NCBI RefSeq assembly: GCF_005937885.2
Contig: NZ_CP042176.1
Location: forward strand, 3,281,501-3,345,500
From: Bradyrhizobium sp. KBS0727
GTDB lineage: Bacteria > Pseudomonadota > Alphaproteobacteria > Rhizobiales > Xanthobacteraceae
Length of the DNA: 64,000 nt
Direction: 5' to 3'
Shown here: in pieces, positions 1 to 64,000 of the stretch
Layout: each line of letters opens with the position of its first letter
Numbering within the stretch: the stretch's first letter is position 1
Notes under the pieces: generated by a model
Databases searched by the model: none
Told to the model about the DNA's origin: nothing
What the model saw: the letters and a program-made list of their open reading frames with translations, nothing else
Made by a program: the position numbers and the translations under genes

Positions 1-1999
1 CGTCTGCGCCGGTTTCGCTGAGTTTGACGAACAGCCCGGCGCGGGTGACGCCGGAAATGCGGCCCTGGAAGCTCGCGCCGATGCGATCGGCGAGGAAATG
101 CGCGATCAGGCGGTCCGCGGTCTCGCGTTCCGCCTTCATGGCGCGACGTTCTGTCACGGAAATTTGGGCTGCGACTTCGCCAAGGGTTTCCAGCGTCTCG
201 GTTTCCGGCAGCGCGCCTTCGCCGAGGCCGAGCGCCCGGATCAGCGCGCGATGCACGATCAGATCCGCGTATCGCCTGATAGGCGAAGTGAAATGCGCGT
301 AGCGGCGCAGGTTGAGGCCGAAATGGCCGTAATTCTCCGCCGAATATTCCGCCTGCGCCTGCGAGCGCAACACCACTTCGTTCACCAGCGGTTCGTAGTC
401 CTCGCCGCGAACTTGGCCCAGCACGCGATTGAACAGCGCAGGGCGCAGCGCGCCGGCCTTTGCGAACGGCAGATCGAGCGTCTTGAGGAATTCCGCGAGG
501 TTATGCACCTTCTCCTGCGACGGTTCGTCGTGCACCCGGTAGATCAGCGGCAGCGCCTTCTTTTCAAGCATCTCGGCTGCGGCGACGTTGGCAAGGATCA
601 TGAACTCTTCGATCAGCTTATGTGCGTCCAGCCGCTCCGGCACGACGACGCGATCGACGGTGCCGTCGGCTTTCAACAAAATCTTGCGTTCGGGCAGATC
701 GAGATCGAGCGGATCGCGTTCGTCACGGGCGAGTTTGACCAGCGCATAGGCCGCATAGAGCGGCTTGAGGATCGGCTCGAGCAGAGGGCCCGTGGTGTCG
801 TCGGGCCGGCCGTCGATGGCAGCCTGTGCCTGCGCGTAGTTGAGCTTCGCGGCCGAGCGCATCAGCACGCGATGAAAACTGTGCGATCGCTTGCGGCCGT
901 CACTGCCGATCACCATCCGCACCGCGAGCGCGCCGCGCGGCTCGCCCGGCACCAGCGAACAGAGATCGTTGGAGATGCGCTCGGGCAACATCGGCACCAC
1001 GCGATCGGGGAAATACACCGAATTGCCGCGCGTCAGCGCATCGCGGTCCAGCGCCGAGCCCGGCCGCACGTAGAAGGCAACGTCGGCGATGGCGACATGG
1101 ACGATATAGCCGCCCTTGTTGCTCGGATCCGGATCGGGCGCGGCATGCACCGCGTCGTCGTGATCCTTGGCGTCGGGCGGATCGATGGTCACGAGCGGCA
1201 GGTCGCGCCAGTCCTCGCGGCCCTTCAAGGTCGCGGGCTGCGCATCCTCGGCCTCGCGCAACGCTGACGGTGAAAACACCTGCGGGATTTCATGGGCGTG
1301 GATCGCGATCAGGCTGACGGCTTTCTCGGTCGCGAGCGAGCCGAGCCGCTCCTTCACCTTGCCCGACGCCAGTCCATAGCCGCGCGTGCGCACGAGATCG
1401 ACGCTGACAAGGTCGCCGTCCTCGGCGCCGCCGGTGTCGTCTTTCGCGATATTCAGTTCGCGGCCGGCCTGCTTCTTGTCGACGGGAACGAGACGGCCGC
1501 CGCCGGCGGGCAAAGCGCGGAAGATACCGAGCAGGCGGGTACGGGCGTGATCGATGACCTTGATGACGCGCCCGCGATAGGGCGTGCCGTCGTTGTCACC
1601 GGTCTTTTCGATGCGCAGCAGCGCGCGGTCGCCGACGCCGGCGGCGGTGCCGGGTTGCGGTCGGCGCGGAACGTGGATGTGGATTTTCGGGGCGGGTCCG
1701 TCCTGCTCGGTATCCCACTCGGTGGGAACCGCGAGCAGTTCGCCGTCGGTGTCGCGGCCGGTGATATCGGCCATCACGGTCGGGGGAAGGGCTGCCGGCT
1801 CCAGAATTTTGCGGCCGCGCTTGGCGACCGAGCCGTCATCGGCGAGCTCGCGCAGGATCTGCTTCAGCGCGACGCGGTCGGCGTTCTTCAGGCCGAACTC
1901 GCGCGCGATCTCGCGCGTGCCGATCTTGCCGGGATTCGCGCGGATGAAGGCGACGATGGCGTCCCGGCTCGGAAAACCACTGTCGTGCTTCTTGTTCAC
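1..1999 (-). CDS. rnr: Ribonuclease R, 3' end missing at window edge
   Basis: This is a processive 3'-5' exoribonuclease that degrades structured RNA. About 666 codons are present and the C-terminus lies beyond the left edge. The start is a GTG directly after the topA TAA in the same frame, so no earlier start is possible; a later one cannot be excluded. I read an N-terminal winged-helix-like segment (about residues 10-65), an RNB catalytic motif DAKDHDDAVHA near residues 276-286 carrying the metal-binding aspartates, the later RNB signature FTSPIRRYADLIVHRAL, and the beginning of an S1 domain (GRISGVTRAGLFVKL) at the window edge. The gene is in tandem with topA on the same strand and probably cotranscribed. 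Confidence 0.93.
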   Translation of the reverse strand, partial: MNKKHDSGFPSRDAIVAFIRANPGKIGTREIAREFGLKNADRVALKQILRELADDGSVAKRGRKILEPAALPPTVMADITGRDTDGELLAVPTEWDTEQDGPAPKIHIHVPRRPQPGTAAGVGDRALLRIEKTGDNDGTPYRGRVIKVIDHARTRLLGIFRALPAGGGRLVPVDKKQAGRELNIAKDDTGGAEDGDLVSVDLVRTRGYGLASGKVKERLGSLATEKAVSLIAIHAHEIPQVFSPSALREAEDAQPATLKGREDWRDLPLVTIDPPDAKDHDDAVHAAPDPDPSNKGGYIVHVAIADVAFYVRPGSALDRDALTRGNSVYFPDRVVPMLPERISNDLCSLVPGEPRGALAVRMVIGSDGRKRSHSFHRVLMRSAAKLNYAQAQAAIDGRPDDTTGPLLEPILKPLYAAYALVKLARDERDPLDLDLPERKILLKADGTVDRVVVPERLDAHKLIEEFMILANVAAAEMLEKKALPLIYRVHDEPSQEKVHNLAEFLKTLDLPFAKAGALRPALFNRVLGQVRGEDYEPLVNEVVLRSQAQAEYSAENYGHFGLNLRRYAHFTSPIRRYADLIVHRALIRALGLGEGALPETETLETLGEVAAQISVTERRAMKAERETADRLIAHFLADRIGASFQGRISGVTRAGLFVKLSETGAD

Positions 2000-4753
2000 T
2001 TATCCCCGGGCCTTGCCCGCGCTCTTCTTCGCGGGCGGTTTGGATGCTGCCGGCTTGGCCGCCGACGTCTTGGCTGCAGAGGCAACCGGCGCGCGCGCCT
2101 TGCTCACGGCATTCGCCTTCGGTTTCGCTGCCGCCTTCTTCACCGCGGCCTTCTTGGCAGGCTTTGGCGCGTCGGGATCGGCAGGTTTGGCGGCGGCCTT
2201 CTTCGGCGCGGCTTTCTTGGCGCCACGCTTGGGCTTGCCGCCGCCCTTGGCGGCGCGTTCGTCGATCAGCGCGATGGCTTCCGCGAGCGTAATCGTCTCC
2301 GGCGTCTTGTCGCTCGGGATCGTGGCATTGACGCCACCTGACGTGACATACGCACCGTAGCGGCCGTTCTTAACCGCAACCCCGCCGAGGCTCGGGTGTT
2401 CGCCGAGCGGCTTGCCGGGATCGGCGCCGAAACGACGTCCGCTCGGGCCTTTTGCAATTTTTTCGGCGATCAGCGTCACCGCGCGGTTGAGGCCGATGTC
2501 GAACACCTCGTCGCCGGCCTCCAGGCTCGCATAGGTTTTTTCGTGGCGCACGAACGGGCCGAAGCGGCCGATGCCGGCGGTGATCGGCTCGCCGGTTTCC
2601 GGATGCTTGCCGATTTCGCGCGGGAGCGACAATAGCTTCAGCGCCAGTTCGAGCTCCATGTCGCCGGGCGACATGTTCTTCGGAATGCCGGCGCGCCGGG
2701 GTTTTTCGCCCTCGGCATAATCCTTTTGCTCGCCGAGCTGGATGTAGGGACCGAAGCGTCCGGCTTTCACCGTGACGTCGAGATCGGTCGCCGGATCCTT
2801 GCCGAGCACGCGGTCGGCGCCGGCTTCGCCGTCGGCAGCCAGCGGACGCGTGTGCCGACATTCGGGATAGTTCGAGCAGCCGACAAAGGCGCCGAACTTG
2901 CCGGCCTTCAGGTTGAGCCTGCCGGTGCCGCAGGTCGGGCATTGCCTGACATCGCCGCCATCCGCGCGCGGCGGATAGATGTGCGGTCCCAACATGTCGT
3001 CGAGCACGTCGAGCACTTCGGAGACGCGAATGTCCTTGATGTCGGCGACCGCGCCGGAAAAGCCGACCCAGAACTCCTTCAGCACCTGCTGCCAGGAGAT
3101 CTCGTTGTTGGAAATGCGGTCGAGCTGCTCCTCCAGATTGGCGGTGAAATCGTATTCCACATAGCGCGCGAAGAAGTTCTCCAGGAACGCGACCACGACG
3201 CGTCCCTTGTCCTCGCCATGCAGTCGCTTCTTCTCGAGCTTGACGTAACCGCGGTCCTTCAGCACCTGCAGGATCGATGCGTAGGTCGAGGGACGGCCGA
3301 TGCCGAGCTCTTCCATCCGCTTGACCAATGATGCTTCCGAGAAGCGCGGCGGCGGTTCGGTGAAGTGCTGCGTGACCGCAAGGTTCTGCCGCTTCAGCGC
3401 TTCGCCCTCGCTCATGGCGGGGAGGCGGCGACTGTCGTCATCGTCGGCGTCGTCGTCGCGGCCTTCCTGGTAGAGCGCGAGGAAGCCGTCGAACTTCACG
3501 ACCTGACCGCTGGCGCGCAGGTCCAGCACGCGGGAGCCGGCCTTCGCGGCGATATCCACCGTGGTGCGTTCGAGTTCGGCCGATTCCATCTGGCTCGCGA
3601 TGGTGCGGATCCAGATCAGCTCATAGAGCTTGGCCTGATCGGTATCGAGGCGGCGGCGCATTTCGGCGGGCCGGCGCGACAGGTCGGTCGGGCGGATCGC
3701 TTCGTGCGCTTCCTGCGCGTTCTTGGCCTTGGTCTGGTACTGGCGCGGCGCATCCGGCACATAGGCGTTGCCGTAGTCCTCGCCGATCACCTTGCGCGCC
3801 TGCGTGATCGCAGAGCCGTCGATCTGCACGCCGTCGGTTCGCATATAGGTAATGAGACCGGTGGTCTCGCCGCCGATATCGATGCCCTCATAGAGCCGCT
3901 GTGCGATCCGCATCGTATGCGCCGGCGCAAAGCCGAGCTTGCGGCTCGCTTCCTGCTGCAGTGTCGAGGTGGTGAAGGGCGCCTGCGGATTGCGGCGCGC
4001 CGGTTTGGCTTCGACCGTCGAAACCGTGAAGTTCGCGGCCTCGATCGCCTTCTTGAACTCTTCGGCTTCCGCGCCCGATCCGATGTCGAGCCGCTGGATC
4101 TTCTTGCCGTCGGCGCCGACCAGGCGGGCCTCGAAGGCGTCGCCGCGCGGCGTCGTCAGCGTTGCCACCAGCGACCAGTATTCGCGCGCGACGAACTTCT
4201 CGATCTCGAGTTCGCGGTCGCACACCAGCCGCAGCGCCACCGACTGCACGCGGCCGGCCGAGCGCGCGCCCGGCAACTTGCGCCACAACACCGGCGAGAG
4301 CGTGAAGCCGACTAGATAGTCGAGCGCCCGGCGCGCCATATAGGCGTCGACCAGCGCGCCGTCGATCTGGCGCGGCGCCTTCATGGCATCCGTCACCGCC
4401 TGTTTGGTGATCGCGTTGAACACGACGCGCTCGATCTTGTGGTCCTTGATCGCGCGCTTCTCTTTCAGCACTTCCAGCACGTGCCAGGAAATCGCTTCGC
4501 CCTCGCGGTCAGGGTCGGTTGCGAGGATCAGGCGGTCGGCGCCCTTGAGGGCCTTGGCGATGTCGTTGAGCCGGCCGGCCGCCTTGGGGTCGACCTCCCA
4601 GATCATCTGAAAATTGGCTTCCGGATCGACCGATCCGTTCTTGGCAGGCAGGTCGCGAACATGGCCGAACGAGGCCAGAACCTCATAGGAGGCGCCCAAA
4701 TATTTGTTGATCGTCTTGGCTTTCGCCGGCGACTCCACAATGACGATATTCAT
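2000..4753 (-). CDS. topA: DNA topoisomerase I (type IA)
   Basis: This enzyme relaxes negative supercoils by breaking and rejoining one DNA strand. The ATG at 4753 gives 917 residues beginning MNIVIVESPAKAK. That is the usual Toprim start, with Glu8 and the DPDREGE acidic motif at 80-86, so the longer open frame upstream is rejected. The catalytic tyrosine is Tyr303 in ITYMRTDG. A four-Cys zinc ribbon (CPTC...GCSNYPEC) follows the core, then three Topo-C-like repeats (GRFGPYIQLG, GRFGPFVRH, GRYGAYVTSGG), and finally a Lys/Ala/Pro-rich tail of about 90 residues, as is common in rhizobial TopA. The stop abuts the rnr GTG. Confidence 0.97.
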   Translation of the reverse strand: MNIVIVESPAKAKTINKYLGASYEVLASFGHVRDLPAKNGSVDPEANFQMIWEVDPKAAGRLNDIAKALKGADRLILATDPDREGEAISWHVLEVLKEKRAIKDHKIERVVFNAITKQAVTDAMKAPRQIDGALVDAYMARRALDYLVGFTLSPVLWRKLPGARSAGRVQSVALRLVCDRELEIEKFVAREYWSLVATLTTPRGDAFEARLVGADGKKIQRLDIGSGAEAEEFKKAIEAANFTVSTVEAKPARRNPQAPFTTSTLQQEASRKLGFAPAHTMRIAQRLYEGIDIGGETTGLITYMRTDGVQIDGSAITQARKVIGEDYGNAYVPDAPRQYQTKAKNAQEAHEAIRPTDLSRRPAEMRRRLDTDQAKLYELIWIRTIASQMESAELERTTVDIAAKAGSRVLDLRASGQVVKFDGFLALYQEGRDDDADDDDSRRLPAMSEGEALKRQNLAVTQHFTEPPPRFSEASLVKRMEELGIGRPSTYASILQVLKDRGYVKLEKKRLHGEDKGRVVVAFLENFFARYVEYDFTANLEEQLDRISNNEISWQQVLKEFWVGFSGAVADIKDIRVSEVLDVLDDMLGPHIYPPRADGGDVRQCPTCGTGRLNLKAGKFGAFVGCSNYPECRHTRPLAADGEAGADRVLGKDPATDLDVTVKAGRFGPYIQLGEQKDYAEGEKPRRAGIPKNMSPGDMELELALKLLSLPREIGKHPETGEPITAGIGRFGPFVRHEKTYASLEAGDEVFDIGLNRAVTLIAEKIAKGPSGRRFGADPGKPLGEHPSLGGVAVKNGRYGAYVTSGGVNATIPSDKTPETITLAEAIALIDERAAKGGGKPKRGAKKAAPKKAAAKPADPDAPKPAKKAAVKKAAAKPKANAVSKARAPVASAAKTSAAKPAASKPPAKKSAGKARG

Positions 4754-4926
4754 GTCATTCCAATAGCTTACGGGAAAAGATAAAGGCCGGTATCGCGAGA
4801 CTCGCGCCAGCCGTTTCGGACCGAACATGGGGTGGTGAGGCCCCCCTGTCAAATCGACAGATATTGAGCAGGGAGGCGCGGGATGCGACTTTGTATTTAT
4901 AGCGCTGCAGAATACGTCCTAGAGTT

Positions 4927-5226
4927 GTGTCAATAAACCGGCTATTTCTGAATTATATTGTGTTGGATTGGGATACCGATTTATTGAGCAAGGCACGGGG
5001 CGGCCGGAAGCGCACGGCTTCGGGTGGAGCCGGGCGATCTTCAACGGATGAACGCGACGGGGAGGGCGGCCCCGACGAGGCCGTGGCCTTCATCGCGGAA
5101 ACCGTGGCCGAATTGGTCAAGCTCGCAAAGAACCACCGGCTTGAGGTCCTCAGCCACCTGCTCGGCATGGCACAGCTCGAGGCGGAAGAGCGGATGCGGA
5201 CCCGCAGCAAGCGCAAGCTGTCGTGA
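4927..5226 (+). CDS. Small hypothetical protein, helical C-terminus
   Basis: I recognise no domain. The frame encodes 99 residues from a GTG; GTG 4960 or TTG 4963 are plausible alternatives, giving about 87 residues. The first half is rich in Gly, Arg and Asp and is probably disordered. The second half (DEAVAFIAETVAELVKLAKNH onward, written here as a pattern of regularly spaced Ala/Val/Leu) looks like one long amphipathic helix ending in a basic tail. It lies between the divergent topA promoter and the convergent hxlR gene. Codon use is consistent with coding but there is no independent support. Confidence 0.55.
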   Translation: MSINRLFLNYIVLDWDTDLLSKARGGRKRTASGGAGRSSTDERDGEGGPDEAVAFIAETVAELVKLAKNHRLEVLSHLLGMAQLEAEERMRTRSKRKLS

Positions 5227-5232
5227 GCGCCG

Positions 5233-5709
5233 CTATGTCGTAACCCGCTGGCCAGGCTTTCCGGCAGGTCGTCGCTGCAACGCCGTATCCGCCTGTGTCA
5301 GCAGCCTTCCGTCCTCGGAATGCAGTTCGAGTTTGCGCACCGGCCGGCCGTTCTCCTTGTCGACCAGGATGGTGGCAATCTCCTCCGGCCGCTCGTCGAA
5401 TTCCTCGCTCCATTGGCGTAGCGCGACCAGAACAGGAAACACGCCGCGGCCCTTCGGCGTCAGCAGATATTCCTGATAGGCGCTGCCGTCGGAGGCGGGC
5501 GCCGTTTTCAGGATGCCCTGATCGACCAGCGCCCGCAGCCGCACCGTCAGAATATTCTTGGCGAGCCCCAGTTTCTTCTGGAATTCGCCGAAACGACGGC
5601 TGCCAAACAAGGCCTCGCGAATAATCAGCATCGACCACCAGTCGCCGATCGCATCCAGCGATCGTGCGATCGGGCAGTCGTCGCGCTCAAAGCTCGTCCG
5701 TTTCACCAT
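5233..5709 (-). CDS. HxlR-family transcriptional regulator
   Basis: This is a winged-helix regulator of the HxlR/DUF24 type, 158 residues from the ATG at 5709. The family signature is clear: a conserved Cys12 in DDCPIARSLDAIGDWW, the recognition helix region (FGEFQKKLGLAKNILTVRL) and the wing (YLLTPKGRGV). In related proteins Cys12 senses quinones or other electrophiles; sensing here is inferred. The gene is divergent from an SDR oxidoreductase, and the 112-bp gap holds a large palindrome that is the likely shared operator. The open frame extends upstream antisense to the SDR gene, but the family N-terminus fixes this start. Confidence 0.9.
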   Translation of the reverse strand: MVKRTSFERDDCPIARSLDAIGDWWSMLIIREALFGSRRFGEFQKKLGLAKNILTVRLRALVDQGILKTAPASDGSAYQEYLLTPKGRGVFPVLVALRQWSEEFDERPEEIATILVDKENGRPVRKLELHSEDGRLLTQADTALQRRPAGKPGQRVTT

Positions 5710-5752
5710 GGCTATCTCCGCCGGGACAGCAGGACCGATCACGGTCTTGTGT

Positions 5753-5808
5753 GGTTGCATTATAAAACCAGACGCCCTACGTAGGCAATCTAGTTTAATA
5801 ATGCAACC
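5753..5808. promoter_or_regulatory. 56-bp concentric palindrome, likely HxlR operator
   Basis: The outer arms 5753-5772 and 5789-5808 are 20-bp inverted repeats matching at 18 of 20 positions (core GGTTGCATTAT / ATAATGCAACC). At the exact centre sits a 10-bp perfect palindrome CCTACGTAGG (5776-5785). Over the whole 56 bp, 23 of 28 base pairs are symmetric. It lies between the divergent hxlR and SDR start codons, 13 bp from the SDR ATG, where autoregulated HxlR operators are usually found. Confidence 0.75.
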
Positions 5809-5821
5809 AACGGAGACTGTT

Positions 5822-6595
5822 ATGAGGCTGGCAAACAAGACGGCGTGGATCACCGGCGGCAATGCCGGCATCGGCTTGGCGACTGCGAAACTGTTCGTTG
5901 CGGAGGGCGCGAAAGTGCTGATCACGGGACGAAACCAGGCGACGCTGGAGGCCGCCGCAAAGGAACTCGGGCCGAATGCGCTCGCGATCGTCGCCGATGC
6001 GACCGATATCGCCGCCACCGACGCCGCCCTCAAGCAGGCCGCGGCAAAGTTCGGCAAGCTCGATATCGTGTTTGCCAATGCAGGCATCGCCGGACCGTCG
6101 CCACTCGGTAGCACCACGCTTGCGGCGTTCGACAATGTGATCCGGACCAATCTCACCTCGGTGTTCTTCACGGTGCAGTCGGCGCTGCCGCACCTCAACG
6201 ACAACGCCTCGATCATTTTGAACGGATCCGTGATTTCCGTGCTCGGCATTCCCGGCCAATCGGCCTATGCCGCGGCCAAGGCCGGCGTCCGCGCGATGGC
6301 GCGCTCCATGGCGTCGGAACTGTCGCCGCGCGGCATCCGCGTCAATGTCGTGTCACCCGGCGCGATCCGCACAGCGATCTGGGGTGCTGCGGTCGCAACG
6401 CCGGAAGCCGAAAAGGCGTTTGAAAAGCGGATTGCATTGTCCACCCCGCTCGGACGGCTCGGCGAGACCGATCAGGTGGCCAAGACGGTGCTGTTCCTCG
6501 CTTCCGATGACGCCTCTCACGTTCAGGCCCAGGAACTGTTCGTCGATGGCGGCGCGACGGCGTCACCGAGCGGCGCACCGATCTATCGCGGATAA
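5822..6595 (+). CDS. SDR-family NAD(P)-dependent oxidoreductase
   Basis: This is a classical short-chain dehydrogenase/reductase of 257 residues from the ATG at 5822. It has the nucleotide-binding motif TGGNAGIG (11-18), the structural NAG motif (NAGIAG near 86), catalytic Ser136, Tyr149 and Lys153 (YAAAK), and the C-terminal FVDGG pattern. The substrate cannot be read from the sequence. Its divergent HxlR regulator suggests induction by an electrophilic or quinone-like compound, which is inference. The start is chosen from the SDR N-terminus and the ribosome site CGGAG shortly upstream; the longer open frame would run through the operator and into hxlR. Confidence 0.9.
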   Translation: MRLANKTAWITGGNAGIGLATAKLFVAEGAKVLITGRNQATLEAAAKELGPNALAIVADATDIAATDAALKQAAAKFGKLDIVFANAGIAGPSPLGSTTLAAFDNVIRTNLTSVFFTVQSALPHLNDNASIILNGSVISVLGIPGQSAYAAAKAGVRAMARSMASELSPRGIRVNVVSPGAIRTAIWGAAVATPEAEKAFEKRIALSTPLGRLGETDQVAKTVLFLASDDASHVQAQELFVDGGATASPSGAPIYRG

Positions 6596-6785
6596 ACTTC
6601 TTCCAAATTATCGAATCGGGTCAGTGCCATCGGGCGAAAAATTCTTTCACCGGTTGCGCTGTCCGGTTCCCTCGTCTGGCGGACGTATTTTTGAGGCGCG
6701 CTCAAAAACATTGAACCTTCGTGGCAGGTGCCAAGACATTCCCAAGGGCCGGGATTTTTGACTACGAAATTCATTGGAGGCAGTC

Positions 6786-6944
6786 ATGCCGAAAGCCGCC
6801 CGCATCGCTAAGCCGATTGTCACCGAGTCCGCATCAGAGAATTCGGATATCACCCAACTGGTTTCAATCGCGTTGTTTTCAGGTATCGGTCTTTTGATCT
6901 CGCTCGTTGCCGTCATCCTGGGCGTACAGGGCGTCTGGTACTGA
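6786..6944 (+). CDS. 52-residue single-pass membrane peptide
   Basis: The ATG is preceded by a strong GGAGG five bases upstream (6776-6780). The peptide starts MPKAARIAKPIV, continues with a short polar stretch, and ends in one hydrophobic helix of about 22 residues (LVSIALFSGIGLLISLVAV) before VQGVWY and a TGA. The short basic N-terminus suggests N-in topology. I know no function. Ribosome site, hydrophobic pattern and coding-like composition support a real gene. Confidence 0.6.
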   Translation: MPKAARIAKPIVTESASENSDITQLVSIALFSGIGLLISLVAVILGVQGVWY

Positions 6945-6966
6945 AAATCTCCGTCATCATGTGACA

Positions 6967-6999
6967 CCCGCCTGCCGCAGTCGTCAGGCGGCAGGCGGT
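6967..6999. terminator. Strong hairpin between convergent genes
   Basis: A 10-bp perfect stem (CGCCTGCCGC 6969-6978 with GCGGCAGGCG 6988-6997) lies between the stop codon of the 52-residue peptide and the convergent azoreductase stop. There is no T-run, so intrinsic termination is uncertain. Confidence 0.35.
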
Positions 7000-7018
7000 G
7001 CCGGCACGAAGTTTCCTG

Positions 7019-7627
7019 CTACGCAGCGTTGAGGCTGCCCGCTGCTCTCAAGGCATCTGCCACCGCTTTTTCGCGATGCTCGGGGCCGACCTGGATACCG
7101 TCGGCGGAAATGAATTCGGGATTGGCCACGCCTATAAAGCCGAACACCCAACGCAGGTAGGTTTCCAGATGTTCGCCGACCGCAGCCGGCGTGCCCGCGC
7201 CATAAAATCCGCCGCGTGAGATCGCAACGATGACGCGCTTGTTGCCGACGAGGCCTTCAACACCCTGCGCGCTGTATTTGAACGTCTTGCCCGCCACCAG
7301 GATGCGGTCGATCCAGGCCTTGAGCTGGCTCGGAATCGTGAAATTGTACATGGGCGCGCCGAGCACGACGATGTCGGCGGCGAGAAACTCTTCCAGCACG
7401 GTCTGGCCGGCGGCGATGTCCGACTGTAGCGCGGCCTCGGGCTCGGCGCCCTGACCGGCGGCCAGATGAGATCCTGAGAGATGTGCCAGTGGCGTCAGCG
7501 TCAGGTCGCGGTAGCTGACGTCGAGGTGAGGGGTTGCCTTGCGCAGCCGATCGACGATGGCGGCGGAAACCTGGCGGCTGACGGAGTGGGGCCCCAGCAC
7601 GCTGGAGTCGATGTGGAGAAGTTTCAT
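7019..7627 (-). CDS. azoR: FMN-dependent NADH-azoreductase
   Basis: This is a flavodoxin-fold quinone/azo reductase of the AzoR (AcpD) family, 202 residues from the ATG at 7627. The N-terminus MKLLHIDSS with a following SVSRQ matches the FMN phosphate-binding region, and [17 protein letters not shown] is the family signature. The SRGG near residue 140 is the second FMN contact region. The enzyme reduces quinones and azo compounds with two electrons. It is divergent from an HxlR regulator, a common pairing in which the regulator senses quinone or diamide stress; that role is inferred here. Confidence 0.92.
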
Positions 7628-7704
7628 AGGTGTCACCCTTGGTATAAGTTTGTAACTGGCGCTATATGAGTGACCACCTATATTTCCCGCAAGAACGCAC
7701 AATT

Positions 7705-7742
7705 TTGAAACCCGAGCACAGTCTTGAAACCTGAGCACACCC
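7705..7742. repeat. 19-bp tandem duplication at hxlR start
   Basis: Two adjacent 19-bp units (7705-7723 and 7724-7742), both beginning TTGAAACC, match at 16 of 19 positions. The second contains the TTG that opens the downstream HxlR frame; the first puts a TTG one frame away. Confidence 0.7.
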
Positions 7743-8155
7743 ATGTGCCTGTCCTGCCGCCCAGTCCGCATCTCGACAGCGACTGCCGCGGCGTCGCCTC
7801 GATCCTGGCCCGGGTCGGCGACAAATGGAGCGTGTTCGTCATCATGATGCTCGGCGACGGCCCGAAGCGCTTCAACGAGATCAAGCGCATGATCGGCGGC
7901 ATCTCGCAGCGAATGTTGACGCTGACGCTGCGCGGCCTCGAGCGGGATGGCCTGGTGACGCGAACCGTATTCCCGACCATCCCGCCGCGCGTCGATTACG
8001 AACTCACCGATCTCGGGCGCGGTCTGTCGAAACCGGTCGAGGCGCTCGGCAAATGGGCGTTCGATCATCGGGTCGAGATCGAAAGCGCGCGAACGAAATT
8101 CGACGGGCGCAACGACAAAGCGTTTTCAAGCGAAGTGGATACCGGTTCGCGTTAA
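7724..8155 (+). CDS. HxlR-family regulator with repeat-derived tail
   Basis: This is a winged-helix regulator of 143 residues, divergent from azoR. Core motifs are [18 protein letters not shown], with the family cysteine, then [18 protein letters not shown] and [11 protein letters not shown]. No ATG is available. TTG 7724 is the first candidate, inside a tandem duplication, and GTG 7745 is a good alternative. The final residues (about [11 protein letters not shown]) are encoded by a dispersed intergenic repeat starting at 8117, so the ancestral C-terminus was probably shorter or different. It likely controls azoR and itself. Confidence 0.85.
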
Positions 8156-8175
8156 GAAAACGCGTCAAATAATAA
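8117..8175 (+). repeat. Dispersed repeat, copy A (partial)
   Basis: This is the first module of a repeat found four times in the window. It starts AAAGCGTTTTCAAGCGAAG and ends GAAAACGCGTCAAA, giving a GCGTTTTC/GAAAACGC inverted pair around a central ACCGGTTCGCG. It overlaps the 3' end of the upstream hxlR gene and provides its TAA. The 3' hairpin module seen in the other copies is absent. Confidence 0.75.
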
Positions 8176-8572
8176 TCGACTAGGCCGTGAACCCATGCAT
8201 CTACCTGGCGGACGGCCTGCTAAAGTCCGCTGTGCACCGATGGCGACCAAATTCTGCAACGCAGCTAAATGACGCAATGGGCCAACTCCGGACATTCCCA
8301 GGAGCCGCAGTCGCCGCCTCCGGGCAGTATGCCAATCGGACCTTCGGGCGAAGCCACCTGTTTCTCAACCGCGTCAGGTGGCGTAGAATGTAGTTGCCCT
8401 TGAAGCGGGACGTGCCGAAATCGCCGTTCGGGGCGAACGAGCAGCACTGGTGCCATCGGCAGGCACGTTCCCTTAAGAGACCGACCCTTTTTTCGGTTTC
8501 GCGCCACCATTCACCACGAAGTGTGCACGCCGCTTCTGCGGCGGCTCGCTGCGTAACGTCGGGAGAAAGGCG
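8176..8572. other. Intergenic region, no gene supported
   Basis: About 400 bp follow the repeat. Short open frames on both strands lack ribosome sites or recognisable products. No convincing promoter or RNA structure was found. Confidence 0.5.
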
Positions 8573-8980
8573 ATGAACAAGATCGATCGAAGGTCAGCAC
8601 TGGGAATCGGGTTGGCAGCGGCTTCGGCGGCTATGATGAAGCCCGCCGCCGCTCAAACCACGGGCTACAAGGATACGACGCCGTGGCCGGGTGTCGTGGT
8701 GCGTGCTTATGATGGCGAGACACCATCCCTCATCCCCGGTTTTAAGACCGTCTCAATGCGTGATGTGATCATGCAGCCGGGATCGAAGACGATGGGTCCC
8801 CCGATGATGAATGCCATGATCTGCCATATCCCCGAGGGGGAGCTTCGGATCGAGCAGGAGGGAAAGACCTTTACGGCCAAGAAGAACTTTGTCTGGACCT
8901 GCAACAAGGACACAAAGGAGCAGGCGCACAACGATGGGAATGCGGTCGCAATCATGCGGATCGCGGACCTGAAGGCTTAA
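8573..8980 (+). CDS. Exported hypothetical protein, cupin-like size
   Basis: The gene encodes 135 residues with a purine-rich ribosome site (GGGAGAAAGG) just before the ATG. The N-terminus MNKIDRRSALGIGLAAASA with a following AAAQ resembles a Tat signal peptide (RR then hydrophobic stretch), so export of a folded protein is likely. The mature part, about 107 residues, has alternating beta-prone segments (VIMQPGS, ICHIPEGELRIEQEG, FVWTCNKDT, AVAIMRIAD) reminiscent of a small single-domain cupin, but the metal-binding His pattern is not evident. Function is unknown. It sits in accessory-looking DNA. Confidence 0.75.
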   Translation: MNKIDRRSALGIGLAAASAAMMKPAAAQTTGYKDTTPWPGVVVRAYDGETPSLIPGFKTVSMRDVIMQPGSKTMGPPMMNAMICHIPEGELRIEQEGKTFTAKKNFVWTCNKDTKEQAHNDGNAVAIMRIADLKA

Positions 8981-9154
8981 GGCTCGTTTCTTCGCAAGAG
9001 ACCGATTACAGGTGCGGATAGCCTACGCGACGAGGATCGCGCCGCCGAGAGTCTATGGGTCATAACGACCCGACATGACAAACTCGCGGCCAACTATCAT
9101 TCATCAAGCTCGCATCAATCGGATTTGGCTACGTGCTAATGAGTCCGCGCCCTA
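8981..9154. other. Intergenic region left of the dprA-end duplicate
   Basis: No gene is supported between the exported-protein stop and the 50-bp duplicate at 9155. Confidence 0.4.
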
Positions 9155-9204
9155 CTAGATCAGCGACACCAATCCGCCGCCGTGACGTTCCAGCCGTCCG
9201 GCCA
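9155..9204. repeat. 50-bp direct repeat, duplicate of dprA 3' end
   Basis: This copy matches 10376-10425 at 49 of 50 positions. It contains the complement of the last 16 dprA codons and stop, with no other dprA sequence beside it. With the intact copy it brackets a block of about 1.2 kb carrying one gene. Confidence 0.9.
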
Positions 9205-9373
9205 GCGTCATTGAGGGCAATGCCGACATTCCGGTTGCCAGCCCGGACTTCTCAGTTTGACCCAAAAGCGACTTGGCAATCATTCAACAGATGTCGCCTG
9301 AACAGGTCTCCCACGGCTTTCAGCCTGCCAGTTGGGCCGCTATTATATCTTGCCCTGAATATGGAAACCCTTC

Positions 9374-10360
9374 ATGAGACGACGCGAATTTATTGCGACC
9401 GCCGGTGCTTTGGCGGTATGGCCGGAGTTGAGCCGGGCACAGCGCGCGGGCGATCGAATGGCGCGCATCATTTATCTCGGCGCAACAAGCGCCTCCGCGA
9501 TTGATCCGCGCCAGATCGAGCAGTTCAGGCGGGGCCTCGCCGACAACGGGTTGGTTGAGGGACGCAACATTGCGATTGAATATCTGTGGGCAGAAGGCAG
9601 GTTGGATCGGCTACAGTCGTTGTCGGACGAATTGGCGCGGCGCGATCTCGACCTTATTATCACTGCGGGCGGGCAGGCCGTACATGCGCTGATCGCGGCC
9701 CAGCTGAAGGCTCCGATCGTATTCGCGATCTATGGCGATCCCGTCGGCGATGGTGTTGTCGAGAGCCTGGCGCGCCCGGGCAAGAATCTGACCGGCCTGT
9801 CAATGGCGAATTCGCATCTGGAGAGCAAGCGGCTTGAACTGTTGAAGGAAGCATTTTCACCGCTCAAGCGCGTGGCCGTCCTGCACGACCCGAGCGCGTC
9901 GTCTTCGGCGGCCGTTATCGCCGATGTGCAATCCGGCGCGAGAACTCTGGGGGTTGAGGCCATGATCTTCGAGGCTTCTGACCCCGCACGGTTCGATACC
10001 ATCTTCGCTGAAGCGGTCGATCGGGGCGCAAACGGCTTGGCGGCGATGGCCTCTGCGGTCCTCAATTTTCACCACCGGTATCTGTGTGAGCTGGCCATGC
10101 GGCACCGCCTGCCTTCGATCTGGGAATCCTCCGGATATGTCAGGGATGGTGGGTTGCTCTCCTATGGCCCGAGCTTCCCCGACATGTATCGGCAAGCCGC
10201 CGGCTACGTCGCGAAGATTTTGAAGGGAACGAAGGCGAGCGACCTTCCGATTGAGCAACCGGTCAAATTCGAGCTCGCCGTCAACCTCAAAACTGCCAAG
10301 GCGCTCGGCCTCAACGTTCCGTCCACACTCATCACCCGAGCCGACGAGGTGATCGAATAG
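9374..10360 (+). CDS. ABC transporter substrate-binding protein (ABC_sub_bind family)
   Basis: This is a periplasmic binding protein of the tryptophan/tyrosine-type ABC_sub_bind (DUF534) family, 328 residues. The N-terminus MRRREFIATAGALAVWP is a Tat-like signal peptide. Family features are IIYLGATS, FRRGLADNGLVEGRN, the LDLIITAGGQA segment, FAIYGDPVGDGVVESLARPG and a C-terminal LGLNVPSTLITRADEVIE. No permease or ATPase gene is adjacent, so this is an orphan binding protein, which is common for this family in Bradyrhizobium. The ligand is unknown. It is the only gene inside the block bounded by the dprA-end direct repeats. Confidence 0.9.
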   Translation: MRRREFIATAGALAVWPELSRAQRAGDRMARIIYLGATSASAIDPRQIEQFRRGLADNGLVEGRNIAIEYLWAEGRLDRLQSLSDELARRDLDLIITAGGQAVHALIAAQLKAPIVFAIYGDPVGDGVVESLARPGKNLTGLSMANSHLESKRLELLKEAFSPLKRVAVLHDPSASSSAAVIADVQSGARTLGVEAMIFEASDPARFDTIFAEAVDRGANGLAAMASAVLNFHHRYLCELAMRHRLPSIWESSGYVRDGGLLSYGPSFPDMYRQAAGYVAKILKGTKASDLPIEQPVKFELAVNLKTAKALGLNVPSTLITRADEVIE

Positions 10361-10375
10361 AGCTGTTTTTGCTGC

Positions 10376-10425
10376 CTAGATCAGCGACACCAACCCGCCG
10401 CCGTGACGTTCCAGCCGTCCGGCCA
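10376..10425. repeat. 50-bp direct repeat, intact dprA 3' end copy
   Basis: This is the partner of 9155-9204. It forms the true end of dprA: its first three bases are the complement of the TAG stop. Confidence 0.9.
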
Positions 10426-11479
10426 ATTCGAGCTCGAGCAGCACCGTGCGCACGATCGTGGGCGAGGCGCCGGACATCCGGATCAGGTCGTCGAGGCTGA
10501 CGGGGCTCGGCCCGAGCAGATCGATGATGCGTGTGCGTTCGCTGGCGCCGGCGTCGAAATCGAGCGGTTCGCTCGCATCAAAGACGATCGGCCGCTCCAT
10601 GATCGGCGTCACCGCGTTGATGACGTCGGCGGCTTCCGTGGTCAGCGTCGCACCCTGCTTGATCAGGTCGTTCGTGCCGGCAGCGCGCGGATCGAGCGGC
10701 GAGCCGGGTACGGCAAAAACCTCGCGGCCCTGTTCGGCGGCCATCCGCGCCGTGATCAGCGAACCCGAGCGATGGGCCGCCTCGACCACGACGACACCGA
10801 GTGCCGCGCCGGAAATCAGCCGGTTGCGGCGTGGAAAGTCGCGGGCGCGCGGCACGTGGCCGAGCGGCATTTCGGAGATCGCGCCGCCATGCGTGAGCAA
10901 GGTGGCCAAGAGATCCTCATGCTCGGGCGGATAGATCCGGTCGTGGCCGCCGGCCAGCACCGCAACCGTGCCGGTTGGGATCGTGGATCGATGCGCGGCC
11001 TGATCAATGCCGCGCGCCAGCCCGGAAATGACGACGAAGCCGGCGTCGCCGAGATCGCGCGCCAATTGGCTGGCGAATTTCAGCCCGGCACCGGAGGCGT
11101 TGCGAGAGCCGACGATCGCGATCATCGGCCGCATCAGGACATCGGGCGCACCGCGCACGCCGAGCAGGGGAGGCGCATCGTCAAGCGTCGCCAGCCGAGG
11201 CGGATAGCCGGCTTCATCGGGGGCGACCAGCGAAACGCCGATCTTCCTGGCCGCCGCGAGTTCGGTCCGCGCCTCATCCTCGCTGCAAATTCGCCCGGAG
11301 CGCGCCGCCCCTCCGCGCCGCGCCAGATCGGGCAGCCGCTCCAGCGCCGTCCGCGCGTCGCCGAAATGGTTCAGCAGCGAGCGAAACGTCCGCGGGCCGA
11401 CATTGTCGGACCGGATCAGCCGCAGCCGGTCGATCCGGTCGGCGTCGGTGAGGCGTGGTGTTTGTGGCCGGTCGTGCAT
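10376..11479 (-). CDS. dprA: DNA-processing protein DprA
   Basis: DprA binds single-stranded DNA entering the cell and loads RecA during natural transformation; many non-competent bacteria keep it. The protein has 367 residues from the ATG at 11479. An N-terminal SAM-like region (residues 15-70) precedes the Rossmann-like core with [46 protein letters not shown] and [12 protein letters not shown], all diagnostic. The last 60 residues form a winged-helix DML1-like domain. Its final 16 codons are duplicated 1.2 kb downstream, beyond an inserted gene. Confidence 0.96.
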
Positions 11480-11604
11480 GCGGCCACAGCTTTGCCCAAC
11501 CGGAGATTGCGATCAACTTGTTTGATAGCGGCGCCATGCGCCGGCTTGCCCCATTCCAGCCCGCTCCGTAAAACCCTGCTTCGTCATCGCAGGAAACACC
11601 GCCC

Positions 11605-12846
11605 ATGATCTCGCTCGCCGATCTTCAACGCCGCATCGCGTCCGGCGATCTTTCCGCCGATGCGGCGCTTGCCCAATCGCTGGAGGCGATCGGCGCGCAA
11701 GACAAGACCATCGGTGCCTTCGTCTGCCGCGCCGACCTTTTGAGCGCGGCGAGCGCCGGGCCGCTGCGCGGCATTGCCGTCGGCATCAAGGACATCATGG
11801 ATACATCGAACTTCCCGACCGAGATGGGCTCGCCGATCTACCGGGGACATCGGTCGCGCGGCGATGCAGCCGTAGTGATGATGTTGAAGCGGGCGGGTGC
11901 CAGCATCGTCGGCAAGACCACGACCACGGCGTTCGCCTCAACCGATCCGACCGCGACGCTCAATCCCCACAACCACGGTCACACGCCCGGCGGATCCTCA
12001 TCGGGTTCGGCGGCGGCGGTCGCGGCCGGCATGATCCCGCTGGCGCTGGGGACGCAGACCGGCGGCTCGGTGATCCGCCCGGCGTCGTTCTGCGGCGTCG
12101 CCGCGATCAAGCCGTCCTATCGTCTGCTGCCGACGGTCGGCGTTAAATGCTATTCGTGGACACTGGACACGGTTGGCCTGTTCGCGGCTGGGGTCAGCGA
12201 CGTCGCGCACGGGCTGGCGGCGATGACCGGGCGCCCCGAATTGCTGCCGCAGGCGTCCGTGCCGCCGCCGCGCATCGGCATCGTGACGCAGGATTTTGCC
12301 GGTGCGCCGGACGCGTCGGGCGGCGAGGCGCTGCGGATCGCGACCAAGGCCACTGAGCGCGCCGGAGCCTCGGTGCGTGCGCTTGAACTGCCGGAGATCG
12401 TCGCCGAAGCGTGGCGCGCGCATCCGGTCATACAGGAATTCGAGGCCCATCAGGCGCTGGCCTGGGAGTATCTCGAAAATTACGACGCGATGGCGCCGCT
12501 GCTTCGCGGCCGACTCGACGAGAGCAAAGGCACGCTGCCGGCCGCCTATGACGAGGCCATGCGAATTGCGAGCCACGCGCAGCACGCGCTGGCAAAAGTG
12601 TTCGAAGAGGTCGACGTGCTGCTGACCCTGTCCGCGCCGGGCGCAGCACCAAAGGGATTGGGCTCGACGGGCGACGCCCGTTACAACCGGCTGTGGACGC
12701 TGATGGGCGTGCCTTGCGTCAATGTTCCCGCTTATATGGCGGACGGTGGACTGCCGGTGGGCGTGCAGGTCATTGCGCGATATGGCGCGGATGCAGAAGC
12801 GCTGGCGGCGGCCCGGTTTGTGGAACAGGCGCTGAAGTTGAAATAA
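11605..12846 (+). CDS. Amidase signature family hydrolase
   Basis: This is an amidase of 413 residues with the complete Ser-cisSer-Lys triad: Lys62 (VGIKD), the Gly/Ser-rich loop PGGSSSGSAAA (128-138) and nucleophile Ser155 in GTQTGGSVIRPA. Family members hydrolyse diverse amides and some act in transamidation. There are no GatC/GatB partners nearby and the true GatA is at 30534, so this is a stand-alone amidase of unknown substrate. The ATG at 11605 is well placed. It converges on plsY with a palindromic repeat between them. Confidence 0.9.
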   Translation: MISLADLQRRIASGDLSADAALAQSLEAIGAQDKTIGAFVCRADLLSAASAGPLRGIAVGIKDIMDTSNFPTEMGSPIYRGHRSRGDAAVVMMLKRAGASIVGKTTTTAFASTDPTATLNPHNHGHTPGGSSSGSAAAVAAGMIPLALGTQTGGSVIRPASFCGVAAIKPSYRLLPTVGVKCYSWTLDTVGLFAAGVSDVAHGLAAMTGRPELLPQASVPPPRIGIVTQDFAGAPDASGGEALRIATKATERAGASVRALELPEIVAEAWRAHPVIQEFEAHQALAWEYLENYDAMAPLLRGRLDESKGTLPAAYDEAMRIASHAQHALAKVFEEVDVLLTLSAPGAAPKGLGSTGDARYNRLWTLMGVPCVNVPAYMADGGLPVGVQVIARYGADAEALAAARFVEQALKLK

Positions 12847-12851
12847 ATGAT

Positions 12852-12950
12852 GTCATTCCGGGGCGTGCGAAGCACGAACTACGATGCGCAATTGCGCATC
12901 TGAGAATCTCGAGATTCCGGGTGCGATGCTTCGCATCGCCCCGGAATGAC
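12852..12950. repeat. 99-bp palindromic intergenic repeat, copy 1
   Basis: It begins GTCATTCCGGGGCG and ends with its exact reverse complement CGCCCCGGAATGAC, with further internal complementarity (GATGCGCAATTGCGCATC). A second copy lies at 54751-54851. The size and structure fit a small non-autonomous palindromic element located between convergent genes. Confidence 0.85.
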
Positions 12951-12956
12951 GATCCC

Positions 12957-13550
12957 TTACTTCGCCCCGATCTTGCTTTCCGTACCCGCCTGCAGCCGCT
13001 TGATGTTTTCGCGATGCGCGTAGAACAGCAGCAAGGTCAGCACGACAGCCAGCGACGCCAGCGCCGGGTGGCCGAACCACCACAGGAACAGCGGCGTGAT
13101 AAACGCCGCGACGAGCGCTGACAGCGACGAGTAGCGGGTGGCGAAAGCGACGGCGAGCCACATCACGCAGAACACTATCGCGGCCGGCCAGAACAGGCCG
13201 ATCAGCACGCCGATATAGGTCGCGACGCCTTTGCCGCCTTTGAATTTGAGCCAGACCGGAAACAGGTGGCCGAGAAACGCGCCGAGTGCAGCCAGCATCG
13301 CCGCATTGGGGCCGGCGTAGTAGCCCATGATGACGACCGCGATCGTGCCCTTGAGCGCATCGCCGAGCAGCGTTCCCACGGCGAGGCCCTTGCTGCCGGT
13401 GCGCAACACGTTGGTGGCGCCGATACTGCCGGAGCCGATCGAGCGCAGATCTTGGGTACCGGCGAGTTTGGTCAGGATCAGTCCGAACGGAATCGAGCCG
13501 AACAGATAGCCGATCCCGAACGCGACGACGAGAAACGCGTCAGACGTCAT
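12957..13550 (-). CDS. plsY: Glycerol-3-phosphate acyltransferase PlsY
   Basis: PlsY transfers the acyl group of acyl-phosphate to glycerol-3-phosphate, the first step of membrane phospholipid synthesis. The protein has 197 residues from the ATG at 13550 and several membrane helices. Three conserved loops are visible: [28 protein letters not shown], and the [18 protein letters not shown] motif. A longer frame starts at 13586 but adds 12 untypical residues. It lies 50 bp after pyrC on the same strand and probably belongs to the pyrB-pyrC' transcript. Confidence 0.95.
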
Positions 13551-13600
13551 GGCCGTTGCTCCCGTCGCTGCAAATTTCCCGCGCATCGCTCGAATAGGCC

Positions 13601-14902
13601 CTAGACATGCTCATAGACCGTCCGTCCGCCCACGATAGTACGCACGACGCGCCCCGAGAAGCGGGCTTCGTCGAACGGCGTATTTTTGCATTGCGATTTG
13701 AGGTCGGCGGGATCCAGCACCCAAGGCGTATCGGGATCGATCACGACGAGGTCGGCCGGAGATCCGGCGCGGAGCGAACCGCCGGGCAGGCCGAGCAGCT
13801 CGGCCGGACGGGTCGACATCGCCCGGATCAGCGTCTTGAAGTCCATCTCGCCGTTGTGAATGAGCCGCAACGCCGCCGGCAGCATGGTCTGCAGGCCGAC
13901 CGCGCCGCTTGCCGCCTCCGCGAACGGCAGCCGTTTCACCTCGACGTCCTGCGGGTTGTGGTCGGACATCACGACGTCGATCAGCCCGGAGGCAACCGCT
14001 GCCACCAGCGCGAGGCGATCCTCCTCGCTGCGTAGCGGCGGCGACAGTTTCAGGAACGTCCGGTAGGGGCCGATGTCGTTTTCGTTCAAGGTAACGTGAT
14101 TGATCGACACCGATGCACTGACGTTGAGGCCGGCGTCGCGGGCCCGTTTGAGGATTTCCAGCGACTCGATCGATGACAGCGATGCCGCGTGGTAGCGTCC
14201 GCCGGTCAGCGCCACGAGCCGCATATCGCGCTCCAGCATGACGGCTTCGGCGGCATTGGGAATGCCGACCAGCCCCAGTCGCGCGGCGAATTCGCCCTCG
14301 TTCATCACGCCTTCGCCGACCAGGTCGGGGTCTTCGGTGTGGTGGACGATCAGCGCATCGAAATCGCGCGCGTAAGTCAGCGCCCGGCGCATCACCTGCG
14401 CGTTGGTGACACTGCGGTCGCCATCGGTGAAGGCCACCGCACCGGCGGCCTTCAACAGGCCGATCTCGGTCATTTCCTCGCCGCGCATGCCCTTGGTGAG
14501 CGCCGCCATCGGGTGGATGTTGACGATCGCGGTATCGCGGGCGCGGCGCAGCACGAAATCGACGGTGGCCGAATTGTCGATGACGGGCGAGGTATCGGGC
14601 TGGCAGATGATCGTGGTGATGCCGCCCGCGGCGGCCGCCTGGCTCGCGGACGCAAAGGTTTCGCGGTGGCTGGCGCCGGGCTCGCCGACAAAGGCGCGCA
14701 TGTCGATCAGCCCTGGGGCCACGATCATGCCGGCGCAATTGATGATGTCGGTACCTTCGGGGACGCCGGCGGCGCCGATGCCGCGCCTGGAGTCGCGGAT
14801 GATGCCGTCGGCAATGAGGACGTCGCCGGGACCGTCGAAATCCCTGGAGGGATCGACGACGCGGGCATTGGCGAGCAGGATCGGGCGGCGGTCTGTCAGC
14901 AT
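13601..14902 (-). CDS. pyrC: Dihydroorotase-like protein PyrC' (probably non-catalytic)
   Basis: The protein has 433 residues and the amidohydrolase fold of dihydroorotase. In place of the first metal motif (DxHxH followed by REPG in active enzymes) it has [16 protein letters not shown], so both metal-binding histidines are lost. Other positions are partly kept ([22 protein letters not shown]). Such PyrC' proteins in Pseudomonas are inactive and structurally support aspartate transcarbamoylase. The gene starts one base after the pyrB stop, which fits that role. A separate active dihydroorotase would have to lie outside the window. Inactivity is inferred from the missing residues. Confidence 0.9.
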
Positions 14903-14903
14903 G

Positions 14904-15857
14904 TCAAGCGTTCGGCAGGTTGCGGGCGAGCGCTTCGAGCACCGCCATCCGCACCGCCACTCCCATTTCCACCTGTTCGCGGATCAGCGATTGCGCGCCG
15001 TCCGCCACGATCGAGTCGATCTCGACGCCGCGGTTCATCGGACCCGGATGCATCACCAGCGCGTCAGGCTTGGCATAAGCCAGCTTCTTCTGGTCGAGGC
15101 CGAAATAATGGAAGTATTCCTGGCTCGACGGCACGAACGACCCGTTCATGCGCTCGCGCTGCAGCCGCAGCATCATGACGATATCGGCGCCGTTGAGGCC
15201 CTCGCGCATGTCGCGCGCCACCTCGACGCCCATCCGCTCGATGCCGCGCGGCAGCAGCGTGGAGGGCGCCACCACGCGGACGCGGGCGCCCATGGTGTTG
15301 AGCAGCAGGATATTGGAGCGGGCGACGCGGGAATGCATCACGTCGCCGCAGATCGCGATGACGAGGCCTTCCAGCCGGCCTTTGTTGCGGCGGATGGTCA
15401 GCGCGTCCAATAGCGCCTGGGTCGGATGCTCGTGGCTGCCGTCGCCGGCATTGATCACGGAACCGTCAACCTTGCGCGCCAGGAGTTCCACCGCGCCGGA
15501 GGCGTGGTGCCGCACCACCAGGATATCCGGGTGCATGGCGTTGAGCGTCACCGCCGTGTCCATCAGGGTCTCGCCCTTGCGGATCGAGGACGATGACACC
15601 GACATGTTCATGACGTCGGCGCCCAGCCGTTTGCCCGCCAGCTCGAACGAGGATTGGGTACGGGTCGAGGCCTCGAAGAACAGGTTCACCTGGGTGCGAC
15701 CGCGCAACGACGTGCGCTTTTTGTCCACCTGGCGGTTGAGCTCGACATATTCCTCGGAAAGGTCGAGCAGGCCGGTAATATCGGCAGCGGAAAGTCCCTC
15801 GATTCCCAGCAGATGCCGGTGACCGAGGACGAAGGTCGATTTCGATGCAGGGGTCAT
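14904..15857 (-). CDS. pyrB: Aspartate carbamoyltransferase catalytic subunit
   Basis: This enzyme condenses carbamoyl phosphate with aspartate, the committed step of pyrimidine synthesis. It has 317 residues from the ATG at 15857. The carbamoyl-phosphate motif STRT is at 64-67, followed by the [10 protein letters not shown] loop, [13 protein letters not shown], and HPGPMNRG near the C-terminus. The longer open frame upstream has no family similarity and is dropped. It is followed after one base by pyrC', so PyrB probably assembles with PyrC'. Confidence 0.97.
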
Positions 15858-15941
15858 TAAAACGAGAGCTATAGGGGCGGATGGTGGGCGGGGCAAGCGC
15901 GAATAAAGCGGTTCGGAGTTATCCCCCGGTCTGTCCATTCC

Positions 15942-16074
15942 TCGTCATGCCCGCGCTTGGCGCGGGCATCCACGTCTTCTGTAGAATTAACCGTAAAAAA
16001 GGCGTGGATGGCCGGGACATAGGCGAGCGGAAGCGACGCCGTCCTTCGGACGGCTATGCCGGCCATGACGGCAG
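15942..16074. repeat. Dispersed-type intergenic repeat with inverted ends
   Basis: The segment begins TCGTCATGCCCGCGC and ends GGCCATGACGG. It has internal paired segments: CGCGCTTGGCGCG, CCACG...CGTGG, and CGTCCTTCGGACG. This design is typical of short repeats in Bradyrhizobium intergenic DNA, from general knowledge; no second copy of this subtype is in the window. It sits between divergent pyrB and the dipeptidase gene and would supply a false N-terminal extension to the latter. Confidence 0.6.
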
Positions 16075-16084
16075 GGGACGTATC

Positions 16085-16831
16085 TTGAAGGCAATTGTTG
16101 TCGCGCTTGTGATCGTTGCCTCGGTCTCACAGGTCTTTGCGCAGGGCCTGCCAGGCGACTTCGCATATCTCCGGGACATCGATCCGACCATCATCCAGGA
16201 CATCCGCTACGCCGGCTCGAATAATTTCATGGGCCGCCCGCTGGCGGGTTACGGGGCAGCCGAGTGCGTCGTGAAGCGCCAAGTCGGGCTGGCCCTGAGA
16301 GCCATCCAGCAGGAACTCGCCAGACAGAAACTGTCGCTGAAGATGTTCGATTGCTATCGCCCGGCGCGCGCCTCCCACGACATGGTGCTGTGGGCGCAGA
16401 ACGGCCGGGAGACGCCGGCCGAGCGGCGCTATAACCCCGGCTTCGGCAAGCAGGAACTGTTCCGGCTCGGCTATATCGCCGAGCGCTCCCAGCATTCGAA
16501 CGGCGCCGCGCTCGACCTGACGCTGGTCGATCTGGCGGCGGATAATTCCGCCGCGTTCGATCCGGCCAAGGCCTATGCCGACTGCACCGCGCCGGTGAGC
16601 GCCCGCGCGCCGGAAGGCAGCGTCGATATGGGGACCGGCTATGATTGCTCCGATACCAAAGCGCATACGGCGGCGCGCTCCATCACATCAGCACAACGCC
16701 GGTGGCGAGACACACTGGTCAATGCGATGTCGAAGCAAGGCTTTGTGAACTATTCGAAGGAGTGGTGGCACTTTTCCCTGCCGGGCGCGGGCGGGCCGGC
16801 CTATGATTTCCCGATTCCGCGACGCAATTGA
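16085..16831 (+). CDS. D-alanyl-D-alanine dipeptidase (VanX-like, M15D)
   Basis: This is a periplasmic zinc dipeptidase hydrolysing D-Ala-D-Ala, probably for peptidoglycan turnover. TTG 16085 gives 248 residues starting with a clean signal peptide (MKAIVVALVIVASVSQVFA then Q). The frame is open further upstream, but that part is a dispersed repeat. Zinc ligands are seen in SQHSNGAALDLTL (His and Asp) and EWWHFSL (catalytic Glu and His). RPARASHDMVLW and the Cys-containing loop match the family. The acyl-CoA dehydrogenase gene starts 22 bp after its stop. There is no vanH or vanA neighbour, so vancomycin resistance is not implied. Confidence 0.9.
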   Translation: MKAIVVALVIVASVSQVFAQGLPGDFAYLRDIDPTIIQDIRYAGSNNFMGRPLAGYGAAECVVKRQVGLALRAIQQELARQKLSLKMFDCYRPARASHDMVLWAQNGRETPAERRYNPGFGKQELFRLGYIAERSQHSNGAALDLTLVDLAADNSAAFDPAKAYADCTAPVSARAPEGSVDMGTGYDCSDTKAHTAARSITSAQRRWRDTLVNAMSKQGFVNYSKEWWHFSLPGAGGPAYDFPIPRRN

Positions 16832-16853
16832 TTCCGGATCGTCAGGACCCGCC

Positions 16854-18497
16854 ATGAGCCAGGCATCATTCGCGACCCACGAGGTCTTCAACCAGTCGCC
16901 GCCGTTCGAAAACGTCGACCTGTTTAGGGTGGACCGGCCGCTCGTGGACGCCGTGGCCGCCAATGGCGGCGCGTCGGCGCTAGCCGAACTGTCCGATTTC
17001 GGCCGTCATTGGGGTTCGGCCGCGATGGCCGAGCGGGGCCGCGTCGCCAACGAGAACACGCCGAAACTTCGGACCTTCGATGCCAGAGGTAATCGTCGCG
17101 ACGAGGTCGAGTTTCATCCGGCCTATCACGAGCTGATGGCGCATTCGGCGCACGCCGGCGTGCATAATTCGACCTGGAACGCGGAGGGCCAGCCCGCCGG
17201 TGGTGCGTTGGAAGTCATCCGCGCCGCCAGGTTCTACATGGCCGCCCAGGTCGAGACCGGGCACCTCTGTCCGATCACGATGACGCGCGCCTCGGTCGCG
17301 GCACTGGCGGAGCAGCCGGATCTGCTGGCCAGGGTGATGCCGGTATTGGGAACGCGCGCCTACGATCCTTCTTTTGCGCCGTGGTGGACCAAGCGCGGCA
17401 TGACGCTCGGCATGGGCATGACCGAGAAGCAGGGCGGCACCGACGTTCGCTCCAACATGACCCGGGCGGAGCGCGACGGCAGCGCCTATCGCATCACCGG
17501 GCATAAATGGTTCATGTCGGCGCCGATGTGCGACGCCTTTCTGGTGCTGGCGCAGGCCGACGATGGACTGAGCTGTTTCCTGATGCCGCGCTTTGCCCCT
17601 GACGGGTCGATCAACGCGATCCGGTTCCAGCGGCTGAAGGACAAGCTCGGCAACCGCTCCAACGCCTCCTCCGAAGTCGAATTCACCGGCGCCTATGCCG
17701 AACGTGTCGGCGCCGAGGGCAAGGGAATTCGCACCATCATCCAGATGGTGCAGCTGACGCGGCAGGATTGCGCGATTGCCTCCGCCGGCCTGATGCGGTC
17801 GGGACTGGCGCATGCGCTGCATCACGCGCGCCATCGCAGCGTGTTCCAGAAGCATCTGGCCGATCAGCCGCTGATGCAGGCGGTGCTGTCGGACATGGCG
17901 CTGCACGTCGAGGCCTCGATTGCGCTGGTGATGCGGCTGTGCCGTGCGTTCGACCGCGCGCCCGCCGACGCCGGGGAGGCCGCCTATATGCGGCTGCTGA
18001 CGCCGGCGATCAAATACTGGGTCTGCAAGAGCGCGCCGGGCTTTCTCTACGAGGCGATGGAGTGCCTCGGCGGCAACGGCTATGTCGAGGAGGGCATTCT
18101 GGCGCGGCATTACCGGGAGTCCCCGGTCAACGCGATCTGGGAAGGCTCGGGCAATGTGATGTGCCTCGATGTGCTCCGCGCGCTGTCGCGCGAGGCCGAC
18201 GCGGCGCTCGCCGTGTTGCGCGACCTCGCCGGGCAAACGCAGGGCCTGTCCGGTGCGGCCGAGGCGGCAGCCTTCATCGGCAAGACGTTCGGCCGCGCCG
18301 ACAGCGAACGCGTCGCGCGGCTCGCCGTCGAGAAGTTGGCGCTGCTTGCCGCCTGCGCCGCGCTCAACGCGGTGTCGCCCCGGCATGCGGAATTGTTTGC
18401 CATGACGCGCCTTGCCGGGAATCACGCCAGCATGTACGGCGCCGTCGACCTTCCAGCCGGCGATGTCAGCGCGTTGCTGGAACGGGCGTTGCCATGA
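16854..18497 (+). CDS. aidB: AidB-like acyl-CoA dehydrogenase
   Basis: This is a flavoprotein of the AidB branch of the acyl-CoA dehydrogenases, 547 residues from the ATG at 16854, close to the 541 of E. coli AidB. It shares long stretches characteristic of AidB: HTHEVFNQ-like N-terminus, ARFYMAAQVETGHLCPITMT, GMGMTEKQGGTDVRSN, RLKDKLGNRSNASSEVEF, and NAIWEGSGNVMCLDVLR. E. coli AidB binds FAD and DNA and is induced by alkylation damage, with weak isovaleryl-CoA dehydrogenase activity. No Ada box was sought. The downstream CPBP protease gene follows within 35 bp. Confidence 0.92.
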   Translation: MSQASFATHEVFNQSPPFENVDLFRVDRPLVDAVAANGGASALAELSDFGRHWGSAAMAERGRVANENTPKLRTFDARGNRRDEVEFHPAYHELMAHSAHAGVHNSTWNAEGQPAGGALEVIRAARFYMAAQVETGHLCPITMTRASVAALAEQPDLLARVMPVLGTRAYDPSFAPWWTKRGMTLGMGMTEKQGGTDVRSNMTRAERDGSAYRITGHKWFMSAPMCDAFLVLAQADDGLSCFLMPRFAPDGSINAIRFQRLKDKLGNRSNASSEVEFTGAYAERVGAEGKGIRTIIQMVQLTRQDCAIASAGLMRSGLAHALHHARHRSVFQKHLADQPLMQAVLSDMALHVEASIALVMRLCRAFDRAPADAGEAAYMRLLTPAIKYWVCKSAPGFLYEAMECLGGNGYVEEGILARHYRESPVNAIWEGSGNVMCLDVLRALSREADAALAVLRDLAGQTQGLSGAAEAAAFIGKTFGRADSERVARLAVEKLALLAACAALNAVSPRHAELFAMTRLAGNHASMYGAVDLPAGDVSALLERALP

Positions 18498-18531
18498 CGC
18501 CACCGACCGAACACACAACGGAAGTCATTTG

Positions 18532-19302
18532 ATGGATTCCCTCAATCCCGAAAGTCCGCCGCCGATCGTTGCGCTCGCACGGGCACCGCGCATCTGGAAA
18601 TTCTGGGGCACGGCGCTGTGGGGCCTGTTCATCTTTGCCGGGATGTTCGTCGGCCAGGTCGCTGTGATCGTGTACTTCTGGGCGCGCCAAGGTGGCGCGA
18701 TGGATGTTGCGTCCGCGATCCAGGTGGTCGGCGGCGGACTGACGATCTCGCTGTCGGTCATCATGGGATTGCCGGCGGTCATGATCGCCGCCTGGATCGC
18801 GATCCGTCCGACGCGCACGCCGTTTGCCGACTACCTCGCGCTGCGCTGGACCACGTGGGGCAACCTCCTGCTCGGCGTCGTCGCGCTCGTCGTTCTCGTC
18901 GGCGGCTGGGATATGGTGTCGCGCGCGCTCGGCCGCGAGGTGACGCCGGGCTTCATGGGCGACGTGCTCAAATCGGCCCAGGCCGACGGCGCGCTGTGGC
19001 TATTGGCGATCGCGTTCTGCATCGCCGCCCCGATGTCGGAAGAGATCTTTGCGCGCGGCTTTCTCTACCGCGGCTGGGCGGAATCGCGGCTCGGCGTTCC
19101 CGGCGCCATCGTGCTGTCCTCGCTGGCCTGGACCTCGCTGCATCTGCAGTACGACTGGTTCTTTTTCGGCGAGGTGTTCTGCATCGGCCTGCTGCTCGGC
19201 TACCTCCGCTACCGCAGCGGCTCGACCTGGCTGACCATCGTCATTCACGGCCTCAACAACTTTGCGGCGACCGTGCAGACGTTCTGGCTGGCGGGGAATT
19301 AG
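18532..19302 (+). CDS. CPBP-family intramembrane glutamic endopeptidase
   Basis: This is a membrane protein of 256 residues with about six to seven hydrophobic segments. CPBP (Abi/CAAX protease) motifs are present: EEIFARGFLYRGW (EExxxR), the SLHLQYDWFF region with the second-motif His, and HGLNN near the C-terminus. The family includes eukaryotic Rce1 and many bacterial proteins linked to bacteriocin maturation or immunity; no such partner is adjacent. The ATG at 18532 is preferred because the longer frame overlaps the upstream gene by 86 bp. It is probably cotranscribed with aidB. Confidence 0.88.
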   Translation: MDSLNPESPPPIVALARAPRIWKFWGTALWGLFIFAGMFVGQVAVIVYFWARQGGAMDVASAIQVVGGGLTISLSVIMGLPAVMIAAWIAIRPTRTPFADYLALRWTTWGNLLLGVVALVVLVGGWDMVSRALGREVTPGFMGDVLKSAQADGALWLLAIAFCIAAPMSEEIFARGFLYRGWAESRLGVPGAIVLSSLAWTSLHLQYDWFFFGEVFCIGLLLGYLRYRSGSTWLTIVIHGLNNFAATVQTFWLAGN

Positions 19303-19362
19303 AGCGTGGGTCGGGCTTGCTGGCGCCTGATGGTGTCGCAAATGACCCAAAGCACCCTCCAG

Positions 19363-19764
19363 CTAGGTGGCGAGCTTCGTGTCGAAGTCTTCTAGAGTTT
19401 TGGCTATTTCCGCGCGGGTTAGCCTCATGCTCGTCGACCCAAAATCACCTGCAAACTTGATGTTCACTTGATCCGGAACCCGTGGCACAACTCGACAATC
19501 CGCTGTGCAAATGATTTCGCCAGCTTCCACTTGCCGGATGTCTTTGTGACTATGCGCTGTCCGAATGGCTTCAAATATCTCTCTTGCCTGAGCGGGCGAT
19601 ACTCCGGCGCTCAGCCCCGTATCAGCTAGACCGGCAAACAGTTTCACCTTGGTGGGCGAAATCTGAAAGTAAATGGCACCGTTTCCAAATTTTATCCTTC
19701 GAGAATTATCAATCAAGAAGAACGTTTGGATGAACCTCCTCACGAACTGCCAAATAGTGGTCAT
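19363..19764 (-). CDS. Hypothetical protein
   Basis: The gene encodes 133 residues, with base composition noticeably less G+C-rich than its neighbours. The N-terminus MTTIWQFVRRFIQTFFLIDN is amphipathic/hydrophobic. The rest is a mixed alpha/beta soluble domain containing IYFQISPTKVKLFAGL and SMRLTRAEIAKTLEDFDTKL. I recognise no family. It lies alone between the CPBP gene and the AEC transporter, with no clear operon partner; composition suggests horizontal acquisition. Confidence 0.65.
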   Translation of the reverse strand: MTTIWQFVRRFIQTFFLIDNSRRIKFGNGAIYFQISPTKVKLFAGLADTGLSAGVSPAQAREIFEAIRTAHSHKDIRQVEAGEIICTADCRVVPRVPDQVNIKFAGDFGSTSMRLTRAEIAKTLEDFDTKLAT

Positions 19765-19904
19765 CGCTTTTCACTTAAAGTAAGATAAGTTTTCGATCTA
19801 CCAAAGGTAGCATGACTTACTAATGATTTGCTTCGAAGCCCAGCGGAAAATGGCCCGCGCCAATCAAACTCGCCCATGAGTACGCGCCTTGGTGTGCCCG
19901 GTAA

Positions 19905-20834
19905 CTAAAACCACGCCGCCAGCGCGATCGCGACCGGCATCGTGATCGCGGCCAGAATTGTCTGCAACGTGATGATCTGCGCCAGCAGCGGCGCGTCGCC
20001 GCCCATCTGGCGGGCCAGCACATAGGCGCTGGAGGAGGCCGGCACCGCCGAACAGGCGGTCACGATGGCGAGGTTGGAGCCGGAGAGCCCGAACCAGAGC
20101 GCCAATGCGACCCCCATGACCGGCATAAGCACCAGTTTCAGAAACACCGCGACCGAAGCGGCGAGGCTCGGGCGAAATAGGCCGTCGAGATGCAGGCCGG
20201 CGCCGGTGACCAGCAGGCCGATCGCGAGCGAAGAACGGCCGAGCGCGTCGGCGACCTCATGCCATAGTTTTGGCAGCGGGATGTGGGTGACGTTGAGGGC
20301 GAGCCCGATCACGCAGGCCCAGATCAGGGGATTGCGCACCACCGTCATCGCGATCGAGCCGGCGGAGCGCTTTCCGGGCGAAGCGTAATGCGCCAGCACC
20401 GCGACGCTGAACACATTGACCAGCGGAATGATGGCCACCATCGCCACCGAGGCCAGCGCCAGTCCGACATCGCCGAACAGATTGCCGGAGACGGCGAGCG
20501 CCACATAGGTCTGCCAGCGCGTGGCGCCCTGGAAGATCGAGGTGAAGGCCGGGCCGTCGACGGCGAAACGCGCGAGCAGGGGCCGCAGCGCCAGGCACAG
20601 CAGCGACATCAGCAGTGCGGACAGCAACAGCGCGCCGCCGACGCCGGCGACCGGCACCTTGCTCAGGTCGGCCTTCACCAGCGTCTGGACCAGGAGCACC
20701 GGAAACAACACGTAATAGGTCAGCCGTTCCAGCCCGTGCCACTGCGTCTCAAGCCGCATCAGGCTTCGCTTCAGGATGAAGCCGAGCACGATCAGCAAGA
20801 ACACCGGCAGCAGCGCCGCAATTACCACCGGCAT
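19905..20834 (-). CDS. AEC-family (auxin efflux carrier) transporter
   Basis: This is an inner-membrane permease of 309 residues with about ten hydrophobic segments in two five-helix halves, typical of the AEC family. Family features include VFLLIVLGFILKR at the start, the mid GLALNVTHIPLP region and C-terminal TACSAVPASSSAYVLARQMGGD, which is the conserved crossover region. Bacterial members usually export or import small carboxylates; the substrate here is unknown. The start is two bases after the ruvX stop, so it is probably cotranscribed with ruvX. Confidence 0.9.
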   Translation of the reverse strand: MPVVIAALLPVFLLIVLGFILKRSLMRLETQWHGLERLTYYVLFPVLLVQTLVKADLSKVPVAGVGGALLLSALLMSLLCLALRPLLARFAVDGPAFTSIFQGATRWQTYVALAVSGNLFGDVGLALASVAMVAIIPLVNVFSVAVLAHYASPGKRSAGSIAMTVVRNPLIWACVIGLALNVTHIPLPKLWHEVADALGRSSLAIGLLVTGAGLHLDGLFRPSLAASVAVFLKLVLMPVMGVALALWFGLSGSNLAIVTACSAVPASSSAYVLARQMGGDAPLLAQIITLQTILAAITMPVAIALAAWF

Positions 20835-20836
20835 CG

Positions 20837-21319
20837 TCAGCGATCCCCGCGCAAGGTGGCCAGCCGGTCCAGCGCGCCCTGCAGGATGAAGATCGCGGCG
20901 TGCTCGTCGATCACCTCGGCGCGGCGGGCGCGGCTCATGTCCATGCCGATCAGTTCGCGCTCGACCGCGACGGTGGAGAGCCGCTCATCCCACAAAGCCA
21001 GCGCTAGCTCAGTGAGTTTGGAAAAATTCCGCGCAAAGGCGCGGGTCGATTGCGCGCGCGGCCCTTCGCTGCCGTCCATGTTGATGGGCAGGCCGAGCAC
21101 GAAGCCGACCACGTTGCGTTCAGCCGCGATAGCCAGTAACCGCGCCGCATCGGCCTTGAAGGCCTTGCGCTGGATGGTCTCGACGCCGGTGGCGAGCCTG
21201 CGGTCGGGATTGGACACGGCAACGCCGATGGTCTTGGTGCCGAGATCGAGGCCGACGAGGGCGCCGCGCTCGGGCCAGTGCGTTGCGGCTTCGATCAGGG
21301 GTAGGATGAGGGCAGGCAT
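20837..21319 (-). CDS. ruvX: Holliday junction resolvase-like RuvX (YqgF)
   Basis: This is an RNase H-fold nuclease of 160 residues from the ATG at 21319, involved in 16S rRNA 5'-end maturation and/or recombination. Diagnostic motifs are GLDLGTKTIGVAVS with the first catalytic Asp, FVLGLPINMDGSEGPRA, DERLSTVAVERELI and IDEHAAIFILQGALD with the last acidic residues. The N-terminal extension of about 20 residues before the first strand is longer than in E. coli. The next gene (AEC transporter) starts two bases downstream. Confidence 0.93.
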   Translation of the reverse strand: MPALILPLIEAATHWPERGALVGLDLGTKTIGVAVSNPDRRLATGVETIQRKAFKADAARLLAIAAERNVVGFVLGLPINMDGSEGPRAQSTRAFARNFSKLTELALALWDERLSTVAVERELIGMDMSRARRAEVIDEHAAIFILQGALDRLATLRGDR

Positions 21320-21361
21320 GGGCCCGCTTACCACGCGGCGCGGAAGGCGGGAAAGAGTGCA

Positions 21362-21577
21362 ATGGATGCGCTGACACTATTTGGATTGTTCGCGGTCACG
21401 GCGATGCTGGTAACCTACGCGCTGGAGGACCGCAGCCGCTGGTTCATCCTCGGCTTTGCGGTTTCCTGCGCGCTCGGCTCGATTTACGGATTCCTCCAGG
21501 GCGCCTGGCCGTTCGGGCTAGTCGAGGCGATCTGGGCTGGTGTCGCGCTGCGGCGCTGGGTCGTCAGGCGGCGATGA
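21362..21577 (+). CDS. Small membrane protein, 71 residues
   Basis: The peptide is almost entirely hydrophobic with two or three membrane helices (LFGLFAVTAMLVTYALE, WFILGFAVSCALGSIYGFL, LVEAIWAGVALRRW) and a basic RRR C-terminus. It is divergent from ruvX and its end overlaps the convergent LysR gene by 14 bp. It resembles uncharacterised rhizobial inner-membrane proteins. The function is unknown. Confidence 0.65.
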   Translation: MDALTLFGLFAVTAMLVTYALEDRSRWFILGFAVSCALGSIYGFLQGAWPFGLVEAIWAGVALRRWVVRRR

Positions 21578-22445
21578 CGGCGCCGTTGTTTTCCAGGCAG
21601 GCGACAAATCCCTGCAGCGCGCTGTACTGGTGGGCGGCGCGGCGCGTGATGAAGAGGGTCTCGACCCGCGATTGAACCGGGCTCAGCGTGTGGACGGTGA
21701 CGGTTTCGTTTCGCCCGACCACGGCGCGCGGCAGCATGGTGACGCCCATGTCGGCGGCGACGCAACCGATCATGCCGTCGAGCGTGCCGAGCTCGAAGCG
21801 CGCGGCCGACGGCCAGCCGAATTCCGTAAACACCTGCTCGAGCCGCTGCCGGTAGGTGCAGCCGGTGCGGAACACCAGTGCGGTGGGGCCGGATTCCGGC
21901 GTGCCGGCGCGCAGCGCCTTGAGGTTTTGCCAGCGGCGCGCGGAAACCAGCACCAGTTCTTCCCGGAACGCTATCCGACTGTCGAGTTCGGCATGCTCGA
22001 TCGGACCGGCGACAAAGGCGCCGTCGAGGCTGCCGTCGAGCACGCCGGCAACGAGGTCCGCGGTCGTCGACGTCCGCAGGCTGAGCCGTACCGCCGGGAA
22101 GCGGCGATGGAATTCGGCCAGAAGTGACGGCAGGCGCACGGCCGCCGTCGTCTCCATCGAGCCGATCGAGAGCGGTCCCTTCGGCTCGCCGTCATCGCGC
22201 GCGGCCAGCATCGCTTCGCGCGAGAGTGCGGCCATGCGCTGGGCATAGGGCAGCAGGCGGCGACCGGCGCCGGTCAGTGTCATGCCGCGGCTGTGCCGCT
22301 CGAACAAAGCGGTGCCGATCTCGGCCTCTAGCGCCTTCACCCGTTGGGTGACGTTGGATTGCACGGTGTTGAGTTCGTCGGCGGCGCGGGTGATGCCGCC
22401 GAGCCGGGCCACGACGGAAAAGGTCAGGAGATCGCTCAGTTCCAT
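21564..22445 (-). CDS. LysR-family transcriptional regulator
   Basis: The protein has 293 residues with a standard N-terminal LysR helix-turn-helix (FSVVARLGGITRAADELNTVQSNVTQRVK at roughly 9-37, quoted as separate pieces of the classic pattern) and a PBP-like effector domain. It is divergent from two nitronate monooxygenase genes; a perfect LysR-type inverted repeat lies in the 114-bp gap. It probably activates those genes in response to a nitroalkane or related compound, which is inference from context. Confidence 0.92.
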   Translation of the reverse strand: MELSDLLTFSVVARLGGITRAADELNTVQSNVTQRVKALEAEIGTALFERHSRGMTLTGAGRRLLPYAQRMAALSREAMLAARDDGEPKGPLSIGSMETTAAVRLPSLLAEFHRRFPAVRLSLRTSTTADLVAGVLDGSLDGAFVAGPIEHAELDSRIAFREELVLVSARRWQNLKALRAGTPESGPTALVFRTGCTYRQRLEQVFTEFGWPSAARFELGTLDGMIGCVAADMGVTMLPRAVVGRNETVTVHTLSPVQSRVETLFITRRAAHQYSALQGFVACLENNGAVIAA

Positions 22446-22476
22446 GGCGAATTTCGTTTCATTTTAGAGATGGTTA

Positions 22477-22505
22477 CATTCTCTAGTATTCATTTTTAGA
22501 GAATG
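22477..22505. promoter_or_regulatory. LysR-type box
   Basis: A perfect 9-bp inverted repeat, CATTCTCTA then 11 bp then TAGAGAATG, fits the LysR T-N11-A architecture. A further TAGAGA half-site lies at 22465-22470, nearer the lysR start. It sits in the divergent gap, 55 bp before the monooxygenase ATG. Confidence 0.75.
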
Positions 22506-22559
22506 ATAGTTCGGCCTAGATTGTCTGTCCAGATTGCCGGGGCACGGAGCGGGATCGAC

Positions 22560-23543
22560 ATGACGATATCAACGCCGTTGACCCTTCGTTTGGGTATCCG
22601 GCATCCGATCCTGTCGGCGCCGATGGACGGGATCGCGGGCGCGCGCCTGACTGCGGCGGTGAGCACCGCCGGCGGCTTCGGCATTCTCGGCGGCGGCTAT
22701 GGCGAACGGGCGTGGCTGGAGCAGGAGACCGCCAAGCTCGCCGGCGTGTCCGCGCCGTTCGGCATCGGCTTCATCACCTGGAGCCTCGCCAAGCAACCTG
22801 ACCTGCTGGACATTGCCTTGAAGGCGCGCCCACGCGCGATCATGCTGTCGTTCGGCGATCCCAAACCGTTTGCGCTGCGCATCAAGTCCTCGGGTGCGCT
22901 GCTGATCTGCCAGGTCCAGGACGAGGCGATGGCGCGGCAGGCGCTGGAGGCGGGTGCCGACATTCTCATCGCGCAGGGAACCGAGGCCGGCGGCCACGGC
23001 GCGTCGCGCACCACCATCGACATTGTGCCGGCGATTGTCGATCTGGCGGCCGGCCGGGTGCCGGTGGTGGCCGCGGGTGGCATCGGCGACGGCCGCGGAT
23101 TGGCGGCGATGATGATGCTCGGCGCTTCCGGCGTGCTGCTCGGTACGCGCTTTTACGCCAGTCAGGAGTGCGACGGCGCCGAAGAGGCCAAGAAACGCAT
23201 CTGCGCCGCCAGCAGCGGCAGCAGCTTCAGGGGCATCATCTTCGACCTGTCGCGCAACAATGTCTGGCCGGCACCGTTTAACGGCCGCTGCCTGGTCAAC
23301 GACCATGCGCGGCGCTGGATCGGACGCGAGGTCGAACTGATGCAAAACGTCAGCGCGGTGGCGGCCGAATATGCCGCGGCGAAGGCGGCCGGCAACTTCG
23401 ATATTGCCGCCGTCATCGCCGGCGAAGCCGTCGGGCTGATCCATGACATTCCACCGGCGGCCGAAATCGTTGACAGGATCGTCACCGAGGCCGACCAGAT
23501 CCTGAGCGGAAGGCGCAACTCTTCCGCCGCGTCGAGAGCATAG
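22560..23543 (+). CDS. Nitronate monooxygenase-type flavoenzyme
   Basis: This is an FMN enzyme of the nitronate monooxygenase (2-nitropropane dioxygenase) family, 327 residues from the ATG at 22560. The TIM-barrel pattern is PILSAPMDGIAG at the N-terminus, GTEAGGHG with the likely catalytic His, and the phosphate-binding VVAAGGIGDGRGLAAMMMLGASGVLLGTRF. The family oxidises alkyl nitronates. A paralogue follows 36 bp downstream, so the two probably form one LysR-controlled transcript. Annotated substrates in this family are often unreliable. Confidence 0.88.
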   Translation: MTISTPLTLRLGIRHPILSAPMDGIAGARLTAAVSTAGGFGILGGGYGERAWLEQETAKLAGVSAPFGIGFITWSLAKQPDLLDIALKARPRAIMLSFGDPKPFALRIKSSGALLICQVQDEAMARQALEAGADILIAQGTEAGGHGASRTTIDIVPAIVDLAAGRVPVVAAGGIGDGRGLAAMMMLGASGVLLGTRFYASQECDGAEEAKKRICAASSGSSFRGIIFDLSRNNVWPAPFNGRCLVNDHARRWIGREVELMQNVSAVAAEYAAAKAAGNFDIAAVIAGEAVGLIHDIPPAAEIVDRIVTEADQILSGRRNSSAASRA

Positions 23544-23579
23544 ACCGCGTCAACCCCGTCCATCCAAGCGAGCAGAACC

Positions 23580-24656
23580 ATGTGGCCAGATCGCCGGATT
23601 ATCGACCTCTTCAAGACCGAATTTCCGATCGTGCTCGCGCCGATGGCGGGCATCATGGATGCGGATCTCGTGATCGCGGCGGCGCAGGGCGGCGCGCTGG
23701 GCTCGCTGCCCTGTGCGATGATTTCGGCCGAGAAGGCGCGCGAACAGGTCAACATCATCCGCCAGCGCGTCGCGGCGCCGGTCAACATGAACTTCTTCTG
23801 CCACACGCCCGTCAATTCCGACCCGGCGCGCGAGGCCGGATGGAAGGCGCGGCTGAAATCCTATTATCAGGAGCTGGGTCTCGATCCCGCAGCCCCCGTC
23901 AACGCCGCCAACCGCGCGCCGTTCGATGAGACGATGTGCGCGCTGGTGGAGGAACTGAAGCCGGAAGTGGTCAGCTTCCATTTCGGTCTGCCAGACGCGG
24001 CGATGGTGAAGCGCGTCAAGGCGGCCGGTTGCATCGTGATGTCGTCGGCGACGACGGTGAAGGAAGCGATCTGGCTGGAGGCGCACGGCGCCGACGTCAT
24101 CATCGCGCAGGGCGCCGAAGCCGGCGGCCATCGCGGCATGTTCCTGACCGACAATATCGCCGAGCAGCCGGGGACGTTCGCACTGGTGCCGCAGGTGGTC
24201 GACGCGGTGAAGGTGCCGGTCATCGCGGCCGGCGGCATCGCCGACGGGCGCGGTATCGCGGCGGCGTTTGCGCTCGGTGCATCGGGCGTGCAGATCGGCA
24301 CCGCCTATCTGCGCTGTCCGGAATCCAGGGTGAGTGCGCCCGCGCGCGTGGCGCTGGCCCAGGCGTGGGATGACTCCACCGTCATCACCAATGTCATGAC
24401 CGGACGGCCCGCCCGCGGTGTCCCCAACCGCGTCATGCGCGAAGTCGGCCCGATTTCGCCGGATGCGCCGGCGTTTCCGCACGCGGCAACCGCGCTCGGA
24501 CCGTTGAAGGCGGCCGCGGAAAAGCTCGGCAAGGTCGATTTCACCAATCTGTGGGCCGGCCAGGCGGTGCGAATGGGCCGCGACATGCCGGCGGCCGAAC
24601 TGACGCGCGCGCTCGCGGGCAGCGCTTTGGCGCGGCTGAGCGCGCTCGGCGGTTAG
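23580..24656 (+). CDS. Second nitronate monooxygenase-type flavoenzyme
   Basis: The protein has 358 residues and is closer in pattern to class I nitronate monooxygenases: PIVLAPMAGIMDADL at the start, VNMNFFCHTP, VVSFHFGLPD, GAEAGGHRG with the catalytic-type His, AAGGIADGRGIAAAFALGASGVQIGT, and SRVSAPARVAL. It is the second gene of the LysR-linked pair. Its last roughly 30 bp reappear at 27353-27382 beyond an insert, marking it as the left boundary of acquired DNA. Confidence 0.9.
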   Translation: MWPDRRIIDLFKTEFPIVLAPMAGIMDADLVIAAAQGGALGSLPCAMISAEKAREQVNIIRQRVAAPVNMNFFCHTPVNSDPAREAGWKARLKSYYQELGLDPAAPVNAANRAPFDETMCALVEELKPEVVSFHFGLPDAAMVKRVKAAGCIVMSSATTVKEAIWLEAHGADVIIAQGAEAGGHRGMFLTDNIAEQPGTFALVPQVVDAVKVPVIAAGGIADGRGIAAAFALGASGVQIGTAYLRCPESRVSAPARVALAQAWDDSTVITNVMTGRPARGVPNRVMREVGPISPDAPAFPHAATALGPLKAAAEKLGKVDFTNLWAGQAVRMGRDMPAAELTRALAGSALARLSALGG

Positions 24657-24817
24657 GGCGTGAATTCATAGGCGCGTAGCGGGTCCGAGGTGGGTCGGAT
24701 TGCAGACGTGCCTAGCTGTCGGGCCGAGGTCTCGGTTTGGCCCACGACGGACATTGAGAAGACATTCGCAGGTGACACGCCGGAAACGAGCCAACTTTTA
24801 ATTGCAGTTCTCGAAGC

Positions 24818-25024
24818 TTAAGAATGACTTCCTTCCGCGTGACTATCCCACTCCTGCGAGGACCCTAAACCTATACCCCTACCAGCCGCGCCGTCGGGGT
24901 GGCCGGCCTCGCAATTCTCTTCGGGAACTACAGGGGTACCGGGCCAAAGCAGGAGCTGCTTCCGCATCTCAGCGAGGCGCGCACGGCAAAATTCGCGGTA
25001 AAGCACGTCAAATATAATGGGCAT
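24818..25024 (-). CDS. Small hypothetical protein, 68 residues
   Basis: From the ATG at 25024 the peptide starts MPIIFDVLYREFCRARLAEM and becomes Gly/Glu/Ser-rich and probably disordered. The N-terminal pattern resembles short rhizobial proteins often found near DUF1127 genes, but I cannot name a family. It lies in the insert between the monooxygenase and the CadC-like regulator. Support is limited to composition and the N-terminal pattern. Confidence 0.4.
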   Translation of the reverse strand: MPIIFDVLYREFCRARLAEMRKQLLLWPGTPVVPEENCEAGHPDGAAGRGIGLGSSQEWDSHAEGSHS

Positions 25025-25233
25025 GATCGAACTCCATGCTTGATCATCGCCGTGAGCACCCCTTCTACGGCATCTGTAGGCGTACAGGCTGTGAACTAGA
25101 TCACGCGGTCGCCAAAAGGTCTCGCGACGTTCGGCGAAGCCGCCCTTTGACCCAGTCGGCCTCTGCTGTGCGTCTAACCGTGTGCACTTCGGGCCATCCA
25201 CCGCTGCCAGATATCGGATGTTCATCCGGCGGA

Positions 25234-25464
25234 TCAGATGCCTCGCGGGTCGATACCTCGGTTCGAGGCGACATAGTCGATCTCGCCGCGCGTAGTACCG
25301 ATATCCATGAGCTCCCTGTCACTTAGGTCGTACAATGTGGCTCGTAACCTCTGGCGTTTGCGCCGTTCTTGAAACGCAACCCAATATCTCTTGAAAAAAC
25401 TGGAGACGCGCTGCGTCGATGCGGCGGTCTGTCCCAATCCTGTTGCCCCATAAGTCGTGCTCAT
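25234..25464 (-). CDS. DUF1127 (YjiS-like) small protein
   Basis: The protein has 76 residues, with the DUF1127 domain in the C-terminal half: WVAFQERRKRQRLRATLYDLSDRELMDIG, read as an Arg-rich helix followed by the LxDLSDRELxDIG signature, then EIDYVA. In other alphaproteobacteria DUF1127 proteins bind RNA or metabolites and affect sRNA maturation and phosphate or carbon metabolism; the role here is unknown. It is divergent from the CadC-like regulator gene. Confidence 0.85.
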   Translation of the reverse strand: MSTTYGATGLGQTAASTQRVSSFFKRYWVAFQERRKRQRLRATLYDLSDRELMDIGTTRGEIDYVASNRGIDPRGI

Positions 25465-25626
25465 CGCGGCATCTCCTGGGTGTTTGTTTCTACCCAGTGT
25501 GCCAAGACAGGGGCGGCCGCGCTTGACATTCGGCTTACATTTTCCTTATCGGCGGCTTATTCTTTGCGCCCTAAGCCATAGTAGTGTCCCGACGATTGAT
25601 CGGAGACCACCCGAGGGATTGGCAGC

Positions 25627-27192
25627 TTGCGTTATCTCTTCGAGGATTACGCTCTCGACACCGACCGCCGCGAGCTGCATCGCGGCGATGATGTGGTCCG
25701 GACCGCACCGCAGGTTTTTGATCTGCTCGATTATTTGATCCGCAACAGGGACCGCGTCGTCAGTAAAGACGATCTCGCGAGCGCAATTTGGAAAGGACGT
25801 ATCGTATCTGACGCGGCGCTAACGACCCGCCTCAACGCTGCCCGAAGCTTGATCGGCGATTCCGGCGACGAACAACGTCTTATCAAAACACTGCCGCGGA
25901 AGGGTTTTCGTTTCGTCGCCACAGTTCGCGAGGAGGATAGGCCTTCTGGTGGCGCGGCCGTCTCAGACAGCAGCGTGGAATCGTCAAAGCCCGCATTCGC
26001 GCTCCCGGACAAACCATCGATCGCGGTATTGCCGTTCGAGAATATGAGCGGCGATCCAGAGCAGCAATATTTTGCCGACGGAATGGTCGAGGAGATCACG
26101 ACGGCGCTTTCGCGATTCAAATGGCTGTTCGTCATTGCCCGAAACTCGAGCTTCACGTTCAAGGGCAGAGCGGTCGATATCAAGGAAGTTGGGCGTAGGC
26201 TCGGAGTACGCTATGTCCTTGAGGGGGCGGTGCGCAAGGCATCGGGAAAAGTTCGGATCACAGGCCAGTTGATTGATGCGGTTACTGGTGCTCACATCTG
26301 GGCCGACAAGTTCGAGCGTGACCTGACAGACGTTTTTGCTCTCCAGGACGAAGTGACGGTTGCCGTCGTCTCAGCCATTGAGCCAAAATTGCTTCAAACG
26401 GAAATTGCAATGGCTGCGCGGCGGCGACCAGAGAACCTCACCGCATATGATTTTTATCTCCGAGCCAGGCAACAGTATTACCTGACGACCCGCGAAGGGT
26501 TGGCCGAGGCGATAAGGCTGGCGCATCGCGCCTTGGAACTAGACCCTCGGTTGGGCTTGGTCGCGGCTCTGGCAGGGGCGTGTCACATGCTAAACGTCCT
26601 CTTGGGCTATGCGATCGATCCGCAATTCGAGCGCAAGGAAGCAGTTCGGCTTCTTCACCTAGCATTGAGCCTCGACGATAGTGATCCAGACACCTTAGCG
26701 TGGGCTAGCATGATCTCCGCGTTTATGGTCGGCGATAGTGAGAGTGAGATCGAAATGGCTGACCGGGCGGTCGCGCTCAACCCAAATTCATTTAACGCAT
26801 GGCACTACAGAGGCTGGGTTTACAAAATTGCTGGGTTGCCGGAGGAAGCGATCCGGAGCTTTGAACGTGCCATTCGCATGAGCCCGGTAGACCCGCTGCT
26901 ACACCGCTCGCTTTCTGGGATGGGGGCGACCTTTGTTGAGCTTCGTCGCTTTGACGAGGCCATCGTCGCCGGGAAGAAAGCCCTGCGTCAAAACCCCTCC
27001 TATTCGCCAGCTTACCGCAATCTTGCGTCGGCTTTCGCCCATCTCGGACGTGACGCTGAGATGCGCGAGGCGGCGGCGCTTTTGCTTGAGCTTGATCCCG
27101 CCTTTACCATATCGGCGTTTATCGCGCGGGGCGGGCAATCGAACGCGACGCTTTTGATCGAGGGTCTCCGGAAGGCGGGGTTGCCCGAATGA
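25627..27192 (+). CDS. CadC-like winged-helix regulator with TPR repeats
   Basis: The protein has 521 residues from TTG 25627; no ATG is well placed. An OmpR/CadC-type winged helix occupies about 1-100 (APQVFDLLDYLIRNRDRVVSKDDL... LIKTLPRKGFRFVATV). A TolB/FlgO-like domain follows (KPSIAVLPFENMSGDPEQ, YFADGMVEEITTALSRF, GRRLGVRYVLEGAVRK, ADKFERDLTDVFALQDEV). The rest is TPR-like helices. No transmembrane helix is evident, unlike CadC itself. Such proteins are abundant in Bradyrhizobium and sometimes carry adenylate cyclase domains; none is present here. It is probably imported with the surrounding insert. Confidence 0.85.
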   Translation: MRYLFEDYALDTDRRELHRGDDVVRTAPQVFDLLDYLIRNRDRVVSKDDLASAIWKGRIVSDAALTTRLNAARSLIGDSGDEQRLIKTLPRKGFRFVATVREEDRPSGGAAVSDSSVESSKPAFALPDKPSIAVLPFENMSGDPEQQYFADGMVEEITTALSRFKWLFVIARNSSFTFKGRAVDIKEVGRRLGVRYVLEGAVRKASGKVRITGQLIDAVTGAHIWADKFERDLTDVFALQDEVTVAVVSAIEPKLLQTEIAMAARRRPENLTAYDFYLRARQQYYLTTREGLAEAIRLAHRALELDPRLGLVAALAGACHMLNVLLGYAIDPQFERKEAVRLLHLALSLDDSDPDTLAWASMISAFMVGDSESEIEMADRAVALNPNSFNAWHYRGWVYKIAGLPEEAIRSFERAIRMSPVDPLLHRSLSGMGATFVELRRFDEAIVAGKKALRQNPSYSPAYRNLASAFAHLGRDAEMREAAALLLELDPAFTISAFIARGGQSNATLLIEGLRKAGLPE

Positions 27193-27352
27193 GCCGGGCT
27201 CGTGGGCATCATGAGGCGATCGAACATAGACGGCTTTTGTGCGATGCATGAGTCCGGAGTTGGCGCGAAACCGATCAACCGAGCCGGTCGGATGATGCCC
27301 GTTGATCGGGGTGGACCGGTAGTGGCAGTTCAGGGCCGTCAGGACCGTTGCG

Positions 27353-27382
27353 CTGACGCGGCTGAGTGCGCTCGGCGGCTAG
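27353..27382 (+). repeat. Duplicate of nitronate monooxygenase 3' end
   Basis: In frame this segment reads a Leu-Thr-Arg-Leu-Ser-Ala-Leu-Gly-Gly-stop tail, as at the end of the intact gene (24628-24656, Leu-Ala-Arg-Leu-Ser-Ala-Leu-Gly-Gly-stop); about 26 of 29 bases match. It ends one base before the convergent MBL gene stop. This suggests the original junction was monooxygenase/MBL and that 24657-27350 was inserted. Confidence 0.7.
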
Positions 27383-27383
27383 A

Positions 27384-28283
27384 TCATTTCACCGGCGGGA
27401 TCGCATCGAGATCGTGGATCCAGGCCTCGGGGTAGAGTACGTAGGCGTCGCCGCGCCGCGCGAGCCGCGAGAAGGCTGGGAAATGCAGATGCATCCCGGC
27501 GATCAGGACGCCGTCGGCGGAGACGCGATCGAACATACGCTTGCGCGCAGCGGCCGCTGCCGCCAGATCGGTGTCGAAGGCCATGCCGGCCTCGGGATAC
27601 GCGGTCTGGACTTCCGGCACATGCACGGTGTCGCCCCAGATCATCAGCTGATCGTCGCCGGACGCGATCAGATAGGCAGTATGGCCCGGCGTATGGCCGT
27701 GGCTCGGCACTGCGGTGACGCCGGGGAAGACTTCGCCCTGCGTGAACAGCCGCGTTTGCTTCTTGTAGGGCTCGACCTGTTCGCGGCCGGCCTGGAAGAA
27801 GAGTTTCTTATCGCGCTCGTTCGCCTTTGCCATCGCACCGTCGTCGAACCAATGCGGCAATTCGTTTTCGTGCATCACCAGTTCGGCGTTCGGAAACAGC
27901 AGCTTGCCGTTCGTCATGTCGGTCAGTCCGGCGGAATGATCCGGATGCATGTGCGTCAGCAGCACCGTATCAATTGACCTTGCATCGATCCCGGCGCCGG
28001 CGAGGTTCTGCTGCACCCGACCGGCGCTGGGCTGCATATAGTTCCCCGAGCCGGTATCGACGATCGCGGTGCGGCCTTTGGAATGGATCAGGAAGGTGTT
28101 GACGCTGGTGCGACGCGCCGGCCGGAACGCGTCGGTCAGGATCTGCAGCGCCCTGTCGAGATCGACGTTGCGCATCACCTCTAACGTGCTGTCGAGATAG
28201 CCGTCGCTGATCGCTGACACGACGATGTCGCCGATCTTGCGGTGATAGACGCCGGGAATCTGCTGGGCCGGTTGCGGGTTCAT
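27384..28283 (-). CDS. MBL-fold metallo-hydrolase
   Basis: The protein has 299 residues and the metallo-beta-lactamase fold. Zinc motif THMHPDHSAGL holds the HxHxDH ligands; SHGHTPGH and WGDTVHV supply further ligands, and a C-terminal GMHLHFP gives the last His. No clear export signal is seen. The family covers lactonases, thioesterases and others; the pattern resembles quorum-quenching-like lactonases, but the substrate cannot be assigned. It is read toward the monooxygenase remnant. Confidence 0.88.
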   Translation of the reverse strand: MNPQPAQQIPGVYHRKIGDIVVSAISDGYLDSTLEVMRNVDLDRALQILTDAFRPARRTSVNTFLIHSKGRTAIVDTGSGNYMQPSAGRVQQNLAGAGIDARSIDTVLLTHMHPDHSAGLTDMTNGKLLFPNAELVMHENELPHWFDDGAMAKANERDKKLFFQAGREQVEPYKKQTRLFTQGEVFPGVTAVPSHGHTPGHTAYLIASGDDQLMIWGDTVHVPEVQTAYPEAGMAFDTDLAAAAAARKRMFDRVSADGVLIAGMHLHFPAFSRLARRGDAYVLYPEAWIHDLDAIPPVK

Positions 28284-28401
28284 TTCGGGGAGACCTCGGT
28301 TGGCGGGGAGGGGGATTGTCGAGGGGGGCCGGCCTTCAGCGGCGATCGGCTACTTTGCATGGGGTTGTTTTCGATATTTTAGTCGGGAGTGCGGTGCGGC
28401 C

Positions 28402-29193
28402 TCAGGCCGCGACCGATTTCAGGAAATCGTCGATGCAGTCGAAGATCAGGTCCGGCGTCTGCACCGACATGTAATGACCGGTGCGGAGTTCGACGTAGCG
28501 CGCGCCGGGAATGGCCTTGGCCACGCCTTCCGCCAATGCCGGCGGGCGCACGCGGTCGAGGCTGCCGCCGATCACCAGCACGGGACAGCTCAGGCCGGCC
28601 AGCTCGCTTTGCATGTCCGCATTCGCCAGCATGCGCCAGATCGTGGCGTAGCTCGAGGGATCGTTGCCGAGCCAGCGGGTCCGGAATCGTTCGAATCGCC
28701 TGAGGTCGTCGCGAAGCTCCGGGGCGTAGCCGTTGTGCATGGAATCCTCGACCGCGAAGGCCATGCCCGCGGCCTCGATTTTCGCGAGGCGTTCGAGGGC
28801 AGGGGCGCGGCGCTCCGCTGCGATCCCGGTGGCGGGGCTGCCGACCACGACGGCGCTGGTGCGCTTGGGATGTCGGGCCGCAAAATGCAGGGCGATCGCT
28901 CCGCCGACGGCGATGCCCGCCAGCGCAACCTTGCCGGAAATGCCGTACGCATCCAGCAGCGCGGCGATATCGTCGGCCATCGTGTCGAGGGTAAGCTCGC
29001 CACGTACCTTCTGCGACAAGCCGGCGCCGCGGGTGTCATAGCGCAGGACGCGGCGGGAGTTGGCGAACCGCGGCGCGACGTCGTCCCAGCTTTCGAGCGA
29101 GCCGCCCATCTCGTGAACCAGCACCAGCGTGCGTTCACCCCCGCCAGTCAGCTCGCAGCGCAGCCCAACGCCGTTGGCTTCAATGAAATCCAT
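28402..29193 (-). CDS. Alpha/beta hydrolase fold protein lacking nucleophile Ser
   Basis: The protein has 263 residues with the alpha/beta-hydrolase fold: HEMGGSLESWDDV (oxyanion region), RYDTRGAGLS, cap domain, GGSLDRVRPP (acid Asp) and RTGHYMSVQ (His). The nucleophile elbow reads GIAVGG, so the usual Gly-x-Ser-x-Gly serine is an alanine; the codons were read directly (GGC ATC GCC GTC GGC). Otherwise it resembles 3-oxoadipate enol-lactonase-like hydrolases. It may be non-hydrolytic or use another mechanism. Confidence 0.88.
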   Translation of the reverse strand: MDFIEANGVGLRCELTGGGERTLVLVHEMGGSLESWDDVAPRFANSRRVLRYDTRGAGLSQKVRGELTLDTMADDIAALLDAYGISGKVALAGIAVGGAIALHFAARHPKRTSAVVVGSPATGIAAERRAPALERLAKIEAAGMAFAVEDSMHNGYAPELRDDLRRFERFRTRWLGNDPSSYATIWRMLANADMQSELAGLSCPVLVIGGSLDRVRPPALAEGVAKAIPGARYVELRTGHYMSVQTPDLIFDCIDDFLKSVAA

Positions 29194-29430
29194 CCCTGCG
29201 CTCCCCGGTTTCTTCCCGTTTGATCTTGTTGTTGGTCACGCGCGATCGGCCAGTTAGCCCGGTGATCCCCCGCCTACGATACGGGAGACGACATGAAACT
29301 CAAACTCCCGAAGTCCGGGAGCGGGGCGCGTTGTGGGGCAACTTTCTCAGGGGAGGCCAGGCGTTGATCGAACACGCGGGACCGCGAGCCGGAATGCCGG
29401 CCCGCCCCCGAAAGCGCGTTTCATGCGGGA

Positions 29431-29607
29431 TTAGTGCGCCGGCTCGTCGCGCTTGACGTCGAGATGCTCGACGGCGAGGGATCGATAATGCGCGGCCATC
29501 TCTTTGTAATGCTGGCGCGAGATCGGGTCGGCCGCACTTTCGGCGCGGCGCTCGAACATTTCCGCCTTTTCCTGGAGCAATTTGGCTCGCGACACGGGGT
29601 TCTCCAT
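29431..29607 (-). CDS. 58-residue acidic/helical small protein
   Basis: ATG 29607 overlaps the stop of the preceding micro-ORF (TGATG), implying translational coupling. The peptide (MENPVSRAKLLQEKAEMFE..., then RRAESAADPISRQHYKEMA, AAHYRSLAVEHLD) is one long charged helix with regular hydrophobic spacing. Similar short helical proteins of unknown function are common in Bradyrhizobium. The longer in-frame extension upstream is in a different context and is not favoured. Confidence 0.6.
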   Translation of the reverse strand: MENPVSRAKLLQEKAEMFERRAESAADPISRQHYKEMAAHYRSLAVEHLDVKRDEPAH

Positions 29608-29717
29608 CAGGCCAGGCAGGCGACGTAGAGGATAGCGGCGCCGATCACGGTGCCGATGGTCCAGAGGGCGGGATCCCAACCTTCTGAATGGGCGCTGTCG
29701 TTTTCGAGGGGCGACAT
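29607..29717 (-). CDS. 36-residue membrane micro-protein
   Basis: From ATG 29717 the peptide MSPLENDSAHSEGWDPALW leads into one hydrophobic helix (TIGTVIGAAILYVACLA) at the C-terminus. It ends in TGA that shares its A with the ATG of the next micro-gene. The tail-anchored design plus the coupled stop/start favours a real two-gene unit. No function is known. Confidence 0.55.
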   Translation of the reverse strand: MSPLENDSAHSEGWDPALWTIGTVIGAAILYVACLA

Positions 29718-30001
29718 GACGAGGGCTCCAATGTGGTTGGCGCGAGTACAGCCCCCGTTTGTTTCCAGACGACTACGCCCGGAGCCCAAAATGGTTTCGT
29801 CGGCGGGCTATCCTCTCGAAATGTTGTGATCGGCCTTGGGGGGCAATTTGATCGCCTGGGGCGGCCGGCCGCACCTCCGAATTGCCTTGTTTGCAAAAAG
29901 CCCTGTTCGGAAAAGGCCTTGGACGGCATTCCCGGTGTTGCGGCGCAAAAGCGGCCTCTGCTATATGGCGGGTGCGATTTCCCCGTTTGAGGCCTATATT
30001 A

Positions 30002-30289
30002 ATGTCCGTAGATGCCGCCACCGTTCGCCGCATCGCGCATCTGGCGCGAATTGCGGTCACCGAGGCCGAGGTTCCCCATCTGCAGGGCGAACTGAATGCC
30101 ATGCTCGCCTTCGTGGAGCAGCTTTCCGAGGTGAACGTCGACGGCGTCGAACCGATGACCTCGGTGACCCCGATGGAAATGAAAAAGCGCCCCGACGTGG
30201 TCAATGACGGCGAGATCGCCGACGCCGTGGTGCGGAATGCCCCTGACACCGTGAACCACTTCTTCCTGGTGCCAAAGGTCGTCGAGTAA
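30002..30289 (+). CDS. gatC: Asp/Glu-tRNA amidotransferase subunit C
   Basis: GatC is the small subunit that holds GatA and GatB together in the complex amidating mischarged Asp-tRNA(Asn) and/or Glu-tRNA(Gln). It has 95 residues from the ATG at 30002: [44 protein letters not shown], and C-terminal FLVPKVVE. The longer upstream frame is dropped. It is first in a gatC - small ORF - gatA cluster, with gatB 1.9 kb downstream. Confidence 0.96.
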
Positions 30290-30321
30290 CCAACTCTATT
30301 TAGTTCGAGATCGGAAATCCG

Positions 30322-30537
30322 ATGTGCATGCTCTGCGACGATGAAAAGGCCTATCAAGCCTACATGAACTATGTCGACGCGATGGAGCGGCAGGGTAAGG
30401 TCGCCGACCCCGACAAGGCGATGGACGCCGTGCTCGATCAACTCGAGGCCGCCGACAAGGCCCGGGCCCAGGAATCGAATAATCCCGCCAACGACAAGAC
30501 GCTTTCCCCGTTCTTCTGCAGCCCGATCAATAAATGA
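30322..30537 (+). CDS. Small CxxC protein between gatC and gatA
   Basis: The protein has 71 residues beginning [19 protein letters not shown], with a near-terminal CxxC, a helical middle and a C-terminal SPFFCSP. Its stop overlaps the gatA start (ATGA), so it is translationally coupled to gatA. I recognise no family. The CxxC could bind metal or be redox-active; neither is shown. Confidence 0.75.
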
Positions 30538-32009
30538 CCGATTTAACTTCGATGACGATCGCCGAGGCTAGAAATGGCCTCGCGAGCAAGTCTTTCACCG
30601 CGCTTGAACTGACCGACGCGCATCTGGCCGCGATCGAAGCCGCGCGTGCGCTCAATGCGTACATATTGGAAACGCCGGATCAGGCCCGCGCCATGGCGCG
30701 CGCGGTCGACGCCAGGATCGCCAAAGGCGAGGGCGGTCCGCTGGCCGGTATTCCGCTCGGGATCAAGGACCTGTTCGCGACCAAGGACGTGCGCACCACC
30801 GCGTGTTCGAAAATCCTCGGCAATTTCGTGCCGCCCTACGAGTCGACCGTGACTTCGCAGCTCTGGCGCGATGGCGCCGTGATGCTCGGCAAGCTCAACA
30901 ATGACGAATTCGCCATGGGCTCGTCGAACGAGACCTCGTGCTTCGGCCCGGTGGTCAATCCGTGGCGGCGCGAAGGCTCCAACACCACGCTGGTGCCGGG
31001 CGGCTCCTCCGGCGGATCGGCGTCCGCCGTCGCAGCCCAGCTCTGCATGGGCGCGACAGCGACCGACACCGGCGGTTCGATCCGCCAGCCGGCGGCGTTT
31101 ACGGCGACCGTCGGCGTCAAGCCGACCTACGGTCGCTGTTCGCGCTGGGGCATCGTGGCGTTCGCGTCCTCGCTCGACCAGGCCGGTCCGATCGCCCGCA
31201 CCACGCGCGATGCCGCGATCCTGATGCGCTCGATGGCGGGGCACGATCCGAAGGACACCACCTCGGTCAATCGCGCAGTGCCGGACTACGAGGCCGCGAT
31301 CGGCAAGTCCGTGAAGGGCATGAAGATCGGAATTCCGAAGGAGTACCGGCTCGACGGCATGCCGGCCGAGATCGAAAAGCTCTGGAGCGAGGGCGCGGCC
31401 TGGCTGAAGGCGGCCGGCGCCGAACTGGTCGAGGTATCGCTGCCGCACACCAAATATGCATTGCCGGCCTATTACATCGTGGCGCCGGCGGAAGCGTCGT
31501 CAAATCTCGCGCGCTACGATGGCGTGCGTTATGGGCTTCGCGAACCGGGCCGCTCGATCGGCGAAATGTACGAGAGTACCCGGGCCGAAGGTTTCGGGGC
31601 CGAGGTGCGCCGCCGCGTCATGATCGGGACCTATGTGCTGTCGGCCGGCTATTACGACGCTTACTATTTGCGCGCGCAGAAAGTTCGCACGCTGATCAAG
31701 AAGGACTTTGAGGATTGCTTCGCCAAGGGCGTCAACGCGATCCTGACGCCGGCGACACCGTCGGCGGCCTTCGGCGTCGGCGAGAAGGGCGGCGCCGATC
31801 CGGTCGAGATGTATCTGAATGACATCTTCACGGTGACCGTGAACATGGCGGGACTGCCGGGCATCGCCGTGCCTGCCGGCAAGGATGCGCAGGGCCTGCC
31901 GCTCGGCCTGCAGCTGATTGGGCGTCCGTTCGACGAAGAGACGCTGTTCTCGCTCGGCGAAGTGATCGAGCGGGAAGCCGGTCGCTTCACGCCGCCGCGG
32001 TGGTGGTAG
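30534..32009 (+). CDS. gatA: Asp/Glu-tRNA amidotransferase subunit A
   Basis: GatA is the glutaminase subunit of GatCAB, 491 residues. The amidase-signature triad is intact: Lys78 (GIKDL), the loop [14 protein letters not shown] with the cis-Ser near 158, and Ser182 in [32 protein letters not shown] is typical of GatA and distinguishes it from general amidases such as the one at 11605. The start overlaps the upstream small ORF by four bases. Confidence 0.97.
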
Positions 32010-32011
32010 GC

Positions 32012-32308
32012 ATGACGGCGATCGCAGCGGATTTCAGTGCCAGTCTGTCGGCCTCGGCGCCGGCATCTGGTCTGAAGCCGCCGCTGGCGGCGCTGTGGTG
32101 GGCCGCCAAGGGCCAATGGGACGAAGCGCACAAGATCGTGCAGGACGAAGCTACGCCAGAGGCCGCCTGGGTGCATGCCTATCTGCATCGGGTCGAGGGC
32201 GATCTCGGCAATGCCGGTTACTGGTACCGCCAGGCCGGCCAGCCGGTGGCGAAGGATTCTCTGGAAGCCGAATGGGAGCGGATCGTGTCCGCGCTGCTGA
32301 CGCATTAA
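32012..32308 (+). CDS. Conserved-type hypothetical protein after gatA
   Basis: The protein has 98 residues from the ATG two bases after the gatA stop. After a Ser/Ala-rich lead, it forms a helical region (LWWAAKGQWDEAHKIVQDE, AAWVHAYLHRVEGDLGNAGYWYRQAG) resembling a short TPR/Sel1-like pair. Tight spacing suggests cotranslation with gatA. No assigned function; a frequent neighbour of gatA in this genus as far as I recall. Confidence 0.75.
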   Translation: MTAIAADFSASLSASAPASGLKPPLAALWWAAKGQWDEAHKIVQDEATPEAAWVHAYLHRVEGDLGNAGYWYRQAGQPVAKDSLEAEWERIVSALLTH

Positions 32309-32410
32309 CCCTGTTTGAGCGGGACCGCTGGGTCACGCCGCCGCCACCTTTGATCATGATAGGTTAGTCCACGGGCGGGGGGCCCGCGGCGGAAAGTCTG
32401 AGCTTTGAAT

Positions 32411-33793
32411 ATGCGGGCGTGGGTTCTGAGTGGTGTGGCCATAGCGTTCGCAGTCTTCGCCGCGGGATGCGCGTCGGTCTACAATCTACCGGGCAATGCG
32501 CCGCTCGGTGCGGCGCTCGCGGACAACAATTTCGGCCGGGAACTTCCAGTCTACGACGATGACGTGCTGCTGGCGCTGTCATTCTCAGGCGGCGGAACGC
32601 GGGCCGCGGCGTTTTCGTTCGGGGTGCTCAGCGAACTCGACCGTTCCCGGATTGGATCCGGCCAGTCCAAATCGCTGCTCGATCGTGTCGACTTCGTCTC
32701 CGGCGTGTCCGGCGGGTCGGTGACGGCGGCGTATTTCGGTCTCAAGAAACGCGCGGCACTCGATGACTTCCGCGAACGTTTCCTGCTGCGTAACGCCGAA
32801 GAAGCACTCAATACCCGGGTATCGCTCGGCAATATCGGCCGCGCGCTCGGTGGCGGCGTCAATGACAGCCAGTTCACCAGCTGGCTCGATAGCAACCTGT
32901 TCGATGGCGCGCGCTTCGAAAGCTTCCGCGAGGACCGCCGGCCGCGGGTCTGGATCAACGCCTCCGACATCTACAATCGCACGCCATTCGTGTTCGGAAA
33001 GACCGCTTTCGACGCGCTGTGCAGCGACATCAGACCCTATCGGGTTGCCGAGGCGGTCGCGGCCTCCGCGGCGGTGCCGCTGGCCTTCGCGCCGATCGTG
33101 CTGGAAACCTATCCGGGTGGCTGCGCGGCGCCGTTGCCGGCGTGGCTCGAACGCGCCCGCAGCGATCCGAACGGGCAGCCGTTGTTGAAATCGTTCGCCG
33201 AAGCCAATGCGCGCTACCGCGACGGCTCGATGCGTTATGTAAAACTGCTCGACGGCGGTCTGGTCGACAATTACGGCTTGTCCGGCTTCAGCATCGGGCT
33301 CCTGGCGGCACAGCGCCCGTTCGAGCCGATGACCGAACAGCAAGCCGTGAAGGTGCGGCGGATCATGTTCCTCGTCGTTGATGCCGGCCGCGGGGTCTCC
33401 GGCGATTTCGCCCAACGCATTGAAGGGCCGAACGGCGTCGAACTGGTCGCGGCGGCCGCGGACACCGCGATCGATGCCAGCGTTCGGGCAAGCTATGCGG
33501 CGTTCTCGAGCCTGGCCACCGACTGGTCCGGCAAGGTAAGGCGCTGGCGTTGCGGTCTGTCGGCGGCGGAGCGTTCGCGCCTCGGCGTCGGCAAGAACTG
33601 GCGCTGCGGCGATGTCAGCTTTGCCATCGACCGCGTGAGCTTCGACCAGCTTGGCCCGGCGCGCGCCGGCATTCTCAATGCCATCCCGACACGGTTTGCG
33701 CTGCCGGCGGAGCAGGTCGATATCCTGATCGAAAGCGGCGCCGACGCGCTGCGCCAGAACAAGTCCTATCAGGCGTTTCGCCGCGGGCTTTGA
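32411..33793 (+). CDS. Patatin-like phospholipase, lipoprotein
   Basis: The protein has 460 residues from ATG 32411 (a TTG six bases earlier is in frame). The N-terminus MRAWVLSGVAIAFAVFAAG followed by Cys is a lipoprotein signal, so membrane anchoring is likely. The patatin domain has an oxyanion motif SGGGTRAAAFSFG, nucleophile motif GVSGGSVTAAYFG and the catalytic Asp in LLDGGLVDNYGL. The predicted activity is acyl hydrolysis of phospholipids. It separates the gatA unit from gatB without evident functional link. Confidence 0.9.
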   Translation: MRAWVLSGVAIAFAVFAAGCASVYNLPGNAPLGAALADNNFGRELPVYDDDVLLALSFSGGGTRAAAFSFGVLSELDRSRIGSGQSKSLLDRVDFVSGVSGGSVTAAYFGLKKRAALDDFRERFLLRNAEEALNTRVSLGNIGRALGGGVNDSQFTSWLDSNLFDGARFESFREDRRPRVWINASDIYNRTPFVFGKTAFDALCSDIRPYRVAEAVAASAAVPLAFAPIVLETYPGGCAAPLPAWLERARSDPNGQPLLKSFAEANARYRDGSMRYVKLLDGGLVDNYGLSGFSIGLLAAQRPFEPMTEQQAVKVRRIMFLVVDAGRGVSGDFAQRIEGPNGVELVAAAADTAIDASVRASYAAFSSLATDWSGKVRRWRCGLSAAERSRLGVGKNWRCGDVSFAIDRVSFDQLGPARAGILNAIPTRFALPAEQVDILIESGADALRQNKSYQAFRRGL

Positions 33794-33884
33794 CCATCGG
33801 AATGCCAATTTCTCCGGCTTGACTGGTGCGGTCCGTTGCGCGAAGCCCAAGCTTGCAGGGTATTAGGTTCGGAAGCAGAATCCC

Positions 33885-35369
33885 ATGAACGTATCGGTTA
33901 AACCGGCAAAACTGATCAAGGGCCAGACCGGCGACTGGGAAGTCGTGATCGGGATGGAAATTCACGCCCAGGTCACCTCGAACTCAAAGCTGTTTTCCGG
34001 CGCCTCGACCGAATTCGGCGGCGAGCCGAACGACCATGTCTCGCTGGTCGATGCGGCGATGCCGGGCATGCTGCCCGTGATCAACGAGGAATGCATCCGT
34101 CAGGCCGTGCGCACCGGGCTTGGCCTCAACGCGCAGATCAACCTGCGCTCGGTGTTCGACCGCAAGAACTACTTCTATCCGGATTCGCCGCAGGGCTATC
34201 AGATCAGCCAGTACAAGTCGCCGGTTGTCGGCGAGGGCGTGGTCGAGGTCGAACTCGACGGCGGCCATACCGTCACCATCGGCATTGAGCGGCTGCATCT
34301 GGAGCAGGACGCCGGCAAATTGCTGCACGACCGGTCGCCGACCATGTCCTATGTCGATCTCAACCGGTCCGGCGTGGCGCTGATGGAGATCGTGTCCAAG
34401 CCCGACATCCGCGATGCCGAGCAGGCCAAGGCCTATGTGACCAAGCTGCGCTCGATCCTGCGTTATCTCGGCACCTGCGACGGCGACATGGAGAAGGGTA
34501 GCCTGCGCGCCGACGTCAACGTCTCCGTGCGCAAGCCCGGCGGGCCGCTCGGCACCCGTTGCGAGATCAAGAACATGAACTCGATCACCTTCATCGGCCA
34601 GGCGATCGAGTATGAAGCGCGGCGCCAGATCGAGATCATCGAGGACGGCGGCACGATCGACCAGGAAACCCGGCTGTACGACCCCAACAAGAACGAGACC
34701 CGGTCGATGCGCTCCAAGGAAGAGGCGCACGACTATCGCTATTTCCCGGATCCCGACCTGCTGCCGCTCGAATTCAGCCAGGCCTATGTCGATGAACTCA
34801 GGTCGCAGTTGCCGGAACTGCCGGACCAGAAGAAGGCGCGTTTCATCGAAGCCTTCGGACTGTCGCCCTATGACGCCGGCGTGCTGGTGGCCGAGCGCGA
34901 GAGCGCCGACTTCTATGAAACCGTGCTGGCCGCGCTCGCTGACAAGGCGCGCGACGGCAAGCTTGCCGCCAACTGGGTGATCAACGAGCTGTTCGGCCGT
35001 CTCAACAAGGAAGGCCGTGATATTACGGGGTCGCCGGTCTCCGCAGTACAGCTTGGGAGCATCGTCGGCTTGATCGGCGAAGGCACGATCTCCGGAAAGA
35101 TCGCGAAAGACCTGTTCGAGATCGTCTGGCTGGAAGGCGGCGACCCGCGCGAGCTGGTCGAGACGCGCGGCATGAAGCAGGTCACCGACCTCAGCGCGAT
35201 CGAAAAGGTGGTCGACGACATCATCGCGGCCAATCCGGACAAGGTTGCCCAGGCGAAAGCCAAGCCGCAGCTCGCCGGCTGGTTCGTCGGCCAGGTGATG
35301 AAGTCGTCCGGCGGCAAGGCCAACCCGCAGGCCGTGAACGATATACTGAAAGCGAAGCTCGGTATCTGA
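33885..35369 (+). CDS. gatB: Asp/Glu-tRNA amidotransferase subunit B
   Basis: GatB is the kinase/transamidase subunit of GatCAB, 494 residues. The cradle domain shows [60 protein letters not shown], and the C-terminal YqeY-like tail domain ends [21 protein letters not shown]. It is separated from gatA by two genes, as seen in related genomes. A perfect 7-bp hairpin follows its stop. Confidence 0.97.
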
Positions 35370-35370
35370 G

Positions 35371-35387
35371 CGTCCCGTAACGGGACG
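35371..35387. terminator. Hairpin after gatB
   Basis: CGTCCCG-TAA-CGGGACG is a perfect 7-bp stem directly behind the gatB stop. There is no T-run, so terminator function is uncertain; the 3' arm is also the first part of the following repeat array. Confidence 0.35.
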
Positions 35388-35471
35388 ACTTCGTCGTTAC
35401 TCGGTGCGACTTCGTCGTCACCTCGGGCGCGACTTGGTCGTCGCCGAGTACGAGTTCGTCGTCGCCGAATG
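35387..35471. repeat. Degenerate tandem array, GACTTCGTCGT units
   Basis: Four adjacent units of 20-23 bp begin GACTTCGTCGT, GACTTCGTCGT, GACTTGGTCGT and GAGTTCGTCGT, with diverging 3' parts (mostly C, T, G and A near CTCGG/GCCGAG). No spacer structure and no coding frame with a recognisable product were found. Confidence 0.75.
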
Positions 35472-35996
35472 TCGCGATCGATGCACGCGAGCGTGCGTCG
35501 TTCGTTCGCACGATCCAAAATCCATCGTCGCGACCGGAAACGCGTCTCCGAATCGGTTGTCGCGATTCGTCCGAAAATTCGGTTTTGGCGAGCGCGGGTG
35601 AGACGCCGGCGCCGTGACCACAAAAATTTTTTTATTGCCAAAAATTGCGACTCAGAGTCCACGCCGACGGCTTTTTCGCAGCGTCGCCGAGTCGCGACGA
35701 CATCGAACATGCGTCGATCGTTGTCGGTACGAATTCAAGAAACATCTGCGGCACAGGCGCTTCCTTCAATATTGACAAATGCCGATGTCGGCCGCTGCGG
35801 CACTTTTTGCATCGACATGTGAACGTGTTGTGGTGTCGCCGTTGGTGATGCCTCGCGCGCTCCCGGATCGCTGCGTCAACACTTCCTTAAGCGGGACGCT
35901 GTTTTTTTGAGTGTGTTGGTGTATTCGGGATGTAGTGCATCTCGATTCCCGAGTGCACGCAGCGATTAAGCCATCTCACGACATTAGGAGGGCAAC
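35472..35996. other. Gene-free region upstream of lysine-rich peptide
   Basis: I see no supported gene. The segment is rich in CG-centred short words (CGTCG, TCGCGA), has an A/T-rich stretch near 35625-35645, and an Ala/Lys-gene leader with T7 near 35906. It could hold the promoter of the 30-residue peptide gene. Confidence 0.4.
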
Positions 35997-36089
35997 ATGG
36001 CCAAGAAAGCTAAGAAGGCGAAGAAGGCGAAGAGCGCAGTGAAGAAGACTGCGAAGAAGACCCGCAAGGTCGCCAAGAAGAAGAAGTAA
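35997..36089 (+). CDS. 30-residue lysine-rich histone H1-like peptide
   Basis: A strong ribosome site TAGGAGGG (35985-35992) precedes the ATG. The peptide is 30 residues, about half lysine, built of AKKAKK/VKKTAKK-type units, so it is strongly basic and likely to bind nucleic acid. It resembles the tails of bacterial H1-like proteins and the TopA tail in this window. Biological role unknown. A weak GCCGGC hairpin follows at 36108-36127. Confidence 0.65.
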   Translation: MAKKAKKAKKAKSAVKKTAKKTRKVAKKKK

Positions 36090-36385
36090 CTTCTGCTTCT
36101 AAAAATTGCCGGCGGCTTGATGCCGGCACGTCACACGAGCCCTCTGGACTAATCGCGGGACAAAATCCCGAGACGACATCCGAAGGCTCTGGTCGACGAA
36201 AGAGGGTGTCGGCGAGACATCAGGTCAAACGGCTGGATCGTATTTCGAAAGAGTTCGCTCTCTCAAAAACGGTCCGGCAGAAGAAACAGGTTTTCTTCGT
36301 TCGGTGCGGATCTTCCGGTCCGCAATTTCGCCGGGCCCAAAGCCCGGACTGAAATCTGGTCCTGACGTGTTCGCCGACGCCCTCG
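36090..36385. other. Non-coding region with short hairpins
   Basis: No gene is supported. Short stems occur (GCGGGACAAAATCCCG near 36154, CCGGGCCCAAAGCCCGG near 36333), without T-runs. Confidence 0.4.
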
Positions 36386-36507
36386 TTCCCCGGAACGTCT
36401 TCGTTCCCCGGGACGTCTCCGTTCCCTGGAGCGTCTTCGTTTCCCCGAACGTTCGGTTTCCCGGAACGTCTCGTTTCCAGGAACGCGTGTTTCCCGGAAC
36501 GTCTTCA
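36386..36507. repeat. Tandem array of seven near-palindromic units
   Basis: Seven consecutive units of 16-18 bp have the consensus GTTTCCCGGAACGTCTTC. The core GTTCCCGGAAC is self-complementary, so each unit can form a small hairpin or bind a dimeric protein. Units vary at one to four positions. The array lies inside long open frames on both strands that show only repeat-like translations. Confidence 0.8.
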
Positions 36508-37008
36508 AGCCCGCGCTTCCGGCGCCTGGCTTTGTCTCTTCCAGACTCATCCTCGATCGTTCGCAAGACGCAGGCCGATGGCTCCGCCGATCAATGGCGG
36601 CGCTTGTCACGGCGCGATGGAATTGCCTTTCAACCAGCGTTTCGAATCGCTGTTGCTCGACAACGCCGAGTCGCCGGCCTGTGCCGCCAAGTAACCGCAC
36701 GATGTTGGCGCAATGGTTATCGTTGTGCCAAGCGGCAGGGTAAACCGAACTTCACGATCTACGACTTATCGCTGCGGGACAGGCACTTCTGCGATTTCGT
36801 GATCGGCCGTGCGACGCGCGCGTTTACACCCCGTTCATCGCGATACTTAAACTGCCCTTCAAATTTGATCGGTCATGATGATCCCAACAAGCCGGCAAAC
36901 GGCAAGCGCACGACGACAAGATCATGCGCCGGAATAACGGGACGTTTTGACAGTGGACAGGGGCCGCGCTCGGGGGAGGGCGGCCAACAACAAAAACAGG
37001 AGACGGGG
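36508..37008. other. Gene-free region before Sel1-like gene
   Basis: The open frame 36304-37275 crosses this stretch, but its upstream part has no recognisable protein pattern; only the segment from 37009 is supported. No RNA gene was recognised. Confidence 0.4.
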
Positions 37009-37275
37009 ATGTTTCAGGGGCACTTTGATCTGGAGACTGCAACGCCGGTGGAAGCCACCGCTATCCCGGACGTGCTGTTCGAGCGCGGCCTTTACTGGGC
37101 GAGCGGTCGTTCCGGCGTCGTCAATCTCGTTGCGGCCCACAAATGGTTCAATCTCGCAGCTCTGAAGGGGCGCCCTGATGCGATCTCCATGCGCCGCGAG
37201 GTCGCCGAGATGATGTCGGATGCCGAGATCGCCGCGGCTCAGCGCGAGGCGCGCGCCTGGATCACCACGCACTAA
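37009..37275 (+). CDS. Sel1-repeat-like small protein
   Basis: The protein has 88 residues from ATG 37009, preceded by AGGAGAC. The middle (LYWASGRSGVVNLVAAHKWF, NLAALKGRPDA) matches one Sel1-like repeat, and the end (MMSDAEIAAAQREARAW) is the usual capping helix. Sel1 repeats mediate protein contacts. Its TAA falls on the first bases of a dispersed repeat (copy B). The longer upstream frame is rejected because it runs through the tandem array. Confidence 0.75.
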   Translation: MFQGHFDLETATPVEATAIPDVLFERGLYWASGRSGVVNLVAAHKWFNLAALKGRPDAISMRREVAEMMSDAEIAAAQREARAWITTH

Positions 37276-37403
37276 AGCGTTTTCCAGCGAAGCATGCCCT
37301 CGGACTTGATCCGCGGGTGGAAACCGGTTCGCTTCAAGAAACCGCGTCAAATCAAAAATCTGGAGCCCCGTTCCGATTCCATCGGATCGGAAAACGGCTC
37401 TAG
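37273..37403 (+). repeat. Dispersed repeat, copy B (full length)
   Basis: It begins TAAAGCGTTTTCCAGCGAAG, includes CCTCGGACTTGATCCGCGGG, then AAACCGCGTCAAA and a hairpin-like module TTCCGATTCCATCGGATCGGAA. It is the same family as 8117-8175, 40453-40582 (inverted) and 61511-61605. Its first bases form the stop codon of the Sel1-like gene. Confidence 0.85.
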
Positions 37404-37602
37404 AAAGCTGGCGCCGGTTCGACGAAACCAGCCGTCTGACAGTGGCAGACGGCCGCTCGCGCGCAATTTTGCCCGGGTGGCCTTGTCGCTGGCCGCCGGA
37501 TCGCTCCCTTCCGCCATTCCCAACGATTTCGTAAACAAAATCAGTTGGCGCCCGCCTTCCGGTTTGACCCTTCCAGTCGATTCGAGTCATAAGACCGGCA
37601 CC

Positions 37603-37694
37603 GGAGAGGTGGCCGAGTGGCTGAAGGCAGCGCTTTGCTAAAGCGCCATACGGCGAAAGTTGTATCAAGGGTTCGAATCCCTTCCTCTCCGCCA
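37603..37694 (+). tRNA. tRNA-Ser (GCT)
   Basis: The acceptor arms GGAGAGG (37603-37609) and CCTCTCC (37684-37690) pair perfectly, followed by discriminator G and an encoded CCA. The anticodon arm GCGCT-TTGCTAA-AGCGC gives anticodon GCT, reading AGC/AGU serine codons. A long variable arm and T-arm GGTTCGAATCC are present. The length of 92 nt is typical of type II tRNA. Confidence 0.97.
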
Positions 37695-38728
37695 CTCCCG
37701 AACATCAGCAAGCAACGCCGTTCCGAGGCGTGAACGTTGCGATAGCCCGGCATTGCTTGTTCCGAATGCCCGCGCCACGAAAACGGCCGCATGTCTTCCG
37801 CAACGAGCCGCAATACCGGGGAGTTGGACCGGATGCGGTTCCCTCAAAACGCATCTTTTATGACAGCTGCGAAATGCCAGATGCGAAGTGACATTCATCC
37901 AGGGCACGCTTCATCCGTGGAAACGTCGGAACACCGCGAAGCCCTGTTTTTATAGGGTAAGCGGTGATTTCGGTGTGGCGTTGACGCCGTTTGCGTGGCG
38001 CTTCGGCGATCGTGCCTTCGATTCGATCTCGCGCGGTCCCGGCACGGTCATCGAACCGCATTTCGATCCAGCGAAGATGACGGCCTTGTCGTTTTACCGG
38101 CGGTCCGCCGGATCATTGACGACCGTCGCGATCGCTGGCCGGAATTGGGCAAGAAATGGGCAGGAAATGGCAGCCTGCCGGCCGTCATTAGTACCGGTGC
38201 CCCAGGCCGGACGAGGGACCAGCCCGACCACGCCAGCTTCAGCGACCGCGTCGCCTTTATAATGGGTGATGATTTGGGGGGTCAGATTCGGGGTTTTGGA
38301 GCTCTTCGATTCGACGCGATCAGCGCCCCAGAAGGAGAAGCCGCCTGATCGCTGTCCGCGGCCGCTATTCACGCGCCAAATGGAACTATCAAAAAATAAC
38401 GAATAATAACAATATCTTGCGAGGAAAGCTCGATCACGACTGCGTGTTATTTGTGCAACACCCATCGGAAAAGGGGCGGCATCAGGGTGTTGAGAGCGGT
38501 TCCTTTGTTGCGTGTGCAGGAGTCCTCGGTAATTGTGATGACGCGACGGAGGGGGGCATCCCGAGGTCGTCCCGTTAGGTGGTTCGCTTAAGTCCCTCGC
38601 GTGATGCGGGAGTGTCCGAAGGCGCGAAGCGACTAAGCGGGTTTCAGGGGATTAAGGGAACCAACCTTAGGGTGTCTGACACCCGGCGGATCCGGAACCT
38701 TCCCTACAGAGCAACTTGGAGGTTTAAC
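37695..38728. other. About 1 kb without a supported gene
   Basis: Short open frames occur but none has a ribosome site plus recognisable product. The part from about 38480 is probably the promoter and long leader of the porin gene. A tRNA followed by gene-poor DNA could be a former integration site, but I found no duplicate of the tRNA 3' end. Confidence 0.45.
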
Positions 38729-40324
38729 ATGAAGATGGTTAAGAGCCTTATTCTCGGCTCAGCGGCGGGTCTCATCGCCATGAGTGGAGCTCAGGCTGCC
38801 GATCTTCCCGTCAAGGCCAAAGCGGTCGAGTACGTGAGGATCTGCTCCCTGTACGGTGCTGGTTTCTTCTACATTCCCGGCACTGACACCTGCATCAAGC
38901 TGGGTGGTTACCTGCGCGTCGACACCACGTTCAACGGCAGCATCTACGACCAGCCGGCGTGGTCGGGCGATCTCGGCCAGGGCAATCGCTTCCGCGATTA
39001 CTTCGCCGCTCGTTCCCGTATGGCGCTGACGGTTGATACCCGCACCGCGACTGAATATGGCGTTGTCCGCACCTTCGGTCAGGCCGACTTCCAGTTCACG
39101 ACCCAGGGCAACAACTCGGTCAACCCGGCCGTGTTCACCGGTTCTCCGGCTGCCGGCACCAACACCAGCCTGCTGAATCAGCCCGGCGAAGGTTATGTCG
39201 CCGTCGAAATGGCGTTCATCCAGTTCGCTGGTTTCACCTTCGGTAAGTCGGCTTCGGCCTATGCCACTCCTTGGCATGGTTATCCAGGCAACAACACGTC
39301 GTTTCTCCTCGGCGGTCATGACACCGTCACCGGCGTGAACAACATCCAGTACACCGCGCAGTTCGGCAACGGCGTGTCGGCCACCATCGGTCTCGATGAT
39401 CCGACCGTGTTCAACCGTACCGTTGTTGGCAACCTGACTCTCGGCCTCACCTCGACCGGTGGTATCGCCAACACCTACGCGGGCACGCATGCTCCCGACG
39501 TCGTTGGTAACATTCGCGTCGACCAGGCTTGGGGTCTGTTCCAGATTTCGGGCGCGCTGCATGAAGTCAGCGGTTCCTACAACGTCCTGAACACCACTCC
39601 TGCTGCTGCTGGCCAGGTTGGCGTAGCGGGTGGTACTTCGACGGCATTGTCGGAAATCAACGGCCACCCCGACACCAAGTGGGGCGGATCGGTGATGGCT
39701 GCGTTGCAGATCAAGAACATCCCGACCGGTGCAGGCGACGACTTCAAGATCGACGCAAGCTGGGCCAAGGGTGACACGAAGAACGTGATCTCCACCAGCG
39801 CAGCTTCGCCGACCTTCACGATGTTCAGCGGCACGGGCCGTCCCGGTGCTTATCAGAGCATTGGCTTCGGTGCGACGACGGACGCCGTCTTCCTTCCGGC
39901 ATTCGCCGGTGGTGACGGATCCTTGCATCTGACGACCGCTTACGGTGTTCGTGGCGCGTTCAACCACAACTGGGATCCGTACTGGTCGACCAGCCTGTTC
40001 GGCAGCTACTCGGCGGTTCGCTATGACGGCACTGCGGCGGCCAACATTTGCGCGGCCTACACTGGCGCTGCGATTGCCAGAGGCGGCGTGAGCGCGGATT
40101 ACACCTGTAATCCGAACTACAATGTCGCGCAGGTCGGCGTGGTTACCCGTTGGACTCCCGTCAAGAACCTGACGTTCTCGGCTGAAGTCATGGGCTTCTT
40201 CCTCGATCAGAAGTTCACGGGCGCTGCTGTCTTGGGCCCGACGGCTCCGAAGCCGGTCGCGGTCTACGAGTTCAAGGACCAGAGCACCGTGTCCTTCAAC
40301 GTTCGCGCTCAGCGTAACTTCTGA
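38729..40324 (+). CDS. Outer-membrane porin (Porin_2 family)
   Basis: The protein has 531 residues from ATG 38729, preceded by TTGGAGG. The signal peptide MKMVKSLILGSAAGLIAMS...AQA is followed by mature ADLPVKAKAVEYVRICSLYG, a start shared by rhizobial porins; FFYIPGTDTCIKLGGYLRVD is the family signature and the two cysteines are conserved. The C-terminus ends FNVRAQRNF, with the terminal Phe needed for outer-membrane assembly. Codon use appears strongly biased (abundant protein). A strong terminator follows. Confidence 0.95.
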   Translation: MKMVKSLILGSAAGLIAMSGAQAADLPVKAKAVEYVRICSLYGAGFFYIPGTDTCIKLGGYLRVDTTFNGSIYDQPAWSGDLGQGNRFRDYFAARSRMALTVDTRTATEYGVVRTFGQADFQFTTQGNNSVNPAVFTGSPAAGTNTSLLNQPGEGYVAVEMAFIQFAGFTFGKSASAYATPWHGYPGNNTSFLLGGHDTVTGVNNIQYTAQFGNGVSATIGLDDPTVFNRTVVGNLTLGLTSTGGIANTYAGTHAPDVVGNIRVDQAWGLFQISGALHEVSGSYNVLNTTPAAAGQVGVAGGTSTALSEINGHPDTKWGGSVMAALQIKNIPTGAGDDFKIDASWAKGDTKNVISTSAASPTFTMFSGTGRPGAYQSIGFGATTDAVFLPAFAGGDGSLHLTTAYGVRGAFNHNWDPYWSTSLFGSYSAVRYDGTAAANICAAYTGAAIARGGVSADYTCNPNYNVAQVGVVTRWTPVKNLTFSAEVMGFFLDQKFTGAAVLGPTAPKPVAVYEFKDQSTVSFNVRAQRNF

Positions 40325-40352
40325 TCTCGATCGTCTGATACTCCTCTAAAAG

Positions 40353-40384
40353 AACCCCCGGCAGGAAGCTGCCGGGGGTTTTTC
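40353..40384 (+). terminator. Rho-independent terminator of porin gene
   Basis: A 10-bp perfect stem (CCCCCGGCAG 40355-40364 with CTGCCGGGGG 40369-40378, GAAG loop) is followed by TTTTTC. It lies 28 bp after the porin stop. Confidence 0.93.
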
Positions 40385-40452
40385 TTGGGTTTTTTCTTGG
40401 CCTGATCGCATCGCCAGGCCATCCGGCCCAATCGTCGTCGTGGTTGGCCCAA

Positions 40453-40582
40453 GAGCCTTATCGGTTCTGATTGAATCAGAACCGGGCTCTACTTCGTGTT
40501 TTGACGCGTTTTCTTTACGCGAACCGGCGTCCACCCACGGATCAAGTCCGAGGGCATGCTTCGCTCGAAAACGCTTTAGCTC
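40453..40582 (-). repeat. Dispersed repeat, copy C (full length, inverted)
   Basis: On the minus strand it reads TAAAGCGTTTTCGAGCGAAG, CCTCGGACTTGATCCGTGGG, GAAAACGCGTCAAA and then the hairpin GGTTCTGATTGAATCAGAACC. It is closest to copy B. It fills most of the gap between porin and lytic transglycosylase genes. Confidence 0.85.
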
Positions 40583-40705
40583 CAACCAGAGCGGCTCAAC
40601 GGGAGCCCGGCGATCAATCGGGTCACCATGGCTATCGGGTTTTCCGGATAAAATGGTCGGCGCTCCGCGCCTGATGCGGGCCAGGGAGGCCCGGTGGCGC
40701 GATCG

Positions 40706-42919
40706 CTATTCGACGCTGCCGCGGTGCAGGTCGGCTTCAATCTGGAGTCTCGTCCCGCCGCCGAACCGTGCGCGGTAGACCTGCAGGTTCTCCATGATCC
40801 GCTGCACATAGTTCCGCGTCTCGGAGAACGGGATCTGTTCGACCCAGTCGACGGCGTCGACCTTGGGATCGCGCGGATCGCCATAACGTTCGACCCATTT
40901 TCTAACGCTGCCGCGGCCGGCATTGTAGCCGGCGAAAGTCATGATGTAGGAGCCGCGATAGTCCTCGAGCAGGCCGCCGAGCTCGGCCGCGCCGAGCGTG
41001 GCATTGTAGACCGGGTCGGTCTTCATCCGGCTGAGGTCGAAGCTGACGCCGGCGCGCTTGCAGACGTAGCGTCCGGCATCCGGGGTCACCTGCATCAGGC
41101 CGTAGGCCTGGGCCGGCGATACCACCGCCTGGTTGAAGGCGCTTTCCTGCCGGGCGATCGCGTAGACGACGCTGGGTTCGACTTCCGGACCGATCTGCCG
41201 GAACGCCGGAATCCCGTTGACGGGGTAGGCGTAGTGGTCGAACGGCAGCCCGCGATTGAGCGCGGCCTTGCCGAGCAGCAGCATCCCGCGCGCGTCGTTG
41301 TTGCGCGCGGTGAGTTCGGCCAGGCCCACCACGGCGTCGGGATCGCCGTTCTCGCCCATGTCGGCGAAAATCGGGATCGCGATTTCGCGCTCGTCGAGCT
41401 CATAGAGCAATTGCACCGCGCGCACGATCTCCAGCCGTTCGACGCCGCGGCCGCGGCCGGTCGGGGCGCCGTTCAATTCGAGCTGCGGCAGGCCGAGCTT
41501 GGCGCGCGCCAGCTGGCCATAATAGCTGGTCGATTGCTCGGCGGCGCGGCCGTAAGCGGCGCGGGCTTCCTGTGCGCGGCCGGCGGCTTCCGCCGCGCGG
41601 CCTTGCCAATAGCCGGCGCGTGCCAGCGCGGTCGGGTTGACGCTGCCGACGCCGATGCGGGCGAAATGCTGCGCGGCCACCGACGGATCGTTCAGGAAGC
41701 GCAGCGCGATCCATCCGGCGGTGAATTCCTGCTCGGTCTTGTAGATATCGCGCGACGGCAGCGCTGCGTCCCGCGCAATCAGATAGGCGGTGCGGTGCTC
41801 GCCGACGTCGAGCATCTTGCGCGACAGCAGCCTTCGTTCGATCCACCATTCGTCGAGATTGTGCAGGCGGCTCGGATCCTTCGGCGCGCTCAGCATCAAT
41901 TGCGCGGCCTCGGCGAATTTCTCCTCGCGGCGAAGCAGCTGGATTTTCGCGAACAGGTAGCCGGTATCGCCGCGCAATTCGCTCGGCACCGCCTCGAGCA
42001 GCGCCCTGGCGTTGGAGGCCTTCCGGTTCGAGGCGATGCGTGCCTTGGCGAGCGCGACATGGCCGGAACCCAGCCGCTTCGCCGCGCGCATGCCGCCGGC
42101 TTCCTGCTCGGTGCCGTAGAGCAAGGTGTCCATCCGCGCCTTGTGATCGCCCGCCGTCAGCAGCGCGCCGAACAGGTCGAGCGCCGTGCTCTCGGTATCT
42201 TCCGTCATGCCGTCGCCGCGCCAGGCCTCGCGCACCAGGCGTTCGGCATTGGCGCGGTCGCCGCGCCCGATCATCACCCGCGCCAGCGCGAAGCGGCCCT
42301 TGGCCGATACCGGCGATTCGTTTTCAAACCAGGACCAGACGGTGGCGTCGTCGCGATGGTCGTCCCAAAGTGCGGCCTCGATGCGCCGTCGCAGGAATGT
42401 CTGCGATGGCCAGCTCGGATTGGCTGATACGAAGGCGCGATAGCGCTCGACGGAAGCGCCGTTGTCGTCGCTGCGCAGGATCAGCCATTCCGCGAGCTTG
42501 CGGGCGACCGGATCCGAGATCACGGCTTGCGCCTGCGCGGCATCCGAAGGCTTGTGCTTGCGCACGAGCTCGATGACGTTCTCCAGCGCGTCCTTGTCGG
42601 ATTGCGGCGTCGACGAGGTCGCGGCGACCGCTGCCGGCGTCACCAGCTTTCGCGGTGGCGGCAGGGCGGCATGCTGGCGCGTCGCCGGTGCCAACGAAGG
42701 CGTGGCTGAAGGTGCGGCTGCCGGGGCAGGGGCGGCGGCGGTATTCGTCGCGCCCGGCTGCTTGGGAGTGGCGCTGCGGGCGATCGGCCGCGGCTTCGGC
42801 AAGGGAACTTTCGGCTTCGCCCAGGCCTCGACCGAGAGCGCGGACAGGCCGACAGCCAGCGCCAGACTTGTCGCCAGTGCGGTCGATCGCAATGCGGCTG
42901 CGCGGGCGGAAGGGATCAC
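40706..42919 (-). CDS. Soluble lytic murein transglycosylase (Slt-type)
   Basis: This periplasmic enzyme cleaves peptidoglycan glycan strands to 1,6-anhydro products. GTG 42919 has a good ribosome site (GAGGAAA) and gives 737 residues beginning with a signal peptide (MIPSARAAALRSTALATSL...), which I prefer to TTG 42949. A Pro/Ala-rich linker is followed by a long alpha-helical U-shaped region and the C-terminal SLT domain with catalytic Glu592 of the longer numbering/Glu in ARQESAFN, then SPAQAYGLMQVTPDAG and FAGYNAGRGSVRKW. No operon partners; dapA is divergent. Confidence 0.92.
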   Translation of the reverse strand: MIPSARAAALRSTALATSLALAVGLSALSVEAWAKPKVPLPKPRPIARSATPKQPGATNTAAAPAPAAAPSATPSLAPATRQHAALPPPRKLVTPAAVAATSSTPQSDKDALENVIELVRKHKPSDAAQAQAVISDPVARKLAEWLILRSDDNGASVERYRAFVSANPSWPSQTFLRRRIEAALWDDHRDDATVWSWFENESPVSAKGRFALARVMIGRGDRANAERLVREAWRGDGMTEDTESTALDLFGALLTAGDHKARMDTLLYGTEQEAGGMRAAKRLGSGHVALAKARIASNRKASNARALLEAVPSELRGDTGYLFAKIQLLRREEKFAEAAQLMLSAPKDPSRLHNLDEWWIERRLLSRKMLDVGEHRTAYLIARDAALPSRDIYKTEQEFTAGWIALRFLNDPSVAAQHFARIGVGSVNPTALARAGYWQGRAAEAAGRAQEARAAYGRAAEQSTSYYGQLARAKLGLPQLELNGAPTGRGRGVERLEIVRAVQLLYELDEREIAIPIFADMGENGDPDAVVGLAELTARNNDARGMLLLGKAALNRGLPFDHYAYPVNGIPAFRQIGPEVEPSVVYAIARQESAFNQAVVSPAQAYGLMQVTPDAGRYVCKRAGVSFDLSRMKTDPVYNATLGAAELGGLLEDYRGSYIMTFAGYNAGRGSVRKWVERYGDPRDPKVDAVDWVEQIPFSETRNYVQRIMENLQVYRARFGGGTRLQIEADLHRGSVE

Positions 42920-42949
42920 GGCTTTCCTCTGCGGCGGCGAATCATTCAA

Positions 42950-43213
42950 TCGCTCAAGCCTTAGGTCTATTTGATTGAATATGTGGACAAAATGATAAAA
43001 ACGTCGCGGCGGTGCCTGTTTGCGCCATCACCACGGCAAAATCGCGGCCATGGCGTTGCGGCCTGAAGTGGTCCCGGGTTGAGGTCGGGAAAGGACCTCA
43101 AAACGATGCGCCAGGCGACTTTACGGAACGGCCTTTCGCCTGATCGCCGGACCCGGTATGAATTGAAATCCCATCATCGGTCGCGCCGTATCTGAAGCGT
43201 TTGGAGGAAGTCG
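42950..43213. promoter_or_regulatory. Divergent promoter region, slt / dapA
   Basis: This 264-bp gap holds the promoters of the two divergent genes. The part next to the transglycosylase is A/T-richer (around 42965-43000). No operator-like repeat was recognised. Confidence 0.4.
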
Positions 43214-44104
43214 ATGGCAGCCAAGACAAATTTCCGGGGCTCCTTCACCGCCTTGGTCACGCCATTCAAGAACGGCTCGCTCGACGAGGCGGCCTTCCGC
43301 GGCCTGGTGAGCTGGCAGATCGAGCAGGGGTCGCACGGTCTCGTTCCCGTCGGCACCACCGGAGAGAGCCCGACCCTCAGCCATGATGAGCATCACAGGG
43401 TGGTCGAAATGTGCATCGATGAGGCGAAGGGTCGCGTTCCCGTGATCGCCGGCGCCGGCTCGAACTCGACCCGCGAAGCCGTCGATCTGGCTGTCCACGC
43501 GGAGAAAGCCGGCGCCGATGCCGTGCTGGTGGTGACGCCGTATTACAACAAGCCCACCCAGGAAGGGATGTATCAGCACTTCAAGGCGGTGAATGACGCG
43601 ATCGGCATCCCGATCATCATCTACAACATCCCGCCGCGCTCCGTTGTCGACATGTCCGTGGAGACCATGACCCGGCTGTTCGAACTGAAGAACATCGCCG
43701 GCGTCAAGGACGCCACCGCCAATCTCGCCCGCGTCTCGCAGCAGCGCCACGCGATGGGGCCGGATTTCATCCAGCTTTCCGGCGAGGACATGACGGCGCT
43801 GGCCTATATGGCCGCCGGTGGACATGGTTGCATCTCGGTCGTCGCCAACGTGGCGCCGAAGCTGTGCGCCGATCTGATGTCCGCGGTCCTCAAGGGCGAT
43901 TACGCCACCGGACTGAAAATTCAGGACCGGCTGGTACCGCTGCATGATGCGATCTTCAAGGAGCCGGGCCTTGCCGGGGCCAAGCATGGCCTCAAGCTCT
44001 TGGGGCGGCTGGACGAAGAAGTGCGCCTGCCGCTGATGACGGTGACGCCGCCAACCGGCGCGGTGATCCGCGACGCCATGGTGCATGCCGGCCTGATCAA
44101 CTAA
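43214..44104 (+). CDS. dapA: 4-Hydroxy-tetrahydrodipicolinate synthase
   Basis: DapA condenses pyruvate with aspartate semialdehyde at the branch to lysine and diaminopimelate. It has 296 residues: [15 protein letters not shown], Tyr137 in IIYNIPPRS, and Schiff-base Lys165 in GVKDAT; these correspond to Tyr133 and Lys161 of E. coli. [11 protein letters not shown] is the other family signature. It heads a probable dapA-mscL-smpB run on the plus strand. Confidence 0.97.
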
Positions 44105-44148
44105 GGCGGCCGCTCGCTTCGCCCGTTGAACGAAAAAGGGAATCGATC

Positions 44149-44565
44149 ATGCTGAAGGAGTTCCGCGACTTCGCGATGAAGGGCAACGTGGTTGACCTCG
44201 CGGTCGGCGTCATCATCGGCGTGGCCTTCGGCGCGATCGTGACCTCGCTGGTCGGCGATATCATCATGCCGGTGATAGGTGCGATCACCGGCGGGCTCGA
44301 TTTCTCGAACTATTTCACCGGGCTTTCCGCGAAGGTCACGGCAACCAATCTGGCCGAGGCCAAAAAGCAGGGCGCCGTCTTGGCTTGGGGCAATTTCCTC
44401 ACGCTGACGATCAATTTCATCATCATCGCCTTTGCGCTGTTCATGGTCATTCGCGGCATGAACAAGTTGAAGCGGAAGGATGAAGCGAAACCTGCCGAGC
44501 CGCCGAAGCCGTCGGCCGAGGTGGTGCTGCTGACCGAGATCCGCGATCTCCTCAAGAAGGCTTGA
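44149..44565 (+). CDS. mscL: Large-conductance mechanosensitive channel
   Basis: MscL opens under membrane tension to release solutes during hypoosmotic shock. The protein has 138 residues: [24 protein letters not shown] is the N-terminal helix and first transmembrane segment, and [22 protein letters not shown] the second. A charged helix rich in Lys/Pro/Glu ends the protein. The stop is one base before the smpB GTG. Confidence 0.96.
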
Positions 44566-44566
44566 T

Positions 44567-45040
44567 GTGGCCGAAAAGAACGAACGCCCGATCAAGGTCG
44601 TCGCCGAAAACCGCAAGGCGCGGTTCAACTACGCGATCGAGGACACCATCGAGGCCGGCATCGCGCTGACCGGCACCGAAGTGAAATCGATCCGCAACGG
44701 CAAGACCACGATTGCGGAATCCTATGCCGATACCAAGGATGGCGAGATCTGGCTGATCAACGCCAATATTCCCGAATATCTGCAGGCCAACCGCTTCAAC
44801 CACGAGCCGAAACGCCCGCGCAAGCTGCTGCTGCACCGAAAGCAGATCAACAAGCTGATGGGCGCGGTCGATCGCGACGGCATGACGCTGATTCCGCTAA
44901 AGCTCTATTTCAACGAACGCGGGCGCGCCAAGCTGCTGCTGGCGGTCGCCAAGGGCAAGAAGCTGCACGACAAGCGCGAGAGCGAAAAGAAGCGCGACTG
45001 GGGCCGGGAAAAGGGCCGCTTGTTGCGGGCGCGCGGATAA
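44567..45040 (+). CDS. smpB: SsrA-binding protein SmpB
   Basis: SmpB binds tmRNA and brings it to stalled ribosomes. It has 157 residues from a GTG start one base after mscL. Motifs are [32 protein letters not shown], the NANIPEY segment, [12 protein letters not shown], and the basic C-terminal tail ([20 protein letters not shown]). No tmRNA gene was recognised next to it. Confidence 0.96.
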
Positions 45041-45087
45041 TCGGTGCGGGGAAAAGCATCGCAACGATCGATAGGACCCAGGCAGCC

Positions 45088-45663
45088 ATGAACCAGAAGA
45101 ACCTGCTCGAAGTCGACTGGAGCAAGATCCCGGCGCCATCGGACGATGGCGCGGCGAAGCATCTGGTCGGGATGGCGATCCCGCGGCTCGGCCTGCTGGC
45201 CACCGACGACACGTCGGTGACGTTGTCGGAATTGCCCGGCCGCACGGTCGTATTCGCCTATCCCCGAACCGGCGAGCCCGGCAAGATCAGTCTGGTCGAT
45301 GACTGGGACATGATCCCCGGCGCACGCGGCTGCACCCCGCAAACCTGTTCGTTCCGCGACCTGTTCGCGGAGCTCAAGGCCGCCGGCGCCCGACATGTGT
45401 TCGGACTGTCGACGCAGGACAATGTCTATCAGACCGAGATGGCGTCGCGGCTGCATCTGCCGTTTCCAGTCCTGTCGGATGAAAAACTGGCGCTGACCCG
45501 CGCCCTTGATTTGCCGACCATGCAGGTAGCGGGACTGACGCTGATCAAGCGGCTGGCGATGATCGTCGACGATGGCGTCATCCGCCACGTGTTCTATCCG
45601 GTGTTTCCGCCCGACCGGAACGCCGGCGACGTGCTGGCGTGGCTGAAGAAAAATCCGGTTTAG
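45088..45663 (+). CDS. Peroxiredoxin (BCP/PrxQ-like redoxin)
   Basis: The protein has 191 residues and the thioredoxin-like peroxiredoxin fold. PGARGCTPQTCSFRD has both cysteines of the GCT-x-x-x-C pattern typical of BCP/PrxQ. TVVFAYPRTGEPG precedes it as the usual strand. It likely reduces peroxides at thioredoxin expense; the fused N-terminal 40 residues are longer than in E. coli BCP. Its last 86 bp overlap the convergent uracil-DNA glycosylase gene. Confidence 0.85.
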   Translation: MNQKNLLEVDWSKIPAPSDDGAAKHLVGMAIPRLGLLATDDTSVTLSELPGRTVVFAYPRTGEPGKISLVDDWDMIPGARGCTPQTCSFRDLFAELKAAGARHVFGLSTQDNVYQTEMASRLHLPFPVLSDEKLALTRALDLPTMQVAGLTLIKRLAMIVDDGVIRHVFYPVFPPDRNAGDVLAWLKKNPV

Positions 45664-46312
45664 CGTTATCCAAATCGGCGCGCACCTTCGCGAATACGTT
45701 GCGAAACATTTCCGGTGTTAGCACCCGCGTGTTGGTGTTGTAGCGCGAGCAATGATAGGTATCGTAGAGCCGGAGATGGCCGGCCTCGTGCACCGCGCCG
45801 TGCGCGAACGGCGCGGCGGCATTGCGAATGCCCAGCGCCTTCAACGTCGAATCATGGGCAATCCGGCCGAGCGCGACGATGGCGCGAAGCTTCGGCATCC
45901 CAGCCATCGTGGCGATCAGGAATGGCCGGCAGGTGTTGATCTCGACCGGCAGCGGCTTGTTCTGCGGCGGCACGCAGTGCACGGCATTGCCGATCCGGCA
46001 GTCGACCAGCTTGAGCCCGTCGTCAGGCCGAGCCTGATAGACGCCCTTGGCAAAGCCATATTCCAGCAAGGTGGCATAGAGCAGGTCGCCGGCGTAATCG
46101 CCGGTGAAGGGTCGTCCGGTGCGATTGGCGCCCTGCATGCCCGGCGCCAGACCGACGATCAGCAGCCGGCCCTTGGCATCGCCGAATGCCGGCACCGGCG
46201 AATTGAACCAGTCGGGGTGAAGCGCTCTGGCTTCTGCGCGAAAGTCGACGAGCCGCGGGCACAGCGGGCAATTGCGATCGGGTTGTGCGGAAGTGCTGAT
46301 GGCGTTAGCCAA
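45578..46312 (-). CDS. Family-5 uracil-DNA glycosylase (UDGb-like)
   Basis: This DNA repair enzyme removes uracil and related deaminated bases. TTG 46312 is the first possible start because a terminator ends just upstream. The N-terminus has CPLCPRLVDFR; with HCVPPQNKP and NTCRP, four cysteines fit an Fe-S cluster. Motif A reads GLAPGMQGANRTGRPFTGD, typical of family 5, and motif B HCSRYNTNT. It has 244 residues; the last 29 overlap the opposite-strand peroxiredoxin gene and are Arg-rich, probably disordered. Confidence 0.88.
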   Translation of the reverse strand: MANAISTSAQPDRNCPLCPRLVDFRAEARALHPDWFNSPVPAFGDAKGRLLIVGLAPGMQGANRTGRPFTGDYAGDLLYATLLEYGFAKGVYQARPDDGLKLVDCRIGNAVHCVPPQNKPLPVEINTCRPFLIATMAGMPKLRAIVALGRIAHDSTLKALGIRNAAAPFAHGAVHEAGHLRLYDTYHCSRYNTNTRVLTPEMFRNVFAKVRADLDNAKPDFSSATPARRRRSGRAETPDRTRGG

Positions 46313-46350
46313 AACAAAAAGGCCTCGGTTCTCTTGGAGAGCCGAGGCCT
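46311..46350 (-). terminator. Rho-independent terminator of NYN gene
   Basis: On the minus strand a 13-bp stem with one G-U pair (AGGCCTCGGCTCTC / GAGAACCGAGGCCT region) and a short loop is followed by TTTTTGTTTT. It terminates the NYN gene and bounds the glycosylase gene start. Confidence 0.88.
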
Positions 46351-46370
46351 AGCAGTTGATGGCGTGACGC

Positions 46371-47003
46371 TCAATCGTCGAATTCTTCGTCGTCGGCGCC
46401 GCGGGGCGCCATCGTGGTCGCGCGCTGCAGGAATTGCGGGGCGTGATGACGCGGCTCGCGCGGGGCAGGGCGTTCGGAAGGATCGCGGCCGAGCTTGGAC
46501 TGCAGTTCGACGAGATCGGTGAAGACGTCGGCCTGGCGGCGCAGCTCGTCGGCGATCATCGGCGGCTGGCTCGAAATCGTCGAAACCACGGTGACGCGAA
46601 CACCGCGCCGCTGCACGGCTTCGACCAGCGAGCGGAAATCGCCGTCACCGGAGAACAGCACGATCTGGTCGACATGTTCGGCGAGCTCCATGGCATCGAC
46701 CGCGAGTTCGATGTCCATATTGCCCTTCACCTTGCGGCGGCCAGAGGCGTCGATGAATTCCTTGGTCGCCTTGGTGACGACGGTGTAGCCGTTGTAGTCG
46801 AGCCAGTCGATCAGGGGACGGATCGACGAATATTCCTGATCCTCGATAATCGCGGTGTAGTAGAACGCGCGAACCAACGTTCCGCGGCTCTGGAATTCCT
46901 TGAGAAGGCGCTTGTAGTCGATGTCGAAGCCGAGCGTTTTAGCGGTTGCATAGAGGTTGGCGCCATCGATGAAGAGCGCGATCTTGTTGGAAACTGGTGA
47001 CAT
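46371..47003 (-). CDS. NYN-domain protein (LabA/DUF88-like)
   Basis: The protein has 210 residues from ATG 47003; an in-frame TTG precedes it. The PIN-like NYN nuclease fold is evident: ALFIDGANLYATAKTLGF, then KGNMDIELAVDAME with acidic residues, LFSGDGDFRSLVEAVQ, and RVTVVST. The C-terminal 50 residues are low complexity and end in an acidic DDEEFDD. LabA-type proteins are thought to be ribonucleases, which is the likely activity here, unproven. Confidence 0.92.
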   Translation of the reverse strand: MSPVSNKIALFIDGANLYATAKTLGFDIDYKRLLKEFQSRGTLVRAFYYTAIIEDQEYSSIRPLIDWLDYNGYTVVTKATKEFIDASGRRKVKGNMDIELAVDAMELAEHVDQIVLFSGDGDFRSLVEAVQRRGVRVTVVSTISSQPPMIADELRRQADVFTDLVELQSKLGRDPSERPAPREPRHHAPQFLQRATTMAPRGADDEEFDD

Positions 47004-47098
47004 CAAGTGTTTCTCGCGTGGTTGTTAGCGTTTTTGGCGCAGCGGCGACGGACCGCGCGCACTTTTTGTGTTTCGCTGCCTAAAGTTCGGTGAATCGG

Positions 47099-47330
47099 GC
47101 CCCCCCACAGTCACCACTGTAATTATGGTGAGGGGAGGGCGAAAAACCTAGTCTTTTGATGCTGCAATGAAGAGATTTACTTGTCCTGTACGGCAACCCT
47201 GCCGCGTCTGGACGCTCCGGCCTTCTGGCCCCAGGGTGGGTTAGCAGAGCCCATTAGGAACGCAAATCACAAATTTAGTCTTGCGAAACCCCACCCACCG
47301 CTATAACTAGCCCCCATAACCAACATATTG
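47099..47330. ncRNA. Hairpin-rich intergenic segment, possible structured RNA
   Basis: Consecutive stems are visible: GCCC.../...GGGC with TCACCA/TGGTGA (47099-47140); CGGCA-ACCC-TGCCG; GCGT-CTGG-ACGC; GGCC-TTCT-GGCC; and an outer GGTGGG/CCCACC pair (about 47234-47240 with 47292-47298) enclosing CGCAA/TTGCG. There is no coding frame. Strand and identity are unresolved; it is not recognised as 6S, 4.5S or tmRNA. Confidence 0.3.
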
Positions 47331-47356
47331 GGCCCCATTTAACGGAGCGACAGTCT

Positions 47357-47749
47357 ATGGCGCGCGTCACCGTGGAAGATTGCATTGATAAGGTCGACAA
47401 CCGGTTCGACCTCGTGCTGCTGGCAGCACATCGTGCCCGGATGATTTCGTCGGGCTCACAACTCACGGTTGATCGCGACAATGATAAAAACCCCGTGGTT
47501 TCGCTGCGGGAAATCGCCGATTCCACCATCTCCCCGGAAGACCTGCGGGAGGAACTGGTTCATTCCCTGCAGAAATTCGTCGAGGTCGATGAGCCCGAGC
47601 CCGATACCGTGCCCTTGATCGGCTCAGCCGGCGCCAGCGTCGATGCCGACGATACCGAAGTCGCGGTCGAGCGGATGACCGAGGAAGAGCTCCTGAAGGG
47701 TCTCGAAGGCCTCGCGCCGCCGGAAGAGCAGCCCGAAGAGGACGAATAG
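47357..47749 (+). CDS. rpoZ: RNA polymerase omega subunit
   Basis: Omega helps assemble RNA polymerase and forms part of the ppGpp-binding site. It has 130 residues: [20 protein letters not shown], then [13 protein letters not shown] and [10 protein letters not shown]. The C-terminal half is a long acidic tail rich in Glu/Asp, as in other rhizobial omegas. It sits just before the RSH gene, an order conserved in many bacteria. Confidence 0.97.
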
Positions 47750-47784
47750 TTCCGTACCGGGACGTCCTGAACTCCCCGATCTGT

Positions 47785-47820
47785 CAAAAGGCCCGGACAT
47801 TCGTCCGGGCCTTTGCTTTT
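47785..47820 (+). terminator. Rho-independent terminator after rpoZ
   Basis: AAAGGCCCGGAC (47787-47798) pairs with GTCCGGGCCTTT (47803-47814), loop ATTC, followed by GCTTTT. It lies 38 bp after the rpoZ stop, so RSH probably has its own promoter in 47821-48037. Confidence 0.9.
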
Positions 47821-48037
47821 GTTGACATTTTTGCGGTTACCGTGCGTCCTTGGCGGAGGCAGCCGAAATCGCCGGAATCGATTTTCGCCGCAAGCTGGCC
47901 ACGGGTTGGGCGTTGGATGGCCCGAAGCCATGCGAAAGTGAACGTTTCTGGGCTTTGAACGGGTGCAGCTTCGTTCGAAAGCGCATTAGATATCCAAAAG
48001 CGGGCCAATCCGGTCCGCGGAAGAAGGCAGTGATTCG

Positions 48038-50329
48038 ATGGCGTTTTGGCGCCGCAGCCCCCGGCAGATGCAGGCCGCAACCGAGCAGGTTGCGGTGGCG
48101 CCGACGTCGCCTGTGGCGGAGAAGCCGAAGACGCCCCGCGCGCGCATGATGCGGCAATATGATCTCGTCGATCGCGTCAGGTCGTATAACCCCGACACCA
48201 ACGAAGACCTGCTGAACCGCGCCTATGTCTACGCCATGAAGGCGCATGGCACGCAAACGCGCGCGTCCGGCGATCCCTATTTCTCGCATCCGCTCGAGGT
48301 CGCGGCGATCCTGACCGGGCTGAAGCTCGATGACGCCACCATCGTGGCCGCGCTGCTGCACGACACCATCGAGGATACCGAGGCGACGCGCGCCGAGATC
48401 GACCATATCTTCGGCCACGAGATCGGCGCGCTGGTGGAGGGGCTCACCAAGCTGAAACGGCTGGAGCTGGTCTCGCGCGAAGCCAAGCAGGCCGAGAACC
48501 TGCGCAAGCTGTTGCTCGCCATCGCCGACGATGTCCGCGTGCTGCTGGTCAAGCTCGCCGATCGCCTGCACAACATGCGCACGCTCGAATTCGTGCCGCA
48601 CGCCTCGCGCCGCCGCATCGCCGAGGAGACGCTGGACATCTATGCCCCGCTCGCCGGCCGCATGGGTATGCAGGAGATGCGGGAAGAGCTCGAAGACCTG
48701 TCGTTCCATACGCTGGATCCGGAAGCCTATGCGGTGGTGATGCAGCGGCTCGACGCGCTGGCCGACCGCAACCGCAACCTGATCGGCGAGATCGAAAGCC
48801 AGCTCTCCAAGAACCTGCAGAAGAACGGCATCACCGCGCGGGTCTACGGCCGCCGCAAGCAGCCGTTTTCGATCTGGACCAAGATGGAGCGCAAGTCGGT
48901 CGGCTTCGAGCAGTTGTCCGACATCTACGGCTTCCGCGTCGTGATGCCGGATGTCGAGGCCTGCTACCGCGCGCTCGGCGTCGTCCACACCACTTGGCCG
49001 GTGGTGCCCGGGCGCTTCAAGGACTACATCTCGACGCCGAAGCAGAACGACTATCGCTCGATCCACACCACCGTGATCGGTCCCGGCAACCAGCGCGTCG
49101 AACTGCAGATCCGCACCGAGGAAATGAACCAGATCGCCGAATTCGGCATCGCGGCGCACGCGTTCTACAAGGAAGGCATGGGGTCGCCGACCGAGCGGCT
49201 CAAGCACGAATCCTCAGCCTTTGCCTGGCTGCGCCACACCGTCGGCATCCTCTCGGAAAGCTCCAATCCGGAAGAGTTTCTCGAACATACCAAGCTGGAG
49301 CTGTTCCACGACCAGGTGTTCTGCTTCACGCCGAAGGGCAAGCTGATCGCGCTGCCGCGCCAGGCCAACGTGATCGACTTCGCCTATGCCGTGCACACCG
49401 ATGTCGGCAACAGCGCGGTCGGCTGCAAGATCAACGGCAAGTTCGCGCCACTGTCGTCCGAATTGCAGAACGGCGACGAGGTCGAGGTCTTGACCTCGCA
49501 GGCGCAGTCGGCGCCGCCGTCGGCCTGGGAATCGCTCGCGGTCACCGGCAAGGCGCGGGCGGCGATCCGGCGCGCGACCCGTACCGCGGTGCGGGATCAA
49601 TATGCAGGCCTCGGCCGCCGCATCGTCGACCGCCTGTTTGCCCGCGCCAAGATCGAGTATGCCGACGACAAGCTGAAGGGGGCCTTGCCCCGGCTGGCGC
49701 GCACCTCGATCGAGGACGTGATGGCGTCCGTCGGCCGCGGCGAACTGAAGGCCTCCGACGTCGCCCGCGCCATGTATCCCGACTACAAGGAAGAACGGCT
49801 GGTGCGCTACGGCGCCAAGAAGAGCCTCGCGAGCAAGCTGAAGCTGCAATCCGCGCCGCATCCGGCGCGCAGCGCCTCTGTCATCCCGGTGCGCGGCCTG
49901 AATTCCGATCTGCCGGTCAAGTTCGCGCCGAACGGCGGCGCGGTGCCGGGCGACCGCATCGTCGGCATCGTTTCGCCGGGTGAGGGGATCACGATCTACC
50001 CGATTCAGGCGCCGGCGCTGAAGGATTTCGAGGAAGAGCCGGAGCGCTGGCTCGACGTGCGCTGGGACATCGACGAAACCATGCCGCAGCGTTTTCCGGC
50101 GCGAATTCTGGTGCACAACGTCAACGAGCCCGGCAGCCTCGCCCAGGTCGCCACCGTGATCGCCGAGCACGACGGCAACATCGACAATATCAGCATGTCG
50201 CGCCGTTCGCCCGACTTCACCGAACTGACCATCGACCTCGAGGTCTATGACCTGAAGCATCTCAGCGCTATCATCGCCCAGTTGCGCGCCAAGGCCGTCG
50301 TCGCACGGGTCGAGCGCGTCAATGGTTGA
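48038..50329 (+). CDS. Bifunctional (p)ppGpp synthetase/hydrolase (RSH)
   Basis: This is the RelA/SpoT homologue controlling the stringent response. It has 763 residues from ATG 48038; an internal [11 protein letters not shown] (residue 37) is an alternative start. The HD hydrolase domain has HPLEVAAIL and [10 protein letters not shown] (His108/Asp109). The synthetase domain has [16 protein letters not shown] and [20 protein letters not shown]. Then come a TGS domain ([18 protein letters not shown]), a helical region and a C-terminal ACT domain ([19 protein letters not shown]). Intact HD and synthetase motifs support bifunctionality. Confidence 0.95.
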
Positions 50330-50358
50330 ATTCTCCCGCCAGGTTTCGTGAGTCCGTC

Positions 50359-51126
50359 ATGCCGAAAGCTCCTCCGCTGCGCCTTGGAGTCAATGTCGAC
50401 CACGTCGCTACCCTGCGCAATGCGCGGGGCGGCGAGCGTCCGGATCCGGTGCGCGCAGCCCTTGCCGCGATTGCGGCCGGCGCCGACGGCATCACCGCGC
50501 ATCTGCGCGAGGACCGCCGCCACATCCGCGACAGCGACATGGCCCGCCTCAAGGCCGAAATTTCCAAGCCGCTGAATTTCGAAATGGCGGCGACCGACGA
50601 CATGCTGCGGATATCGCTGGCGACCAAACCGCATGCGGTGTGCCTGGTGCCCGAGCGCCGCGAGGAACTCACCACCGAAGGCGGGCTCGACGTGGTCGGC
50701 CAGCACAATGCGCTGGCGCCCTTCATCGCGCGGCTCAACGATGCCGGCATCCGGGTATCGCTGTTCATCTCCGCCGATCCAGCCCAGATCGAAATGGCGG
50801 CGAAGTTGCGCGCGCCCGTGATCGAGATCCACACCGGCGGCTGGTGCGACGCCGTGGTCGACGGCCACGCCGCGAAGGCCGAAGCGGAATGGCAGCGCAT
50901 CGTCAGGGGTGCCACGCTGGCGCGCGCCGAGGGGCTTGAGGTTCATGCCGGCCACGGCCTCGACTACGAGACCGCCGAGACGATTTCCGCGCTGCCCGAG
51001 ATCGCCGAACTCAACATAGGCTACTTCATGATGGGGGAGGCCTTGTTCGTCGGCCTCGGCGAAACCGTCCGGGCGATGCGGGCCGCGATGAACCGCGGAC
51101 GCGCCAAGATCGCGAGCGGGCGATGA
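50359..51126 (+). CDS. pdxJ: Pyridoxine 5'-phosphate synthase
   Basis: PdxJ closes the ring of vitamin B6 phosphate from aminoacetone phosphate and deoxyxylulose phosphate. It has 255 residues from ATG 50359. Motifs: [29 protein letters not shown], the GGLDV segment, [11 protein letters not shown], and [10 protein letters not shown] with [15 protein letters not shown]. Its stop overlaps the acpS start (ATGA), indicating coupling. Confidence 0.97.
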
Positions 51127-51542
51127 TCCTCGGCATCGGCTCCGACCTGATCGACATCACCCGCGTCGCCAAGGTGATCGAGCGCCACGGCGACCGCTTT
51201 CTCGATCGCATTTTCACCGATGCCGAACGGGCCCGGGCGACGCGGCGGGCCAAGAGCGAGAAAATGGTGGTGGCGACCTACGCCAAGCGGTTCGCCGCCA
51301 AGGAGGCCTGTTCCAAGGCGCTCGGCACCGGCATCCGGCAGGGCGTCTGGTGGAAGGACATGGGGGTGGTCAACCTGCCCGGGGGCCGGCCGACCATGAA
51401 ACTGACAGGCGGGGCGCTGACCCGGCTGCAGGCGATGACCCCTGACGGGTTCGAGGCGCGGATCGATCTGTCCATTACCGACGACTGGCCGCTGGCGCAG
51501 GCCTTCGTCATAATTTCGGCGGTCGTTCCCGGCAAACCGTGA
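51123..51542 (+). CDS. acpS: Holo-[acyl-carrier-protein] synthase
   Basis: AcpS transfers the phosphopantetheine arm from CoA to acyl carrier protein. It has 139 residues: [15 protein letters not shown] holds the metal-binding Asp and [15 protein letters not shown] the second motif with Glu and Lys. The C-terminus reads [11 protein letters not shown]. It starts within the pdxJ stop. Downstream is a 283-bp gap before lepB. Confidence 0.96.
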
Positions 51543-51825
51543 ACGCTGCAGGCGTTCGCGCCGGGAGATCGCGTCAAAACTAAAAAGTCGTTGATTTATC
51601 AATGGATTGGCAAGTTTTTATCGGGCGCTTGATTGCGCCACCGCGAACAACCGTCTAAAACGCCGCTAGCTTCAATATCGAGCCAGGGCCGATTCAGGTT
51701 TTCGCCGGAAATGGCCTTCAACATCAGTATCGAGACCATTTTCTTGACGCGAACGGACCTGCGATTCGCGTGAGGAAAACGTTCTGCCACCGTGCGGGCA
51801 AAGGCCTGCGGGAATTGGGAAAGCG
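51543..51825. promoter_or_regulatory. Intergenic region before lepB
   Basis: No gene is supported. The A/T-richer part (51580-51640) makes it a plausible promoter region for lepB-rnc-era; no clear repeat was identified. Confidence 0.35.
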
Positions 51826-52584
51826 ATGAGCGTGACATCCGGCACAAAAACTGAAAGCGGCTTGGGTGAAACCATCCGCGTCATCATCCATGCTCTCCTG
51901 ATCGCGCTCGTGATCCGCACCTTCCTGTTCCAGCCGTTCAACATCCCCTCAGGCTCGATGAAGGCGACGCTCCTGGTCGGCGACTATCTGTTCGTGTCGA
52001 AATATTCCTACGGCTATAGCCACTATTCGATACCGCTGTCGCCGCCGCTGTTCTCGGGCCGCATCTTCGGCTCGGAGCCGAACCGCGGCGATATCGTCGT
52101 GTTCCGCCTGCCCAAGGACGACTCCACCGACTATATCAAGCGCGTGATCGGCCTGCCGGGCGACCGCATCCAGATGCGCGAGGGGCTGCTCCACATCAAC
52201 GACGTCCCGGTCAAGCGCGAGCGCCTGTCGGACTTCATCGGCGAGGATCCCTGCGGCTCAGACGCCACCGCCCGGGTCAAGCGCTGGAAGGAAACGCTGC
52301 CGAACGGCGTGACCTATGAATCGCTCGATTGCGTCGACAATGGTTTCTACGACAACACCAATGTCTACACCGTGCCGGCCGGCCATTTCTTCATGATGGG
52401 AGACAACCGGGACAACTCGACCGACAGCCGGGTGCTGTCGGCGGTGGGCTACGTGCCGTTCGAGAACATCGTCGGCCGTGCCCAGATGATCTTCTTCTCG
52501 ATTGCCGAGGGCGAACATGCCTGGATGTTCTGGCGCTGGCCGACCGCGGTGCGCTGGAATCGTATATTCTCAATCGTGCGATGA
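51826..52584 (+). CDS. lepB: Signal peptidase I
   Basis: LepB cuts signal peptides from exported proteins at the inner membrane. It has 252 residues: one N-terminal transmembrane helix (VIIHALLIALVIRTFLFQPF), Ser44 in PSGSMKATL, Lys105 in YIKRVIGLPGD, and box E MMGDNRDNSTDSR. A cysteine pair (Cys at DPCGS and LDCVD) is present in the insertion. The stop overlaps the rnc start by ATGA. Confidence 0.97.
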   Translation: MSVTSGTKTESGLGETIRVIIHALLIALVIRTFLFQPFNIPSGSMKATLLVGDYLFVSKYSYGYSHYSIPLSPPLFSGRIFGSEPNRGDIVVFRLPKDDSTDYIKRVIGLPGDRIQMREGLLHINDVPVKRERLSDFIGEDPCGSDATARVKRWKETLPNGVTYESLDCVDNGFYDNTNVYTVPAGHFFMMGDNRDNSTDSRVLSAVGYVPFENIVGRAQMIFFSIAEGEHAWMFWRWPTAVRWNRIFSIVR

Positions 52585-53399
52585 ACGACGAAACATCAGT
52601 CATCCACGATTCCGGGAACGCAGGCGAGCCGAGCCCAAAGCCCGAAGCCGGCGGCGAAGCCGTGCTCAAGAAGAAGCGCGGCAAGGCCGGCGCCAAGGCG
52701 GCGGCCGCGGCGATCGAGGCGCGGATCGGCTACAAGTTCGCCGATAGCGCGCTGCTGACGACCGCCTTCACGCATGTTTCCGCGCTGAAGCCCGCGACCC
52801 GGCACCGTGCCGACAGCTATCAGCGCCTCGAATTCCTCGGCGACCACGTGCTCGGGCTGATCATCTCCGACATGCTGTATCGCGCCTATCCGCGGGCCGA
52901 CGAGGGCGAATTGTCCAAACGCCTCGCCGATCTCGTGCGCAAGGAGAGCTGCGCCGACGTCGCCAAATCGCTGGGGCTGCTCGACGACATCAAGCTCGGC
53001 GCGGTCGGCGCCGGCGCCGGCGCGCGCTTAAGAAAATCCGTGCTCGGCGACATCTGCGAAGCCGTGATCGGCGCGATCTATCTCGACGGCGGTTATGCCG
53101 CGGCGGCGCAATTCGTCGAGCGCAACTGGCTGGAGCGGATGCGCAAGCCGCGCCGGCCGCTGCGCGATCCGAAGACGGTGCTGCAGGAGTGGGCCCAGAG
53201 CAAGGGACTGCCGACGCCGGTCTATCGCGAGATCGAGCGCACCGGGCCGCATCACGATCCGCAATTCCGCGTTGCCGTCGATCTGCCGGGCCTCGAGCCC
53301 GCCGAAGGTCTCGGCGGCTCCAAGCGCGCGGCCGAAAAGGTCGCGGCTTCCGTAATGATCGAACGCGAAGGCGTTAGTGGCGCAAGCAATGACAATTGA
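52581..53399 (+). CDS. rnc: Ribonuclease III
   Basis: RNase III cleaves double-stranded RNA in rRNA and mRNA processing. It has 272 residues, longer than the usual 226 because of a Lys/Ala-rich N-terminal extension of about 45. The catalytic signature RLEFLGDHVLGL carries Glu84 and Asp88; the later DICEAVIGAIYLDGG has the second acidic pair. The C-terminal dsRNA-binding domain starts about DPKTVLQEWAQ and ends with KRAAEKVAASVM. It overlaps era by 11 bp. Confidence 0.96.
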   Translation: MNDETSVIHDSGNAGEPSPKPEAGGEAVLKKKRGKAGAKAAAAAIEARIGYKFADSALLTTAFTHVSALKPATRHRADSYQRLEFLGDHVLGLIISDMLYRAYPRADEGELSKRLADLVRKESCADVAKSLGLLDDIKLGAVGAGAGARLRKSVLGDICEAVIGAIYLDGGYAAAAQFVERNWLERMRKPRRPLRDPKTVLQEWAQSKGLPTPVYREIERTGPHHDPQFRVAVDLPGLEPAEGLGGSKRAAEKVAASVMIEREGVSGASNDN

Positions 53400-54318
53400 A
53401 TCTTCAACCGATAGTGCGCCCGCCGCCGCCCGCTGCGGCTTTGTCGCGCTGATCGGTGCGCCGAATGTCGGCAAATCCACGCTGGTCAACGCGCTGGTCG
53501 GCTCCAAGGTCACGATCGTCTCGCGCAAGGTGCAGACCACGCGGGCGCTGATCCGCGGCATCGTGATCGAGGATAACGCCCAGATCATCCTGGTCGACAC
53601 GCCCGGCATCTTCTCGCCCAAACGACGCCTCGACCGCGCCATGGTGTCGACGGCCTGGAGCGGGGCTCATGACGCCGACCTGGTCTGTGTGCTGCTCGAT
53701 GCCAAGGCCGGCATCGACGAGGAGGCCGAGGCGATCCTGAGCAAGCTCGCCACGGTCCAGCATCCGAAGATCCTGGTCCTGAACAAGATCGATCTGATCC
53801 CGCGCGAGAAATTGCTGGCGCTGGCGCAGGCCGCCAACGATCGCATGAAATTCGAAAGCACCTTCATGATCTCGGCGCTGTCCGGCGACGGCGTCGACGA
53901 TTTGCGCAAGACACTGGCGAAGATGGTGCCGCCGGGACCGTTTCACTATCCCGAAGACCAGATGTCGGACGCGCCGCTGCGGCATCTGGCGGCGGAAATC
54001 ACCCGCGAAAAGATCTATCGCCACCTGCATCAGGAACTGCCGTATCAATCCACCGTCGAGACCGACAGCTGGACCGAACGCAAGGACAAGTCGGTCCGCA
54101 TCGAGCAGACGATCTTTGTCGAGCGCGAGAGCCAGCGCAAGATCGTGCTCGGCAAGGGCGGTGCCACCATCAAGTCGATCGGCGCGGAGTCGCGGAAAGA
54201 GATCGCGGAGATAGTCGGCTTCCCCGTGCACCTGTTCCTGTTCGTCAAGGTACGCGAGAACTGGGGCGACGACCCCGACCGCTACAGGGAAATGGGCCTG
54301 GATTTCCCAAGGGAATGA
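53389..54318 (+). CDS. era: GTPase Era
   Basis: Era is a GTPase needed for 30S assembly and 16S 3'-end maturation. ATG 53389 gives 309 residues; a GTG at 53377 is in frame. GTPase motifs: GAPNVGKS (23-30), VQTTR, DTPGIFSPKRR and NKID. The C-terminal KH domain contains ERESQRKIVLGKGGATIKSIG and ends HLFLFVKVRENW. The start overlaps the end of rnc, indicating translational coupling. Confidence 0.97.
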   Translation: MTIESSTDSAPAAARCGFVALIGAPNVGKSTLVNALVGSKVTIVSRKVQTTRALIRGIVIEDNAQIILVDTPGIFSPKRRLDRAMVSTAWSGAHDADLVCVLLDAKAGIDEEAEAILSKLATVQHPKILVLNKIDLIPREKLLALAQAANDRMKFESTFMISALSGDGVDDLRKTLAKMVPPGPFHYPEDQMSDAPLRHLAAEITREKIYRHLHQELPYQSTVETDSWTERKDKSVRIEQTIFVERESQRKIVLGKGGATIKSIGAESRKEIAEIVGFPVHLFLFVKVRENWGDDPDRYREMGLDFPRE

Positions 54319-54359
54319 TTCGGGAATCATCTGGAAAAGAAAGAACAACCGGCGCCCCG

Positions 54360-54740
54360 ATGAACGTACCGAGGAACGTGCTGTGGTTTGAGGTTCTGCT
54401 GTATCTGTCGCTGACGCTGGATGCGGTGTCGGTAGCGTTCCAGGACCGTACGCCGACATCAGCAATGACCGAACAGATGATCCATGTGGCGACCGTGATG
54501 GCGGCCGGCTTGATCCTGCTCTTGGTCTATTTCGTCCGACTCGCCGCGCAGCACCGCAGAAACTGGCCGCGCTGGGCGCTCGCCGCGGCATTGGTCCTGT
54601 CGGTGATCTCGCTGATCCAGGTGATCGGCGAGGCCGGCGTGCAACTCGACAGCGCCATCGAGGTCGTCTCCTGCGCACTGACGGCGGCAGGGCTGTATTT
54701 TTCGTTCACCGGCGATGCCAAGGGCTGGTTCAACGCGTGA
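54360..54740 (+). CDS. Membrane protein, four hydrophobic segments
   Basis: ATG 54360 gives about 126 residues; ATG 54315 overlaps the era stop (ATGA) and is an alternative start. Four hydrophobic segments are seen: FEVLLYLSLTLDAVSVAF, VATVMAAGLILLLVYFVRL, WALAAALVLSVISLIQVI, and VSCALTAAGLYFSFTG. No family is recognised; it resembles small uncharacterised inner-membrane proteins of this group. It lies after era and before a palindromic repeat. Confidence 0.7.
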   Translation: MNVPRNVLWFEVLLYLSLTLDAVSVAFQDRTPTSAMTEQMIHVATVMAAGLILLLVYFVRLAAQHRRNWPRWALAAALVLSVISLIQVIGEAGVQLDSAIEVVSCALTAAGLYFSFTGDAKGWFNA

Positions 54741-54750
54741 AATTATCGTC

Positions 54751-54851
54751 GTCATTCCGGGGCGATGCGAAGCATCGAACTAGGATGTGCGGTTGCACAT
54801 CCGAGAATCTCGAACTTCCGGGTCTGGTCCTTCGAACCATCCCGGAATGAC
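54751..54851. repeat. Palindromic intergenic repeat, copy 2
   Basis: It begins GTCATTCCGGGGCGATGCG and ends ATCCCGGAATGAC, with a middle inverted pair GGATGTGCGGTTGCACATCC. It is clearly homologous to 12852-12950. It lies between the membrane protein gene and recO. Confidence 0.85.
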
Positions 54852-54900
54852 AACTCAGCTATAGCTGCGCCCACCGCCGGAATCCTGTAAGCTTCCGCCC

Positions 54901-55653
54901 ATGGAATGGACCGACGAAGGCATCGTGCTCGGGGTGCGCAGGCATGGCGAATCCTCCGCCATTGTCGAGCTTTTGACGCGCAGCCACGGCCGGCACCTTG
55001 GCCTCGTGCGCGGCGGTGCGGGCAAGCGGATGCGGCCGTTGCTGCAACCCGGCAACAGCGTCACCACGGTGTGGCGGGCGCGGCTCGACGAGCATCTCGG
55101 CTATTACGTCGTCGAAGGCACGCGCTTGCGCGCGGCGACGCTGCTGGCGTCGGCGCACGCGACCTATGGCATCACCCATCTGGCCTCGCTGGTGCGGTTG
55201 TTGCCGGAGCGCGATCCCCACGAGGACATCTACGAGATGCTCGAGCGGACGCTGGACGATTTCGACGACGTCGGCGAGGCCGCGGTGCATCTGGTCCGGT
55301 TTGAGCTCGCGATGCTCGCCGAGCTCGGCTTCGGACTCGATCTGGAAAATTGCGCCGCCACCGGCGCCACCGTTGACCTGGTCTATGTCTCGCCGAAATC
55401 CGGCGGCGCGGTGTCGCGGGGCGCCGGCGAGCCGTACCGTGAGCGTCTGCTGCGGCTGCCGCCATTCCTGCGCGAGGGGGAGGCCGGCTCGAACGGCTGG
55501 TCGGACCAGGACCTGCAGGATGGTTTCCGGCTGACCGGTATGTTTCTGCTCCGCCACGTGCTGGAACCGCGCGGGCAGGGCCACTCGGATGCCAGGGACG
55601 GGTTCATCAATGCGGTGACCCGGCACAGGTTGCGAATCAGTTCGGCGGGTTGA
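54901..55653 (+). CDS. recO: DNA repair protein RecO
   Basis: RecO assists RecF and RecR in loading RecA onto SSB-coated DNA. It has 250 residues: the OB-fold N-terminus [24 protein letters not shown] and [16 protein letters not shown], then the helical domain with [22 protein letters not shown]. The zinc-type Cys pattern is reduced to one visible cysteine. It is followed by a dispersed-type repeat and parC. Confidence 0.95.
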
Positions 55654-55670
55654 CCCGGCTCTCCAAACTC

Positions 55671-55790
55671 GTGGTCTCAGCGCACGCAGGGATGCATACG
55701 CCGAGGCCCGTCAATGGGAGTCCTCGCGCCAGCCGTTTTTCGCCACAAACACCTGTGGTTATGGGGTTCCGCGAACGCAGGGACGGCGGA
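55671..55790. repeat. Intergenic repeat, GCAGGGA-type
   Basis: It holds CGCACGCAGGGATGCATACG at one end and GCGAACGCAGGGACGGCGG at the other, around CCACAAACACCTGTGGTTATGG. The pattern matches a repeat I know from Bradyrhizobium intergenic DNA, but no second copy is in the window. It lies between recO and parC. Confidence 0.5.
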
Positions 55791-55841
55791 TGCCCCGATT
55801 CGCGTCTTGCCCGATTCACCGCAAAAGTTTAACGCCTGCCC

Positions 55842-58097
55842 ATGGGAAAACGACAGCTACCGCCGGAAGAGCCGGCGGAAATCCACGAGGTCATGTTGCG
55901 CGATGCGCTGGAAGAGCGCTATCTCGCTTATGCGCTCTCGACCATCATGCACCGCGCGCTGCCGGACGCCCGCGACGGGCTGAAGCCGGTTCACCGGCGC
56001 ATCCTCTATGGCATGCGCCTGCTGCGGCTCGACCCCGGCACGCCGTTCAAGAAATCCGCAAAAATCGTCGGCGACGTGATGGGCTCGTTCCACCCGCATG
56101 GCGACCAGGCGATCTACGACGCCATGGTGCGGCTGGCACAGGATTTCGCCTCGCGTTATCCGCTGGTCGACGGCCAGGGCAATTTCGGCAATATCGACGG
56201 CGATAATCCCGCCGCCTACCGCTACACCGAAGCGCGCATGACCGAGGTCGCGCGGCTCCTGATCGACGGCATCGACGAGGACGGCGTCGAGTTCCGTCCC
56301 AATTACGACGGCCAGAGCAAAGAACCGGTCGTGATGCCCGGCGGTTTCCCGAACCTGCTCGCCAACGGCGCGCAGGGCATCGCGGTCGGCATGGCGACCT
56401 CGATCCCGCCGCATAACGTGGCGGAGCTGTGCGACGCCGCGCTGCATCTGATCGACAAGCCCGAGGCGAAGTCGAAGGCGCTGCTGAAATGGGTCAAGGG
56501 CCCGGATTTCCCGACCGGCGGCATCATCGTCGATTCCAAGGAAAGCATCGCCGAAGCCTATGTCACCGGGCGCGGCTCGTTCCGCACCCGCGCCAAATGG
56601 AACCAGGAAGAGGGCGCGCGCGGCACCTGGGTCGTGGTCATCACCGAGATTCCGTGGCTGGTACAGAAGTCGCGGCTGGTCGAGAAGATCGCCGAGCTGC
56701 TCAACGAGAAGAAATTGCCGCTGGTCGGCGACGTCCGTGACGAGTCCGCCGAAGACGTCCGCCTCGTGATCGAGCCGAAGTCTCGTGCCGTCGATCCTGC
56801 GCTGATGATGGAATCGCTGTTCCGGCTCACCGAGCTCGAGAGCAAGATTTCGCTGAACCTCAACGTGCTGGTGAAGGGCCGCATCCCGAAGGTGATCGGG
56901 CTGGCCGAGTGCCTGCGCGAATGGCTCGACCATCTGCGCGACGTGCTGCTGCGCCGCTCGAACTTCCGCAAGGCCCAGATCGAGAACCGGCTCGAAGTGC
57001 TCGGCGGCTATCTGATCGCCTATCTGAACATCGACAAGGTGATCAAGATCATCCGCACCGAGGATGAGCCGAAGCCGGCGCTGATCAAGGCGTTCAAGCT
57101 GACGGAAATCCAGGCCGACGCCATCCTCAACATGCGGCTGCGTAGCTTGCGCAAGCTCGAGGAATTCGAGATCCGCACCGAGGACAAGGACCTCCGCAAC
57201 GAGTTGAAGGGCATCAAGTCGCTGCTCGGCTCCGAGGCCGAGCAATGGTCCAGGGTCGGCGACCAGGTCCGCAAGGTCCGCGACATTTTTGGGCCGAAGA
57301 CGCCGCTCGGCAAGCGCCGCACGCAATTCGCCGACGCGCCCGAGCACGATCTGGCCGCGATCGAGGAGGCCTTTGTCGAACGCGAGCCGTGCACGGTGGT
57401 GATTTCCGAGAAGGGCTGGGTCCGCACCCTGAAGGGCCATGTCGCCGACCTGTCGTCGCTCGTCTTCAAGACCGACGACAAGCTCGACCATGCCTTCTTC
57501 GCCGAGACCACCTCGAAGCTTCTGGTGTTCGCCACCAACGGGCGGTTCTATTCGCTCGATGTGGCAAAACTGCCGGGCGGCCGCGGCCATGGCGAGCCGA
57601 TCCGCATGTTCATCGACATGGAGCAGGACGCCGCGATCGTGTCGCTGTTCGTCAACACCGGCGGCCGCAAGTTCCTGATCGCAAGCCTCGAAGGGCAGGG
57701 CTTTGTGGTCAGCGAGGACGATTGCGTCGGCAACACCCGCAAGGGCAAGCAGGTGCTCAATGTCGAGATGCCGAACGAGGCCTGCGCGATTGCGACTGTC
57801 TCGGGCGACACGGTGGCTGTGATCGGCACCAACCACAAGATGGTGCTGTTCCCGCTCGACCAGGTGCCGGAAATGGCGCGCGGCCGCGGCGTGCGCTTGC
57901 AGAAATATTCCAGTGCAAAACTGTCCGACGTCGCGGTGTTCGAATCCAAAGCGGGATTGAGCTGGAAGGATTCCGCCGGGCGCGACCAGAACATGAGCTG
58001 GAAGGACCTGGCCGACTGGCGCGGCAACCGCGCCGACGCCGGCCGTCTCGCCCACGGCCTGCCGAAGTCGAACAAGTTCCTGCGCGGCGTAGAGTAG
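55842..58097 (+). CDS. parC: DNA topoisomerase IV subunit A
   Basis: ParC is the cleavage subunit of topoisomerase IV, which decatenates daughter chromosomes. It has 751 residues from ATG 55842. Catalytic Tyr128 is in AAYRYTE. The quinolone-region motif is [14 protein letters not shown], where the residue matching E. coli Ser80 is Gln89. The tower and C-terminal beta-pinwheel regions are complete ([12 protein letters not shown], then repeats such as GRGHGEPI). The partner parE is not in the window. The start is 38 bp after a recO-linked repeat. Confidence 0.95.
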
Positions 58098-58105
58098 GGC
58101 GCCGG

Positions 58106-59005
58106 TCAAGCGCCCTTCGGCAGCGCGCCGGCGGCGGCGACCAGGCCGAGCGCGCCGCCCGGATTCATGCTGTCGACCATGCTGGTCGGGATCAGGATCG
58201 TGGCGCCGCGCTCCTTGGTGGTCTCATAGATGATGTTCATGGCGCGGAGCTGCAGCGCGGCCGGGCTGCGGGCATAGAGATCAGCGGCTTCCACGAATTT
58301 CTGCGCGATCTCCTGTTCGGCTTGGCCGAGCAGCACGCGGGCCAGTTTTTCGCGCTCTGCCTGCGCCTGCCGGCTCATGGCGTCCTGCAGAGCCGGCGGC
58401 ACCCCGATGTCGCGGATCTCGACCGAGAGCACGGAGACGCCCCATTCGGCGGTCTTGCGGCCGATCTCCTCGCGCAATTGCTGGTCGCCGCTCTTGCGTT
58501 CCGATAGCAGCGTCGACAGCAAAGAGGAGCCAACGATCTCGCGCAGCGAGGTCTGGGCGACCTGGGTAATCGCCTGGCGGTAGTTGGTGATTTCGAGCGC
58601 AGCGCGTTCGGGATCGTGGATCTGCCAGAACACGACAGCATCAATGTTCACCGGCACCGTGTCCTTGCTCAACGCCTTCTCGGCATTGATTTCGGTGGTC
58701 TGGATGCGCTGGTCGAGCCAGGAGGCGACACTGTCGATGAATGGCAGAATCGCGAACACGCCCGGGCCGCGAATGGCCGTGAGCTTGCCAAGCCGCAGCA
58801 CCACGGCGCGTTCCCATTGATCCGCGACCATGAGGGATTGCGGGATCAGCGCCGCGATGACGGCGAGGCCGCCGGCCATCCAGTAGTAGCTGCGCGTGCC
58901 CGTGCTTTCGCCGAACCACGCGCAGAGCGCCGCGGCGGCTGCGAACAAGGCAGCCAACACGATTGCAGGCTTGTTAGCTCCGTTAGCCATAAAATAGTTG
59001 TTCAT
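58106..59005 (-). CDS. Slipin / SPFH (stomatin-like) membrane protein
   Basis: The protein has 299 residues from ATG 59005. Two N-terminal hydrophobic segments (IVLAALFAAAAALCAWF, YWMAGGLAVIAALIPQSL) precede the SPFH/PHB domain (WERAVVLRLGKL, GPGVFAILPFIDSVA, then VNIDAVVFWQIHDPERA) and a C-terminal helical domain with QAQAEREKLARVLLGQAE. Slipins organise membrane microdomains, often with an NfeD partner, which is absent here. The gene starts six bases after a GntR regulator, so the two form an operon. Confidence 0.92.
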   Translation of the reverse strand: MNNYFMANGANKPAIVLAALFAAAAALCAWFGESTGTRSYYWMAGGLAVIAALIPQSLMVADQWERAVVLRLGKLTAIRGPGVFAILPFIDSVASWLDQRIQTTEINAEKALSKDTVPVNIDAVVFWQIHDPERAALEITNYRQAITQVAQTSLREIVGSSLLSTLLSERKSGDQQLREEIGRKTAEWGVSVLSVEIRDIGVPPALQDAMSRQAQAEREKLARVLLGQAEQEIAQKFVEAADLYARSPAALQLRAMNIIYETTKERGATILIPTSMVDSMNPGGALGLVAAAGALPKGA

Positions 59006-59010
59006 GACGA

Positions 59011-59403
59011 CTATTCCTTCTGCTTCGCGAGGGCCTTTATTCGGTCGGCCAGCGCAACGGGGTCGATCCCCATCGTGGCCGCTGTAGCGAGAACCTGCTT
59101 TGCCAGACCATCGGTTTGGGCCTGCTGGGCGCGCGCGCCCAGGGCTGGCGGGGGCTTGGCGACGAAGCTGCCGCGCCCGCGAACCAGCGTGATGGCGCCG
59201 ATCCGCTCCAGTTCGTCGTAGGTGTGCCGCACCGTATTGAGGTCGATTTTCAGTGCGACCGCCACCTCGCGCATGGTCGGCATCTGGTCGCCGGCCGCCA
59301 GCACGCCGGCGCCAAGCTGCCGCAAAATCTGCTCCCTGAGCTGGACGTAGATCGGGACGCCCGAGCTTTCGAGCCGGAGGGTGTTCAGCAAGTCTGTATG
59401 CAT
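59011..59403 (-). CDS. GntR-family regulator (YtrA type)
   Basis: The protein has 130 residues: a winged-helix domain VPIYVQLREQILRQLGAG, DQMPTMREVAVALKIDLNTV and RHTYDELERIGAITLVRGRG, and a short C-terminal helical part as in YtrA-type members. It precedes the slipin gene by five bases and is divergent from the PQQ dehydrogenase. A CTAG-TACA-CTAG repeat directly upstream of its start is a likely operator, pointing to autoregulation. Confidence 0.9.
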   Translation of the reverse strand: MHTDLLNTLRLESSGVPIYVQLREQILRQLGAGVLAAGDQMPTMREVAVALKIDLNTVRHTYDELERIGAITLVRGRGSFVAKPPPALGARAQQAQTDGLAKQVLATAATMGIDPVALADRIKALAKQKE

Positions 59404-59404
59404 T

Positions 59405-59420
59405 AACTAGTACACTAGAC
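59405..59420. promoter_or_regulatory. Candidate GntR operator
   Basis: ACTAGTACACTAG has two CTAG half-sites four bases apart (59407-59410 and 59415-59418), two bases upstream of the GntR start codon and in the 76-bp divergent gap. Ten of twelve positions in CTAGTACACTAG are symmetric. Confidence 0.45.
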
Positions 59421-59479
59421 AATGCCAGCGTTATGGTCAATACTCTCGTGTAGGGTAGGCTGGAAGCAGGGAGGACAAC

Positions 59480-61465
59480 ATGATCCCTCGCACGCTGACG
59501 ATCGGCCTTGCGGCTGTCTTGCTGGGCGCTTCTTGCGCATCCCACGCGCAAACCATCCCCGGCGCGCTTCCCGAATCTGTGAAGGCGCTCACGCAGGGCG
59601 AATGGCCGGCCTATACCGGAAGCTATGCGGCTTCGCGCTATTCGCCGCTGACACAGATCGATGCGAGCAACGCCAAGAACCTTCATGTCGCCTGGCGCTG
59701 GAAATCGGCTGACATGGCGGTCAGGCAGGCCGATCCGTCGATCGGACCAAGTTTCGCCAATGAATCGACGCCGCTGATGGTGGGCGGGGTGCTCTACACC
59801 CCGACCTCGCTGTCGCAGGTCGCCGCAATCGACGCGGCGACCGGCGAAACCAAATGGGTCTACGATCCCAAGATCTACCAAAACGGCCTCGGCTTGCCCG
59901 CCAACCTCGGCTGGCTGCACCGCGGCGTCGCCTATTGGCGCAATGGCGATGACGAGCGCATCGTCATGCTGACCGCATTCGCGCAGATGATCGTGCTCGA
60001 CGCCAAAACCGGCAAGCCGGTGTCGTCATTCGGCAAGGACGGGCGGATCGATCTGACAGAGGGCCTGCGCCGTCCGGTCGACCGCAACTACTACACCATG
60101 ACCTCGCCGCCGGTGATCGTGCGCGGCGTCATCGTGGTCGGCTCCTCAGTATTCGACTGGTGGGCGAAGCGGCCGTCGCCGCCCGGCGACGTCAGGGGCT
60201 TTGACGCCAACACCGGGCGCCTGCTCTGGACCTTCCATACGGTGGCGCAGGGCGAGGAGGCAGGTACCGAAACCTGGGAGAACGATTCCTGGAAGGAGAT
60301 GGGCAACGCCAATGTCTGGGCGCCGATGAGCGCCGACGAAGAGCTCGGCTACGTCTATCTGCCGGTCAGCACGCCGACCAACGACTACTATGGCGGTCAG
60401 CGTCCTGGCGATGGACTGTTCGGCGAGAGCCTGGTGTGCCTTGACGTGACCACAGGCAAGAAGGTCTGGCACTACCAGCTTGTCCATCACGGCCTGTGGG
60501 ATTACGACCCACCGGCGGCGCCGAACCTGGTCGACATCACGGTCGACGGCAAGCGCATCAAGGCGGTCGCACAGGTTACCAAGCAGGCCTACGTCTATGC
60601 CTTCGATCGTGTCACCGGCAAGCCGGTGTGGCCGATCGAGGAGCAGCCGGTACCGGCCTCCAGCGTTCCCGGCGAACGCGCATCGAAGACGCAGCCGGTC
60701 CCGACCAAGCCCGCGCCGTTTGACCTGCAGGGCGCGCGCGACGAGGATCTGATCGCGCTGACGCCGCAGATCCACCAGGAGGCGGTCGAGATCGCCTCGG
60801 CCTATGATCGCGGCGGGCTGTTCACGCCGCCATCGCAGCGCGGCACTATCCAGGTGCCCGGCAATGCCGGCGGCGCCAGCTGGTCCGGTGCTGCGATCGA
60901 TCCGGAAACCGGTACGCTCTATGTCGGCACCTATCGCATCCCGACGCTCGTGAAGATCCAGAAGCCGGAGTCATGGCAGGGATCCTACGATTTCATCGGG
61001 CTGCCGAGTTATCCGGCCGGGCCGCGCGGGTTGCCGCTGCTCAAGCCGCCGTTCGGCAGCATCGTGGCCATCGACATGAATACCGGCGAGCACCGCTGGC
61101 GGATTCCGGTGGGGCGCAGCATGGCAATACCCCCGATCCTGGCGCTGGGTATTCGCGAACAACTGGGACTGCCGTTCCGGAATTGGGCGCTGGTGACCAA
61201 GACGGTCATGATTGTCGTGCAAATGGGCTACGTGAGCGCGCCGCGCTTCGTGCCGGGCCTCAATTTGCCGGTCAGGGATCTGCACAATCTCGATCCGCAT
61301 CTATGGGTTTACGACAAGACCACCGGCGCGATGCTGGCCGAGATGGAACTGCCGGCGAACGCGACCGGCGCGCCGATGACCTACATGGCCGGCGGCAAGC
61401 AGTTCATCGTGTTTTCGGTCGGCGGCGGTCCGCTGGTGGAGGAGCTGATCGCGGTTTCGCTGTAA
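59480..61465 (+). CDS. PQQ-dependent dehydrogenase (quinoprotein, glucose/polyol type)
   Basis: The protein has 661 residues. MIPRTLTIGLAAVLLGASC...HAQ is a signal peptide, so the enzyme is periplasmic; the transmembrane domain of membrane glucose dehydrogenase is missing. The beta-propeller is evident: WPAYTGSYAASRYSPLTQID, DAATGETKWVYD, FDANTGRLLWTFHTV, WENDSWKEMGNANVWAPM, HGLWDYDPPAAPNLVDI, and GTLYVGTYR. No cytochrome domain is fused and no PQQ genes are adjacent. The substrate (glucose, quinate or other polyol) cannot be assigned. Confidence 0.9.
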   Translation: MIPRTLTIGLAAVLLGASCASHAQTIPGALPESVKALTQGEWPAYTGSYAASRYSPLTQIDASNAKNLHVAWRWKSADMAVRQADPSIGPSFANESTPLMVGGVLYTPTSLSQVAAIDAATGETKWVYDPKIYQNGLGLPANLGWLHRGVAYWRNGDDERIVMLTAFAQMIVLDAKTGKPVSSFGKDGRIDLTEGLRRPVDRNYYTMTSPPVIVRGVIVVGSSVFDWWAKRPSPPGDVRGFDANTGRLLWTFHTVAQGEEAGTETWENDSWKEMGNANVWAPMSADEELGYVYLPVSTPTNDYYGGQRPGDGLFGESLVCLDVTTGKKVWHYQLVHHGLWDYDPPAAPNLVDITVDGKRIKAVAQVTKQAYVYAFDRVTGKPVWPIEEQPVPASSVPGERASKTQPVPTKPAPFDLQGARDEDLIALTPQIHQEAVEIASAYDRGGLFTPPSQRGTIQVPGNAGGASWSGAAIDPETGTLYVGTYRIPTLVKIQKPESWQGSYDFIGLPSYPAGPRGLPLLKPPFGSIVAIDMNTGEHRWRIPVGRSMAIPPILALGIREQLGLPFRNWALVTKTVMIVVQMGYVSAPRFVPGLNLPVRDLHNLDPHLWVYDKTTGAMLAEMELPANATGAPMTYMAGGKQFIVFSVGGGPLVEELIAVSL

Positions 61466-61510
61466 TAGTATTCGAAATTCCGCGCGCTATAACGTCGCCG
61501 TCGAAAACAT

Positions 61511-61605
61511 AGCGTTTTCGAGTGAAGTGGACACCGCTTCACGCAAAGAAAACGCGTCAAACAAAAAGCTAGAGCCTGGTTCTGGCTCAATCAGAACCGG
61601 GCTCA
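61511..61605 (+). repeat. Dispersed repeat, copy D
   Basis: It reads AGCGTTTTCGAGTGAAGTGG, then AAAGAAAACGCGTCAAACA and the hairpin GGTTCTGGCTCAATCAGAACC. It lacks the CGGACTTGATCCG segment of copies B and C. It fills the gap between the PQQ dehydrogenase and the CDF gene. Confidence 0.8.
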
Positions 61606-61617
61606 GGACGAGGCGGA

Positions 61618-62547
61618 ATGGCGCACGATCACCACGCACATGGTCACTCCCACGGCCACGTCGAACACAGCCACGTGCCGGACAATTTTGGCGCCGCCTT
61701 TGCCATCGGCGCCGTGCTCAATACCGCGTTCGTCATCGCCGAGCTGATCTTTGGCTATGCCGCCAACTCGCTCGCTTTGATCTCGGACGCCGTTCACAAT
61801 CTTTCCGACGTGGTGGCGCTGCTGCTGGCATGGGGTGCGGTGTGGCTGGCGCAAAGGAAGCCGACCGAGCGCCACACCTACGGTTATCGGCGGGCCTCGA
61901 TCCTGGCGGCGCTGTTCAATGCCGGATTGTTGCTGGTCGCGGTCGGCGGCATCGTCGTCGAGGCGGTCAACCGCCTCTACGCGCCCGCGGCCGTGGCCGG
62001 CTGGACGGTTGTGGCCGTCGCAGCGCTTGGCGTCGCCATCAATGGCGGCACCGCCTTGCTGTTCATGCGCGGCCGCCACGGCGACCTCAATATTCGCGGC
62101 GCCTATCTGCACATGGCGGCCGATGCCGGCGTCTCGCTCGGGGTGGTGGTCGCAGCGCTTGTGATCATGTGGACGGGTTGGCTGTGGCTTGATCCCGCGA
62201 CCAGCCTCGTCATCGCGGCCGTGGTGTTCTGGAGCGGATGGGCGCTGGCGCGCGACAGCGTCAACCTCGCGCTCGACGGCGTACCGCGCGGCATCGAGCT
62301 GGCGGAGGTCAGGATCTATCTCGGCGGGCTCGAAGGCGTCACGGAAGTGCACGATCTGCACGTCTGGGCCATGAGCACCAACGAGACCGCCTTGACCGCG
62401 CACCTGGTGCGGCCCGGCGGCCACGATGATTCATTCCTGCATCGCGTCTGCGAGGAACTCGCGCACCGCTTCAACATCCACCACGCCACGCTGCAGGTGG
62501 AGATCAGCGCCGAGGTCTGCCGGCTGGCGCCGGAACATGTGGTGTAA
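61618..62547 (+). CDS. Cation diffusion facilitator metal exporter
   Basis: The protein has 309 residues: a His-rich N-terminus (MAHDHHAHGHSHGHVEHSH) for metal capture, then about six transmembrane helices with the paired metal site motifs LISDAVHNLSDVVAL (HxxxD) and HMAADAGVSLGVV (HxxxD). The C-terminal cytoplasmic domain follows (VTEVHDLHVWAMSTNETAL). It probably exports Zn, Co or Ni from the cytoplasm by proton exchange. The ribosome site AGGCGGA precedes the ATG; a dispersed repeat lies just upstream. Confidence 0.94.
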   Translation: MAHDHHAHGHSHGHVEHSHVPDNFGAAFAIGAVLNTAFVIAELIFGYAANSLALISDAVHNLSDVVALLLAWGAVWLAQRKPTERHTYGYRRASILAALFNAGLLLVAVGGIVVEAVNRLYAPAAVAGWTVVAVAALGVAINGGTALLFMRGRHGDLNIRGAYLHMAADAGVSLGVVVAALVIMWTGWLWLDPATSLVIAAVVFWSGWALARDSVNLALDGVPRGIELAEVRIYLGGLEGVTEVHDLHVWAMSTNETALTAHLVRPGGHDDSFLHRVCEELAHRFNIHHATLQVEISAEVCRLAPEHVV

Positions 62548-62570
62548 CCCACCCTGCGATTCCCTTGGGA

Positions 62571-63962
62571 TCATACGATTCCCAGCAACCGCAACGCCAC
62601 GCCGGCCGCGCACGACCCCGCCAGCACCCAGAGCATGCCGATGTTGAGCCGGAAGATCGCGGTCGCCGCGGCCGCCGCCAGCACGAACGCCGCGATATCG
62701 AGGCTCGACCAGTCGGGCATGTCGAACGACAGCCCGAACGACCGAAACGGCGTCGTCTTCCGGAACAGCGTGTGCAGCGCGAACCAGATCGACAGATTGA
62801 GGATCACGCCGACCACGGCCGCGGTGATCGCGGTCAGTGCCCCCGCCAGCCCCTTGTTGCCGCGCAGCGTCTCGATGTAGGGCGCGCCGAGGAAGATCCA
62901 GAGGAAGCAGGGGATGAAGGTGACCCAGGTCGCCAGCAATCCGCCGAGCGTGGCGGCGAGCATCGGCGGCAGCGTGCCGGGATCGCGGAAGGCGGCCATG
63001 AAGCCCACGAACTGCAGCACCATGATCAGCGGGCCCGGCGTGGTCTCGGCCATGCCGAGGCCATCCAGCATCTCGCGCGGCCCGAGCCAGTGATAGTGCT
63101 CGACTGCCTGCTGGGCGACATAGGCCAGCACCGCATAGGCGCCGCCGAACGTCACCAGCGCCATCTTGCTGAAGAACAGCGCGATCTGGCTGAACACATG
63201 AGCCTGGCCCAGCCCGATCAAAAGGGCTGCCACCGGAACCACCCATAGCAGCAGCCAGATCGAACTGACCCTGAGCGCGCGCCCGACACTCGGGCGGACA
63301 TGGTCGGGCAGTTCCTCGCCGAGCAGGCTGTCGACCACGGCCGTCTTTTTGCCGCCGCCGCCATGCTCGACCGCGGCGAATTCCGGCCGTCCGCTGCGCG
63401 CGCCGAAATAGCCGATCACGCCGGCCGCGACGATGATGATGGGGAAGGGGACGTCGAAGAAGAAGATCCCGACAAACGCGACCGCGGCGAGCGCGATCAT
63501 CACCCGGTTGCGCAGCGCGCGCTTGCCGACGCGCACGACCGCCTGGACGACGATCGCTAGCACCGCGGCCTTCAGGCCGAAGAACAGCGCCTCGATGAAG
63601 CCGACATTGCCATAGGCCGCATAGATATAGCTCAGGCCCATGATGGCGATGATGCCGGGCAGGATGAACAGGCCGCCGGCCATGATGCCGCCGGCGGTGC
63701 GGTGCAGCAGCCAGCCGATATAGGTCGCGAGCTGCTGCGCCTCCGGCCCCGGCAGCAGCATGCAGTAGTTCAGCGCATGCAGGAACCGGCTCTCCGAGAT
63801 CCAGTTCTTTTCCTCGACCAGGATGCGATGCATCACCGCGATCTGGCCAGCCGGGCCGCCGAAGCTCAATACGGCGACCCGCAGCCAGACCCCGAACGCT
63901 TCGCCGAAGCTGATGCCGTGACCGGCGTCAGCTTCGGCAGTGGTGTTCGTGGTCGCATTCAT
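62571..63962 (-). CDS. chrA: Chromate transporter ChrA
   Basis: ChrA exports chromate. The protein has 463 residues and is the long two-domain type with each half containing a signature: FGGPAGQIAVMHR and LPGPEAQQLATYIGW in the first half, FGGAYAVLAYVAQQAV and TTPGPLIMVLQFVGF in the second. About ten to twelve hydrophobic segments are present. It converges on the CDF gene, separated by 23 bp; together they form a metal-related patch. Confidence 0.94.
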   Translation of the reverse strand: MNATTNTTAEADAGHGISFGEAFGVWLRVAVLSFGGPAGQIAVMHRILVEEKNWISESRFLHALNYCMLLPGPEAQQLATYIGWLLHRTAGGIMAGGLFILPGIIAIMGLSYIYAAYGNVGFIEALFFGLKAAVLAIVVQAVVRVGKRALRNRVMIALAAVAFVGIFFFDVPFPIIIVAAGVIGYFGARSGRPEFAAVEHGGGGKKTAVVDSLLGEELPDHVRPSVGRALRVSSIWLLLWVVPVAALLIGLGQAHVFSQIALFFSKMALVTFGGAYAVLAYVAQQAVEHYHWLGPREMLDGLGMAETTPGPLIMVLQFVGFMAAFRDPGTLPPMLAATLGGLLATWVTFIPCFLWIFLGAPYIETLRGNKGLAGALTAITAAVVGVILNLSIWFALHTLFRKTTPFRSFGLSFDMPDWSSLDIAAFVLAAAAATAIFRLNIGMLWVLAGSCAAGVALRLLGIV

Positions 63963-64000
63963 TACGATTTTGCCTTGTTGGTCGGCCAGTTATGCGTTTC

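Follow-up and report, generated by a model that had tools for sequence, protein, structure and literature searches.

The region considered here adjoins the dprA gene of Bradyrhizobium sp. KBS0727 and lies in a 64,000-nt stretch of its genome (C1:3281501-3345500), to which we refer as the window and to which all coordinates given without a contig belong; comparison genomes and loci are denoted by G and L numbers. The dprA gene itself is intact, encodes 367 amino acids with Pfam DprA domains and runs on the minus strand (10376..11479), with an amidase gene on the opposite strand (PF01425, 11605-12846) standing between it and plsY, and with topA situated away from it at ~2000-4852 (plsY and topA were named by eye). 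Convergent on dprA is a native gene for an HxlR-family regulator (Pfam HxlR; 7724..8155, plus strand), whose last ~13 codons (8116-8155) fall inside a dispersed REP-like repeat (8116..8177), giving the regulator a C-terminus unlike that of its relatives. The repeat has dozens of copies among the matches listed (at 84-98%, in G087 and G120), and it is also present at the same dprA-HxlR junction in L022. Between this repeat and dprA there lie, in order, a 974-bp cassette (8181..9154), a detached copy of the dprA 3' end (9155..9204, minus strand) and a 1171-bp fragment (9205..10375, plus strand) carrying one orphan gene for an ABC substrate-binding protein (SBP) of 328 amino acids (9374..10360, plus strand; PF04392 ABC_sub_bind, E 4e-38).

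The detached copy and the corresponding end of the intact gene (10376..10425, minus strand) form a direct repeat, with the SBP fragment exactly between its two members, that is identical at 49 of 50 positions (one SNP), an agreement beyond chance. Within the genome of KBS0727 (7,308,448 bases searched, in one contig) the 50-mer was found at these two places only. Across 265 congeneric genomes, with three candidates scored per genome, the dprA 3' end was matched in 244, the other 21 thereby falling outside the duplication count, and two matches were seen in eight of the 244, KBS0727 among them. Among the seven two-match genomes other than KBS0727, which were searched a second time, the extra match in G101 is a dprA end on another contig of a MAG, and in the rest it is 21-35 nt long and lies on another contig or >150 kb away; a 50-bp duplicate beside dprA was found in KBS0727 only, among the 244 genomes with a dprA-end match. 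Similarly, the fetched DNA of 80 relative dprA loci, some of them just 3-10 kb long, held no dprA fragment elsewhere at E<=1e-4.

The same 80 loci, mostly from Bradyrhizobium and from other species than KBS0727, allow the extent of the foreign DNA to be read from the dprA-HxlR junction. The HxlR block (window ~7019-8118) adjoins the dprA stop in 51 of the 80, with a gap of 2-367 bp in 50 of these and of 5.1 kb in the last, L029. In the other 29 loci the block is absent from the fetched DNA, 22 of them having >6 kb beyond dprA, and the neighbourhood is not universal. Ten further relatives, drawn from the eleven top-scoring matches for the 3' end of dprA, gave gaps of 2-145 bp in nine and of 2756 bp in the tenth (G177). 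As the HxlR block and the dprA stop of relatives nearly abut, the inserted DNA extends over ~8119-10375, and this stretch, SBP gene and cassette together, is a lineage-specific insertion made up of two arrivals. The original prediction was exact in its coordinates for a 49/50 repeat bracketing one orphan SBP gene, and its proposal of an insertion is borne out by other-species relatives that show the site without the insert; the old arrangement it had set against itself, in which all close relatives carry both copies, is contradicted. It had, however, taken the detached copy as the edge of the insert, and this copy lies instead inside the ~8119-10375 insertion. As for the comparison of dprA neighbourhoods that it proposed, sites without the insert are there, in relatives of other species whose genes nearly abut, and no integrase-type element was found. 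The long gap in L029, a Bradyrhizobium MAG, is a 5.1-kb insert at the same junction (~3755-8849) with at least two large ORFs, among which, as read by eye only, no integrase was seen.

The cassette is defined by its IS5-type inverted tips, which form the sole inverted tip pair 100-3000 bp apart in the window (at most two mismatches) and match each other at 12 of their first 17 positions. Both tips carry TA, which is compatible with a TA target. Tip-type sequences in the window occur at 8181, 9154, 19891 and 24654 only, the last two being single IS5-type tip-like sequences elsewhere in it. The cassette begins with a constant left end (8181..8285; 100-111 nt in common, at 82-95%, between the G107 element and each of seven others, that of the window among them), continues with a cargo ORF (8573..8980, plus strand) for a 135-aa protein that has a signal-like start, appears cupin-like by eye and has no Pfam or NCBIfam match, and closes with a constant right end (9066..9154, plus strand), in which the terminal ~90 bp of a gene for an IS5-family transposase extend up to the tip. 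Of the 762 nt of the transposase stretch (NF033580/DUF4096, named from the transposase of element L242), 93 are left in the window copy, and the right-end similarity halts at the tip ...CGCCCTA in ten of the eleven copies compared, with differing flanks beyond. The cargo module (~680-790 bp) recurs at dozens of places among the matches listed, at 82-93%, and its flanks are mostly unrelated in 19 fetched loci, stretches of >200 bp being common only to L132/L133 (on both sides) and L124/L129/L130 (on the right side). At five of 20 loci of the cargo gene, the window included, one tip or both are no more than 700 bp from it (reversed pattern, none). Per 10 kb of sequence, tips number 0.59 around the cargo gene (19 loci) and 0.02 around dprA (99 loci).

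The ends of this cassette are shared by a wider family. In 12 chosen genomes, most of them preselected for showing ends or cargo gene, seven further elements (L239-L245) have other cargo between a left end of ~105 bp and a right end of ~50-95 bp, so that, with that of the window, eight elements from seven genomes are at hand; five genomes yielded no pair (no match to the ends in G005 and G008; ends present without a pair in G015, G019 and G054), and four left ends (L246-L249) had no right end within the fetched stretch. The cargo is a 251-aa protein without family in G107 (1405 bp), an alpha/beta hydrolase with a 582-aa protein without family in G017 (~3.54 kb), an alpha/beta hydrolase in one G004 element (1537 bp), a methyltransferase accompanied by a 248-aa IS5-family transposase in the other (L242, 2143 bp), a B12-binding protein in G157 (1034 bp), a PQQ dehydrogenase with a cytochrome c in G031 (2491 bp) and a DUF3300 protein in G047 (2128 bp). 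In all eight the cargo sits between the ~105-bp left end and the transposase end, of which 52-350 nt are kept in six of the other elements and all 762 in L242, the reference.

Such an arrangement recalls the mobile insertion cassettes (MICs) of other bacteria, of which modular MICs of the IS231 type are an example. MICs and transporter ISs (tIS) are described as IS-type inverted ends around passenger genes (PMC3129680, PMC9330008), and the window cassette likewise has IS inverted ends, a passenger gene unrelated to transposition and no complete transposase. The family as a whole resembles MICs and tIS in its inverted ends around passengers and in that seven of its eight elements are without a full transposase, L242 having one; it differs in its IS5-type ends in Bradyrhizobium and its different cargo in each of the eight, and its mobility is predicted. 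Compared with the IS5 family proper (NF033580), the tips, the transposase 3' end and the TA at the tips are alike, but no more than ~90 bp of the transposase gene remain in the copy of the window, which also contains cargo. We therefore class 8181-9154 as a putatively mobile passenger-gene cassette of the MIC/tIS kind. The 15 of 93 records listed in a literature search show that other bacteria are known to have such cassettes, and in the library searched no publication was found on mobile insertion cassettes of Bradyrhizobium, which is not proof that the family is unpublished; a search for IS5-family passenger elements in Bradyrhizobium gave only papers off-topic by title, and none was found that ties the genus to dprA as an integration site.

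The SBP fragment carries no such ends. Neither 9205 nor 10375 has an IS5-type tip (at most two mismatches), so that the inverted tips expected at the ends of an IS5-family insertion are lacking, and none of the 25 longest inverted repeats listed joins the two fragment ends. The first ~60 bp on its left are similar to spacers located close to SBP genes elsewhere, and the right end falls 15 bp past the SBP stop, inside a 3' flank common to a dozen SBP loci. With no inverted repeats and a common 3' flank cut after 15 bp, the ends of the fragment are not element ends. SBP-family matches occur in 233 of the 265 Bradyrhizobium genomes. The nearest SBP protein is 83% identical in amino acids and comes from G166, the next being at most 59% (265 genomes, up to eight candidates scored in each), and the G166 match covers window 9459-10364, that is, most of the gene and 4 bp past its stop only. 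At the DNA level the SBP stretch has no close match among the matches listed from 146 genomes (two candidates scored per genome), those outside its own genome being partial and at 66-80%. A recent local copy as source was set aside, the best listed paralogue in KBS0727 being at 42% in amino acids (eight candidates scored).

How, then, might the two pieces have come together beside dprA? The detached 50 bp adjoin the native side (HxlR, repeat and cassette tip), and are for this reason, in their native position beside the old flank, the old dprA end; the SBP fragment with the restored dprA end would have come later, or at least independently. We put at about even the chance that the two arrivals at this one site were those of the cassette and of a later SBP capture by illegitimate break repair. 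An IS5-type cassette would first have inserted at a TA adjoining the dprA stop, where the HxlR and dprA genes converge. Its tip would later have been broken, possibly through an IS5 transposase supplied in trans, and repair synthesis coming from the cassette side would have copied 50 nt of dprA from a sister molecule before it switched template to SBP-bearing DNA and copied 1171 nt of that; the new end would finally have been joined to the free end that starts with the dprA stop codon. A single such episode would leave dprA intact and produce a 50-bp direct duplication beginning at the tip. What the sequences show is the layout, the relatives lacking the insert, the ends of the cassette, the native position of the detached 50 bp and two Ku genes; the succession of events, with its break, change of template and end joining, is inferred. 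Only 0-2 bp separate the cassette tip, whose last TA may be the target, from the start of the duplication, a closeness that could also be accidental or arise if one hot spot was used twice independently. End joining is possible in this organism, given that two Ku genes score over the cut-off in its genome, although Ku is common in rhizobia and its presence supports the proposal weakly. The original prediction had left a choice among a decayed element, a mobilised cassette and a microhomology-mediated insertion, of which the last, illegitimate option fits best, and it had overlooked the mobile element that can be recognised at this locus, namely the cassette at 8181-9154 directly adjoining the detached 50 bp.

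A second course, homology-facilitated illegitimate recombination, is possible though rather doubtful. Here a donor with an SBP gene beside its dprA stop would have crossed over within dprA and been joined illegitimately on the other side, and the detached 50 bp would be the remnant of the recipient's dprA end. The process as such is described in PMC3240628, and a like route is proposed for displaced gene-end arrays in PMC5361080. Our locus is like it in that the remnant of a gene end stands next to new DNA while the anchor gene is intact; it differs in that no donor of the required layout was found. Such a donor must have its SBP tail exactly at the dprA stop, and the loci and searches of this analysis showed none; moreover, this course takes two steps against one, and the single SNP in the repeat carries no information on a donor-type dprA. 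A partial mirror image exists in G013 (L214), G009 (L215) and G016 (L216), where a 62-bp piece of the dprA 5' part (nt 28-89, matching the window dprA at 87-90%) is found upstream of the intact gene, at a distance of 1.2-1.5 kb. The ORFs between piece and gene show no clear similarity among the three genomes (best blastp E 0.006), and two of them, when scanned, had no Pfam family. This mirror case is, however, old and not clean: the piece is 142 bp from the amidase gene in G013, on the native side, but 930 bp from it in G009, no amidase gene lies within the fetched DNA of G016, and short stretches beside dprA are common to all three. Illegitimate break-repair capture at the cassette tip appears preferable to a crossover within dprA.

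That foreign DNA can stand directly against dprA elsewhere, a point in favour of such a crossover, is seen in G177, which has the most similar dprA among the relatives compared by DNA (88%; left flank 90%). There the tip of a cassette meets the dprA stop, reaching 2 bp into the dprA end, and the gene reads beyond its usual stop into the tip. A weak similarity to L181 (76% across 62 nt, E 4e-4) assigns this tip to the opposite, left end type, and the stretch at ~3216-5980 of L225 holds, inside the cassette end, the reverse transcriptase of a group II intron (RVT_1, GIIM). The window SBP has no DNA match in the G177 insert, which is treated as an independent insertion. We considered G177 as proof that the cassette came first and rejected it as such, its end type being opposite, its position ~3 bp off by eye and a group II intron lying inside. 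With a tip landing there in G177 as well, the junction at which HxlR and dprA converge has been a landing site more than once.

It is improbable that the SBP gene arrived in an IS5-type cassette of its own, the tips of which were later lost, with the 50-bp repeat as a by-product of rearrangement between two cassettes. SBP genes do occur inside such tips: in KBS0727 itself a 1436-bp stretch (C1:4482205-4483640, L181) has related IS5-type tips around an SBP gene, with only a short piece of transposase gene, and in G141 (L112) a tip-bounded stretch of 1374 bp carries another. In eight of 43 SBP loci the gene has one tip or both at a distance of no more than 700 bp (at most three mismatches), and the reversed pattern in none of the 43 (45 loci were given, of which 43 were usable and four had been given twice, and L181 had been fetched on account of its tips). 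Tip density is 0.67 per 10 kb across the 45 loci, or ~0.4 without the overlapping, tip-selected L181 and L182. On the other hand, 35 of the 43 loci are without a tip, as are both ends of 9205-10375.

Integrative elements in gene 3' ends leave a direct repeat together with a restored gene. The resemblance of the window to this outcome would suggest site-specific integration at the dprA 3' end by a tyrosine recombinase, the integrase having been lost later, but this is very unlikely, as the insert is a single SBP fragment with no integrase gene and no second dprA end stands beside dprA in the other 243 matched genomes or the 80 loci. Unlike known elements of this type, the insert has no recombinase gene, and no other occupied site or att-like copy was seen. 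Pfam scanning of ORFs of at least 80 aa in 8265-10360 named the SBP as the only family and found no recombinase, in agreement with the earlier remark that no integrase or transposase is visible, whereas the suggested use of the dprA 3' end as an att site finds no second instance in genomes, loci, or viral, phage and plasmid searches. Candidate att copies on viral contigs (17 pattern loci with 20-24 nt matches to the 50-mer, without dprA by tblastn) were rejected, as was the one plasmid record at >=80% query coverage, which is the dprA gene of a Sphingomonas plasmid (81%); the phage search returned no record at >=80% query coverage.

Taken more widely, it is conceivable, though unlikely, that IS5-type cassettes, their ends constant and their cargo exchangeable, shuffle genes throughout the genus and that cuts at their tips seed capture by templated repair, with ~50-bp duplications of the adjoining gene end and a stepwise accretion of genes at safe junctions, dprA-HxlR being one. 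The dprA locus indicates that a core gene can gain single genes as neighbours with no integrase involved and its own sequence unbroken, and that a gene end repeated directly does not by itself prove integration of such an element. With eight cargo sets in eight elements, the cassettes suggest a route by which genes are moved in Bradyrhizobium, where SBP genes of this kind abound.
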